From NCBI GenBank assembly GCA_026874595.1, contig CM049307.1, positions 51,209,370-51,273,369 on the forward strand: a DNA stretch of 64,000 nucleotides, in the 5' to 3' direction. Source of the stretch: Sipunculus nudus (Eukaryota > Annelida > Sipuncula > Golfingiida > Sipunculidae). This document shows positions 1-64,000 of this stretch, piece by piece; positions within the stretch are counted from its first letter, which is position 1; each line of letters opens with the position of its first letter. The notes under the pieces are model-generated. The model searched no databases. It saw only the letters and a program-made list of their open reading frames with translations, and was not told the origin of the DNA. The translations under genes were made by a program, and so were the position numbers.

Positions 1-310
1 TTTACGATTTGTGCCTTGTTAACAGATGTTCACATTTTTAAAGGTCTCAAAAATAGAGAAAAAAATTTGTAAAAAATCGAAAAATACAGGTGGCGCCACC
101 AGTCTGCAGGAAGTGATGGAACATCCAATGATCAATATGTATGCCAAAAATCATGACCATCAGTCAAGTAGTTAATGAGATATTGAAGTTTTTGTATGAA
201 ATTTTTGACTTTTCTGGGGGGTACTTTGGGGCCCCATAGCTCAAAGGATATGGGTAACAGAGACCTAATTTCTGGTTTCCAAGGAGATTTTTCATGGACC
301 TCTCACATAT
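1..310. repeat. Fragment of the GGTGGCGCCACC repeat family (tentative)
   Basis: A perfect 12-bp palindrome GGTGGCGCCACC sits at 89-100, followed by text resembling the units at 41.4-42.5 kb (a palindrome, then wording that ends in a short 'gagatat' stretch). No coding potential is visible. Assignment rests on the shared palindrome and loose similarity, so confidence is low. Confidence 0.3.
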
Positions 311-378
311 ATATATATATATGATGTGAAAAATATGCGAAAGAATCGAACCCAACCTTCATTTTACATATTCTTACA

Positions 379-420
<42 letters not shown>

Positions 421-487
421 TTTTACATATATATATACATATATAAATGTATATATTTATATATATATAATTCATGTATATATATAT

Positions 488-532
<45 letters not shown>

Positions 533-554
533 TATATATATAAATAAATATATT
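379..554. repeat. Compound (CA)n/(TA)n microsatellite
   Basis: A CA run (about 379-409) passes into TA-rich sequence, then a second CA run (about 487-502), then TA again. Open frames crossing this region are artefacts of the dinucleotide repeats (Y-I and T-H runs). Confidence 0.95.
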
Positions 555-1639
555 CTGATTTCAAACACAAACATAAACGGACTACAAACATATATGAATA
601 AATTAATTAGCCTTATAAATACATTTCAGACCGTCTTTTGTATATACTGTAGGAGGCCTTCACAATTGAATGGTCCTGATATTACTAAAACTGACTGACT
701 TGTTGGCCAGGAAACCTCCCCGCTTTATTACCTTTTACCAAAGAAACGACTGATTTTTATGCAACTATGCATAATTAGTTTTGTTAAAATGATGTACCAA
801 TATTTTGTATTCTATAACAATGCAAGTATTAAAGCAGGAAGGAATGAAGAATAAAAATATACTCACAATGCTTGACCACATATTGCCCATTTGAATGTTT
901 TGGCTGCACTGCTGATGTTTCCCCGCCAGAATGTTGGCCTCACAAGGACACAGAAACCAAAGACGATCCCAGTGCAAGGGGGGGGGGGGGGGGGGGGGTG
1001 GTACACTAGTGCGCTTGAGGGGATCATTTGACAAGTGACACACTGACAGTTGATGTGAGAGGGCTACAGTGTTCACAGATCAAGTGAGGTTGCTGTACAG
1101 TCAACCAATTTATTAATGGTTCCTGGATAAATTTCAAATAACACAGTTTTTAATTACCAGATTCTTGATTGATAGCAGATATATGTATACATAAGAAAGG
1201 GATAGATATATCAAGTAATATGACAATTATATAGCTACTTTTAAATAAGGTTTATAGGGTAAGTCCTCAGTTCTTTAGGGATACCCTATTTTGGAAATAA
1301 ACAGTGTAATATCATTTTTATTTTGTTCCCTGAATTTACATAAACTTCTGTCGGGAAAACAAAGCTTCTAAATTTTTAATGTATTTTATTGCTGGGGTAA
1401 CAGAGCCGTCACGTCATAAAAATGTTGATAGTATGTCCTTAATTACAGCATGCAATTTACAGCTATATACCAGTATTTGACCATTTTCAATAATTTCTGA
1501 CTTTATGTATAATGCACATCATTTGAATCAGAACTTTATCCCCCTATATATCATTAAACAAAATGAAATGTGGTTACACTTTATTGTGAGAAGCTTAGGC
1601 TAAATAAACACGATTGCCCTATAAACAGCATGCAGGCAC
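555..1639. other. No gene recognised; one long poly-G tract
   Basis: AT-rich sequence without a recognisable gene or element. The only marked structure is a run of 21 G at 978-998. An apparent 103-codon minus-strand frame (765-1076) reads this tract as polyproline and has no other protein-like feature. Confidence 0.6.
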
Positions 1640-1915
1640 GTACATAAAAATATTGATGTCAGTTTGACATCAATTTGACATCAATTTGTTGTCAAAAATT
1701 TGACATCGATTTGATGTTAAAGGAACATCAATTAGATTGACCAATTTTAATATATATAAATATTATATTTCCTTTTAAAATTGATTTGCTAATTTCCTTA
1801 TTCTACTTCTAAAGTAAATACAATCAAATAAAATCTGAAATGACATTGTTTAACATTTTGATCAATTCTCAACCTATATTTGACGTCAAATTTACGTCAC
1901 AGTGCCCACTGGGAT
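1640..1915. repeat. Palindromic-word repeat (TTGACATCAA / TTGATGTCAA)
   Basis: At least six variants of a TTGACATCAA word and its reverse complement are packed between 1651 and 1740, and a TTGACGTCAAA variant lies near 1880. The region closes with GTGCCCACTGGG around 1902, a terminal motif I associate with invertebrate and fish MITEs (memory, unverified). Probably a non-autonomous DNA element or its relic; target duplications were not identified. Confidence 0.5.
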
Positions 1916-2218
1916 AAAGCAACTCCTGCTATTTTTCTGCTGCCTCAAGATGTACCAGCGAGTCCAGTGTGGATTTCAGAGAGCAGATTTTCAGCATATG
2001 CTCACGCACTGCTGCTTTGAAATAGTTCCAACAGTGATTGACGTTTTCTTAAGCCTGCGTTGCGATAAAATGAAATTCTTTAGCAAGTTGCCATGGACTC
2101 GGACAGCAGATGTAGGAGATCTATAGGCCTACGATAAAGGTATGCTGTATTAACGTTGTCCGGCCCTGTACCCCCTCAAATACAGTGTGATTATTCATGG
2201 TTGTACACTTATATATAT

Positions 2219-2275
2219 TGTTACGGGGTGACATAAAAGCGGACCAGTATTTTCCCCTGTGCAATTTGTCTTCGT

Positions 2276-2279
<4 letters not shown>
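2219..2279 (+). mobile_element. 61-bp mini-LTR (solo) of the TRIM family at 45.2-45.7 kb
   Basis: The segment begins TGTTACGGGGTGACAT and ends TTTGTCTTCGTAACA. Both ends match the two ends of the 155-bp LTRs at 45222-45376 and 45497-45651 (there on the minus strand). The roughly 95-bp tRNA-like middle of those LTRs is missing here. Termini are TGTTAC...GTAACA, and ATAT flanks both sides, compatible with a 4-bp target duplication but uninformative inside a TA repeat. Confidence 0.6.

Positions 2280-2324
<45 letters not shown>
2280..2324. repeat. (TA)n microsatellite
   Basis: About 22 TA units directly after the mini-LTR. Confidence 0.95.
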
Positions 2325-2325
<1 letters not shown>

Positions 2326-2639
2326 TCACTTGTTCTTAGAATAATTTAACTGTTATGTTACTCATTTTTTCTAGGTTTCCGTTTAATGCATGGCAGTGGA
2401 ACACCTGGAAGTGTGAAAAATGACATGATGTGTATCTTCACCTCACCAGGGACAATTTTAGCCAATTTTAAGTGTATATCAATAAAGGTCTATTAAACTG
2501 TTACATGTTAAAAGGTATGTGTTTTTTCTTTCCCTTCTGACATTGGTGTTAAAGAGAATGCAGTTGGTGGACACAAATCAAGAAAATACAAAAAAAAAAG
2601 AAAACTGAGAGAGTTGATGTGATGTGAAAGACTATTTCG

Positions 2640-3165
2640 GGTGGATGTGCTCTAGGACAGCACTGCTCAAGGAGAGCACAAAGGTCTGCCCTAGAGGAGC
2701 ACAAAGCTCTGCTGTAGGAGAGTACACAGCACTGCTCCAAGAGAGCACTGCTGCAAGAGAACATACTGGTCTGCTGCCAGGAGAGCACTGCTCTGGGAGA
2801 GCACACAGCACTGCTCTAGGGGAGCACAAGGGTCTGCTCAAGGATAGCATACTGCTCAGGTTCTCCTGAAGAACTGCTGAAAACCTGCTTCTAATATGCA
2901 AATAGGCCTGCTCCATTGGAGCACTAATTTAAATAATTGGAACCGCTCATTTTGTGCTGCATCACTGCTCCAAATCTGCTGCGCAATACAAGATTATACA
3001 TGGTCAGTTGGGGAGCAGACTTTCAGCATATAATCCATAGGTCGTGGAGCACATATACAGCATATGCTATAATATACTGAATAATTGCTGCAGATCTGCT
3101 GAAAACACTGCTCTGGCTATCTGCTGCAAATCTGCTTCAGATGTGCTGCAATACTGCTGAATTTT
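2640..3165. repeat. Palindromic-word repeat (GAGCACTGCTC / CAGCAG-CTGCTG)
   Basis: Dozens of variants of GAGCAC and TGCTC or CTGCTG, in both orientations, fill about 520 bp, first as dense 20-40-bp irregular units (2640-2860), then more dispersed to 3165. Open frames here on both strands are by-products of the repeat. A related word (GAGCAG...ATGCTC) occurs near 1980-2005, so the element may start further left. Confidence 0.55.
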
Positions 3166-3373
3166 GGTAGGGGTGGAGCGCTTGTGTTGCGGACCGACAT
3201 ATACAAAACAATCCATTACAATACAATGTAATACGAGTTTAAGGTCCATGTATACAAACAGTAAAACATTAGCCATAGGCTATTATTACCGACCACTATA
3301 TTATGGATATAATATAAATCTCATCCACGACCAAGTCAGAAACATGAAGACCAAGGATAAAAAGTACGTGCTC

Positions 3374-3462
3374 GATGTGAGGCTCGAACTCACAACCTCC
3401 GCATGCCTTTTAAAACTGTTTATAAGTATGGCGAGCTAACCGATTGTGATATGGCGCCGTTG
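3374..3462 (-). pseudogene. tRNA-Ile(UAU)-like sequence, probably a SINE head or tRNA pseudogene
   Basis: On the minus strand the order is: a D-arm-like segment with AATCGGTTAGCTCG; an anticodon-loop-like CTTATAA (UAU); about 14 bases in the place where eukaryotic tRNA-Ile(UAU) genes carry an intron; then a well preserved T-arm, GGTTGTGAGTTCGAGCCTCAC, around 3380-3400. The two acceptor strands do not pair well, so I judge it non-functional. Similar AAATCTCATCCACG words flank it at about 3315 and 3510, which may be a target duplication of a SINE. Confidence 0.5.
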
Positions 3463-3492
3463 TGTGTGTGTGTGGGGGGGGGGGGGGGGGGG
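3460..3492. repeat. (GT)n followed by poly-G
   Basis: A GT run passes directly into about 19 G, next to the tRNA-like sequence. Confidence 0.9.
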
Positions 3493-3570
3493 CGACCGAT
3501 ATAATCAAATCTCATCCACGGCGTTGAAGTAGAAATTGCCTACAGGAGCCCTGCATATAGTAAAGACACA

Positions 3571-3769
3571 GAACAACAAAAGAATCCACGGACAATTCAG
3601 GCTAATTGCGTCAACAGAGAGCAGAGGGACATAATTCTTGAAAAGGGACCTAAAATGTTTCAACGGGACCAGAATAGGATCAAGGGAAAACAAGTATTAG
3701 TTTCTGATGACGTCCACCCGGAAACCAGGGCAGAACACAAGAGGTTACTAGACACACAGAAAGTATAGA
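3571..3769 (+). pseudogene. LINE ORF1 remnant (C-terminal part)
   Basis: One frame reads about 65 residues to a stop near 3767. It includes NCVNREQRDIILEKGPKMF and, after a basic patch, SDDVHPETRAEHKRLL. This pattern (RRM-like end, then a charged tail with a D-x-x-PETR-type motif) is usual for the C-terminal domain of L1/Tx1-like ORF1 proteins. The 5' part of ORF1 is missing or unrecognisable. It lies about 350 bp upstream of the endonuclease remnant at 4123, on the same strand, so the two probably belong to one dead element. Confidence 0.5.
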
Positions 3770-4122
3770 AATAAAGGATGGTTTGCGTACATTCCATGCA
3801 TGGTCAGTACCGGGAGTATTGAATTACAGAGAGGGGCCAAAAGGATCAAAGAAACCGCTAAAGATACTAAGGATTGGTGATATGACTTTGTGAAGACTGA
3901 TTGTTGAACTGTTTAATAATCACCTAAGATATGGATTAAGCTAGTCTGTGTGCACATAGGACTATACGGCCATTAGATTTTCTAAATGTTGGACATACGG
4001 GAACCTTTGATTATCATGTGAATATTGTTGACGCACAAAAACTATCGAATTGGTGTATATATATTACTATATATCTTTTGTGTTTAAATATTTAAAATGC
4101 AGTAAAGTGATAAGAGAACGTA

Positions 4123-4716
4123 AATGGACATAAAAGCTATATCATTAAATGTGAAGGGAATACGGAAATATAAAAAACGCCGAAAAATTTTTAAATTGAT
4201 TGATAAACATGGATGATACAAAAGTGTAATATTTATGCAAGAAGTACATTGTAACTGATGATGTGCTGAATATTTGGCGACCGCAGTGGAGAGGCGAAAG
4301 TTATTACTCATGTGGGACTAGTTGGTTGTGGCCACATTTATAGGGAAGGACGTAGAATGTCAAGTTCAGAAGGTAACAAAGATATCAATGGAAGGTTTAT
4401 TATTACGTATTGTATCATAAAAGGCGTTTTACTGAATTTTATTAATACATACGCACCTAATATAGAAACTGAACAAATGGATTTCTTCTTAAATTTAGAA
4501 GATTTACTAAATGATCAATACATAGATGTTTTATCCAATTCTTATATGTGATATGGGGCGGTGAATTTAACTGTCCACTATCGTTAATGGATACAGATCA
4601 TGATAAAGTGAAACTTAAAGTATAGTTAATTAAAAGACTGGAAAGCTTAATGGAGAACTACAGTTTAGTGGATGTATGGAGAGCACGGAATAGATTTACA
4701 AAGCAATTCACTTGAC
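4123..4716 (+). pseudogene. L1/Tx1-like LINE ORF2 remnant: APE-type endonuclease domain
   Basis: Joining frames shows the hallmarks in order: SLNVKGIRKYKKR at the start, FMQEVHC (usually LQET), WRGESYYSCGTS, FINTYAPN, WGGEFNC (usually GGDFN), and DVWRARNRFTKQFT (usually DxWRxxxPxxxxFTW) just before 4716. Several stops (for example near 4216 and 4620) and at least two frameshifts make it dead. The domain stops abruptly at about 4716, before the RLDY and SDH motifs, where an opposite-strand RT fragment begins. Confidence 0.75.
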
Positions 4717-5405
4717 GTGCGCTGAACCCATTATCTTGAATAATAACCTTGTATTTAATTTTTGGGACGCCGCCGTCCCATATTAAATCGGTCATATTAT
4801 CCTTCACTTTACTGATAACATTCTTTGGTTGAATTAACACATTACACACATACATATATAGCTTTTGTTAATATGAGAGATTTAAAAATGGATGTCTTTC
4901 CGTGTAATGTTAAGTTGCGAATCATACACAATCTTAGGGTCGACCTGATGCAATCAAATATCTTATCAAAATTTCTTATATAACTTAGTTCTTTGTTATA
5001 AGATATATCTATTCCTAAAATCCGTATGTATTCTCCGTTGAGATCCACCCATTTGTAAGCTAGATCTAGCCTCGATTGATTCCTAGATTTTCCTATATCA
5101 ACGCTATCTCAGATTTCTCACGATTTAGTTTAAGCGAAGTATACTTCTCAAATAGATATAATGTCTTATCTAATTGTTTTAAGGAGTTTACGTTTTTAAT
5201 AAATAAATGTTGAGTCATCAGCGAAGAGCACAGATTTTATTTGGTGTCCACAGATATCTAACCCTCTATGTGCGTGTAATCTAAGACCATCTTAGTCAAA
5301 ACTTCCATTGATAATAAAAATATATATGGAGATAATTGGTCCCCTTGTCGACATCCTCGTTCAACAGGGAAGTAACCCGCGGAGAATCAATTTTTAACGA
5401 CACAA
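4717..5405 (-). pseudogene. L1/Tx1-like LINE ORF2 remnant: reverse transcriptase and downstream region
   Basis: Minus-strand translation gives, in order, ERGCRQGDQLSPYIFLLSME (RT motif B) near 5370, FADDSTFIY (catalytic ADD box) near 5210, LKLNREKSE, a GEYIRILGIDISY segment, RNLTLHGKTSIFKSLIL and LIWDGGVPKIKYKVI near 4770. These follow the usual order of L1/Tx1-like ORF2. Frameshifts and a stop after the ADD box show decay. It converges with the plus-strand endonuclease remnant, so it is either a separate insertion or one half of a rearranged element. Confidence 0.75.
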
Positions 5406-5734
5406 TTCTCCACAGGCGCGTAACCAGACCTGACTGTCCGGAGTGGCAAGACTCAATCGTTTCCCCGATTCTGTACCAGTTGAGCTGAAGTGCACTGTGC
5501 ACAATTTTTAGTGTATTTTATTGTTATAGCATCAGTTTAGATATGTTTTACAATAAAACTCACATTTTTGTCACTGGTCGAAATTAACCAAAACTCTGCC
5601 AGAAAGTCTGTTGAAATGATAGGTCTAAATGCCGGAAAGTATAAGGAATTATAGGGAATTATAGGGAGTCGGTGGATCACCACCTGTAAAATATTTCATT
5701 TTTGTGTCATGTTTGTTACTACTTATCAGCTACT

Positions 5735-6004
5735 GATGTGAAAAACATCTGTGTTCCCCTTTTCAGCGGATTGGTGGAAAATTAAAAATGCCTTTCCGTG
5801 CACGTGTTTGCCTGTCTCAGACAGGCGGAAAGGCGTTATTTCGACCCCTGCGTCTGTGAGTGATACACGGCTGTTGGGCTCAATCTTCCCATTAAGCCCG
5901 CAGAGCGCTCAACCTGGGCCTATCGTAAAAATCTAACCGCTCCTCGGCCGAGATTTAACTCACGACCACCCGGTTCTACCCCTGAGCCACCACAGAACCC
6001 GGTC
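5735..6004 (-). repeat. tRNA-derived SINE (probable)
   Basis: Read on the minus strand from about 6004, the head is tRNA-like: GGTTCTG, then TGGCTCAGGGGTAGAAC (a good pol III A box) and, about 30 bases on, GTGAGTTAAATCTC, a degenerate B box. A body of about 200 bp without coding capacity follows. The head looks closest to a glycine-type tRNA (from memory). No clear poly-A tail or target duplication was located, so the 3' limit is approximate. Confidence 0.5.
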
Positions 6005-6109
6005 GATCATATATTAATGTTAAAGAATCAGGGGTGTCCGGCCATATGGTTTTAAAAGAATGAATGGCTATTGTAGTGCCGTTTTTGGCTTGACTGCCGT
6101 TTAGAGTTA

Positions 6110-7200
6110 AAGAATGTATGTTAGAGTTAAAGGGAGCCTTATCGGTTCAATTTCAATGCCTTATAGGTCGTATGTATACGGCATATCCACCATATGTGAA
6201 TCCAACCAATTTATTTGGTCAAAATATGTCCAAACAATTTATTGTTTAAAACAACCAATTTATTTTGGTCGTAATCAAACAACAGGTATTGGTCAAATTA
6301 ACCTATATATTGGTCAGAGCGACCAACACAGCTGATCATTTAAACCAACAAATTGGTCAGTTTGACCAAAATAATTTGGTTATTCTCAACCAATGTAATT
6401 TGGTTGAGGTCAACCAAAACAAATTGGTTAAATCAGATAATAAATTGGTCACATGAACTTATTCAAATTGGTCAGTGGACACAGTGGACACATTTATGTG
6501 TGCACTGCTACTTTCAGTCCCCTTTTCAGTTGTTTTATTCTTCAAATTGATTGGGAGTCTTCTTGTAAGTCATTCTCCGGTCTCGGGTTGCTCTGGTGTG
6601 GGTTTCAAGAGGAATCACAAATTCCGCCCGGTCTTGGACTCGAATGTGTGACCGCTCGTCAGACGTTTTACCCCTCAGCAAGTGAAGCTTGCATCTCTTG
6701 TGTCTGATATGGAGTTCTTTTGTGTCTGATGTTAAAACTGACATCGGTTTGGTCAGTGCTTCACCAATCAATTGGTAAAATAACCAGTATGTTGATAAAA
6801 TCAACCAATGTTTAACTCAACCAAGAAAACTGGTTTAATATATCCAACCAAACGGTCGACCAATCAAAATTGGTCTAAATGACCAATGAGTTTTGTTACA
6901 ATTTGGTTGAAATTACCAATGTGTTGGTTAAATCAACCAATATAATCTCAATCAACCAAGTTGGTCATATATGTGTGCTAAAGTAACCAATATTTTGGTT
7001 ATCAATTGACCAATATATTGGTTAAACCTACATACAGTATTTTTATTCTGTTAACCAATAAAGATTGGTCAAAACAACCAAACGGTTTGGTTAGTACTTC
7101 AACAATGCATTGGTTAAGATAAAAATATCTTGGTTAAAACAACCAAAATTGGCTTAACCAATTAAATTGGTTATATATTTAACCAATCTGTTTTTTGAGT
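6110..7200. repeat. Palindromic-word MITE-like repeat (AACCAA / TTGGTT)
   Basis: Dozens of ACCAA and TTGGT words, mostly paired as short inverted repeats such as AACCAATATATTGGTT, are scattered through about 1.05 kb. A block from about 6480 to 6760 lacks them and may be a later insertion. The left edge carries 'tagagttaaag' words and the right edge TTTTTTGAGTGTAG, resembling the TAGAGTGT-type ends of invertebrate and fish MITEs (memory, unverified). No protein-coding potential. Confidence 0.55.
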
Positions 7201-9032
7201 GTAGACTTAGACGATATACCACTATATATTGTCCGTGGGATATGCAAGATTTTCTGGCCACAGGAAACACCGAATGAAGAGCTCCTCAGAATTACTTACT
7301 GCGGAATGTAATCATGGACGTAACACACAGGCAAATCAGTTGGCTATTGTACTGACAAACTCAAGCAGGCACACGTAAAAAGGTACAGGCGTAGGCCAAT
7401 TATGACTGAGCTGGAAGAGAAGCGGCGTATCTGTAGTTAGTCAACCCCGTGCAAAAAGATAGGAATAGGTGGCGGTGTAGGACCGTAGCCTCATCTTTCA
7501 GAAAGAACGAAGAGGAAAAAGTAATAAAGACGGATCGATCAACATTTAGCAGCAGATTTAGATGCATATCCACCAAAAGTCACCCCTTTTTTCTTTCTTT
7601 TCTTGTGAACACAATATATCATAGTTCCCGATTAATTTCATTGAAAGTTTGAGGATAGGGACCTATGGGCTTCGATCGTTGGAGGTAAAACCCACGACTC
7701 TCTACACAGGCGACATGGATTGGATTCGATATGAGAGTTGGTTGTGGTTGCCCGTCAAAGGCCGGATATCTGTATCCTCTGGTTTTCTCCATCCCTACAC
7801 ACTACCGAACGCCACTGTCTGAGGCTTGGAGAGTGCCTTGGAAGAGTTGTAATAACTATTTGTACAATCCATATTAAATCAATAAAATTGATATTTTATA
7901 TTATTTTTTTACACCAAGTAAAATGTATATATTTTAAGGTAGAATCGATTACATTGGTGGGTAGCCATGACAACCTGACATTCATTCCTTTTTAAAATCC
8001 ATTTTAACTTAAATTGGCCTGCGAGTAATGATACGTTTTAATAGAAGACCAATTCCGAGGGACGGATCAAAATATTTGCAGTGTGGTATAGAGTGGTAGT
8101 ATTTGACATCAGATGCTTATATGGTCGTGGTTTATTTGCTTAACAATGAAGTAAAATGATAGACAAAATTGCTTTGGTTACCTTGGTGGCGAGAGCTAAA
8201 GTTGGAAACAGTTTCGGCCACTGTAGTAACCGCTGTCAAGCCGTCATGACGGACGAAGAGACAGCCTAATTTTTCAAATCTGCCGCATGAACAAACGCAC
8301 AAGTCAACCATGAATGTAATGTGTTCATTCTTCCCAACAGAATATTTCGGAAAATATTCGGAAAAAAGACAGTTCAACAAGAATTTGACAATTAAAAAGT
8401 ATTGTTAGAAATTGTGTACACATCTACTTATACTAGAATTGATCAAAATCCTTAAGCTTGTACTGCAACCGCAAGTCCGCAACGTATTCAGTTCGTTAAA
8501 AATCAACGTTGCGAGCGGGCTGCCGCTAGCTGTGGGACGGATCTTGTACACTGACACACTCGATGCAATGTTTAAGACTAAATTCCTCCCACTAACAGAG
8601 CAATCTACATGTAACTTGCTGTTGTTGTGTCTTAACTCTAAGGTCAGGTACTGCCACCTCGCGGCAAAATACATAACTAAATTACGGCTCCCTGGCCAAC
8701 TATTTCAGTGATACTGGCGCTTCGTGAATTATAGTCAATTCATTTCAATTCAGTTCTTATTATTGTCACAAGAATTCATACATAATAAATGAAATAGTTT
8801 ATTTATATATAACTGGACCGGTGACAAATAAGACTGACTCAAAGTGTATATATGTTCCCCCAATATTAACATTAAATATACAAGGTTATATGGTGCAGAA
8901 ACCGTGCGATTGAAAAAAAATTACATTTTTCTAAATATAGAACAAAATACTAAATAATAAAAACATATGATAGAAAGAACGAATTTAAATACAATTAATA
9001 TGGTGACTTAATGGAGGAGAAATATTTTCACA
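7201..9032. other. Anonymous sequence, no gene recognised
   Basis: No ORF with protein-like composition, no tRNA and no repeat I recognise. The longest frames are about 100 codons or fewer, overlap on opposite strands (for example 8405-8711) and carry no motif. A short GC-richer patch lies at 8460-8560. It could contain an exon I cannot recognise. Confidence 0.5.
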
Positions 9033-9230
9033 CCAGAAGCGGATGGGGGGGGGGGGGGGGTCCGGACCCCCCTTTTTCACCAGAAACAACGTTTTTTAAG
9101 GGCTTCAGGCAAAATTTTGCGGCCTGGACCCCCCTTTCCCGGACCTGGGGACCTTTTTTAAGGTTTTCATTAGTCCTTCTGGGTTGGACCCCCCCCCCCT
9201 TTTTTTTCCTAAATCCTGGATCCGCCCCTG
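9033..9230. mobile_element. Short MITE with CAG(G/A)(G/A)GCGGAT...ATCCGCCCCTG ends
   Basis: A 198-bp segment begins CAGAAGCGGAT and ends TCCTGGATCCGCCCCTG, a terminal inverted repeat. The interior has G and C homopolymers and the phrase TTTTAAGG...TTTCA shared with copies at 20144-20326, 20925-21132 and, inverted, 24692-24830. Non-autonomous DNA transposon; superfamily not determined. Confidence 0.6.
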
Positions 9231-9877
9231 CACACGACGTTTAAATGTTGATATTGCACAACAAGGATCAATAGTAATTTAGTTCCAAATTCCAACATGT
9301 TTGTCAAAGTGTTATGACCACCATATGTGACTCACAATAACGTCTAAGGATAAACAAACCAGTCAAAAAATGACTCAAATTGAACACGTCCTGATACCAG
9401 AGAAGTAGCTCACAGACACTTGAGGATGTGTGGCCACTGAGACTCCAGTTTGTAACCTCGTGTCTACAATAAAACTGTGCGTGAGAAATCAGCATACCAA
9501 ATTTCACAAGTGTTTGTAACTTTCGTGGAAATCTGATTTTTCTTGTATCACCGACCACAAGTTGATTATTTCAAAGTTCAAAAAGAGGCGTGTTAACCTT
9601 ATACTTTTTGTAACAGAGTCGGTACTCCATGGTCAGGTCGGATCACCTTGTCCGTCGGTTAGTACGTGCTGTACGGAGGAAGCATTTCGCACTGGTAGTG
9701 AGACAGTGAGCTCTGTTTCCACTGTTAAGATTCTCCATTTATGATTTGCAGTTGGTCGCAAAGTGTGCTACTGGTTAACGCAACAGAAACACCATGATAT
9801 GACACAGCAGCGGAGCATATACAATTGGTGACCTTCAAGATGATCTAATTTAAAAAAATATGTAATATATTATCCAA
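9231..9877. other. Anonymous sequence, no gene recognised
   Basis: No recognisable gene or repeat; short frames on both strands only. Confidence 0.5.
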
Positions 9878-9930
9878 TAGACCCAGTTGTGGCTCTGTCT
9901 GTGTTTACAACAGAGCCACAACTGGGTCTA
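9878..9930. ncRNA. Perfect 21-bp-stem hairpin, miRNA/siRNA-like or tiny foldback
   Basis: The arms are 9878-9898 (TAGACCCAGTTGTGGCTCTG...) and 9910-9930 (its exact reverse complement), with an 11-nt loop. The flanks repeat ATTATCCAA(T/C)AGACCCA on both sides (about 9869 and 9931), which suggests a duplication at insertion. A perfect stem fits a small foldback element or siRNA source better than a classical miRNA, which normally has bulges. No expression evidence. Confidence 0.4.
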
Positions 9931-9988
9931 ATTATCCAACAGACCCAACGTTCTCCCTAAAGGAACATGCAGATAAAACTAACACTGA

Positions 9989-10136
9989 TTCATATATGAC
10001 AAAAGTAATTATGTGTATATATATATTAAAAGAGATAAAATATATTGTAGAAATGCCAGGAAGGGGTTTAATGATAACCACGACACGCATGCCTATTACA
10101 CCGAGGCAAGAAGCAAATTTCCTTTTTTTCTCAATT
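9989..10136 (+). repeat. Left copy of a 148/149-bp direct repeat flanking the LINE (target site duplication)
   Basis: From TTCATATATGAC to CTTTTTTTCTCAATT this matches 15652-15800 base for base except for one extra C in the right copy. Immediately inside the left copy lies T9, which is the A tail of the minus-strand element. The position of the two copies and the tail make a target site duplication the best explanation. Confidence 0.85.
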
Positions 10137-10390
10137 TTTTTTTTTAATGACCTTTATAGCAATATACTCTGCCTTTGACAAAGCCATAACCACTCCGACA
10201 GATAGAGGGGATGGAATGAATACATTCATTTTTATCTGTCAGCACAATAACATTTAAGAATATAATGAAAAATAAATAAACATTCAATATTAACATACAG
10301 ATAAAATACTATCTTTAATTTTTATAAATCTATCAATGAAAATTTGATTCAAGTAAGGGTATTTTAAATATTTCTGAATATATACATGTT

Positions 10391-13300
10391 TCATAATATC
10401 TTGCGATTTTGTCGTATTTTACTCTCTGATAGGCTAATTTCATTATATTTACAATGCATATTGTACTTAAAAATGGCATACGTAGTTACTGATATTATGA
10501 AATTGTTCATTTTTTCAAAATTACCATCCAGTGCGTATTTATGACCAATTACGAGCGTTTCCCAGTTTATCTGGATATGAAGTATTTTCATAATATTTTC
10601 CCATATCTCCCTCAATAATTTACATTCATACAGCATATGTTCAGCATTTTCATTTACATTACAAAATTTACAAAGATAGGAAATATTTGAGTTCCATTTG
10701 GACATTTTGGTACCTGTTGGAATAATGCCATGTAATAATTTGAAATTAAATTCTGATAGTTTTTTCGTTGGCATGTTTTTAATTTTACACTGATAGACTT
10801 TTGTCCAACTTATTAATTCTTTTTTAAATTTTTCCTGCAAAATAATTTGATGTTTGGGAGAAGACATATTTCTTCTTACTAATTCATTGTAAAAGAATTT
10901 TGATTTCTTCTTATATATATTAAAATTATGTTTACCAAGCGTGTATGTGTGTTCTAGATAAACCGATTTCTTTATGAATTGTTCTTTTGGAAATAGAGAA
11001 AAAGTCTTTTTAACGGCATTTTTAACCTGTATATATTCCGATATCCAATTGTGTTTAATTTTTAATTTCTTTAAAAGGTTGCTGACTGATATAAAAGTGC
11101 CATCATTGTTTAGAACATCTCGAATATAAATTATATTTTCTTCAACCCAGGCTTTAAAATATAAGCATTTATTATTGATCATAAATTCAGTGTTACCCCA
11201 TAATGGTTGTTTTAAAATATCTTCTGGTGAAGTAATCTCTCTTTTAACCTTACATTTATTAAAAGCTAATATCACTTCTCTATAAAATTGGGGTATATGT
11301 TTCAATATGCAAAACTGCTTTATTGATACACAGTTTGTGTTAAATACCCAGTCTGTATGGAGCCCACAGCTGTGTAAATAATATTTAAAGATATGTTTCC
11401 ATTTATTTTCTTCATAAAGTATTCTTGGTACCCATGCAGCTTTAAATGAAAGTAACCAACTATTAATATCGATCATTTTAAGACCGCCTTCCTCTATATC
11501 TCTTATTAAAACTGACCTTTTAATTTTTTCTGTTTTATTCCAAATATAGTTATAAATAACTTTGTTTATTCTTTTTTCGAATCCGTCCGGAATTGGTAGT
11601 ACCGAAGCTTGTAATGCTATTTTGGATAAAAGTATTGTCTTAACAATTAATATTTTTCCAATTAAACTTAGATTCCTCAACTTCCAAATGTTTATGTTAT
11701 TCTCTATTTTATCAATTTTGTCTTCCCAGTTTAGTTTTTCTATACATTTCTCATCATATCCAAACCAAATTCCTAAGCATTTCACTGGCTGTTTTGTCCA
11801 TTTTACTCCTATTGGATCTTTATGCCTCTTATTATTTCCCAGATCTAAAACGGTAGTTTTTTCCATATTTAGTTTTAAACCAGCTAGGTTTCCAAATTCA
11901 TAAATTTCCTTAAAGGCAGTTGAAACTGATTTATCATTTCTCAGAGTCAAAGTAGTATCATCTGCATATTGGCTAAGTTTTATTTCTTTACTGCCAAAAA
12001 TAAAGCCGTTAATATTATCATTTGTTCGTATTTTTTGTGCCAATATTTCAACTGAAATAATAAAAAGTAATGCAGATACTGGACAGCCCTGTCGTATACC
12101 TCTTTTCATTACATTTTTTGAAGATAACCATCCGTTATTTTTTGTAGTAAAAAGTGGGTTATTGTAAATAGTTTTAATCCAGTTGATAAAGTTCTGACCA
12201 AAATTAAATTTTTTAAAAGTTTCAAACATAAAATTCCATTCTAAGCTATCAAAAGCCTTTGTAAAATCGAGAAAAATTAACCCCCCTTCTTTATTTTATT
12301 TCTTAGCAAATTCAAATATGTCCGTAATAAGACGTAAATTATTTCCGATGTATCTACCTTTAATATATCCGGTCTGATCTGGGTCAATTATTTTTGGTAA
12401 AATATTTTGCAATCTATTTGCTAATACTTGTGCTAATATTTTATAATCAGTGTTACAGAGGCTTATAGGTCTATAATTATGTAAATTATATTTGTCTCCT
12501 TTCTTAAATAATATTGATATTACAGCTGTACGCATGGTAGAACATAATTTATTGTGACGATACGATTCTATAAAAGCATTATATAGAAACTCTTTTAGGT
12601 CATCCCAAAAAGTCACGTAGAATTCAATAGGGATGCCATCTAATCCTGGGGACTTGTTTTTCTTCATTTGAGTTACAGCAATTTTAATTTCATCCATTGT
12701 CATTTCTGCATCACATATATCTTTATCTTCATCACTTAAAACATTTAAAGATTTTATATTATTTAAATATTTCTGTATCTCTTTCACACATGGATTGTGT
12801 GATGTATATAAGTTTTTGTAATAATTATTTATATGATTTAGTATTCCTTCATCATCTTCTATTATATTATTGTTTTCTCTGATTTTATAAATAGTGTTAT
12901 CTGACTGGTTTTTATTCTCCAGCTTGAAAAAGTATTTCGTACTCTTTTCCCCTTGTTCAATCCAATTAGCTCTACTACGTATTTGAGCACCTTTTGTTAT
13001 ATTATCAAATATTTCATTTTTTTCTATTTCAAGTAAATGCTTTTCTTCTTTTAATCTTTCTATATCCTTAGCTATTGAATTTAAACTAATAAGCTGTGAA
13101 ATTTGTTTAATCCTTTTGTCTATCATAGCTAATCTACTATTTTTTTCTTTTCTTTTCGATTTAGAGTAGTTAATACTTGCTTCTTTTATGTTAATTTTTA
13201 TCATTTCCCAAGCTAGCCTCGCAGAATTGTGTTTATAACGTGTGTAACTAGAGGCAATACAGTCTTTCATCAGCCCAATAAAAATTGGATCATTAAATAG

Positions 13301-14107
13301 GCTGACGTTTAGTTTCCAATATCCCGGCCCTCTAATGCTTACTTTAAAATCCAGACATATCTTTATAGCTTTGTGATCTGACAGCCGATGTTCTTTTTGC
13401 TCTGACAGTACGTATTCACAGTCATAATTTAAGCAGTTCCATAGTTCAGAATTAGAGATAAAGAAATAGTCAAGTCTACTGCTTACATTCCTTTCTGACC
13501 ATGTAAATCGGTTATTTAACCTGCCATAACAGCTCCATATATCAGTTAGCTTTAAAGTATTTAACATATTTTTCAATAGTATTCTACTTTGGTCTGCCAT
13601 ATGTGACATCGTGCTCCTATCATCATCTTGCAGACAACAATTAAAATCACCTCCCATAATGATACATCTTAAAGAATCACTTTTTTCCATTAACCATTTC
13701 TCTAAGTCCTCAAAGAAAAGTTTCCGTTCCCCTTCTTTGTTCGGTGCATAAACACATACTAAGCATAATTTTTTACCTTTGTATTCCGTATTCAACAGTA
13801 TTTTTCTACCATTTTTACAGCAATGAATATTTAAAATTTTTATATTTATTTTATCTGATAATAGTATTGCAACACCTCTGCTATGTGGTGACGATGCATG
13901 ACTATGAAATATTTTACCTTTCCATGAACTGTTAATTATATTCGATGATACTATAGTGCAATAGGTTTCTTGTAAAAAAGTAATATGAACATTTCTATAT
14001 GTTAACCATGTATATAATTTCTTCCTTTTATCATAATTATTAAGACCTCTTATATTTAATGAACATATATTTAATTGTCTATTCAAATCTGTCATGTGGT
14101 TTTCCAT
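10391..14107 (-). pseudogene. LINE ORF2: endonuclease-reverse transcriptase, one in-frame stop
   Basis: From ATG at 14107 to the stop at 10391 a single frame of 1,238 codons is open except for one TAA at 12296-12298 (codon 604). The APE endonuclease is complete: SLNIRG (N18), LQET (E47), VYAPN (Y120), GGDFN (D154, N156), RLDY (D213), SDHK (D244, H245). RT motifs follow: NKSPGLDGIP, NYRPISL, DQTGYIKGRYIG, then the stop, then FLDFTKAFDSLEW (codons 612-624, motif A), RGIRQGCPVSALLF (motif B) and QYADDTTL (catalytic YADD, 714-717). The C-terminus has CKFCNVNENAEHMLYEC (about 1146-1162), the CCHC finger typical of L1/Tx1 ORF2. The stop would leave an endonuclease with a truncated RT, so this copy is probably inactive in cis. 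No frameshift is present. Confidence 0.92.
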
Positions 14108-14153
14108 CGTCTTTCGTATTTATATCCTTTATTTTTTTTTTTTTTTTACTTTG

Positions 14154-15482
14154 TTAATAATATTCTCCATCACTTTCTTCAAAAACACGATCTTCGACGA
14201 CACCTCTTTGTTCAGATTGTGGGCTAAAGTCATATCTGCGAGATTTCAGTGAAACTCTTAAGCTTGTATGTTTTTGCTGATTTGGTGACTGTTCAGATAG
14301 TTTTCGTTTCGGTGTTCCCATGCCTTGAAAAACCTGGTTGGACTCTTGGTCTTGTACTGAGGCTATATTGCTAGTTGCTTTTTCTCTGTCATGATTTTCC
14401 GCACTATAAAAGGATCTTATTTTCTCAAGTGTGGCACCATATAAGTTCCTACCAGGCCATGCATCCACCTTGGTGACTCTGGAGAGAAATTTGGACAGCC
14501 CTGTTCCCCACTGTTTATCTTGAACTGTGAGGGCGATCGGTGCTGTACCTGATTTCATGAGAGCTTCTTTGAATTCAGGGATCTGTTCTGCTTTCTCTAA
14601 CAGGATATTTTCCAAAATTTCAATTTCATGTCTGTCCACAGATTCATCAGAGTGCAAGATCTGGCCAATTCTCTTGGCAACTCCTGCATGTTTTGCGTTT
14701 TCAATTTCATTGGCCAACGCATCTTGGTCCAATTCATATGCGCATCTATACTGAAACGCATGTTCAGCGCTTTTAAAAGTTTTCCCGTACATTTCAAAAG
14801 AACAAGGGAAGGAGTTGGAGAGAATATCATCATGGCCAGACACAATTTCCATTGATTGATCAGGTATGTAATGCTCACAATATTTGCTACCTGGTTTGTG
14901 ACCTTTTTTGTGACATACTATACAGGTCAGGTCCTTGAACTGATCATTATGAAAAAATCTGCACTGAAATGGTCCAATTTGTCCATTTCGTGGTAGTGGG
15001 TTTGCCAAAGGCGATTTCACAAAAACAAATCTGTTTCCATTTTTGTAATGTGTCAGGAGTCCTTCTTTTGTCCTTTCATATTGATATTTTATTTCAGAAC
15101 GTAGCTCAAGCTTATATTCTGACTGTAAGTGTTCAACAATTGATTGATTGTCAAATGAGAGGGGGACATCTGCAATTGTGACTTTGATGGGTGCTGGGAA
15201 ATTGTCTGAATTTCTTGCACTATAAGGGTTTGTGTCGGAAAGTTGTACAAACTTATTCCGTAGAGACAGCCCCTCTGCCAAAAGTTTTATTCTTGCATCA
15301 ATTGATTTCACATATATTCTCCACAGATTTTTTATTTTTTGTGCACCATCAATATTGTCCGAGCCAACAACCTGAGCTGCAGCAGAACAAACTTCATAAG
15401 GTCTCATAGAGTTTTTAATGTTTGTATTGGAAAGCACAGTGTCATTTTTAAAGAACACGGGCAACACAGAGTCGTGTTCCAT
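14154..15482 (-). CDS. LINE ORF1 protein with zinc knuckle and NADAR (YbiA-like) domain
   Basis: An intact 442-residue frame. Residues about 95-180 resemble the RNA-binding region preceding the knuckle in Tx1-type ORF1 proteins. A zinc knuckle CIVCHKKGHKPGSKYC lies at 187-202 (CX2CX4HX6C, a longer last spacing than the usual X4). Residues about 217-358 match the NADAR family in order: LSNSFPCSFEMYGKTFKSAEHAF (217-243; SAEHAFQ is the family signature), AGVAKRIG (266-273), the helix EILENILLEKAEQIPEFKEAL, TAPIALTVQDKQWGTG (W325) and WPGRNLYGATLEKIR (342-356). A polar tail with basic and acidic stretches follows. NADAR enzymes hydrolyse N-glycosidic bonds, including ADP-ribose attached to guanine. 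Presumed role: RNP formation with the element RNA, plus a glycosidase of unknown substrate. ORF2 starts 46 nt downstream. Domain call is confident; activity is inferred. Confidence 0.88.
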   Translation of the reverse strand: MEHDSVLPVFFKNDTVLSNTNIKNSMRPYEVCSAAAQVVGSDNIDGAQKIKNLWRIYVKSIDARIKLLAEGLSLRNKFVQLSDTNPYSARNSDNFPAPIKVTIADVPLSFDNQSIVEHLQSEYKLELRSEIKYQYERTKEGLLTHYKNGNRFVFVKSPLANPLPRNGQIGPFQCRFFHNDQFKDLTCIVCHKKGHKPGSKYCEHYIPDQSMEIVSGHDDILSNSFPCSFEMYGKTFKSAEHAFQYRCAYELDQDALANEIENAKHAGVAKRIGQILHSDESVDRHEIEILENILLEKAEQIPEFKEALMKSGTAPIALTVQDKQWGTGLSKFLSRVTKVDAWPGRNLYGATLEKIRSFYSAENHDREKATSNIASVQDQESNQVFQGMGTPKRKLSEQSPNQQKHTSLRVSLKSRRYDFSPQSEQRGVVEDRVFEESDGEYY

Positions 15483-15651
15483 TCTGACAATGCTATCGTG
15501 TATTCAGCGCTTCGGTGAACAGGGTACCTGAACACGCGCCACACAAATCTGTGCCCTAACCGCAGGGCTTTCACTGAATGGTTCACTGAGCAGACAATTA
15601 CAGGATCCAATAATACAATTCAATAATATTACTGTCAGTTTTACAAAGAAT
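15483..15651 (-). promoter_or_regulatory. 5' leader / putative internal promoter of the LINE
   Basis: The 169 bp between the right-hand target duplication and the ORF1 ATG are GC-richer than the surroundings and would have to hold the internal promoter of a full-length LINE. I see no strong TATA or initiator consensus. The element may be slightly 5'-truncated; comparison with other copies would tell. Confidence 0.4.
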
Positions 15652-15800
15652 TTCATATATGACAAAAGTAATTATGTGTATATATATATTAAAAGAGATA
15701 AAATATATTGTAGAAATGCCAGGAAGGGGTTTAATGATAACCACGACACGCATGCCTATTACACCGAGGCAAGAAGCAAATTTCCTTTTTTTCCTCAATT
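15652..15800 (+). repeat. Right copy of the 148/149-bp direct repeat flanking the LINE
   Basis: Identical to 9989-10136 apart from one additional C after the T7 run. It adjoins the 5' end of the minus-strand LINE. Taken with the A tail at the other end, it marks the insertion boundaries. Confidence 0.85.
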
Positions 15801-18090
15801 ACATGTTTTCCATGACACGCCCGCAATGAATAATAAACAATTAATTTATTCCATGAAGAAAATCCTTCAGACGCCTACGAAATCGTGTTTTGATATAACT
15901 GGTTTGTTAATCACGCTTTTCATTTTCCTATTCATGACCTTATTATCTATCTAGACGTTCTCCGAAAAAAAAACTTGAAGGATATACATCTTGGTTTGCA
16001 ATTTCTGTGCAAACAAGCACGACATCAGGTCAGTTAATCTCATGTTGCCAATTTGCTTTTCTGTAATTGGAATTTGCGAGTTTTTTTTTTTAATTCCGTA
16101 TACATTCTGCAGTTCTGTGGTAGCTAGCACATATCTTTTGTTGTTTTACACGACTCTAACAATGCCTGAGTTGGTTTGGGAATACAGCTCCCCCATGCTT
16201 ATTCCCTATCTATGTATAGACGTCGTTGCTTCTGAACGCACGGGTAACTAATTAAGTCACACATGAAGCTATAACAAGAACAAACCATGCCCCGACTGGA
16301 TGTCATATGATAAACGGGGTAGGGTGCATCTAATAAAGAAAATGATGCCCAACTGAAGCTGATATGCCAGCGCATGAGTCAACATTGACTCGTGGGCCAT
16401 GACACCCAGCGGACAAACATGGCCTGCAGTGAACATATGGCATATTGCACCGTTATTTGTGCCACATTTTAAAAATAGAACAATCGTTTGCTAGTTTGGT
16501 CCATACTTTGCTGAACGGCAGGATTATATGTTAAGAAAGCTTTTATAAGTCTGCTATAGCATCAATTTCTTTCTTTTTTTTCCATTTCCTTTTTTTTATT
16601 TGTTTTTTTTTTCATTTTCTGATTGCACTACATTTTAAATATGGCTGATATTAAAGAGCAGACATTTGAGCGCAGTATTAGTCCTAGATCACAGAGTTTT
16701 ACCCGATATTTATTTGTGCCCTTGACTTTATTTCCAAGGGCTAACAAGCAACAGCCTATTACCTATTATCCCTCATGAGTGGGCGATTGGGGAGGGGTTT
16801 TTTTGATCGCCTACGTCTAGTTCCTGTTCGAAAGTTCATTAATTAGCCGCATTCGGACCCTTACAAATGCAGACAGGTGGCATAAACATGTGTTTCCATT
16901 TCTCCGGATTCAGATTCGTATGTGGATGCGGTCGGCATTGACCAACAATAAAGATAATTGGAGTGTTTCTACTTATACGGACACGAATACAGGCGGCTTA
17001 GAAATCGGCCTGCGCCATAAATAAGTTGTCACATTTTACGTGCTTTCCTTTTTCTCGACGTGACAATTAATTCTATATTATATATATTTTATTCATATCA
17101 ATTTTCAAGCTTGGATTTTAAGATTGGCGGACCAGATGGAAAACAGAAGCGACAAATGAAAAAACATAAACGATATGAACACTCGATGGACGGGATATGT
17201 GGGTGCAGAGAGGGCATGACTATGATGGCCATTTTAGGGTTACCTTGCTTTAAACAATTTATAATGATTATTGTTTAATACTGCGTCATGACTTCCGCGT
17301 GATCAATCAATCTACCTACGAATAAAATCAGCTAATTAATGCTCACTACTGCGCAATGATAATACAGTTTTTCATGTACACCTGGATCCAGGATATAAAA
17401 TCATCATTCATTCTTGTCTGAAAAACTTGTCCTCGAATAAGGATGTCAGGTTTCGAGATATTATACCGAGTCCATCTCAGGCCAACGGGGAAACGCCTGT
17501 AACACAATGTGGAATGTCAAGACGTTGAACACACTGTAGACTCATATATGTGATATATTTACAAAATATTAAATAAAAAAAAAAAGAATGTGTATACAAA
17601 GGTTCATCTCTGCATCAGCAGCTAAACGTATTCAGACATTAAGCTGAATATGTGTTATGTATAACAGAAATGTTTAGGATAATCTCTAATATCCAATTTA
17701 AAGTTTTTGAATGAAATACTGTACTCAGCCTCAGATTCGCATTTAGACTCGAACCTAAAGGACTCGGACTTGGACTCGAGTGGCCTGTATCGGAATTTAC
17801 ATTTGGACTCGGATGGTGAGGTCTCCACTACCACACTAAATCTGACAATGCATTTCCATTTTACTTTTACGTATAACACTTCTACCAGGTGGCTAGGTAA
17901 TATGTTTTTTAATCGTTTTCGGTTTGTCGGTAAGTTATGCATGGATGTAGATGGTATTTTGCGAACTGTTAAAATGAAACCCGAGAAACAATGAATGTAA
18001 ATATGGAAGTAACCTAGTCTTTTAAAGGGATTATATTGCTTTTTGAGAGTTGAGTTCAATTTCATTCAGTGGTGTCAAATTTTCTTCGCT
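15801..18090. other. Anonymous sequence; one member of a diverged three-copy repeat
   Basis: No gene recognised. Positions 15850-15965 (TGAAGAAAATCCTTCAGACG...) are clearly related to 18990-19100 and more weakly to 36390-36480. A minus-strand frame of 136 codons (17655-18065) includes a stretch rich in ESKSES-like residues, but the DNA there is a GACTCGGA-type word repeat, so I do not call it a gene. Confidence 0.5.
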
Positions 18091-18092
18091 GA

Positions 18093-18119
18093 GGGGGGGG
18101 GGGGGGACTCGCAGACACA

Positions 18120-18183
<64 letters not shown>
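18093..18183. repeat. Poly-G, (CA)n, (TA)n compound microsatellite
   Basis: Fourteen G, a CA run (18114-18157) and a TA run to 18183. Confidence 0.95.
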
Positions 18184-18187
<4 letters not shown>

Positions 18188-18320
18188 AGCGTCTGTATGA
18201 CACATCTAAAATATAAATCCTTTATTACATTTCAAATATATTACAATAATGCATAAGGTTTAGAAAATGAGGTAATTTGTTTCTAGGGTAAGTTAATTCT
18301 AAAGCAATTTCAAATGTAAT

Positions 18321-18525
18321 ATTTCATAGAAAACTCATAAATCGAACCAAAGTCTATTACTCTGTTTAATTATAAAATTCATTGCAATAAATAAATATAA
18401 TTCTCTGAAAGGGGGGGTAGGTATTTCATAGAAAACTCATAAATCGAACCAAAGTCTATAACTCTGTTTAATTATAAAATTCATTGCAATAAAGAAATAT
18501 AATTCTCTGAAAAGGGGGGGGGTGA
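18321..18525 (+). repeat. Tandem duplication, 102-bp period
   Basis: ATTTCATAGAAAACTCATAA starts at 18321 and again at 18423; the two units are nearly identical through a terminal G run. The right unit passes into G- and C-homopolymer-rich DNA up to about 18620. Confidence 0.9.
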
Positions 18526-18989
18526 TGATAACATTGACCACCCCCCCCCCCCTTGCCAAAAATGGGGGGGGGAGGGATATATACTTCCATCCCGCCTATA
18601 TGACGCCCCCCTGATTTCATTATTCCTGCAGGGGGCGAATGTCGTTCACTTGAATTTAGGACCGTCTTTAATCTGACGCGCCGGTCTGACCTTTGGTGAA
18701 CCATTACACATATTCCATTTCCTTGTGTCTTATGTAGTACTTAGCGGAGTCTATTTTCTAGTTAGGGACGAATTCCCTAGATTCAGTTTGTATGCTTGCA
18801 GTCAAATTCTAAATCTAGTTCAAAACGTACATCTGTATGATGACAAATAAAGATGAAATATGAAATATTGCAAATTTAATTACAATCATACAAACACATA
18901 ATGCTGAGTCACGAACATATTTCTAGTTTTTAATCAATGGAATCACCCTCATGTCTCGTCCGTAATGAAAAATATGTACCTGCTCCTCC

Positions 18990-19250
18990 GTGAAGAAAAT
19001 TGCTTCAGACGCCTACGACATCGTTTTTTTTATTTGTCTGGCTTGTGAATCACGTTTACAATTAACTCTTCATGACTTCTCTGAAGTGTTTCTACCTCCT
19101 GCCTTGATTAAGAAAGACACCAGGTCAGATACATTCATATTACTGATTTATCTTTTTATTAATTAGAATCGGTGTACTTTCTTTTTTTTATTGGAAAGCA
19201 CAGGGCTTATAACGTTTATACTCTATATCAGACATTATCAACAGGGCTGA
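18990..19250. repeat. Second copy of the diverged noncoding repeat at 15.85 kb
   Basis: GTGAAGAAAATTGCTTCAGA and the following sequence to about 19100 parallel 15853-15965, with substitutions and small gaps; a looser resemblance continues to about 19180. No coding frame is shared, so I treat it as a duplicated noncoding element. Confidence 0.5.
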
Positions 19251-19648
19251 GTTAAGAGAAAGGCGCAGAGCCCCTTCTCCCCCCCCCCTTCTAATTAACA
19301 TATTCAGTGTAAAATAAATTATATGCGCTTTATAAAAAGAAAAGCAGCACCGGAATTAGGTTCTGGTGTGGTTTTCTTCCTTTTTTTACTGCATGCGAGA
19401 GTTTGTAATAAGACTATAGACTAGAGCAATGTTCACCCTCCGACTCCCCGTTTGGGTGTCCTAACTGGGACATTCGACAACCTTACGTTTTCGGTATACT
19501 GGCACTCCCTGCATACTTGTATACCTGTGTCAGAATTTTGTGCCCCCTTTTTTTTGTAAGAAAGCTGTATTCACCGATGATCATTGTGCTAGCTATTACC
19601 TAGTTATCTGGAAAACAGAATTCTCCGGGTGCTGGCTTAAGACAGTCA
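19251..19648. other. Anonymous sequence, no gene recognised
   Basis: No recognisable gene; C homopolymer near 19280 and poly-T near 19550 only. Confidence 0.5.
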
Positions 19649-19898
19649 ATGAACACAAAAAGAAGAGAGACATCAACGCCAACATTTTAAACAATCATAT
19701 TATTTGGATAACATGTACAGATTGTTGCTAAATTTTCAGCTACCCCTGTAGCCTTCGTCAGAGCGAGTGACGCTGTGACGAAGGCTACAGGGGTAGCTGA
19801 AAATTAAGCAACAATTTAGCAACAATCTGTACATGTTATCCAAATAATATGATTGTTTGAAATGTTGGCGTTGATGTCTCTCTTCTTTTTGTGTTCAT
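19649..19898. repeat. Foldback (long hairpin) element, about 112-bp arms
   Basis: The left arm 19649-19760 is the reverse complement of 19776-19898, apart from a 12-bp insertion (an extra AGCAACAATTT-type word) in the right arm and one or two substitutions. The spacer 19761-19775 itself contains AGCG...CGCT. The right arm abuts a long TA microsatellite. Likely a MITE/foldback or a recent inverted duplication; RNA from it would be long dsRNA. Confidence 0.85.
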
Positions 19899-19900
19899 AT

Positions 19901-19969
<69 letters not shown>
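19899..19969. repeat. (TA)n microsatellite
   Basis: About 70 bp of near-pure TA after the foldback. Confidence 0.95.
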
Positions 19970-19973
<4 letters not shown>

Positions 19974-20143
19974 ATGGTAACTTTGAAGGCCTGGTCAGTG
20001 AGGATGCTTACATTTACCGGAATGGGACGCGGGGCATTCAGATCTTCATAGGTTTTTGACTGGTTACATATATTATTAAATTGTTAAAGAATAGATTGAT
20101 GTAAGGAAGATATAAAAGATTAATTAAATTTATAATTTTAGTA

Positions 20144-20326
20144 GCAGAAGCGGATCCATGGGCGCGGGTCCGGACCCCCACCCCACCTCTTGCCCTTTAC
20201 AACCTCCGTAACCTTTTTTAAAGGGTTTCAGATCAAGTTTTGCTGCCTGGACCCCCCCCCCCCCTTTTCTGGACCTTGGGACCTGTGTTGGCCCCCTTCT
20301 TTTCCTAAATCCTGGAACTGCTCCTG
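20144..20326. mobile_element. GGGGCGGATCC-type MITE copy
   Basis: Starts CAGAAGCGGATCCATG and ends AAATCCTGGAACTGCTCCTG. The interior shares TTTTAAAGGGTTTCAG and a C-homopolymer with the copies at 9033 and 20925. Confidence 0.6.
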
Positions 20327-20924
20327 AGAAGGTCTACCTGGATGAAATAGGGATTAACCATTTTTGTATGGTGACATAATGAGTGGCATGCGATCGAGGG
20401 TCACATGTTTGTCACACATACTGACCAGGCAAGTGGGTCAGTGACTTGGTCAAATATCAAGCCAAAGTTACTGACACCAGGGGTTATTCATTTGCACAAT
20501 AGATCTTAATCCTGCGCTGGTTGGTTGTGTCTCACGTCTGTGCTGTGAATAACCAGATAGCCAAGCGACGATGCCCAGCCATTTCGGTCTTTGCCGAAGG
20601 CATTTCTGCAGTTTTCGGTGACAACATCCGCGCAATTTAATACCCACGCAAATACTCTTAATGATGTGTACATTTAAATCATCCATTCTCATATCGGCGA
20701 GGCTACTGTGGGAGCAATAGGTTTTAAAATGAGGTATAGCGCAGTGTCATACACAACGTGGTTTCAGAGAACATTAAGTACTTCCTTTCATAAGTATTAG
20801 ATCAGATATATAGAGGCACATTAAAAAATGCCAGTGATAGGTCACACTGTATCACCCAAAGAAGCAAGATTCAACGTTTTCTTTTAAATTCTGATATGAG
20901 CTTAGTATCATTTAGAAAAAAATG

Positions 20925-21132
20925 CAGGAGCGGATCCAGGGGATCTTGATCCTCTTATTGAAACGCCACATTTTTTTTATTAAGGGTTTCAGGCCGATGG
21001 TTTAGGGCTGCATGCCCCCCCCCCTTGTAAACGAGACCTAGGGACTTTGTCATTAGTCCTCCTTTTAAGGCTTTGTCATTTGTCCTCTTGGGTTAGATCT
21101 GCCCTTTTCCAAAATACTTGATTCGCCCCCTG
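20925..21132. mobile_element. GGGGCGGATCC-type MITE copy
   Basis: Starts CAGGAGCGGATCCAGG and ends GATTCGCCCCCTG, an imperfect terminal inverted repeat. It holds the same TTAAGGGTTTCAGG phrase and C run as the other copies and is more diverged than the 9033 copy. Confidence 0.6.
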
Positions 21133-21385
21133 AAATTAAAAGCAGGAACCAGAGCACGTCATTACATGTTGATTTTTATCTCCGAATCAGTCCACTATTA
21201 ATTTACAAGGTCTTTCTTTTAAATATTCATTTAGGATTGAAATCTGAATTCATACGTGACCTTCTGTATACATGCGTATTATGCTCATTCCGTTTAGTTA
21301 TTACTCTGTGATAAGTACGGCGGCGTGACTAATGGCAATAACTATCGTATCAATCATGAAGACTTTATTGATTTTTCACACCCTC

Positions 21386-21407
21386 ACACACACACACACA
21401 CACACAT
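21386..21407. repeat. (CA)n microsatellite
   Basis: About ten CA units. Confidence 0.9.
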
Positions 21408-21550
21408 ATTGATAATGTGTACACTCATCAGAGTTAATAAATCTCTCTAAGGTATTGTTTACCTCTTTAAGAACCAACGATTATATATAGTCCGCTAATC
21501 TCTAGTTTTTTTTTTATTTAACCCCCCCCCCCCACATTGCATTCACCTGA

Positions 21551-21640
21551 CAGGGGCGTAGCCAAGGGGGGGTGGGGTAAGGGTGTAGGGGGCCATGCCC
21601 CCCCCCGGTCGCATCCAGTACTCGCGGTCCTTTCGGAATT
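21551..21640. repeat. CAGGGGCGTAGCC-type MITE end
   Basis: CAGGGGCGTAGCCAAG followed by G- and C-rich sequence. The mirror motif TGGCTACGCCCCTG ends at 23472. Only an end fragment is recognised here. Confidence 0.35.
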
Positions 21641-21667
21641 TCACTTAATCTAATACTAATATATATA

Positions 21668-22634
21668 CAGTAAAACCCCGGTAACACGACCACCTATGGG
21701 ACCAGGCAAATGGTCGTGTTAGCGGGGTGGTCGTGTTAGTGGGATGCTTGTATTATTTGTCTTGTAGTATATGTCTGCCAATACTAACACAGGCGATAAT
21801 ATGGGTATTTCATGTAAATGTAAAGTTCTTGTTTCTGTTTAATTTAAAATTTAAAGAAAAATTAATAACAAACAAATATGAAACAAATAGTTTGCCTTGA
21901 AGTCATTCTTACAGCATTGGTCTTAACACGTAGATGGTCTGAAGTCGAACACGTAGTGAGAACAGAGCGAACACATCAAACTCTAAGTGTTATTTTCATG
22001 GTTTCTGCTTGATCAGTGAAATGTGTTTTTTGAAACTGATCATTAAAACAGTATTATTTTTCTCACCTGAATGTATGCGAGTGGTGTCAGTTACGTTTGC
22101 CAAACTCCATTTTGATCAGTATGTTAAATGCTAATCTTACAGTCGTACACAACAAACAATGTAACGGACCATGAAGCCCAATATCTATTGATGCCTATAG
22201 TCTGGCTAAAAGATTTGTCGGCATTATAAAAAAGCCTAACTATAGCTGGGAAGATGAAAGCGGGCTTTCCCACGCCCGGCTAATTAATCGCAAGCTGGGC
22301 GATGAGCGAGTCACCTGCTCAACGGGCCGCGGTCGCCACGGGCAAGTGGTCATGATATGGCTAATTAATTACGGGCTGTTTTTTAAGTCAAGGCTGGGCG
22401 ATGAACGTGTTATCTGCTCAAAGGGCCGCGGTCGCCACGGGCCAGTGGTCGTGAAACGGGGGCTCATCTTAAGGTCGGGACAAAAACAGGTGGTCGTTGA
22501 TCGTGATAGCGAGGTGGTCGTGTTACCGAAGCTTTTTATATAATATTATTCAAGACAATTCTGGGACTGAAAAAAGTGGTCGTGTTAGCGGGGTGGTCGT
22601 GTTAAAGGGGTGTTCGTCATGCGGGAGTTCACTG
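21668..22634. mobile_element. Non-autonomous pogo/Tigger-like (Tc1-mariner) DNA transposon
   Basis: The left end is CAGTAAAACCCCGGTAACAC and the right end, inverted, CAGTGAACTCCCGCATGACG. Both are followed by GACCACC-type words and flanked by TA in TA-rich DNA, as expected for TA target duplication. CAGT(A/G)AA-type ends are known for pogo/Tigger elements. The 967-bp interior has no transposase. GGTCGTGTTAGCGGGGTGG words recur near both ends, and a GC-rich segment holding CCGCGGTCGCCACGGGC is duplicated with a 109-bp period (22325, 22434). Confidence 0.65.
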
Positions 22635-22667
22635 TATATATATATGCATTAAATTGCCTTTGCTACC

Positions 22668-23472
22668 AGTGGCGGATCCACAGGGGGCGCCTTCGGTGCG
22701 CGGCCCCCTGTTGAGCTGCAGTATCTCTCATTTTATCGATTTTCCCAATTTTTGTGATAAATTTTCCTTTTTCATATTTTCATTATTAATCAATAAGATT
22801 TTATTAAAGTTATCTGCAGTTAATTACTTTCAAATTTATTAGTTGGGTATAAGGAAATTTATGAACAGCTGCAGAACATCTGCGGAACAGCAGGTCATGG
22901 ATGGGATAGACCATGAACAATCTCACGGCTCTGGTGATACCGGTACTCGAACTCGCGGTCTGTGCTCTAAGGATTCCTATGTGCTGTCAAGACTACGAAA
23001 CCCGGTAAAATGCAAAGTTTAATATAAGACTTCAACGCATCAGTTTTTTCACTCAGAGCATTACATTTAAAGATAATATTTTACAAGTTACAAACGTTAA
23101 TGCGCCTTTGCGCCATTGACTTGTTGGAAAACGATTGAAATTTTATATCCTAATTTTGAAGAAATATATATATATATATTAAATATTGAACGTCTCTACA
23201 GTTTGACTACATAAAGCAAAGACATAAGGGAACAGTTTTTCAGGAACAGGAAATCCTCATTTTTTTTGTTAAAATAGCCTTAAAATGTCCTCCTTACATT
23301 ACATATTCAAAAAAATTCCCAATATTGGAGGGGGATACCCCCTCCCATAGCCTCCCCATGTACCTGTAACTAACCTTAATCAAACCATGGTTCATAATTG
23401 GAAGTTTAAAAAAAAATTATATTTTCACTGATCATGGCCCCCTCCCCTCCCTCAATCCTGGCTACGCCCCTG
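22668..23472. mobile_element. Possible MITE with CAGTGGCGGATCC / GGCTACGCCCCTG ends (tentative)
   Basis: CAGTGGCGGATCCACAG at 22668 and TCCTGGCTACGCCCCTG ending at 23472 could be the two ends of one element, or ends of two different ones. Inside, near 22920-22990, is a minus-strand GCGAGTTCGAGTACCGG that resembles a tRNA T-arm/B box. No coding sequence. Confidence 0.3.
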
Positions 23473-23479
23473 ACCTGCA

Positions 23480-24691
23480 AACTCAAAATGGAAAACTATA
23501 GTATTAAGGACAACTTGTATAAAGGACTCACCTGCGAATTGCGTAAATATTGTTATTGTTACAATGAAATCAGAGCTATCTCTCTACTTGTATTTGATCC
23601 TTCCTTGTCACCGCACATACTTACACCGACGGAAGAAAAACATTGGGTGATCCGACTGTGCTAGAAAAAGTATTAGATCACTACGCCTCTGTTCCAAGTA
23701 AGCAGAGCATGGTCGGTAGTAGATAAAAATCAAGTCTTCAAATATACGACATACACATGTGAAAGGCGGTATGCTTATTGATAACACATACTGAATTTGC
23801 AAAGGAGAATACTACGTTACACATTTAAGGTAACATCCCCGGCAAAATCCCCTAATTAAATCAATGAAAAGCCTGCTTCGATTGCATATTAAACCCCATA
23901 AAGTATATATCATTTTAAACCTTGTATAGCGCTCTTTTTAATGGTATATGAATTTAAGAAATTTACGTTCATTTTTCTATGGAATTTCAACATTTTTGAA
24001 AATTTTAAATTTTCAAATTGTACACAATTTTAAGCAGTCAGTAACAGCTAACCACTTTGTAATGACGTAACATCAAACTACTTGACCCAATCTAAAAACC
24101 GTTTGTGATCTTGTTCCAATTATTCCTCCTTATTTAAAACTGATTTTTTTTTCAATTTGATTCGGTAGAAATTTAAAATTTATTTTTAGACATGAAAGGA
24201 ACACAGAAAAAGCAAAACAAAAAAGGTTTGTAGACTCTGTCATGTATTTGTCACTGGTTGCATAAAATTGTGTAAACTTTAAAAGTTTTTATATTTTCGA
24301 ATATGTTCAAATATCATGAGAAATGTATGTGAATTTAGAAATACAAATGCCACTGGATAGAGCTGTGTACCATTTTGAAATTGATATATACTTTATTGGG
24401 TCTAAAATTCATTTGAAACAGCTTAATGTTGGATTTAAAATTTAAGGGTTTTTGTCAGGGATGTTACCTTTAAGTCTCCATAAAAAAGCACCGTCAGGAG
24501 TCTTTGAGAATTTCTCTGATGCCAGGGAGAGTTCGCCTTGAATGGTATGCTTACAAACCATAATGAGTAAAATATTTTGGTCGTAACAATTTGGCAAACT
24601 AGCTCGGAAATTAAAACAGGATAAGAAAGAAATTTCCAAATGACGAATGATAAGGTTTTGGTATTATTCAGAGTAGGACTAAATGTGAAAT
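23480..24691. other. Anonymous AT-rich sequence
   Basis: No gene, tRNA or repeat recognised; frames on both strands are short and lack motifs. Confidence 0.5.
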
Positions 24692-24830
24692 CAGGGGCGG
24701 ATCCAGTATGAAGATAAGAGGAGGGCTCCAACCCAAGAGGACTTGTTTCAAAACCTTAAAAAAGACTCAAATGTCTTAAAAAAGGCGGGGGTCAAGGTCC
24801 AAAAATGGGTTTGCTGTAAAATTGCAGAAA
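24692..24830. mobile_element. Fragment of a GGGGCGGATCC-type MITE, inverted
   Basis: Starts CAGGGGCGGATCCAGT and continues with the reverse complement of the interior phrases of the copies at 9033 and 20144 (for example AAACCTTAAAAAAG). The far end is not clear. Confidence 0.5.
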
Positions 24831-25276
24831 AAAAAAACAGCTCGAGTAAGACCATGGGCAATTAAGGAACCAGGCCGTATAAAATAAATAGTAGGAAAAT
24901 TGGTTTGATGCTTATGTAACCTGACATCGTAATGTAGCCTGAATCGGTGTTCCTTTGGGCAAGTCTATGTATTTCGTCTGCACATATAATGAGGAAAAAC
25001 GTAATTGGTTTGAATATGAGTTCTGCAAGACTCTGACCATGATTCCACTTTGTATATCAGACGGCAGGAAGATTACTGGGGACCAAGAAACAGAGCAGTT
25101 TTTTTTTTCCAATCAGATAAATGAATATAATTATTTACTTACATCTAAGATGCTCAGTTGAGGTAATTTCGGCCAGAGCGAGGTGTGTGTGTGTGTTTGA
25201 GTTCCCCCTTGTCTTTCTACTGGTATAAATGTTTATATAGCGCACATTGCACCCGGATTGTGGAATAAAGGTTATG

Positions 25277-25303
<27 letters not shown>
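25277..25303. repeat. (TA)n microsatellite
   Basis: About 13 TA units. Confidence 0.9.
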
Positions 25304-25307
<4 letters not shown>

Positions 25308-25339
25308 AAATATTTTTCCACGGTAAAGCGGTTACTCCA

Positions 25340-26106
25340 TGGGCTAGGAGGGGTCCCCGTGTACCCCCTCTGGGATTTTATGACATAGGTAATTTTAGAT
25401 CCCTAAGTATGTCCAATTAATGATTTAAGATGTTAACATGGAATAATTTGCGATACACTATCCTTTTAGGCCATTTAAAGACAACCGCGTCGTTACGCAC
25501 GGCACCCGCGGACAGGTAGCCTTGATAAGGGGGTACGGTTATGTAAATGCTTATAGCTCTCTTAATATTTGACATATTCATTTCAAATAAAGTGCTTTAT
25601 GTTTGCAAATTGTGGGGAAAAGTCACTGACAACAATTATCAGATGAATGTATTATGTATTTTTGTTGATTAAGCAATTAATCACTATACTTTTTTAATAT
25701 CCAAAATGAACATTGAATTTAACAGCTTTTTCTTTCATTTTTCACAATAGTTGTTTATTTTCGAAATGATGTTGCATTTTTAAATTTCTAGTGCATTGAT
25801 ATATTAGTTCCTGACATTCTTTCAAATTCTGTTGATAAAATTTTGAATATTTGACCATATACACCTGCATTGAATGGCCCATTGTTAATTCTATTTTATG
25901 GCATCCCTTGTTTATCAGAAGGATGTGGTGTCCCACTTTCCTCTCCAGATGCATTGGTTTTCACTGTGATGCTTCCTTGATAGAATAAATTGTAATTTGT
26001 CTGAACCTGAAGGTGTTTATTGGTTTTAGAAATAATAGAAACCCTTTCTTAAGTCATTTTTAATATATAATAATTATACAAAAATGATCATATTTAATCC
26101 ATTATA
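25340..26106 (+). repeat. Forward copy 1 of the 25-33 kb repeat family
   Basis: About 770 bp beginning near CCATGGGCTAGGAGGGGTCC. It contains the conserved module with TCTGGGATTTTATGACATAG and AAAGACAACCGCGTC, then a second half ending AACCTGAAGGTGTTTATTGG. The reverse complement of the whole unit is at 32877-33570. Frame-disrupting length differences between copies argue against coding. Confidence 0.8.
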
Positions 26107-26414
26107 TATGAAGGGTCACGGTGCCCCCCCCCCCCCCCCAGGATTTTATGACATAGGTAGTTTTAGATCCCCATATATGTCCAGTTAATGAATTAACAAT
26201 ATAAGACTGATACACTATAACCCTAACCCTTTTAAGCCATTCAAAGACAACCGCGTCATCACGCACCCATTCGCAGACAGGTAGCCTTGTTAAGGGGGTA
26301 CTGGTATGTAAATGCTCATAGCTCCCTTAATATTTGACATATTCACTTCAAATAAACTGCATTGAATCTGCAAATACTTGAGAAATTCACTGATGAAAAT
26401 AATTTGATCAGTGT

Positions 26415-26480
<66 letters not shown>

Positions 26481-26496
26481 CATATATATATGTAAT

Positions 26497-26529
<33 letters not shown>

Positions 26530-26890
26530 TATATATATGTTGATTAAGCAATTCATCACGATATTAATAAAATATCGTGAAAGGATATTGAATTAACAGC
26601 TTTTTTTATTTTTTCTCAACAGTGGTTTTGTTGGTTTGAAATTTCTAATAATTCTAGTGCATAAATACATTAGTTCTTGACACTTTAACCGATACATTAG
26701 CTGAAATTAAGAATAATTGGCCATTTACACATGTACTGAATGACCCTTTGTATATAAGATAAATGGGGTGTTCCATTTTTCTATCGAGATGTACACCCTA
26801 ATACTACAAATATTTATTTTCCTGAACCTGAATGTGTTTATTGGCTTTAATGATAATAAGAATCCCCTCTGAACAATATTTGAAAACAGT
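26107..26890 (+). repeat. Forward copy 2 of the 25-33 kb repeat family
   Basis: Directly follows copy 1 with the same order of segments: a C-homopolymer, GGATTTTATGACATAGGTAG, the CAACCGCGTC module, GTTGATTAAGCAATT and AACCTGAATGTGTTTATTGG. It is interrupted by a 120-bp AT microsatellite (26417-26538) and is more diverged than copy 1. It contains CCCTAACCCT once, which I do not read as telomeric. Confidence 0.75.
26417..26538. repeat. (AT)n microsatellite
   Basis: About 120 bp of near-pure AT, inside forward copy 2. Confidence 0.95.
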
Positions 26891-29460
26891 ATTAATGACA
26901 AATAATAATTATGTGAAATTTCTAATAGATAGAAAATCAATCTGTTATGCTGTTCAATCTGAAACAATGTGATGAAGTTGTTCACAGAATGGAAGACCAA
27001 GCATTAACCATTTACATACTGTGAAGCTTAGTTCATTAAACCTGTATACAGTATAAGTAGCGTCTTGTACCACAATATCAACACAAACTTTCAAGTCATT
27101 TCAAAAGGAAGGCATGTGCTACAGGAAGGCATGTGCTACAGTTTCAATTAGTATACAAAATTAATAATTACGGCATATACAGCTTAATAATATCTTTTTG
27201 GTGTTGCTTGATTTTTTATGTATTTACTGATTTGATTTTTTTTTAAATTTTTGTTACGATTATATGATGACGGAGTCATTAGTTACCTTGTTATATTTAA
27301 ATGCCTTACCATGTCGCTTTCAGATTTTCTTGCAAGGAAATTTACTTAGATTCTAATCTAAATGTATATTGATGGATCAGAGTGAACACTTTTTATGGTA
27401 TCTTTTCAATGCGATCGTATGTAATAGAAGGACATGGTATAGGAGTACATGTAATAACAGCAGTGAGAAAACAGTGGAGCGGAAGTTTCACATCGACTGT
27501 ACCATACAGGGAGGGGATCAAATCTGTGGAAGGAATCTAATTTTAAAACGTACGTATGATTTCTGTTTGTAAAAATAAAGAAAATTAAACATAGAGAAGC
27601 TATGGGTTCTAATCAGAAATGGACAAAGCCATTGACCTTATACTGGACACAGTCTAAGGCCACTAATACAATTGAGATAACTACTAAATATACGATCTCT
27701 GACGTCTGCATGCAAGTGTAGTATATATTTTTGTCCTATTTATTTTATTTTATTTCGGTTCAACTCAGCTTATGTAAAATGGTGTTGTAGACATATAAAA
27801 TTGGCATTTGATTTCACCTGTTCATAGCTCCTTTTCAAAAGAAATGGGTTGTAAATATATATCATCCATGAAAATTCGAGAGGACTCATCCAGTGGCTCC
27901 TATGCATTTAAGTCTTCAAGTATTCGTTATTTATGATGAGGCATTCTGCAATTTCAGTGCCTACTTCTGAAAATTATAAAACGGAAGACCATGGATATTA
28001 TATTGCTTTTAGAAGATAGAGTAAACAAATCAGTCATTCGCGTTTATACTCTGTATAAAGACAGACTCTAAGGCCTAGGCTATAACCTCAGAACGATTCA
28101 ACATGAATGGCGGAGTTGTCATTTGAATCATGTCTTCAGCGAGATTAAACTGCCTGCTAACAATTTGGTAAAATATCCCAACCCTTAAAAGTACAAATAA
28201 GCGTGAGCATGACACAAATTCATTTCGTTCAATTAATTATGTACACTCGCCTTCCTATGCCAGTTCTCAAAATACGTGTTTTTATGAAGGATCATTTTTT
28301 CGTCAAGTTAATGAAAAATGGACCCCTTATCTCCCAATCTAAATACAATGCTGAATCATTCAAGGCTATGCATACAAGCAGGGATTAAGTTAAAGCCTAA
28401 CATTTTTAAAGCATACGATTCGACTGTCAGGAGACATTGTCGAGAACCCGCTTCCTAGTTTATGGTATGGTTTAATATTATTGAACAGATAGGTGATATA
28501 AACAATGCCAGTGTTTCTTTACAGTCCCTGCACAAACATCGGCTAATATACACACAATGGCTTCTGGGGAGCACTCAATCTTACATATTTTGATCCTATC
28601 TAAAGTATCATAACATTTTTTTATGCAAAATAATATTCAGTGCTGATAAAATTACTAAATCAATTAATATATAAGGTCACTGCCGGCATTTCATCTTTGT
28701 CTATTCAGTAAAATGTTAAAAACAGGTCAGGACATTCTTGTCAATGCCAACACGCTTAAACATTCAGTTAAGGTTGATTTTTTAATGGAAACTGAAATTT
28801 TCCTAAATATCAAGATAGGCTTTCTACTTTATAATACTGGCAGTTTAATTGCTGCATTAGGTCTCAGGTCGATCCGTGTACAGGAATCGAGGGGTCACAG
28901 TGGTCTATGTCTTCCATGATATTAAATGTATTTTTCAAAAGTGAATCACCATTTTTTACTTGAACGACGTTTGTTTACAAGTGGTTATTCACCCTCTTTG
29001 ACGTGACAAGCCCAGTATATGTCTTTATTTGATTTCCGCCAGGAATATTAACCGGTAACCGTGATCAACATAATAAGATCTTGTATGATTGAATATTCGG
29101 TATTAAGAGATAATATTTTTGTCCTAGGAGGGAAAGAGACCATCGTCAGTCAAAGGTACTAAGAGAAAAGTGCAAATTTCTGAATATGATGAAAGTTTAT
29201 CCCACTCGCATGCACATATGTTTAGCCGCTAATGTTCTGGTAATCTGAGCTCAAATATGATGCAAGCATCCAGTTGGCGAAGGTGGATCATTACTCTCAG
29301 CTAAAAGTAATAAAGTTCCTTGGTTCACGGACCACACATCAAATGTTTATCAGGATCCATCACTGCTGATCCTTTTAATTGGCAGAGATATGCGTTATTT
29401 TCAATGCTTTTTATATACACTTTATACGAATTGATACTTTAAAATAGTAAACGAATAGAC
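26891..29460. other. Anonymous sequence between oppositely oriented repeat blocks
   Basis: No gene recognised in about 2.5 kb. A short direct repeat (AGGAAGGCATGTGCTACA, twice at about 27109 and 27124) is the only local structure. Longest frames are below 70 codons. Confidence 0.5.
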
Positions 29461-30609
29461 GATATGAGGCATTACACAATGTACATTTCCCCGCTTTGAA
29501 ATTGGCCAAAGGATGACACAATATGACAGACAGGATTTACAAGGTATAAAACTATATAATAAAGGTATTAAATAAAACAATAAAGCAGTATAAGCTAGAT
29601 TAATAATTATCCATGATAATTTAAACTTGCCTAAAATGGTGGTGGATACTTTCCTTATTACTTATTTTACAGGCCTGGGGCACTGGGCCTAGACTTTTAA
29701 GGAATCCAAAAGTAATTGAATTATCTGGTTATAAAGGACAAATCAGGTCATGAGGACAAAAACGTCACAAAATTTCAGGGGGGGGGGGGGTAACAAAACA
29801 CGGGTTAGTGCTTATACTTTGAGAAAGTTTATATCCTTATACACTTTCATAATCAAACTGATCTGGATTGAAAGTTAACTGGTGTTTGTATCCTTAGTTT
29901 CATAACAATAGCTATTTATGGTATAAGGGAAGCTTCACGGTGCGGTACATCGAGATAGGAACACACAACACCTTGTATATACATGTTAAAGAAAGGGTGA
30001 TTAAAACAGAATAACACTTTATCATTAATTGATGTCTGCATTATTTTATTTTTTAAATATGTTTTCAGGATTGACAAGGGCTGATATATTAATCAACTAG
30101 AACTTCAGAAATGTTAAAATGTCTTGTTAAATCAGCAACAGCGAAAAGTTTGGATATAAATCTGTGAAATTTCTTCAGGATGTTTTATTAATATCATAAT
30201 TAATTTCTTCATCACCAAAAATCATGTAAAAATAAATATGATTATATCTATTAATGACTCTTTTCCCGACTGTTTGCAAATACAATTGAGTTGATTTGAA
30301 TTAAATTATGTCAAATATTAAGCGAGCTATAAGCATTTACATACCCCTACCCCTTATCAAGAATACCTGTTCGCGGGTGCTGTGGGTAATGGCGCGGTTG
30401 TCTTTAAATGGCTTAAAAGGGTAGTGTATCCCACAATAATCAGTGTAAACATAATCATTCATTAACTTGACATATTTGAGGGTCTAAAAATACCTATGTC
30501 ATAAAACCCCAGAGGGGGTGTACGGTGACTCTTCTTATATTATGGATTAAATATGATCACTTTTGTATAATTATTATATATTAAAAATGGCTCAAGAAAG
30601 GGTTTCCAT
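29461..30609 (-). repeat. Reverse tandem unit R1 (about 1.13 kb)
   Basis: CCCCGCTTTGAAATTGG starts at 29489, 30621 and 31754, giving periods of 1132 and 1133 bp. R1 is the most diverged of the three. Each unit joins a private segment of about 800 bp (with a G-run after CACAAAATTTCAG) to the conserved module of about 330 bp shared, inverted, with 25.3-26.4 kb. Confidence 0.9.
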
Positions 30610-31742
30610 TATGTACATTACCCCGCTTTGAAATTGGCTAAAGGATGACACAATATGACAGCCCGGATTTACAAGGTATTAAACTATATAATAAAGGTAT
30701 AAAATAAAACAATAAAGCAGTATAAGCTAGATTAATAATTATCCATGATAATTTAAACTTGCCTAAAATGGTGGTGGATACTTTCCTTATTACTTATTTA
30801 ACAGGCCTGGGGCACTGGGCCTTGACTTTTCAGGAATCCGAAAGCAATTGAATTATCTGGTTATAAAGGACAAATCAGGTCATGAGGACAAAAACTTCAC
30901 AAAATTTCAGGGGGGGGGGGGGGTAACAAAACACAGGTTAGTGCTTATACTTTGAGAAAGTTTATATCCTTATACACTTTCATAATCAAACTGATCTGGA
31001 TTGAAAGTTAACTGGTGTTTGTATCCTTAGTTTCATAACAATAACTATTTATGGTATAAGGGATTCATCACGGTGCGGTACATCGAGATAGAACACACAA
31101 CACCTCGTATATACATGTTAAAGAAAGGGTGATAAAAACAGAATAACACTTTATCATTAATTGATGTCTGCATTATTTTATTTTTTTTAAATGTTTTCAG
31201 GATTGACAAGGGCTGATATATTAATCAACTAGAACTTCAGAAATGTCAAAATGTTTTGTTAAATCAGCAACAGCGAAAGTTTGGATATAAATCTGTGACA
31301 TTTCTTCAGGATGTTTTATTAATATCATAATTAATTTCTTCATCACCAAAAATCATGTAAAAATAAATATGATTATATCTATTAATGACTCTTTTCCCGA
31401 CTGTTTGCAAATACAATTGAGTTTATTTGAATTAAATTATGTCAAATATTAAGCGAGCTTTAAGCATTTACATATACCCCTACCCCTTATCAAGGGTACC
31501 TGTTCGCGGGTGCTGTGGGTAATAACGCGGTTGTCTTTAAATGGCTTAAAAGGGTAGTGTATCCCACAATAATCAGTGTAAACATAATCATTCATTAACT
31601 TGACATATTTGGGGGTCTAAAAATACCTATGTCATAAAACCCCAAAGGGGGTGTACGGTGACTCTTCTTATATTATGGATTAAATATGATCACTTTTGTA
31701 TAATTATTATATATTAAAAATGGCTCAAGAAAGGGTTTCCAT
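30610..31742 (-). repeat. Reverse tandem unit R2 (about 1.13 kb)
   Basis: Nearly identical to R3, with only scattered single-base differences, so the R2/R3 duplication is recent. No open frame longer than about 65 codons. Confidence 0.92.
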
Positions 31743-32876
31743 TATGTACATTACCCCGCTTTGAAATTGGCCAAAGGATGACACAATATGACAGCCCGGA
31801 TTTACAAGGTATTAAACTATATAATAAAGGTATAAAATAAAACAATAAAGCAGTATAAGCTAGATTAATAATTATCCATGATAATTTAAACTTGCCTAAA
31901 ATGGTGGTGGATACTTTTCCTTATTACTTATTTAACAGGCCTGGGGCACTGGGCCTTGACTTTTCAGGAATCCGAAAGCAATTGAATTATCTGGTTATAA
32001 AGGACAAATCAGGTCATGAGGACAAAAACTTCACAAAATTTCAGGGGGGGGGGGGGGTAACAAAACACAGGTTAGTGCTTATACTTTGAGAAAGTTTATA
32101 TCCTTATACACTTTCATAATCAAACTGATCTGGATTGAAAGTTAACTGGTGTTTGTATCCTTAGTTTCATAACAATAACTATTTATGGTATAAGGGATTC
32201 ATCACGGTGCGGTACATCGAGATAGAACACACAACACCTCGTATATACATGTTAAAGAAAGGGTGATAAAAACAGAATAACACTTTATCATTAATTGATG
32301 TCTGCATTATTTTTTTTTTTTTTAAATGTTTTCAGGATTGACAAGGGCTGATATATTAATCAACTAGAACTTCAGAAATGTCAAAATGTTTTGTTAAATC
32401 AGCAACAGCGAAAAGTTTGGATATAAATCTGTGACATTTCTTCAGGATGTTTTATTAATATCATAATTAATTTCTTCATCACCAAAAATCATGTAAAAAT
32501 AAATATGATTTTATCTATTAATGACTTTTGTCCCGACTGTTTGCAAATACAATTGAGTTTATTTGAATTAAATTATGTCAAATATTAAGCGAGCTTTAAG
32601 CATTTACATATACCCCTACCCCTTATCAAGGGTACCTGTTCGCGGGTGCTGTGGGTAATGACGCGGTTGTCTTTAAATGGCGTAAAAGGGTAGTGTATCC
32701 CACAATAATCAGTGTAAACATAATCATTCATTAACTTGACATATTTGGGGGTCTAAAAATACCTATGTCATAAAACCCCAGAGGGGGTGTACGGTGACTC
32801 TTCTTATATTATGGATTAAATATGATCATTTTTGTATAATTATTATATATTAAAAATAGCTCAAGAAAGGGTTTCC
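31743..32876 (-). repeat. Reverse tandem unit R3 (about 1.13 kb)
   Basis: Near-identical to R2. It ends at AAAGGGTTTCCATTA, after which the sequence switches to the second half of the forward-type unit (R4). G-homopolymer lengths differ between units. Confidence 0.92.
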
Positions 32877-33570
32877 ATTATTTTCAAAACCAATAAACAA
32901 CTTCAGGTTCAGACAAAAAACAATTCATAGTATTTAAGAAGCATCACAGGGAAAATCAATGCATCTGGAGACCAAAATGGAACACCACATCCTTCTGATA
33001 AACAAGGGATGCCATAAAATAGAATTAATAATTGGTCATTCATTGCAGGTGTGTATGGCCAAATATTCATAATTTTATCAACAGAATTTGTAAGAATGTC
33101 ACGAACTAATGTAATAATGCACTAGAAATTTAAAAATACATCATCTCGAAAATAAACAACTATTGTGAAAAATGAAAGAAAAAGCTCTTAAATTAAATTT
33201 TCTTTTTGGATATTTAAAAAATATAGTGATTAAATGCTTAATCAACAAAAATACATAATACATTCATCTGATAATTGTTGTCAGTGACTTTTACCCACTA
33301 TTTGCAAACATATTGCACTTTATTTGTAGTGAATATGTCAAATATTAAGCGAGCTATAAGCATTTCCATACCCCTACCCCTTATCAAGGCTACTTGTCCG
33401 CGGGTGCCGTCCATAATGACGCGGTTGTCTTTAAATGGCCTAAAAGGATAGTGTATCCCAAAATATTCCATGTTAACATCATAATTCATTAATTGGACAT
33501 ACTTGGGGATCTAAAAATACCTAGGTCATAATATCCCAGAGGGGGAGCACGGCGACCCCTCCAAGCCCAT
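32877..33570 (-). repeat. Reverse unit R4, forward-type composition
   Basis: Reverse complement of forward copy 1 over its length, from CCAATAAACAACTTCAGG to CCCCTCCAAGCCCATGG. Unlike R1-R3 it carries the same second half as the forward copies, so it is probably the ancestral unit form. Confidence 0.85.
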
Positions 33571-33732
33571 GGACCCGGTATACTGGATCCGTTCATTTCG
33601 GAGGGGTAGCATGTTCAAGTTAAAGTATGGCCAGATTGGGCCCAGCAAAATCCTAAAGCTATTACTTGGTCACAGCCACGGTCTGCTCCTCATGTATATA
33701 TGGCGGTCCAATAATGGCTAAAACAAATATAC

Positions 33733-34471
33733 TGTTACATGCATCTGTGCAAGTGTTGTATGTATCCGATTTGTTATGCGCAGGGTTTGGTGTGACATTC
33801 TGATTCGTGAAGCGCAGGCATAGGGCGTTGCTATGTAGAGACACAGCGCTCGGTGTAATCTGTACTGGTTGAACCCTGGCGTATAAACACAGCGATCGCT
33901 GTCGTGCTAATCTGGAATTTTCTGAGCTGTTCGCACTCTATGGGCGCGTGTCTTGTTGTGTTCTTTGGGATGTTCGTTAAATATAAGTTTCTAGGCTTTG
34001 GGTGAAAAAGTTATAAATAGGGGCTGTGTTTAGAGCCGGGGGAGAGAGAGAAAATAATTCCAGCGGACACGGAAGAGTGTGAATCAGTTTTGGGACCTTT
34101 CCGATAATTGCAGAACTTTAGATATTCTCAGTTTGCCTTTGGGATTATTACCAGAACTTCACTTTTTGTTTAACAAAAGACTGATTTCGGGATTGAATTG
34201 GACTTTTATCGAGAAGATTTGCATGAACCGTTTATCTAGAATATATTTATTTTAAAGGTCTTGTTGACCTGTTACAGTGGTGGTATCCAGAAAAGCCTAA
34301 GATCCAGACACTCTGGTACTGTACACTTTATTCGTTATACTGTGTAATTGTATTGATTTAGTGTATTGTAATGTTAGGATTGTTTTCAGAATAAATATAA
34401 TTACTGTTAACAAAAAAAAACACTGACTTCTTTATTCATTCCCCAGACATTTCACGCTGCCTACTGTAACA
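33733..34471 (+). mobile_element. Solo LTR candidate (739 bp)
   Basis: The termini TGTTACA and TGTAACA form a 7-bp inverted repeat with TG...CA ends. Inside are a TATA-type box TTATAAATAG (34011-34020), an AATAAA signal (34390-34395) and, 16 bases on, a short A9 tract, the order expected of U3-R-U5. No second LTR, PBS-bearing interior or matching 4-5-bp flanks were found, so a solo LTR or a chance TATA/poly-A pair remain open. No coding sequence. Confidence 0.35.
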
Positions 34472-34879
34472 GAATTGTATTTTTCTCCGTAACAAAATTT
34501 ATGCTCGTCACGACTACGTGATTTGTTGTTATTAGGTTCCGTAACAATACAAAAAAAGATACAAGATGTGTAATGAGTTGTTAATGAAGGAAGGCGCATG
34601 GTTTGTTAGCAGGATTCGACGAACATGCCACCAAGTATAACTAATTCAATGTTTTAAGCGTTCTTCCTTGGGGAGGGTGTAGTGTGTAATATCGGATCTT
34701 CCATTTAAATTAAACTAGAATGGGACAACGGTGTTCATGCATGTAATTAATATTCATAAGGTTCACTCTAGCTAAGTGTGTTTTTATGTGATTTACTGGT
34801 ACTGAGACTGGGAGTTATAACTACTTCATAAAATACATTGTATCCATCGTTAATGTGTTTTGTGTAATACAGTGAAGAA

Positions 34880-35770
34880 CAACGTTATAATCCCCTCGCA
34901 ACGAAGTAGCGAATGGAATATAGTAACGCCTCCGTTCATGCGTCCGTCCGTCTGTCCTTCTGTCTGTCTTTCTGTCCTGAATTGGCTGGTGGATTGATTC
35001 CAAGCTAAACGATTTGACAAAAACCTTTCATCTTGCACATATGGTTCACCGACTCATTGATGGAGACCCCTGTCAACGTTGAGGTAACGGGGTCAAAGGT
35101 CACGGCCACAGGGTCTTCTTCGTGAAAAATCTTTTGGCCCACTTAAAGCCGAACCGTTTGACCAAAAGGATTCATCTTGCACATTTGGCCTACCCATCCA
35201 TGGATGAAGATCCCTATCGATTTTGATTTCACGGGGTCAAAGGGAACTGCCACAGGACTTACTTCTTGAACAAGTTTGTGGACCCATTTAAAGCCAAACT
35301 ATTTGACCAAAGCCTTTCATCTTGCACATATGGCTCACTCTCTTATGGATAAAGACCCCTATCGATTTTGTGATCATGAGGTCAAGGGTCAACACCACAG
35401 GGCCAACTTCTTGAAAAGCTTGTGGACCCTTTTAAAGCCAAACCGTTTTAACAAATCTTTTCATCTTGCACAAATGGCATACCCATCCATGGATAATGAC
35501 CTCTATCGATTTTGAGGTCACGGGGTCAAAAGTCACCGCGAACAGGACCCATTTCTTGAAAAGGCTTGTGGAACCATTTAAAGCCAAACCGTTTCACCCA
35601 CACCTGTCAGTGAAATCTTGCTCATATGGCTCACTCACTCATGGATAAAGAACCCTATTTAGTTTGAGGTCCCAGGAGTAAAGGTCAAGGCCAGAGAGCT
35701 GCCCTCCTCATTTTCACACTGAATAATACAGCCATTCTAATTATTCCCCGTACGAGGAGATGCTCCTCTT
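34880..35770 (+). repeat. Tandem repeat, about 145-bp period, in a MITE-like context
   Basis: AAAGCC(A/G)AAC recurs at about 35145, 35290, 35434 and 35580. Each unit contains TTTCATCTTGCACATATGGC, ATGGATAAAGACCCCTATCG and ACGGGGTCAAAGGTCA. A CGTCCGTCTGTC-type simple repeat precedes the array, and ATTATTCCCCGTACGAGGAG-like sequence follows. Noncoding; about 4.7 units. Confidence 0.8.
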
Positions 35771-36659
35771 TGCGGTGCCCTTGTTCCGTGTGGCCCTGGC
35801 ATGGAGCGTTTGAAATATAGTGAATCATGGTCGCATTTCATTAATGCTTGTCTTCATTAGAACTCCATCAAACGCACGGTGAATTCCCAGGACTGCGGTG
35901 TTGTGGTGACTGGTCGCTAGGACTGGTTTCACCCAATGACACTCAGACGATGGCACAAAAGAATTGGCAAGCTGTGCTGATTTATATTTATTTATATATA
36001 GATATATTGAACGTATTGGAGATTATTATGCAAAATGAGAGGTGTATTTATTTTGGCGGTCCAATAGGAATGTGGTTACGCAGGATTCCAGCTGTAAACT
36101 GTTTGCAATTATCAGGTCTGTAAATATATCTGGTATGCATGCATACTTGCGCTTCAGTTCAAATTCGATTACGAAATATATGCTGTGCGTTTGACAATTA
36201 AGAGCGGTAAGTTTTTTATTCTTATAAATCCAGGCAAACCGTGCTGCCACAGGATGCAGTATAAGATGAAACACCTTGTAATAGTTTCTCTGAGAAGTTT
36301 TAAATAATCAGAATATACATGTATATCAAACTCAGAATATAAACATATTTCCATTTTTTCAAATGACATTTTCCGATGCCATGCCTACAATAAATGCTCG
36401 ACAATTACTTTTGCTCACGAAGAACAAACGTGCCCTGGCAGGGTCGTGTCTTGATTTGACTGGCTTGTGTAACAGGCTTTCAATCAATTTTTTTCATAAC
36501 TTTATTATTTTAAAGACTTTTCTCATGAAAGAATTTGACGTGAATACTTGGTTATGGTCAATTTTACAAAATGGCAAAATATCATATTAGAGACGGTAAG
36601 GTTAAATTCCTGACATGATTTTATCTGTTAGCAATTGTATCCGCCATCACAGAGTTTTG
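35771..36659. other. Anonymous sequence; third, weak member of the 15.85-kb repeat
   Basis: No gene recognised. Positions 36390-36480 (GTCGTGTCTTGATTTGACTGGCTTGTGTAAC) resemble 15880-15920 and 19020-19060. The two overlapping minus-strand frames near 36026-36369 have no motif. Confidence 0.45.
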
Positions 36660-37330
36660 CGGTTACTATGTTTTCAGCCTGATGCTGTCGCCCGGAAGGT
36701 TTCCGATCGGTGAACTTCTCCGTGACCACTGGGAGGAGTTTTACGAAACTCGGAACAATAATCAGGTCACATGTGAACTGCTTCGCCCTTATTTTCGGTT
36801 GACCTCTGACCTTTCCTCTATGCACAGCGTCCATCTGTGCGTCTGTTTAGCATATAAACCCACATATTTTGGGACTCGTTTGACCAATCGGTCTGAAAAA
36901 CTGCACGAGTGTCGCTCTTGGATAGCTTCATATCATACACAAAACTGGTGACGCCAACTACAAATATTTTTGCACAACGTCCATCTTTTCATTTGCCTTG
37001 GGATAAAATTCATCACATCTCTACAGTGGTTTGGCTTATCGTCCTGAAATTTGCATGTGTAAAAATCTCGGATAGAGTTCGTTTACATGACAGGTGGCGC
37101 CTATAACCATGTTAACGCTGCAGACAACCATGCTATTATCTCAAAACTGGTTTGACGTATTGGCCTGAAATTTTACATGTGGCTAGATCGTACATAGCTC
37201 TTTATTATATTGCATACTGGTGGCGCAACATGCAAACATTTTTGCACAGCGTCTATCTGTTCACCTGCCTTGGGCTAAAATCAGCCGCGTCGCCCTGGTC
37301 GGTTAGCGAGCAATATACAAGGTTTTTGTT
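36660..37330 (-). repeat. GGTGGCGCCACC-family repeat, inverted relative to 41.4-42.0 kb
   Basis: ATCAGGTCACATGTGAACTG, GTCCATCTGTGCGTCTGTTT and TTGCCTTGGGATAAAAT match the reverse complement of 41470-42020 in the same order. Degenerate versions of the palindrome occur at 36948, 37091 and 37219. Confidence 0.7.
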
Positions 37331-37395
37331 TGGCAAGTACACATGCTGTTAGGGGTTGTTGGGACGAACCATCTACTATGCGTGTCATTATAAGC

Positions 37396-38460
37396 CACGG
37401 TCACACTAAATCGTACGACTGTTTCAGGAAGCTGCACGATCAGTCTCCACAAATTTGTCCCGAATCTGAAATGGTCGTGAGTACTTGAAACTGTTGGTAG
37501 GTAATGGTACGACTGATGGCACGCTCAACCAGAACTAGTGACGGTCAGTCGCAAGATCAATCGTTCGACAAGTCGTTGCGATTAATATTGATCGTACGAC
37601 AAATCTTAGTGACCAGCGACCAATCGTACGACTTGTCGTAATGACCTGCGACTAGTCGTTCAACTGGTCGTGCCACCGATCGTATGGATATACATACCTG
37701 GGCCCAATATCAACCCTATTCATTCGTTCGCTAGATCCCGTACAGAACAGTGATATGATATATACGTTTTCTTCTTTGTCTTCGGTGCAGATGTGCAGCT
37801 GCGACAATAGCGCCAAGCTGTTGTTGTTGCTATAGATGAAGCCGAACCAGCATAAACCCTTGTCTACAGGGTGGCATCAACTGATCCATACACCCAGTTG
37901 GAAGTAAATACGACTGACTGAGCTTAGCCATAGATCCCAACAATTATATATGCCGAGCTGATAGCACGAAAAGTCGTATGGTAGTGCCACATGTCGTGAG
38001 AGATCTTGGCAAGTCGCAATTCTGATTACAAGGTCGTACGAACAGTGGTGCCACCAATCTCGAGGTGGCACGAGCAGTGGCACGACCAATCGTGAAACAA
38101 GTTGTTGCACGACGATGCACGACTGGTCGTGCGATGACCAAAGACTGGTGGTATAACCTTCTTGCGAGCTCCTACGACCTCAAAATTTACAAATCAGTCG
38201 CAAGTGGATTATGAACATGTTCAAAAACTACCTACGACCGATTTTTCACCCAGTGATCGGCCACGATCTCCTCAATCGGTCGCACGTTCTTGTTACGATT
38301 GTCCGGCGATTTCTCAAATTTTCAGTCGTGGACAGGTCTTTACCTGGTCGTATCTCTAGTTTGACCGTCACTTCCCTCTCTCTTACGCCAATGATAAATT
38401 AAAGAAAGCTCATGAGAATCTTAGATTACGCTAAAAAATTGTCTACGAGTGTGACCGTGA
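37396..38460. mobile_element. MITE with CACGGTCACACT ends and TCGTACGAC palindromic words
   Basis: The left end CACGGTCACACT and right end AGTGTGACCGTG are exact inverted repeats. Between them, two dense fields (about 37400-37690 and 37960-38380) hold tens of variants of TCGTACGAC, GTCGTGC and CGACCAATCG. A central 270 bp (37690-37960) lacks them. No transposase. Confidence 0.7.
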
Positions 38461-38559
38461 CGATAACGGCAATCTAACCCGATGAAAAACGGGTAGAAGA
38501 TTTGTTTACATTACACCCTTGCCAAAGAAATTATTAATGGGTCTCTTCGAGGCGTCCGT

Positions 38560-38940
38560 CTTTGAGCGCGAAGAAAAAGACGATAAATCTGAATGCAGTG
38601 TGTGGAAACTGCCTTGACAAAGGCCATATCAGACATGAATGTATCAAACCAATTAAATGCAAGGCTTAAATGAAATGCTGCCATAAAACCAGTGACGCTG
38701 AATGTGATCTGGAGGTGGTATCGGATAGTCAGACCATGATTGCATCTCCTTGTCAACAGACATCGCAGATAAAGAAAGAAAACCTCATACAAGGCCTGAT
38801 TTACCTTACAATAGCGCGCCAATCAGCCGTCGCCATCCAATTAAGGAAAACACGAAAATCAAAGCAAGACGACCGCGCTCGTGTTCCACCACGCGCTCTT
38901 GTAAGAGAACAACAGAAGACATCACAAGTTTTGAAATAAA
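38560..38940 (+). pseudogene. LINE ORF1 remnant with two zinc knuckles
   Basis: Starting near 38601 the frame reads CGNCLDKGHIRHEC (a canonical CX2CX4HX4C knuckle), then, past one TAA, MKCCHKTSDAEC, a second knuckle-like motif. A basic, polar tail follows to about 38940 in a shifted frame. This twin-knuckle arrangement is the usual gag-like C-terminus of L1/Tx1-type ORF1. It precedes the endonuclease remnant at 38980 on the same strand. Confidence 0.6.
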
Positions 38941-38979
38941 CGAACTTTTCTGCCGGATTCTTACTCAACTTAGCAAGTC

Positions 38980-41087
38980 TGAATTGTCACGGACTGCAGT
39001 CCAAATTAAGAAGACATGCAATCATTAATAGATTAAATTCGTGTAAGGTCGATATTGCATGTTTGCAAGAGATATATGCCATGACAAATTGAACTAACTG
39101 AAACGAACGAATTGAAATGAAAAATGTTGCATAAACAGGACAGTAAACATAATAATGGTCTAGTATTTTCGGTTAGCAAAGAGGTGGTAGCAATGATTGA
39201 CGATTAACACGAGTAGAAAAATCTAATGGAAGAATACTGAGTATTTCATTTAAGGCAACTGAAAAACTTAACAACATTTTCAACGTGTATGTCCCGAGCG
39301 TTAGCGCCGACAAACTACAGTTATGGGTACGCTTGTTTCACAGCAATCAAGTACAGACTACCTAGCATTACTTTTTGTTTTTACTCTACGTCAGATAATT
39401 CTTAAGACAGTGTAACCGGTAACGACCATGGTAAAACAGAAGAACGAATTATTTAACGAATTAATTAATGATCTCGTATTGAATGACACTTAGCGTCTTT
39501 TAAACGGACGAGAAAAAGCATACACCTTGTCAAGAACAAATCCCTTTATCGCAAGAAGAAACGATTACAATTGTGTTAAAGGCAAACTACTGAACATGGT
39601 TAAAAGTAGCGATATAGAACAATATCCATGTACAGACCACAAAGCGGTTTAAATTAAATTTTCACTGAATGAAAGGACACGAGGACCCTCCTACTGGAAG
39701 TTTAAAAACTCTCTACATAGAGATGAAAAATATGTAAACAACTAAAACGACTTTATAATAGATTTAACAAAAAAAAATAATTTGTTTTAAAATTACGCAC
39801 AGCTCCGATGGGAATTTTATATAATAAAAATGAAAGAGTTTATTATTGGATATTGTAAAAATAAAACTACGAAAGGAAAAAAATAAACAAAAGAGGCTTC
39901 TGATTACCTATTTAACCTTGAAAACAGCTGTTAAATGATCTCCAAAATAAAATACTACAAACAGAGATTACTCAAGCGAGACAGGAGTTGGCCATTTACT
40001 ACATGCAAGAAGCAAGAAGTGCTCAAAAGCTATAAAAGCTATAATATTATGGAAAGAAGACGGCGAAAATAATAACTCATTGTTAAGAAAAAGTACCTGC
40101 CTCAAGTAACTTTATTAAGTGATTAATAGAAAAAAATGGGAATTTAATTACCAATCAGTCTGACATATTACACGCTCAATTCAATTTTATAGTCACTTTT
40201 ATAAGGCTTCAAACTCTCCAGATTCCCCATATACCTTGGAGGCTTTCACCACGGACATCAGTATACACAGTTAAGGCTAACAAACGTAAAATAAATAAAT
40301 TATACAGCACTACGTTAAATTAAAAACGACTCAGGTCCTGGCCTCGACAGCCTCACCACAGAATTTTATGCCTTTGGTAATGCAGTCTTCGAAAGCGGGA
40401 AATTATCGTTATCGCAGAGAAAAGGGATCATTAATCTTTTACTTAAGGAAAAGGGCCTGCCGACAGTCGATCTAAGTAACTAGCGAACAGTCAATATCAC
40501 AAATATAGACTATAAGCCAAAGCTCTGGCACCCTGACTGCAGAAGTTTTTCTATCACATGGTGGCGCCTGATCAGGAAGGCTTTATCAAGGGCCGTGATA
40601 TCTCATTAATAATAAGACAATTTGACGATATTTTTAATTTCACTAAGGATAATAAAATAATCGCCTGATTTTGCAAAGGCTTTCGACACGATTAAACATT
40701 AGAATGGCATTTGCATGTTTCGGATTTGGTCCTGGCTTCAAGCATTGGGTAAATGTTTTGTTCACAGAAAGTGAAAATTGTACACAATATAACGGATAGA
40801 TTACACAGACGTTTCCCAACCAGAGAGCAGTGTGACAAGGGTGCCCCCCCCCCCCTCCTGGCCTTCGTCAAAGGTGTTGAGTTACTCGCCTGAAAGCTTA
40901 AACAAAATCAAGAAATAAGGATTAAAGCTATCAGATCAAAATTTTCAATAAGCAAACTCAAAATTGCTTTATACGCTGATGATATTACATTATTCATGAA
41001 AGATGAAAAAGATATTCATAAAAGCCTTGATATATTAAAGATATTTTCAAAAGTTCAGGGTTTAACCATAATATGAATTAAACAAGG
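38980..41087 (+). pseudogene. L1/Tx1-like LINE ORF2 remnant, 5' part (endonuclease and RT)
   Basis: Heavily decayed, but motifs remain in order: LNCHGLQSKLRRHAIINRL, ACLQEIYA, GRILSISFKATEKLNNIFNV, CTDHKAV (the SDH motif) near 39640, RGPSYWKF, then RT motifs DSGPGLDSLTTEFYAFG near 40335, RKGIINLLLKEKG, APDQEGFIKGRDI, FAKAFDT near 40680 and ALYADDITLFMKDEKDIHK near 40970. Many stops and frameshifts interrupt it. The frame runs into NKT at about 41087, where unrelated repeat DNA begins; the same ORF2 resumes at about 42963. Confidence 0.75.
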
Positions 41088-42962
41088 CCTACAGGCCTAA
41101 TGCTAACCTGTGCAAAGTTTGGGAGTATGAATGGAGGTTTATTTTTAAAATTTAATATTGATCCTTTTAAGTCCTGCATATCTACTTTAGTCATTACGAT
41201 TTCAGAAAATGGACATTTCGGACCTGCAAGTTTCAGACTGGAACATTTTAAAACTAGAACATGGGTAGTTGACATGCGACTATGTGTATCCACAGAAATC
41301 AGAGTGGGACGGGTGAAGTGAGGCATGGATTAAGTGGCAAGGGGAATAAAGTGAGGTGTGTTGCATATTAGCATGGATGTCTGCAGCGTAAACCTGAATG
41401 TAGGTGGTGCCACCTGTCATAAAATCGAGAAAATTGTCCAGGATGTATAAACCTGCAAAATTTCAGGTGGATAAGTCAAACCACTGCTGAGACATGAGTG
41501 ATTTTATCCCAAGGCAGATGAACAGATGAATGCTGTGCATTAATGGGTGTAGATGGCGCCACCAGTTTTGCCTATGATGAAGAGCTATGTGAGATCTATA
41601 CACATGCATATTTTTGGCCCAATCGGTCAAGCAGTTCCCGAGATATGAGCTTGGATGTCTGCAGGGTAAACGTGAATGTAGGTGGCGCCATCTGTCATAA
41701 ATCGAGAAAATTGTCCAGGATGTATAAACCTGCAAAATTTCAGGTGGATAAGTCAAACCACTGCTGAGATATGAGTGATATTATGCCAAGGCAGATGAAC
41801 AGATGGATGCTGTGCATTAATGGTTGCAGGTGGCGCCACCATTTTTGGTGTATGTTATAAAGCTATCAAAGGACTACATTTGTGCAAATTTTTTAGCCTG
41901 ATCGGTCAAACGGTTCCCGAGATATTCGGGTTTATGTGTGGAAACAGACGCACAATTGGACGCTGGGCAGCGAGGAAAGGTCAAAGGTCAATCAAAAATG
42001 AGGGCGCAGCAGTTCACGTGTGACCTGATGATAAACCCGATTCGCTTAAAATGCAAACTAAGTTTTTTCAAACAGAAGAAAGATATAGTTCCAATAATCT
42101 GGGAATTCTGCATCTAAACATTGTGTCTAGACGTCTAGACGCTGTGTCTAGACGTCTAGACACATTGTCTAGACCCCCCCCCCCCCCGAGCCAGGTCAAT
42201 TGCCAGTGATGTCTGGACCTCACCTGTTTGTACTGAGTGACCTCTGAACTTGGCTGCTGAAGCTCAGCAAGTTGTCAAATCTGTTTTCAAATACAGAAAG
42301 TCTTTTTCAATTGGCTACAATGCTTTTTTTTTAAAACTGTATTTCCCCAATCTGTTCTTATAAAACTGGCAGAGCCCTACCATAGAATAATTCTTGTAAA
42401 GTTTAAACCAATCAGCCTAACAGTTTCATCATAAATCAGTGTATAAGCTAGAAGAATTTAAAATTACATTTTCGCTTGTAAAAAACACATCAATGTAGGT
42501 GGCGCCAGCAATACATTAAAATCAGATATGTCGTATGTGAAATTTGATGATTATAGCTCTAGCCGTTTCTGAGATTTTAATTTTAGTGTGCTTTTTTGGA
42601 CAGATGACTAAGTTCAACCTCCTGTTACTCAGCCAAAATCTCCGAACTGCAACCATTCGAATAAACTTGAGAGAGACTGTTCCAGGGATCATTTCTGTGA
42701 GATATTGGACAATTTGTCTGGACAGATTTTTAAAGGTTTTTAAGCTTTTTCTCTATAAAATCTAAATTAATGCAGATACCCAATAATAAGCTCCAGGGCA
42801 CCAAGTTTCACATGTGACTAATTCTTACGTGTTATTTGGAGCTGCTAGCTTCGACGGTTTCTGACTTACAGCCATGGACGGCGGAAAGCCAGCCCTGGAC
42901 GGCGGACGGCTGGCGACGGACGGAAGACGCTGCGCCATCGCATAAGCTCACAGGTTCGCTAA
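41088..42962. mobile_element. Repeat-array insertion that splits the LINE ORF2
   Basis: About 1.87 kb, ending CGCATAAGCTCACAGGTTCGC just before ORF2 resumes. The left part has GCTAACCTGTGC, a loose inverted counterpart. The interior holds about 2.5 units of 277 bp (starting at 41401 and 41679) with GGTGGCGCCACC-like palindromes at 41401, 41550, 41680 and 41828, another variant at 42498, a palindromic TCTAGACG block (42121-42176) and GACGGACGG words near 42900. No coding potential. Probably a non-autonomous DNA element. Confidence 0.6.
42121..42176. repeat. Palindromic TCTAGACGTCTAGA block
   Basis: GTGTCTAGACGTCTAGAC occurs twice and a partial copy a third time within 56 bp, followed by a C homopolymer. 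Each unit is a near-perfect palindrome with AGACGTCT at its centre. Confidence 0.85.
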
Positions 42963-43500
42963 AAAAACGGAAGGTTTGTGGATCGGAACGAGAAAAAGAA
43001 AGATCATAAAAATAATTGTACCATAAAGTGGAATTTATATCCTAATTCAAAAATGAAAATTCTAGGTGTCACCTTTGATAGTTTTAAGTCGGCCTCTGAA
43101 TGTGAGGAGAGTTGGAAGCCGAAGTTGAAAATTTTCAAGGTCAAATAAAGAAAATGGAACAGAGAAATTTATCAATATCTGGCAAAGTTATCATAGCTTA
43201 AACCTTTCGTATCTCCCAGCTTGTTCAATTAATGCACGCCATAGCCTTTTCAAGAAAATGTATAAGAGGAACTGAATAGACTGCTTTTATAAATTTCTAT
43301 GGAAGAAAAAAATTCCAGTAATAAAAAAGCTTTTGAAAAAAAAATCAAACGTAAAGTTATGATGTCCGACAATAAATATGGAGGAATTAAGATGATATAT
43401 ATTATAGATATGCAACGTGCCCTGCTATTAAAATGGACCAAACTGCTAAGTAATGGAAGAGAGCAAACGCGGAAAAATATACCTCTTTTTATTTCAATTA
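42963..43500 (+). pseudogene. L1/Tx1-like LINE ORF2 remnant, 3' part
   Basis: Resumes with an EGLWIG-like start and continues NCTIKWNLYPNSKMKILGVTFDS, then KMEQRNLSISGKVIIA, FYKFLWKKK-like wording split by frameshifts, MMSDNKYGGIKMI and RALLLKWTKLL. This order (K-ILG, RNLS..GK, GG-LKM-D, ALL-KW) is the post-RT region of L1/Tx1-like ORF2. The extreme C-terminus is not recognisable. Confidence 0.7.
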
Positions 43501-43770
43501 ATTAGCTGAGAAACTGGTTTCAACAGTTCATCCTTGTTTAATGATACTAAGGGAACCGATTTAATAAAATATTCAATACCCTATTCACCTGCTATATTAA
43601 CTGAACTAGGTTGAAAGTAGGTAAATTAAGGAATCTCTGTGATATCACGCGATGTCTGCGCTCAAATGAGTTTGTGGGCGATTGTGTGCGTTTTCATGCG
43701 ATTTGGTAGACTTATAAGACACAAACAAACTGCCAAACACAAACGCTTAACTCTTAAGCTGCTTTACATC

Positions 43771-43993
43771 AGCATCTGTGGTCTAATGGTTGAACATAAG
43801 GCTCAAAGGCTAGAGGTCGTGAGTTCGCATCTCAGCCGATGATCAGCTAGCTCTTCATGGAGACACTGTGACGTGGAAATGAAGGGGAGTCGCCTCGGTG
43901 TTATACACCAAGGATCCGCAGATGCTGTGCACAGAGCTTGGCTTACGCCAGGACAATCTGCCCTGTAAAGTGTTTCCACCCTGTCATTAAAAA
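43771..43993 (+). repeat. tRNA-derived SINE
   Basis: The head carries TGGTCTAATGGTTGAA (A box, 43779) and GAGTTCGCATCTC (B box, about 43820), spaced as in a tRNA. A body of about 160 bp follows and the copy ends in a short A run (CATTAAAAAAAC). No target duplication was established. Mobilisation would need a partner LINE. Confidence 0.65.
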
Positions 43994-43999
43994 AACGGA

Positions 44000-44379
44000 A
44001 TAGAATTCTGTAGATGCAGAGTGTACTTAACCAGCCTTAAAGCGGAGGCGTTTTTTCCACCAAAAAAAGGGTTAGTACTTTAACAAAAATGATTTGACAT
44101 TCAACGTTTAGATAATTTTCAGAATGTTATATATATAAATATATATGTGTGTGTGTGTGTTCCTATGACGGGTGACGTAAGACCCATTTCTATATTTAAG
44201 TGTGTTTTCTCAGTGGGTCGTGCACATAGGTATAACATATGCTTTACCCACGACCTTATAATGTTAAACTCGTTGAACAAGTGAAATGACAGACTTTCTA
44301 CGCTTACTGTACTATATACTATGATTGTTCCTAACTGTAATTATCTTGCATATACATGTATAATTTACGCTAAAGAAAC
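44000..44379. other. Anonymous sequence with a short GT run
   Basis: No gene recognised; a short AT/GT microsatellite lies at about 44133-44160. Confidence 0.5.

Positions 44380-44448
<69 letters not shown>
44380..44448. repeat. (CT)n/(AT)n microsatellite
   Basis: CT units to 44410, then AT units to 44448. Confidence 0.95.
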
Positions 44449-44452
<4 letters not shown>

Positions 44453-44968
44453 GTAACTTTTCTATATCATTATCGCAATTTCTATATTTTTCAAGTTTTT
44501 TTTTTCTGCAGGATTGTTTTATAGGAAAAAAAACCCTTAACTCAAAAGTTTACCCTGCTAACATTTCTTCCTGTGAAGAGTAAAGTTCATATCCCACATA
44601 ATTGTCTGGATTTCTCTATTCATTAGGTTTTCCAGCTGACTTTTTACGACTCTGTGAATGATTCAGATAATTTGCCAGACGTCTCATTTATAATTTGTAT
44701 GTTTCATGTAAATCAACATCGAACATGTTAATCTTCCATAAAACGGCATAATAGATACATAAGAACATTGAACCAACATATAAGCGTGACTAATATTTAC
44801 AGTCTGTCTTCGATTAGCCCAATGCTTATATGATATTAAAAAACCTTTGTTGATTAGACTACAGGAGATGGGATGGCTAAAACGTTATTCATTAAAGAAA
44901 CGTGAGATAATGGCTTTATAAGAATGAACCACAATTACAGTTAATATTCCGTGCATTAATTATTAAAT

Positions 44969-45221
44969 GTGACACTGAAAATAATGAAAGGAGGCGAGAT
45001 ACATACACAGCCAATGTGTTATTATCAAGTTATCACGAGTTTTCGTGCCAATTTATTGTTTATATTATTGTACAGTGTGTTCATTTCTTTGCTTATGGTT
45101 AGCATCATATTAAATACCACTAATCATGACATCCCCGAATCGGTCTGCTTTCATATGATATTTTTTGTTAGGGACTATTTCCTTTTCATTTTCCCGGTAA
45201 TTATGTGTCTCTTCTATGAAT
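44969..45221 (+). other. Unassigned short ORF with two hydrophobic segments (weak)
   Basis: A 97-codon frame begins at 44969 and its last residues run into the TRIM at 45222. Residues about 26-48 and 67-84 are hydrophobic enough for membrane spans, with a polar loop between that includes a possible glycosylation site (NTT). I recognise no family. In AT-rich DNA such a composition arises easily by chance; a membrane-protein exon is the alternative. Confidence 0.12.
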
Positions 45222-45376
45222 TGTTACGAAAACAAATTGCTCAGGGTAAAATTCTGGGCTGATCCGGGATTCGAACCCATAACGGTGGCGTATAAGTTCG
45301 GCGAACCAACCGCTTCGCTAGCAAAGCAAGCTTCACTGTTGAGATATTACGTATGCCTTAATGTCACCCCGTTTCA
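45222..45376 (-). mobile_element. TRIM 3' LTR (155 bp) with tRNA-like module
   Basis: Read on the minus strand it starts TGAAACGGGGTGACAT (a mutated TGTTAC end) and finishes TTTGTTTTCGTAACA. The interior carries TAGCGAAGCGGTTGG (A-box-like) and, about 40 bases on, GGGTTCGAATCCC, a perfect B box/T-arm. The 4 bp outside (45218-45221, GAAT) equal the 4 bp beyond the other LTR. Same length as the 5' LTR; by hand roughly four fifths of positions agree. Confidence 0.7.
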
Positions 45377-45496
45377 CACCCCCTCCTAAAAGCGTTCTGC
45401 TATCAGATTATCCCAGGATTATCCCAGGAGTCACACTTTGGTGAGCTTCTTCCCTGGGCCACAAAGTTCACCGTCACGTTGGACGAGCCCCCATTT
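45377..45496 (-). mobile_element. TRIM internal region with PBS and polypurine tract
   Basis: Next to the 5' LTR, the minus strand reads TGGGGGCTCGTCC, a 13-base match to the tRNA-Pro-type primer-binding site used by several retroelements. Against the 3' LTR lies TTTTAGGAGGGGGTG, a polypurine tract. Only 120 bp separate the LTRs, with no coding capacity, which defines a terminal-repeat retrotransposon in miniature. ATTATCCCAGG is tandemly doubled in the middle. Confidence 0.7.
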
Positions 45497-45651
45497 TGTT
45501 ACGAAGACAAATTGCTCGGTGGGAAAGATTGGGCCGATCCGGCAGTCGAACCCATGTCGGTGGCGCACAAGTCCGGCGTACCAACCGCTTCGTTGGCAAA
45601 GCAAACTTCACTATCGAGACAGCTGGTCAGCTTTTATGTCATCCTGTAACA
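45497..45651 (-). mobile_element. TRIM 5' LTR (155 bp) with tRNA-like module
   Basis: Minus-strand start TGTTACAGGATGACAT, end TTTGTCTTCGTAACA: intact TGTTAC...GTAACA termini. The interior has GCCAACGAAGCGGTTGG and GGGTTCGACTGCC in the A-box and B-box positions. GAAT follows at 45652-45655, giving a 4-bp target duplication with 45218-45221. Compared with the 61-bp mini-LTR at 2219, this copy contains about 95 extra bp, namely the tRNA-like module. Confidence 0.7.
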
Positions 45652-45789
45652 GAATGTATTAGTTGTAGACAATTTTTACATTCACTCGGATGGTATGCGT
45701 CTATCCCCGTTCGTTATTTATGTCTTTGTTTGCGTGTGTTTGTTTACAACATAACTGACGCAATCAAAAACAATATAACATGACATTTT

Positions 45790-46160
45790 CAAACGTTTCG
45801 GGAATGGGCTGATAAAAAATCGATTGTATTGTAGTGTAGATTCGGCACATGGCACGGAAACGGAACCTCATCAGGGAATACTTGTATTAAAAATGTACAG
45901 TCACTAATGCTCGAATGAACCTGTGAATCCAGGCCGAAAAAGTGAAAGCAAATATACCGTTTTGGAAGCATCTCACAATTTGAACCAACATGGTGAAGGT
46001 TTTGGATTCCTTAGAATGCATATTTCTTGTCTTATAGTGGAATTTAACCTATAGATATGAAGAAGTCTATGTCCATCAAGGCCTCTAGCGGTTCTAGCAC
46101 GAAAATTTTGTTTCTGCACAGCTTTGTGTCCATCTGTGTCCATCTTTGACTGCATGTGTA
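45790..46160. repeat. Diverged duplicate of 53.9-54.37 kb
   Basis: Segments such as AACGTTTCGGGAATG, AATCGATTGTATTGT and CCTTAGAATGCATATTTC occur in the same order and orientation as counterparts at 54140-54365. The reading frames are not preserved between the two. Confidence 0.45.
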
Positions 46161-46240
46161 TTTATACCCAAGAAGACATCTTTCCAGTATAACGCCAAAC
46201 ATAGCATTTTCAATTTATTGCAGTGATGATACAATTAAAA

Positions 46241-46246
<6 letters not shown>

Positions 46247-46278
<32 letters not shown>
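46247..46278. repeat. (TA)n microsatellite
   Basis: About 15 TA units. Confidence 0.9.
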
Positions 46279-46281
<3 letters not shown>

Positions 46282-47236
46282 GTCCTTCATATGAGTCAGT
46301 ACAGATAATTAAGTCAATAACATCGTCAGGTGTCCATGTAAATGTTATTTTTGGTCCAGTGACTATACAAATCATTCAATTAGACTGGAAGGTCGCCTTA
46401 ATTACCCGTATCCCGTCGCAGCTCGATGGTTGGAATCGGGGCCCTTGTTACGCCACAGACGGTGTCCAAGAACGACGGTGATACAACAGACAGATGGCTT
46501 CCGTGTAGGTATGTTCTCACCTAAAAGCATCCCAAACGTCGTTTCAACACTGGTGGGAGAACTACAGATGGATTAACTTTCCCCAGGCATCGATCCAGGA
46601 ACAATACGTTTCTTTACATATTTTTCTGAGATTTGAGAGATGTGTTCAGAATATATAAAAGGTTTACCACAATACACTGAAAATACAAATTTTTATTCAA
46701 ATGTACGTTTTTTGAATTCATAATCTTCAATAATAAATAAACAAGTTGAATATTTGCAGTATTTTTTACATTATTTTAGTTTATATTATTGTTTTTTTTT
46801 CACCGAAAGATAAACATGCTTTTTATATCGTGTATTTGACAGTGTAGCTAGAATCTCTGCATGTAGGTTTCTAATAGGTGGGTGGTCATTCAAAAAGTTT
46901 TATTTTATTTACAGATTAGGACAAAATTAACAGATTGAACAGCATAATCTAATACGGTAGATACACATGTTACAAGAGACTTAATAATTCGATATTATAG
47001 CAGTACAGGCAAAGTAATGAAAGAAACATACGATGTTCCATTTATTATTCCGGCTATGCATATAATAAACCTCTCGAATCATAGTAAGCACATTCGGACT
47101 AGCATGGTCATTTATTATTACTGAAAAGAATTTGAAAAAAAATAGACACATATAGAAATGTAAAATAAAAAAAAAATGTTAAAGTCTGCTATTTACCTAC
47201 CTTTTCTGTAGAAGTCATGTGATTTACTCTGATTAT
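46279..47236. other. Anonymous AT-rich sequence
   Basis: No gene or recognised repeat. Confidence 0.5.
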
Positions 47237-47580
47237 TAACGAACTCCAGGTTATTATTTTTAGGAAAAGTTCTTAAAATGCCTCTGTGACGGGTGTAAGG
47301 GCTTGTTTTACTAGAAGCTGTTAGTAAACACAGAAATGTTGACGAACGGAAAACCATGTTTTTTACGGTGGTTAATTGGTTGCATATAAGGTCACTCTGC
47401 ATACATATTAACGAACTCTAGGTAATTCCTTTCAGGAAAAGTTCTTAAAATGCCTCTGTGACGGGTGTATGGGCTTGTTTTACTAGCTAGAAGCTGATAG
47501 TGAACACAGAAATGTAGACCAAGGGAAAACAATGTGTCTTAAGGTGGTTTATAAGTCGCATATATGGTCACTAGCTGTTA
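47237..47580 (+). repeat. Tandem duplication, about 172-bp period
   Basis: TTAACGAACTC begins at 47237 and 47409. Both units contain GGAAAAGTTCTTAAAATGCC and CTCTGTGACGGGTGTA and end in GGTCACT. The second unit has a CTAG insertion and several substitutions. Confidence 0.9.
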
Positions 47581-47898
47581 AATGCCTCCTGAAACACTCT
47601 GCTTCTTCTGAATTGCCGCTAGATGTCCTTGATGATTGTGTTATGATTATTTTGTCGACCCCCCTCATGTTATAAACACTTGATTATATCTTAAATGAAC
47701 ACCCTTTTATAAAAGGTCCAAAATATTACCTTCAGTTTATAAAGTCAGATATCGGAATAGTCTCCTTTAAATAAAAGTCTGTCAGCCTCAGACAAAAATA
47801 TGTTGTATAAAAGTAATATACATTAAATAAATAAACATAAGATGATTATCAGATATCCAGGAAAAATTTCTGTACATCTTTTGCTTTGATGAAACTGG

Positions 47899-47945
<47 letters not shown>

Positions 47946-48920
47946 TACATGCAGATGCAAATGTTAATTAACATGCATGGGGTATGGTTTTAACATGAGG
48001 TCTGTATACAAATATGTCATCGACGTGGAGTGTCCCCGAGTTCGAAAGTGAAAAGAAATCCACACGGACCAGTTAGTGCAATCGTAAATACAATGTAAAT
48101 TATTGGTCCTTGGAATGGCATCCATTCTGATATTACCCAAGGTTTTTCTCACACGACGTCATGTCAACCCAGCTGCACGTCCAATCAACATAATCATGCC
48201 ATTGTCACGTTTCCTCTGCCACTATTATATCAAATATTGAATAACTATTGATTCCATCATCAGTCCTATGCATGGGTCTTGTTTGCCGATAAATTGCGAG
48301 TCCCGCGTCCCTGAAAGAGGAACCCCACATAAACGTTTGTAAGACCCCCAAACGCTCCCCCCTCCTCCCTTGATTGAGGTTAAAAGCCTCCCACCTAGAA
48401 TTCCAATTTTCTTTACGTTGACAATATCATATAGAAAATATATTTTAAATGTATGAGAGTAATTCTTGCTCCATTAACAAACCTTTTTCTCATCATTAAA
48501 ATTTGATTTAAATTAAAATCGTTCGCAAACCATGAACTATATTCTACAGGCAAACATATTTCAATAAATCAACTGACGCATACAACAGCAACACTTTCTT
48601 GACTATGAGATGGGTTTATTGAAAGATTTTAGAAATATATGAAGAAAATATTAACTGGTTGGCACAATCATCTAGAAAAAGCTGTATTACAAATTTTAAC
48701 ATTTTATTCCACTAAAAGGTGAAGAGGACAAGAGGTATTTTGTCCCAACTCCTGTTAAGTGATAGGGACATACCTGAAATCGTTCATCAACTGAAACAAG
48801 ACCCACGCTCGGCACCATCTTCTCTTAACATATCCGTAATGGTTATTCCTGGGCTGCAGACATTACATGAGAACGCAATGGCACTAATGAATTCCCAAAC
48901 AGGTAATCACTGTGGTAAGC
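47581..48920. other. Anonymous sequence with a TA microsatellite
   Basis: (TA)n at 47902-47938. No recognisable gene. A plus-strand frame beginning at 48719 looks protein-like at first but runs into the hairpin at 48921, and I see no family in it. Confidence 0.5.
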
Positions 48921-49001
48921 CCACAGAGGCCATGCCGTGCCATACATTAAAATCTTTAAACAATAAAGATTTTATTGTATGGCATGGCATGGCCTCTGTG
49001 G
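48921..49001. ncRNA. 38-bp-stem hairpin, 5-nt loop (small-RNA-like or foldback)
   Basis: The left arm 48921-48958 (CCACAGAGGCCATGCC...) pairs with 48964-49001 through 38 positions, with one G-U wobble and one T-T mismatch; the loop is AACAA. The 81-nt size is close to a pre-miRNA, but the stem is unusually perfect. The right arm has three tandem GGCAT words. Expression unknown; a foldback mini-element is equally possible. Confidence 0.45.
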
Positions 49002-49009
49002 ACCCCTAG

Positions 49010-52000
49010 ACCAATCCCTTGGTTCCGCTTCGGACAAGTGACAGAAAGAGAGATATTTATGTGTTCCTCCAGCGCCGGTTCTGCGGTCGTGGTATACTAG
49101 ATTTGTATGGCAAAAAGAACCCTTCCCTCCCCCCAAGTGCCTGCTCATTTTCCATATTATGCAGATTGGTCTGGTTTTGACACCTGTTATGACATCATTT
49201 GGGTGTTTGTAAATTGTTTGCTCGAATTTCATGTCATGTGTCTTGTTATACGATATTTGGAACTTTTGGATTTATCAGGTTTCCTCTCAGTGTGAAATTC
49301 GTTTCCATATTTCACGCTATGTTAATGCTTTCATTGAATACCTTCAGGAAATTTGATCGAGCATATTTAACACGTTTGCTTGAATATCAGACCATAATAT
49401 ACTGTTGAGAGTGATAATGTGTTGTATTATTCGTTTATCATTATTATATTAGTGAAAAAAACCTTTAAAAAGACGTGTCAGCAGGTAATACTATTGAGAA
49501 CTAATGCGACCAAGGAGGCTTTTCCTACACCTCAACAGGGTCCGTAATGAAATACTTACTCTCAAACAGGGAAGGAATTGACGTGTCGATGAAACTCTTG
49601 CAATAAATGTACACATAGGGTTTCTTTGAATGTCAAAGCATTAGAACACTGATAGAGATTCTCTGGAGAAAGGAATGGCCAGGGGGATCTTGGCAAAAAT
49701 AGTAAAGCGAAGAGTGAGAATGATACCGCGTTTTACATGTTCCGTGATAAAGCGGGTATCCGGTAATTTATTATGTATTGCATATATTAGGCTTTTATTA
49801 TTCAATACAGTAAAATATAACCTTATCTTATTACACGTTGGGGGTATTTTTACTCAAATAAAGAAATATAACTTACCGTACATGACATTTACAGAGGTCA
49901 GGAGTAAATACCTAAATTATATAGAAATAATATATTGACTTTTTATTGAGTTCAGAAATTTCTATTAACACAATTAATCTGTTTTTAATTGGTGAAATTA
50001 AAAAATACCATTTCCCGATTTAGGGAGAAATGTCAGACGGATCAGTGGCTAGGAAGGAAAAGAATAAATGAAAATAGATGAAAATGTAGCTGTCCTATTT
50101 TTTTCTGAAAAAAAACCATCAGAAGGAAAATGGTTCAAGAAAAAAAGAGGAATATGAAATTAAGGTCATCACCATATTCCTTAATACCTTAATACAGAAT
50201 ATCGCTGTGAAACATAAGTGTGGCGTATTTGATCCAGAATGTAACCTTAACTTTTTTTATTCTGAGAATATATAATAATATAAGAATATAAGAAATAAGA
50301 TTTAATATTCAAATAAATCTTATTGCCTCCGCCAGGAGGATATGCGATCGTGTGTATGTGTGTGTTTGGGTGTTTTTCTACAATATAAATCACTTAATCA
50401 TGTGATCATGAAATTAACAGGGCCTTCTTTTGACTCACAAACAAATGCGCCTTATGGGCGTTCCTCTATGGTGTGACCCAGCAGTGGGGAAGATTACACA
50501 CCCATAGCCCGCAGGTATAGAGGTCACTGGGCCGGGTTAAAACCAGGATATAAATTTGGAGGAAGCGTGTGCTACTCTCATTGAGTCCGAAACTAGAATC
50601 TATTCTGCAGATGTGCGAAATAAGTATTGCTACCATAATAATGGAGCAGCCGGTTCCAAAAAAATAAAAAAATCCTCTCTCCAGGATCTCTTTACACAGC
50701 GCATTACCTATGGGCAACTACCTATATCGTAAGCGCTGTTTGTTATGACCTTGTATCCTGAATCCCCTACACCAGAGGGGAGCACTGTATTTTGGTCCAA
50801 TCAGATGAGACCCTCAGCTGGAAGCAAAACGGTTTACCAGCCAAGCGAGGAATACACGAAGCCAATGTTGTTTCATTTCATTTTGAGTGACAGCTCATCG
50901 CCCCGGCGACCGTTTGAACAGGCAAAGGCTCAGAGAGAATTGCCCCGCACGTGGTTTCTGGGCGGAGCCTGATGCCTGTCGGGTGTTTGTTGACTTGCAT
51001 TTTGTTGGCTGATAGTCACATCAGCAGTTTCTTAAACCGACAGACCCATGTGCACAACCTGATGTTTAAATGCATCATAAACGGTCAAAGCAGGCAGCGT
51101 GAAAATCAGCAGCTTTTTTAGAAGCGCAAGATTTATGCTTGCTCGGGAGCGTAAGCCCGTTATGATATGACAAACAAATGTTCTGGAGAGTCAGTGCAAC
51201 AGGATAATCTTTCCCCTTCTCATCTCTAAATCCGAACGTTAAATGTCTCAGACTTGTGACTGGCATGTGTGTAAACAATGTTTCATCTTTCCTTAAAGGT
51301 TTCTATATTCCGACATCTAAAGTACATTAACTTAAAACAATCGCTTGAACCTTTTATAAAATAGGCCCGAAAAAGTTGATCCCACCGCACGCAGTCTGTT
51401 CGTTTTTTTATACGCACGTGTTTGTCATTTGTGGCGGGGGGGGGGGGGGGACAAAATAATCCAAACACATCCAACAAAGAAATCTGCCCGGAAGTCAGAC
51501 GAACAATTTTTTTTTTTTTTTTTTGCAAATGGAGTTTGACAGATAGTGACCATTCAACATCTCGCATGTACGCAACGGACCACCTTAGGTTAAATTTTTG
51601 TTTTGTTGTGGTACGTGTGCAATGTTTACTAACATCTTGTAAATCAACAAGCTCATACATCCATTACATAAGCGTTATACAAATTTTTAACAGGGATTAT
51701 TTATCAATATGAATAGAGTATGCCAAAAATCACATAAATTATATACAGAGAAATGTAGGAGAATAGCTTGCTTTAATCAATTCCAGCCGCTCTTAGACCA
51801 CATGATGTACATTATGTTATGAAAACTCCTTTACAATGTATACATGAATACTTTGGGATAACCTTAAAATGGTTTTATTGTTTTTACATAATGTAACTTT
51901 TTTAATAACCCAATTTAAAAAAAAAATAAATTGTACAATACTTAAAACCTTAGCACTTGAAGATGATATATGTTCACGAAATGCTGGTCATTAAATGTTC

Positions 52001-52039
52001 ATAATATAAATGGGAAGTCACGATACAGATTTAATCAAA
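49010..52039. other. Anonymous sequence, small repeat fragments only
   Basis: No gene recognised. GCCTCCGCCAGGAGGATATG at about 50325 resembles the end of a widespread invertebrate repeat (memory, unverified). A G homopolymer lies at about 51436-51450 and a T run near 51507-51524. The GC-richer block 50460-50990 has frames of 75-83 codons on both strands without motifs. Confidence 0.45.
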
Positions 52040-52385
52040 ATATGAAAACAGCAAAATACCTATATACTCTTAATTAGGCAATATGTGGGAGGTTCAAAAA
52101 CACTTTAAAATGTTATTACTATTGCTTTGTATTTAAACAATATGAAACAACTGTTATTAATCAGCAGTTTATCTTATGCTGACATTTATAGTTAAAAATT
52201 ATTTACAATGAATGTTACAGCCAAAAAAGGCAAAATACCTATATATCCTAAATTAGGCCATATGAAGGAGGTTAAACACATCTGAAAATGTTATTAATAA
52301 TGCTTTTTATTAAAACAGTTAATGTAACAATGGTTATTACTCAGAAATTAATCTTTTACTGACATTCAGGTTAAGATTGATTTAA
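52040..52385 (+). repeat. Tandem duplication, about 179-bp period
   Basis: GCAAAATACCTATATA starts at 52051 and 52230. Both units continue through AATTAGGC, AAAATGTTATTA and CTGACATT in the same order. Diverged, so older than the duplications at 18.3 and 30-33 kb. Confidence 0.85.
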
Positions 52386-53652
52386 AATAAGATGAGGCAC
52401 CATGCATAATTAACATCACTTGTAAGATCTTTTCTGAACGTCTAATAATATTTTGACGGAGCTTGAGGTATAATGAAGTTGGACCCACAGTACTCTGTGC
52501 GAGATTCATCAGAGCGGAAAATAATTATATTGTGATATGTTTCTTTGTTCGTGTGGATAACTTTCTCTATCTCTATCATTTTGCCCTCCCTTTTTTCTGT
52601 CTCCAATTCTTTTTTGTTTTTCTTTCCAATTCTTTGCGTTTCCTAAACAATTTTATCTCTTTGTCTCTCTACCTGTTTTTTGCCCCCTCTCTTTTTTTCT
52701 GTCTCTGTATTTCTCTCCAGTTCTTGGTCTCCCGTTAACGTTTTTATTTCTGTGTTTATCACTCATTTTTGTCCTGTCTCCCCCTAACCTTATCTCTACT
52801 TCTGCCTCCTCTATGTCCGTCTGTCTATCTGTCCGTCTCACAATATCTGTCTTCCTCTGGATGCGAATACGGTATTTATTCATTAAAGAATAACCCCCGA
52901 TGTGGATTCAACGATATACGGATAGAAACGCGAATGAATACAGACGTAGTGAGATTAGGACGTTGCGTTGGAGCAATAAAGAGGCATTGGATATCTTGAA
53001 TAATGTAAAAAAGGCTTAAGACAACTCACAAGTCATTTTTTTTTTCTTTCTGTTCGAGACCAGGTGTGCTCTCTGTTCGGTAACAAGTTGAGCTATTCAA
53101 GCATACCACATACGAGCTGGCCTTCATAAAACTCTCTGTATTAACACTCATTGAACCTAAGCGCACCTGCCTCAAATTGAAAAACATACATATATAAACA
53201 TACAAAGTAATGTTGTTGTTTGATAAAGTTTTCAGATGCCACGCTGGTTTGCATCTTCATTGAATTGATCGCTTTGTTTTTTTTTTCTTGCAATATTTAT
53301 CATTAACATCTTATAAACTAGAAATGATCAAAGTACTTTAAAAGCATATAAAAGCTCATAATTTAACAAAAAGGTGATTTTCATTTGCGCGAGTTTACCT
53401 ATCTGAGCCTGTTTGCCTCAACGTTGTGAAGCAAAGTACTATTAATAAGGTTACTGCTACTGAACTGTATAGTTCAGTAACTTAATTCTTAATTTCCAAA
53501 AAGGGCCTGTCAGAAAGTTAATGTTTACGCCCCTCACCCAATTGGTTAACAACTGCAGTCATCACAGACATTCTTTCGTGTATAACCGCTACTTGCTATG
53601 GCAAAACCGTTTAGGCATAGGACTAAGAACCGGTATAGGCCAAGAACCAGGC
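52386..53652. other. Anonymous sequence with a pyrimidine-rich block
   Basis: A CT- and T-rich segment (about 52560-52850) with CTGTCTCT-type words produces frames on both strands that I regard as artefacts. No gene recognised. Confidence 0.5.
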
Positions 53653-53876
53653 CAATGAGAGCTTGTGCCCTTATGTAATCCAACCAATGAGAGCTTGTGC
53701 CCATGTGAAATCTAACCAATGAGAGCTTGTGCCCAGGTGTAATCCAACCAATGAGAGCTTGTGCCCAGGTATAATCCAACCAATGAGAGCTTGTGCCCAG
53801 GTGTAATCCAACCATTGAGAGCTTGTGCCCAGGTGTAATCCAACCAAGGAGAGCGTGTGTCACGTGTTTAAAATTT
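53653..53876. repeat. 32-bp minisatellite containing CCAAT, seven units
   Basis: Units start at 53653, 53685, 53717, 53749, 53781, 53813 and 53845; the core is CCAATGAGAGCTTGTGCCC. The last two units are mutated (CATTGAGAG, CAAGGAGAGCG). An E-box CACGTG lies right after the array near 53871. A repetitive minus-strand frame across it is a by-product. Confidence 0.95.
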
Positions 53877-54327
53877 TGGCTGCTTTGGTGCACGATACAA
53901 CATTAGTGATCAGGTAAAATTTCTGTACTCTGTGCGAACTCTTGTGTTCCTGCTCAGAGGTCTTTTTCCTGTAGACCGCGAAAGGGACGCAATTCCTAAT
54001 TTTCTGAATTTTGTCTGCTTGAACCGGTATGCTCATGTACAATTCTCCCATACTCTTATCTTGGTCATTCTGTACTTGTTTCATAGACTTGCTTAAAATG
54101 ACGTGTGTACTATAAACGGAATTTAATGAAATAATCGGGAAACATTTCGGTGATGCCCCAATAGAGAATCGATTAGATTTTGCACATGTTACTGATTCAG
54201 GATAGCATCGAGGAATATTCACTGAAAGTGCAATCAATATTGTACCTGGGAATATGGGTCGAATTAATAAATGCAAACACGGTTTTAGGAGAACCTCTAA
54301 ATAGGCCCCCATTACACACACACACAC
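53860..54327 (-). other. Unassigned 155-codon ORF, no family recognised
   Basis: The frame runs from ATG at 54327 (inside a CA repeat) to 53860, at the edge of the minisatellite. The N-terminal 35 residues are hydrophobic and the rest polar and lysine-rich. I recognise no domain. The related DNA at 45790-46160 does not keep the frame, which argues against a conserved protein. It is longer than most chance frames here, so an exon cannot be excluded. Confidence 0.15.
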
Positions 54328-54548
54328 ACATTTCGGAGGCTTGTATTGCTTAGAATGCAGATTTCAAATATCAGGTCCACGTGAATGATATACGACTTAT
54401 ATTTTGCTCAGATGTCATCATATGGCAAAGGGGAATGACAGAAAGATGGAAAATAAATTAAACGAAAAGTATAAAGAATGAAATCGATGGTTTTGCAATA
54501 AGAGGGGCATGCATATGTCAACCAACGAAAAAATCTTTCAAAATATTA

Positions 54549-55490
54549 TGAAATAAAATTATCAACCCCTGTATTCCTTCTGTTATTTGATTGTGTTGAA
54601 GTAGGGGGGGGGGGGCTTGATGATAATTAACATATCCGAATATTTATGAGATCTACTAGTTTTACGTAAATTTAGTATTGTATTCCTTCATTTAGAACTG
54701 GCCAAACAGTTATGTTCTGCCAAGGGAGCAGAGATATATAGATTAATTAAATGGATGATAATAGTTAGCTTACGATGAACGAGGCAAAAATATTTAATCC
54801 ACTTAAACAGTGACACATGCGAAAGACGGTGCTTTCATGAAGAAAATAAAATCATAAGCACCGTAAAAAATACCACCAAAAAAAAAAGACCCATGACTAC
54901 AAATAAAACATGCCTGTTGGATTACATTTTAAAGAAAAATATCCCAGAAGCCGACGAAATACTTAAATAGAGTAATCTTACTTGGTGCCAATGTTAAATG
55001 GAAGAAATATTTAATCCAACTAGATAAATGATCAGATTATCAAGTTAGTTCATATATGCTATATATATATATATATAAGGGCGGGGGGAGTATATAACCC
55101 CCCTATTTGGCAAGGAGGAATGGACAATGAAATAAAACCCACCCCAACTATTCAGAGAATAATATTTATATATTGCAAATGAAATGTATAAATGAAAAAT
55201 AAAATTATCCACCCCTGTGTTCCTTCTGTTAGCTGTGTGTGTTGGGGGTGGGGGGGGGGGGGGTATTGCATTCCTTCTTTTAGAACAGGCCAAACAGTTT
55301 CGTTCGGCCAGGGGAGCAAAGATATCTAGATTAATTAAAAAATGATAATAGAAGCTTACGATGAAAATTTAATCCACACATGTGAAAGATAGTGCTTTTA
55401 TGAAGAAAAAAAAACGTAAACACCATAAAAATACCACCCAGAATGACCCATGACTACAATTAAACCATGCCTATTGGAAGGTTTCCTTTC
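54549..55490 (+). repeat. Imperfect tandem duplication, about 640-bp period
   Basis: AAAATTATC(A/C)ACCCCTGT, the G-homopolymer, GGCCAAACAGTT, AGATTAATTAA and CCCATGACTACAA occur in the same order at 54549-54910 and 55201-55490. A short TA run and a GGGCGGGGGGAG patch lie between them. Confidence 0.8.
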
Positions 55491-55879
55491 CTAATGCCTA
55501 TAGGTGGCCTGATAATGGGTCTAGTACCATTTCTTCTTGCACTGCCGAATTTGTCGGATGGGATCGGCCGGTATTAAAGAACGATTAAGGAAATCAGTCA
55601 GGCATATGAACACGATCGTTAATGGTCCTATTACGTCCAATGTCTGGTCCAGTCAATTACTAGTACAAGTCATAGTACCTATACTGTTCTGTACCGACAA
55701 AGCTTTCCATAGACTTGTGGTAGATCACTAACATACTCTTAGCTGCCTTTCAATGAGCGCGACGCGTTCACCGCGCGGAATACCGCGCGGGTAATCGCCA
55801 GAACGTTTCCATGTTTTATTTCCGATAGATGGCGCTACACGAGTAGGCAGCAGGTAAGGTCGGCTCCTCTCCCATGCAA
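55491..55879. other. Anonymous sequence upstream of a LINE remnant
   Basis: GC-richer than its surroundings at 55750-55870. It may include 5' parts of the LINE that follows, but nothing is diagnostic. Confidence 0.4.
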
Positions 55880-56262
55880 ACCTAGATGCCGGTGATGATA
55901 TCCTTAGTATTAGCGACACTGACAAATTTACAAAGTATTTAGCGGACGCATTAAAATCAGAACCTGTTCAGAATGCGCTAATGTCTATAATAGACGAAGC
56001 AGTGAATGAAAAAAACAGAGAGCTTGAAGAAAAAGTGAACAGACTTGAGAACCATATCCTCCGCTCAGTTTTGTTGTGGGCAATCTTGAAGAACAACTTG
56101 GGTCTCATCAAAGATTGTTGGACCATAGATGGTAATGTGATCATCAGGGATTTTCATGCAAATGTAAAAAACCTTTGCGACTCTACACTCCCTCAGTCAA
56201 TGGGAAAACGCGCTGAGAGAAGATCCTCCACCGAGTTACGTGCAAAGCGCCACTCAACCTAA
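55880..56262 (+). pseudogene. LINE ORF1 remnant with coiled coil
   Basis: An open frame of about 125 codons ends at 56262. It reads DILSISDTDKFTKYLADAL, then a heptad-like EKNRELEEKVNRLENHIL (coiled coil), then DCWTIDGNVIIRDFHANVKNL, a W-x-x-DG...I-RD pattern common in the ORF1 of some L1/Tx1-like elements. It ends in a basic tail (GKRAERRSSTELRAKR). The middle appears shortened relative to a full ORF1. ORF2 of the same strand starts 624 bp downstream. Confidence 0.55.
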
Positions 56263-56885
56263 CGGCTCATCAACTCCGATTGGACAGAGTTAATAGTAAA
56301 TGAAAAATCTTGACACAAAGTGATTGTATTCATGGTCAAATTAAATAAAAACTTTGCATGTACAAATGTTTAAATTGTTTGTTAAACGATGATAGAGGAG
56401 TCGACCTTACCTCAATATATTGATCTAGCCCTAAAAGCTATCCCTGTCATTTCGCATATTTTTTTTTTAAATATTATTTTTCAACATAAATATATATATT
56501 TGTTTTTAATATCTAAATATCTAAACTAAGAGCATGCTTAAAACGGTTGAGCCAAACATTTTCATATTTGGCTTGATTATTTCTTTAATGTTAGCAGACT
56601 GCCTCTCGCAAAGCGCCGTTCGGTTATTGCTTACACAGTTTATGTGCATGCATACTAGTATTTTGCAAATCGAAAACATCAATTAAATGCAAGAAAACAA
56701 AGAAAATCTCTGTGCTTAACAGTCCAGAAAGTAGTAAGACGTTTGCTAACCACACAGTTTTAGCTAGAGTGACCAGTTTATTACAAATTAGAGTCCGGGG
56801 TGAAGTGTTGTATTATTTGAACTTTAATCTCGCTTTAATCTCTCACTTTAACCGTCTTTCATTTTACAATTACATAGTAAATTAC

Positions 56886-59800
56886 ATGTCTTTCAATTTT
56901 CAACTCCACAGCTTTAATGTGAGAGGTCTGCAAGATAAATTAAAAAGAAATAAGGTTTTTGATTGGTTACAACAACTAAAACAAAGTATTATATTTTTAC
57001 AAGAAACACAAAGCAAACTACAGCATGAACAGATTTGGATGCGGGAATGGGGATCAGATATTATGTTTTTTCATGGCACAGGAAATAGTAAGGGAGTTGC
57101 AGTATTGTTCTCAAAGGATATAAATATAACAGTAATGAAATCTACTATCGACAAAGATGGTCGATTTTTATTATCAGAAGTCAAAATTGATGAAACAAAC
57201 TTTACACTAATAAATGCATATTTTCCAACGAAAGATCATCAGTCACAAAAGTTAACCTTTATTGAACAATTAAATGACCTCCTTTTCCCTCACAGAGGAG
57301 ACAACCTTGTAGTTTGAGGTAATTTCAATATAACTCTCCAGCCAGATATTGACAAAATTGGAGGGCAAAAAGAAAAAAAATAGGTCCTCCGAGTAGGCAA
57401 CTTGTCAAATTAATTAAACAATATCTATTAAACACGTATGGCGAACACGCAATCCACACACATGGGCTTACATAAGAACGCAAGAAACACCTCGAATTAT
57501 GTCAAGAATTATTTATGGTTAATGTCAGAAACACTTGTACCAAACGTAACGTCAGCTGATATTAAACCAAAAATTTTCTCTAACCATTGTATAATTTCAG
57601 CTTCTCTGACAGGTGACCTCTTTGTCCGCAGACGACGAGGACACCGGAAATTTAATAATGACCTTTTAGCAGATGATTCGTATACAGATACAACAAAACA
57701 GCTTATACATGAGTTGATCGATAAATATAAAGTTTATGAAAATAAGCATATTGTATGGGACACCATTAAGTGTGAATTAAGAGGACAAACAATACAATAC
57801 TCCAAAAGGAGGGCCAGAAAAAAGAGAGAAGTAGAAAAAAAGCTGACCACTGAATTAACTTTCTCAAACATAATAATTAATGAAAACCCGTTTGACGAGG
57901 AAACAAAACGAAAAATGGACCAAGTGACAACAAAATTAAATGAATTGTATAATTTTTCTACAAGGGGTTCTATAATTAGAAGTAAACAAAGATGGTATGA
58001 ATTTGGTGAAAAGAATACAAATACTTTATGTCTCTAGAAGAAATTACAAAAATAAATGTATAACATGTATTAAAAAGGGGCAAGAAGATATAACGAACCC
58101 AAAAGTAATATTAGAGGAATGTAAACTGTTTTATGAAAACTTGTATACAGCAAACAAAAAAATAGCAGATTTAACAAATGGGGAGTTTTTAAATAGTGAA
58201 ATCTTTGGACTGAATGAACAAGAAAAAGTAGCCATGGAAAAACCAATTACACTATACGAAGCTGTCGCAGCTTTAAAAGAATTTAAAAAAGGTAAATGTC
58301 CAGGGATGGATTGATTTACAGTCGAATTTTATATATACTTCTGGGATGAAATTGGCGAAATTTTCCATGAGCAACTGTTGTATTCTTTAGATAAAGGATT
58401 TCTCTCAATAGAACAAAGAAGAGGAATAATATCTCATACCAAAAATAGGAAAAGATCGAAAACTTATAGGAAACTGGAGACCGATATTGCTTCTACCTAT
58501 TGATTATAAAATATTAGCAAAAATAATTGCAAATCGTTTAAAAAAGATGCTGCCAAATCTTATTCATACTGATCAGACTGGTTTTATACCAGGGCGTTAC
58601 ATTGGAGAAAATAATTCAAAATATTATTAACCATACTATCAATAAAAATATATGTAATATTATGCTCCTGCTCGATTATGAGAAAGCTTTTGACAGATTA
58701 GAATGGCCATTCATTTGGAAAACGCTTGAGAAATTTAACTTTGGAAAGAAAATGATATCACGGGTCAAAACTTTATATTTAATGCCTCCAGTACAATACA
58801 AAATAATGGTTACTTTTCTTCTTTCTTCACGATAGAACGAGGCGTCCGTCAGGGCTGTCCTCTATCACCTTATTTATTTATCCTAAGTAGCTAGCCATAT
58901 TCGTCAAAACAATAGAATAAAAGGAATAAATATAATAGGGAAAGACATAAAGATATCACAGCTCGCCGATGACATAACGTGCTCTGTTGCTGATACCGAA
59001 TCTGATAAACATGTTCTCGCCACCATTAACAGTTTTCATGAAGTTTCAGGTTTAAAGATTAATATGAATAAAACTGAAGCCCGATGGTAAGTAAGGAACA
59101 AGGGCTGGAAAGGAAGATGGAGATTTGGCAGTCAGATGGACATCCGGGAACTTTAAAACTTTAGGTATAACATTGTATCAAACTGAAGAAGCTACAGCAG
59201 CTAATTATATAAAAATAAATATAGAAAAAATTCGGAATCGATTTCAGTCATGGAAAAGGAGAAACTTGACACTAAAAGGAAGAGTACTTATCACAAAAAC
59301 ACTTGGTATAACAAAATTACTTTACTGTATGTCAACGTTTCATATGCCCAAACCGTATCTTACGCAAATACAACATCTATTAAACGACTTAATATGGATG
59401 GGTAAAAAAAGTAAAAATTAAACATACAGTTATGATTGAACAAACGTGCGAAGGTGGATTAAAAGTGACTGATATAGATATTCTGAATAAATCGATAAAA
59501 ATGGCCTGGCTTTCCCGTCTCATTAAAGACCAGGACTCAGTATTGTCATATTTAGTAAGAACTTACTTTAACAAAACTGTATTATCATTACATGACATTT
59601 AAACATGCCGCTCTTTCAAACCAACATCATGCAATCTGTCGCCAATGTATAGAGATATATTGGCATTTCTTTAAGATTTTTATAGCAAAAGCAAACCCCT
59701 AACTGTTCAAGATGTTATTAACGAGAACATATGGTACAAAGATTTAATACATCTTAGTTATAAAAGGCAGACTTTCTTTTATAAAAATTGGTATAAAGCC

Positions 59801-60540
59801 GATATCCGTAAAATCGCCCACTTAATAGACAAAAAAGGTAATTTCTTAACAATGATTCAATCAATGACAAAGTACAGAATAAAAACAAATTTTATCGAAT
59901 ATCACAGACTCATGAAACACATTACATGAAGTTGGAAATCTACTTTATCAAAAATAGTGAAGAAACTGACTACAGTAACTGTGATAGAGAATTAAGATTT
60001 AGAATATCATCTTTATATTATTATAATATTTTGAGCTGTAAAAGTAAAGTTTTCTACAATACCCTAATAAAAAGTAAAGCTGGAAAATCAACAGCACAGG
60101 TCTATTGGTCACACAACTATGGCATTACGGAGATTGATTTTAATTCTAGTATTAGCTTGTCACTCACCTTCAGTAACGAATCAATCATTTTTCAATCAGA
60201 AATTTTGTTGACCATACAGGACATTATATTCGGATTAAAAGGAAATAGAAGCCCCCAAACATTATTAAATGTTAATTACCTCATTATACAAGCCAAATAT
60301 TATATCCATGTACAGAAATGTGCCGAAAAAAGAATAGATTTCACATCATTCTTGGAATATGTAAGAAATGAGCTGGAAATGAAAAATTTAACTCTAGGAA
60401 ACAAAGGAAAAGAATCAGTATTTACAGAAGTTGGAGTCACTTACATCAACATATTAAACTCTCTATACAGGATTAACTATTTGCAACTTAATCATACATT
60501 TGATACTGTAAAAAAAATTATTGTATTTCATTCATGTTGA
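56886..60540 (+). pseudogene. L1/Tx1-like LINE ORF2 remnant (endonuclease, RT, C-terminus)
   Basis: From ATG at 56886: SFNVRGLQDKLKRNK, FLQETQS, NSKGVAVLFSKD, LINAYFPTKDH, then an in-frame TGA at 57315 just before GNFN. Further frames give RGHRKF, STRGSIIRSKQRWYEFGEKN (57960-58010), KGKCPGMD with a TGA at 58313 in place of a glycine-type codon, TDQTGFIPGRYIGE, LLDYEKAFDRLEW (motif A, 58665), RGVRQGCPLSPYLFILS (58840), QLADDITC (catalytic box, 58960), then RNLTLKGRVLITK, LLNDLIWMGKK and a 204-codon C-terminal frame to 60540. At least five frameshifts or stops. It is more recent than the remnants at 4 and 39 kb and distinct from the 10-15 kb element, sharing only family motifs. Confidence 0.85.
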
Positions 60541-63489
60541 ATTATAGTGCAGTTTTTGTGGATAATGTGCATTTATAAAAATCTATTTGTTTTTGTACCA
60601 ATGCACACACCAATATTACTCATATGCTTTAATCAGACGTTTCGTTTTATTCCTATTCCTTCTTGTTTACATGTTAATTCAATTAAATGGGCCAGGATAT
60701 TAAGTACAGACGTTTCTATATGCAAAATTATGTGAATATGAATTTAAATCTATAATAATTGTTACATCCTTAACCTAAATTTTATGCGGCCTCCTTTCAG
60801 GACCCAACGCGGATCGGATATTTTCATCTTTCTTTCTTTACCAGTCGTATTTCCTTAAAGCCTGATTAACAGTCAACTTCCGACTTTCCTTTAACACTGA
60901 ATAACTATCCTGCGTAGCATCCTGTAATTAAACTCCGTCATCACGCCTGGTGTATTGATAACGGGACGTGTTCGAAAACGATCAGACACCCGAAAAAAGG
61001 CCTATTTAGTATTTCCATGATATCCTGTGCAGCAAGAATACTTGTGATGTTAACACCTGGAAACGTGTTCAACTATGCATCAAACTAACTCCAAGGTAAA
61101 ACTTATCCTTTTCACACCTTTATATAAAGACGTATGAATATCATGTACAGGTGTATGGTACCGATATGAATGTATGAAGGGAGATGTCAGATAGTTTCTA
61201 ATCTAAATACAACTACAATTGTCCTGCAAGTATGTATACGTTTGTTTTTCCCTAACAATCGGTCTTCTACCTTTCCTCTTGTCTAACATAACGGTACCTC
61301 TTATTCACGAAGCCTTTTCACGATAAATCCCCGCCCGTGAATATCACGAACTTGAAACCCTCCAGAACAATACGGCTACCACAGTATGCAAATTATTTCA
61401 CGTAAAAGGGTCTCCACATTATTCTATTCATTTGCACTTCTATTAACACAGCGTTTTGTATTCTTCCTGCACTTAATTTAACATATTCTGTCTAGACCGG
61501 TAAATTAAAAGATAAAGCTCTCTTTAATACGTATTTTTTATGGTCCAAGAGACTGCAGAACAATTTGTCTGTATGGTCTTTAACTAAATAATAGGATTGG
61601 TCGTTAACTGAAGGGGATCAGGGTTAAAAATAGGAAAATAAAGGAAGAATCAAAGTCAACAGACCTTTCATCATCAGCCGTTTTATATTTTCTTGAAGGG
61701 GATTTATGAATAGGGCAAAAGAACAAAAGACTCAGCTAGTGTCATACACTTATAATATTTTTATAATTTTTATAATATTTTTTTTTCTCAGAAATATTCA
61801 TACGTGCAGTGATTAAAATGAAACAAATAAGAAGAACAGAAGATTTACCGTCATTTAAAGCTGACTCAAAGAAAAGGGATAAAAAAAGATGCTATGCATA
61901 TTTAATTAATATCGGATAATTGTAAGTGCATATAGAGATTTGAGCCTGACCTGTCACAAAGTGATTTCATATACCGCGAAGATAAGTGAAAGCACATGTT
62001 TCTGTAGGTGAAACAGGATCGGGATTGGCGGATAAAGCATGCAAGACAAAAAGATGGACTGGCTTTTAACATTGCACTAGTAAACAAGTGTCTACGGAAA
62101 GCCAATATTATATATAAAAAAACTCACTTATAAGAAAATGGGAATGAAAAGGCATAAAAACCCAAAACCTTGTACACGAATCGAGCGTATATTTTCTATT
62201 ACCCTTACTTTTTTTATAAAATGAAGAGACATCACCCACTCTCAAACTCCCCGATCAAAGCAGTGGTCAATCAGCTCTACAGGGGAATTTTAATTGACCC
62301 TGGATTTTTTCCAAGTAAGATATTGGAAGTCTAATTGTAGGTACTCGGGGCTATACTATAACAGCTCCAGCACCTCCGTTTGTGAACCGGTGAACAACGT
62401 TACCTTACCAATGATAAGAACAAGAAAAGTCGCAACCACAAGGACATAATTCCTAACGTAATATATAAATTAAAATGTTTCATGAGACCAAAAATAAATG
62501 TTGTCGCATCACTTTCGATATCTTTCATTTTCAGGGCAAGATTACAATTTTTTTTTGCTCTAGCCGCTCGGACGTTTCTCCACAGAAAACAAAATAATTT
62601 AATTGAGATAATTCCCTTTGATATTTTGAGTTATCTTCCTTGTTATCTCAGTTCCATTTTCGTCATTTATTCCTTTATCAAGTGAACATTTCATCAAGAT
62701 CCTACAGTATAAGGTTATAAAGGGTGAAAAATCTCGCATTGATTTCTTAATATAAAAGCCTGAGAAATATGCTTCTATTTTTTACCATCTTCTGGTCGCA
62801 CCGTTTGTAATCAATGTCCATATGTCAGCCCTGGAAAGAGAATCCTAAACATTATTCTATTGAGCCCTACAATGAAAATGCAATTTTCAGAGAGATTATC
62901 CCAATGACGCTGAGCTTTGTGTTAGGATGATTAGAAACGTGCACCTCGAAAAGGTTTAATGCATATTATAGGCTTATAATCGGCATTTCTGTTTATGGTA
63001 AAGTGATTACAAAGACAGTTTACCAGCAGATCAAGCCGTTCCCTTTAGCGCATCTTACCTTGTCTAACAGACAAGAAAATACAATTCTGTGTAAAGATCA
63101 AGGTTACAAGGTTTTTCTTCAAAATAATATAAATTACAATAGATATTGTATGGCTTTTAGAGAAATTTTCCAAAATTTTGTGAATTAAGTGAACCAGTGA
63201 ACAAGTGAAGCAGCAGCGTTGTATCACTTAAAATCTTACATTGTATGGCAAATTTATTGTTCTCTTTGTTAGTTATCACAATTTTTATTACTATTTCTCA
63301 CTGAATTGACCTTATCCCCGTTACAAAGAGGAAACACAGACAATTATCAATCAGCAGCGTTATTACGTCTCATTTCTGGTCGAGTCTATTTTTTTTTTCA
63401 AGCCGTGCTGTCTGGATCCGGATTATTATTATCGTTACAATGATGTGAAGTACCAGGATGCTGTCAAGAACCAAGCTTTTCTCCTAAAT

Positions 63490-63491
<2 letters not shown>
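60541..63491. other. Anonymous sequence, no gene recognised
   Basis: The first 200 bp may be the 3' UTR of the LINE remnant. CGGCCTCCTTTCAGGAC near 60787 and AGTCAACTTCCG near 60870 recur in diverged form at 63650 and 63730. Otherwise nothing is recognisable; frames are short. Confidence 0.5.
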
Positions 63492-63532
<41 letters not shown>

Positions 63533-63541
63533 GGGGGGGGG
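63492..63541. repeat. (GA)n microsatellite ending in poly-G
   Basis: About 18 GA units followed by about 11 G. Confidence 0.95.
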
Positions 63542-64000
63542 AGAACATTATTACCAACGAATTAAGCATGGAGTTACCTGGCAATTGTGAGTGTATTTCT
63601 GCTTAATAATTCAACGAGCAGCCTTATATGTACACAACAATTAGCTTACACGGCCTCCTTACAGGACATGACGCAAGCCGGGTAACTCAATCCTATTTTC
63701 CTAAAATGAGATTAGCAGGTACACTGTCTAGTCAACTTCCGCTCGTCGATACGTCTTCCGTTAAAGTTTAATTCCTGTCACTGTTGCTGTAATATCTTGA
63801 ATCAACTGGCTCGGTTTAATGATAAAGGGATGTCCAAAGAATAGACAAAACATCTGATGTGTGATTTAATTTTATAAACTTATTTACCGCACGAAGTCTG
63901 TACCAGGAAAATGTATTTTGATTGTAACATGTATATGTATAATGGAATTCCTTGATTCCTTAAAAGAGAATAAAATCTCATATATAGCTACATGGTTATA
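63542..64000. other. Anonymous sequence to the window end
   Basis: Holds the second copy (63650-63840) of the diverged duplication whose other copy is at about 60787-60990. No gene recognised. Confidence 0.45.

Follow-up and report, generated by a model that had tools for sequence, protein, structure and literature searches.

The window analysed here, a 64,000-nucleotide stretch of Sipunculus nudus DNA, contains a LINE whose first open reading frame was described in an earlier note as an RNA-binding-type ORF1 fused to a NADAR domain, intact in a young copy and in an arrangement not familiar as a standard one. The locus raises the question of whether this fusion is an accident of one copy or something that LINEs have kept, and whether the domain still works as an enzyme.

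ORF1 is read from the minus strand; the plus-strand reading of the same interval was ruled out by many stops. Its frame of 442 codons is open, and its domain order is RRM-RRM-zinc knuckle-NADAR-tail, with low model confidence in the tail (Table 1). The NADAR part gave a significant match to PF08719 (64.3 bits versus a curated Pfam cut-off of 35.1), and the structure model matched the YbiA/NADAR fold; the knuckle was confirmed in the sequence where the earlier note had placed it, and its three Cys and one His do not vary across 14 aligned ORF1s. When the single ORF1 was compared with PDB sequences by phmmer, two weak matches were obtained, while a profile search of the same sequences recovered 8bau and 2b3w. 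By definition, a Type I ORF1 has one or more RRMs directly followed by a CCHC knuckle (PMC4120745), and the window ORF1 has this order. ORF2, interrupted by a single in-frame stop at codon 604, contains the endonuclease and reverse transcriptase that mark a LINE. Thus, on Pfam, fold, and ORF2 profiles, the LINE is one with two ORFs, and a NADAR is indeed fused to its RNA-binding-type ORF1. The last seven residues of the window ORF1 (14157-14177, minus strand) read ESDGEYY, and this ending returns in family B, as ESDSEYY in L025 (see below), despite a tail that is otherwise divergent and modelled with low confidence.

Table 1. Features of the window and of related loci; positions refer to the window or to the locus named.
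Feature	Locus	Position	Strand	Basis or remark
LINE copy, 5521 bp	window	10131..15651	-	slightly 5'-truncated versus sister copies
Inferred target-site duplication, 5' side	window	15652..15793	.	100% identical to 9989-10130
Inferred target-site duplication, 3' side	window	9989..10130	.	100% identical to 15652-15793
ORF1, 442 aa	window	14154..15482	-	open frame; Pfam; structure model
RRM-like fold 1, residues 6-88	window	15219..15467	-	
RRM-like fold 2, residues 97-179	window	14946..15194	-	
Zinc knuckle C-x2-C-x4-H-x6-C, residues 187-202	window	14877..14924	-	sequence
NADAR, Pfam residues 220-357; fold match 208-365	window	14412..14825	-	Pfam and model
Codon 318, position of catalytic E125	window	14529..14531	-	Leu in window copy
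ORF2, first part: endonuclease and start of reverse transcriptase, to in-frame stop	window	12296..14107	-	PF03372, PF00078
ORF2, continuation in same frame: reverse transcriptase and zf-RVT	window	10391..12295	-	PF00078, PF13966 on 10391-12229
Decayed LINE	window	38366-41070	+	ORF1 remnant 38366-38750; endonuclease start near 38970; reverse transcriptase to 41070
Interrupted LINE	window	56712-59896	+	endonuclease and reverse transcriptase stretches, 23-57% identical by piece to ORF2
NADAR frame of second LINE type	L029	886-1935	+	
TRIM-like frame	L043, C5	4530-6539	-	RING, B-box, NADAR (Pfam)
TRIM-like frame	L047, C5	76-2004	+	RING, B-box, NADAR (Pfam)
TRIM-like frame	L044, C5			90% DNA identity to L043
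Shorter relative, 541-codon frame	L051, C5		-	
Shorter, more diverged relative	L050, C3	705-2132	-	only NADAR above Pfam cut-off

Perfect direct repeats of 142 nt bound the LINE copy on both sides, and we read them as the target-site duplication of a recent insertion; a flanking duplication that is still perfect agrees with the young age proposed earlier. The 3' end of the element is A-rich. Six sister copies begin ca. 166 bp further 5', so part of the 5' UTR is missing from the window copy. Over 12 sister copies, which with the window copy make up family A, ORF1 divergence from the window copy was 0.5-3.4%. Flanks of 12-17 nt are common to some copies. The same flanking repeat, 16 or 17 nt long, is found at five family A copies at C16:50.3-51.5 Mb (L010, L012, L013, L016, and L022), which are probably one insertion multiplied via segmental duplication. 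Because these five loci share one flank, family A was counted as nine insertions, including the window; the C16 group entered the selection count as L016, and L010, L012, L013, and L022 were dropped. The flank comparison covered the eight of 12 family A copies with both ends found, and the remaining copies were taken as independent, given their location on other chromosomes or at a large distance. At 142 nt, the duplication of the window copy far exceeds the 16-17 nt seen in the C16 group.

A genome search with PF08719 returned at least 141 matches, with 150 of 204 candidates scored, and 49 places besides the window were sorted by tblastn and frame reading. LINEs with an RRM-type ORF1 account for 24 of the 49 (family A, 12; B, five; C, five; C2, two). 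The RRM half is present in 23 of these 24 places, the exception being L040, and ORF2 lies alongside in 23, the exception being L049, whose retrieved stretch ends at ORF1. The other places comprise a second LINE type (two; L029 and L030), TRIM-like genes (five), NADARs joined to a GDSL/SGNH part (eight by sequence, with Pfam run on L032), NADARs with a GDSL fragment in front (three; L021, L023, and L024), and stand-alone or other NADARs (seven). The same domain order was found in ten database proteins (P0001, P0002, P0004-P0008, and P0010-P0012); the frame of a further relative, P0003, breaks where the NADAR begins. A one-off capture is ruled out by the 24 further LINE places, together with the selection results given below, and the ten proteins speak the same way. 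What stands of the concern voiced in the earlier note is that NADAR-less relatives exist: P0009 contains the RRM-knuckle part without NADAR, and the decayed LINE in the window has an ORF1 of the same RRM-knuckle type, without NADAR match, with ca. 260 bp from knuckle to endonuclease and with P0009 as its nearest relative (45% over 86 aa). Because both lack the domain, NADAR is a feature of some lineages of this ORF1 rather than of all. A scan of viral contigs gave 12 pattern matches, none of which was confirmed.

The ligand-binding and catalytic residues of the Phytophthora NADAR, as given in PMC11543638, are E43, K50, R79, W89, R93, E125, D130, and W133. According to the same source, the E. 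coli C7 NADAR cannot do without its K50 equivalent, for which Arg substitutes in vitro but not in rescue, and the E125 equivalent is required, being Asp in the E. coli C7 NADAR and His in phage NADARs; one phage NADAR with His at 125 was tested and was active (PMC11543638, PMC11125620). Sites were mapped onto 8bau, where nine out of nine positions, including K75, fell on the published residues with a constant offset of two. Two stand-alone NADARs of the same genome, L001 and L002, read E K R R W R E/D D W across the nine positions, and the method thus recovers complete sites where they are present. In the window ORF1, E43 (the ribose contact; Glu240), K75 (Lys), D130 (Asp), and W133 (Trp) are kept. 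K50 is Cys247, neither Lys nor the Arg that serves in vitro; R79 is Gln; R93 is Glu; E125 is Leu318, rather than Glu or its Asp and His substitutes; and W89 is absent, with no Trp between residues 54 and 325. That the window copy encodes a working enzyme is therefore not supported, five of the residues concerned being replaced or absent.

Fourteen LINE families were compared (A, B, C, C2, and the ten database proteins): all of them retain E43 and D130, 12 retain W133 (it is lost in B and C2), and ten retain W89. Position 50 is Lys in seven families and Arg in two, with His in one B copy. At position 125, Glu is found in two families (P0006 and P0008) and His in seven (P0001, P0002, P0005, P0007, P0010, P0012, and the older state of A); Leu (B), Asn (C), Tyr (C2), Gln (P0004), and Ala (P0011) occur once each. 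Since His stands at 125 in phage NADARs, one of which is active, the LINE NADARs with His may be active as well. Most of the site is still present in P0008 and P0012. In the 31-row tree, A, B, P0001, and P0002, which are the families lacking W89, come out as one well-supported group (98/99). Its members have a residue other than Lys at position 50, a replacement at both R79 (Lys in P0001) and R93, and His or Leu at 125. The W89 column is alignment-sensitive and is shifted in the alignment of the 31-row tree; the mapping onto 8bau was used instead for this residue, and P0011 and P0012 were read separately. The changes at R79 and R93 are weaker evidence than those at K50, W89, and E125, because both positions vary in other, non-LINE NADARs: position 79 is also Gln in L003 and in NADARs of the GDSL type, the rest of whose site is nearly complete, the GDSL type has Lys at 93, as does YbiA, and Ala and Glu stand at 93 in L005 (which also has Met at 43) and L036, respectively.

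Within family A, codon 318 is Leu in the window, L009, L011, L015, and L020 and His in L014, L017, L028, and the C16 group. This is the sole shared non-synonymous change of the NADAR within the family, and it falls on the catalytic position. Leu is the derived state, because His is also found in P0001 and most outgroups, and elements bearing it have transposed, as five places carry it.

Selection was assessed by dN/dS according to Nei-Gojobori, in which a saturated dS only bounds omega. Over the nine insertions of family A, private changes in ORF1 numbered 77 non-synonymous (four of them stops) to 24 synonymous (omega, 1.09), and shared changes two to seven (omega, 0.10; Fisher p 0.0019 for shared versus private). 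Private changes thus look neutral and shared ones do not. A contrary count comes from the tail, where private changes were 22 non-synonymous to two synonymous. The NADAR alone has two shared changes in family A (one of each kind), too few for dN/dS.

In family B, the NADAR of L025 and L027 differs with an omega of 0.18 at a dS of 0.12. Between the two B subfamilies (five pairs, dS saturated), NADAR dN was 0.24-0.27, that of the RRM half a little lower (0.19-0.23), and that of the tail far higher (0.58-0.62; omega, 0.35-0.38). Omega of the NADAR was 0.70-0.78 in the close B pairs L018/L019 and L018/L026, as expected for changes after insertion, and a contrary figure comes from the tail of L025/L027 (omega, 2.09 at a dS of 0.04). 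We conclude that the NADAR is under purifying selection in family B. Close pairs in C and C2 gave NADAR omegas of 0.38-0.49 from few changes. Between A and B, with dS saturated, NADAR dN (0.56-0.57) exceeded that of the RRM half (0.36-0.37), i.e., the NADAR changes faster. The earlier concern that dN/dS over the NADAR might lie near 1 is therefore not borne out at depth, where omega is well below 1, while the close B pairs come nearer to it and the NADAR alone is underpowered in family A.

Two trees bear on the origin of the domain. In a 46-row tree, the NADARs of RRM-type LINEs and of TRIM-like genes stood together (80/83). In a 31-row tree, to which P0011 and P0012 were added, the RRM-type LINE NADARs did not stand together; the central split, itself weak (71/91), left P0006, P0008, P0011, and TRIM on the stand-alone side, and L024, a long row, was placed next to P0012 (95/79). 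Redundant, broken, or near-duplicate rows were left out by name (13 from the 46-row tree and 30 from the 31-row tree), and L051 is in neither. Stand-alone, GDSL, YbiA, Phytophthora, and second-LINE NADARs formed a group of nine with no RRM-type LINE row (97/92). Neither a clade of RRM-type LINEs with TRIM (p-AU 0.30) nor one without TRIM (p-AU 0.26) was rejected. A clade of RRM-type LINEs, TRIM, and the second LINE type (L029) was rejected at p-AU 0.012, in what is a weaker test, as the grouping was chosen post hoc from the 46-row tree. The NADAR of the second LINE type pairs with the stand-alone L005 of the same genome (99/94, 31-row tree). Because it groups there, set apart, NADAR uptake by LINEs of this genome apparently occurred at least twice.

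In the second LINE type, L029 and L030 have a NADAR frame without RRM matches, followed by endonuclease and reverse transcriptase remnants; the two lie on different chromosomes, share 91% identity over 1.9 kb, and have Asn at the E43 position. The GDSL/SGNH-NADAR places (L031-L035, L037, L038, and L042) are repeated frames, and queries with LINE ORF2 gave no match near them. L033 and L034, which are on separate chromosomes, agree at 99.7% over 3.1 kb, and upstream in L033 lies a frame that has a PHD finger and weakly matches a C48 peptidase. The places with a GDSL fragment in front are likewise repeated frames, in which the weak fragment (below cut-off in L024) precedes a diverged NADAR, with repeats downstream.

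In the TRIM-like genes, the NADAR is preceded by a zinc knuckle of the LINE form, and GHEPGD-x2-C is found in both L043 and P0011. A query with the knuckle-NADAR part of L043 gave only two out of 122 candidates below 1e-8, both of them LINE ORF1s; the matches to P0011 and P0012 are 39% over 97% and 35% over 96%, respectively. As LINE ORF1s have the knuckle even without NADAR, we infer that the knuckle-NADAR unit moved from LINE to TRIM, a direction on which the tree does not decide. In three pairs, the TRIM knuckle-NADAR part has an omega of 0.11-0.19, indicative of purifying selection. L044, L051, and L043 lie ca. 11 kb apart on C5, and the dS between L043 and L044 is 0.49 in the NADAR half and 0.11 in the front part, as after gene conversion or exchange. 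We tentatively suggest, as a possibility rather than an expectation, that the host took the LINE knuckle-NADAR onto a TRIM-type E3 ligase, which may recognise the LINE ribonucleoprotein or its ADP-ribosylated RNA for destruction. If so, retrotransposon and host would be in a conflict linked to ADP-ribose, with the LINE NADAR on one side and TRIM-NADAR on the other, and the changes in the LINE site would be an escape from the host; with the TRIM fusions in the same genome, a host response could be tested.

Our preferred reading, to which we give a probability of roughly 0.5, is that a lineage of LINEs with Type I ORF1 has long kept a NADAR on its RNA-coating protein, and that in the window family the NADAR, its ADP-ribose clamp eroded, either binds a ligand or acts enzymatically on a different substrate. 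This reading takes as established the architecture, its occurrence in four families here and in ten database proteins, the selection in family B, and the separateness from the NADAR of the second LINE type. The NADAR would ride on the LINE ribonucleoprotein, and its ancestor may have cleared RNA, cDNA, or proteins of the element of ADP-ribose (or of a comparable N-linked ribosyl group) that host ADP-ribosyltransferases would have placed there, as PMC9503650 proposes for the NADARs of animal RNA viruses. In the window family, the ribose-side pocket (E43 and D130) would persist while the pyrophosphate grip and the catalytic acid are lost, and throughout its subclade (families A and B, P0001, and P0002) the domain would most likely be a binding module of the ribonucleoprotein, or act on a smaller ribosyl substrate, rather than be a classic de-ADP-ribosylase. 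The graded loss of the clamp across LINE lineages offers a natural series for asking whether nucleic-acid ADP-ribosylation restrains retrotransposons.

The retained E43, D130, and W133 would also suit a NADAR that still de-ADP-ribosylates nucleic acid, with His or another residue in place of E125. His does stand there in four family A insertions and in the six database proteins listed above, as in the active phage enzyme (PMC11543638, PMC11125620), but the window protein has Cys at a position that, in the E. coli C7 NADAR, is essential and in vitro replaceable only by Arg (PMC11543638), W89 and R93 are lost too, and the elements with Leu at 125 in five places have transposed. We consider such an activity unlikely. 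If, instead, the NADAR were purely structural or RNA-binding, a fold that aids ORF1p multimerisation or RNA binding without function of a ribosyl pocket, erosion of the clamp would fit, and W133 is gone as well in families B and C2. The pocket-lining E43 and D130 are nevertheless kept in all 14 LINE families while other ligand residues vary, which makes this role somewhat doubtful, although these two residues may themselves be structural. Least probable by far is a passenger, a host NADAR gene fused recently by chance and now decaying: the NADAR-less P0009 and decayed window LINE would fit it, but the fusion is common to highly diverged families, between which dS is saturated and dN lower, and the stand-alone NADARs group without any RRM-type LINE NADAR.

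Although the earlier note did not know the fusion as a standard arrangement, it is known as a kind: according to one sentence of PMC12477816, a NADAR of the YbiA family appears to be present in the ORF1s of several Pacific oyster families of Tx1 LINEs, and a role in processing RNA intermediates is suggested there. The name Tx1 is borrowed from these oyster elements. The Crassostrea gigas ORF1s, likened to ours by description, likewise join a LINE ORF1 with a YbiA-type NADAR, and what is added here beyond that sentence is the RRM pair, the erosion of the site, the selection, and the other fusions. In searches of the PMC open library, we found neither an eroded ADP-ribose clamp nor the selection result described before, and likewise no second LINE type or TRIM-NADAR genes. 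As described in PMC12477816, Ectocarpus Gypsy elements have also recruited a NADAR, but they are LTR elements and the domain lies at the Pol N-terminus. Type IV LINE ORF1s similarly contain an enzyme domain, an SGNH esterase (PMC3905857, PMC4120745), which is of another fold and is reported to be hydrolytically active and lipid-binding (PMC3905857). NADAR enzymes strip ADP-ribose from nucleic acid, and PMC11125620 describes their role in animals as largely unclear. With the P. nicotianae NADAR, DarT1-linked NADARs, and YbiA (PMC11543638, PMC11125620), the window domain has the fold, E43, D130, and W133 in common; unlike these hydrolases, as they are described there, it lacks K50, R79, W89, R93, and E125. 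The nematode SNA-3, again compared by description, is likewise a NADAR-containing animal protein of RNA processing, but the account in PMC9303266 gives it three NADARs, makes it an essential host gene, and mentions no RRM. Finally, the NADARs of animal RNA viruses, including annelid and bivalve picornaviruses, likewise belong to RNA-based parasites of invertebrates, in which, going by their description in PMC9503650, the domain is part of a polyprotein.
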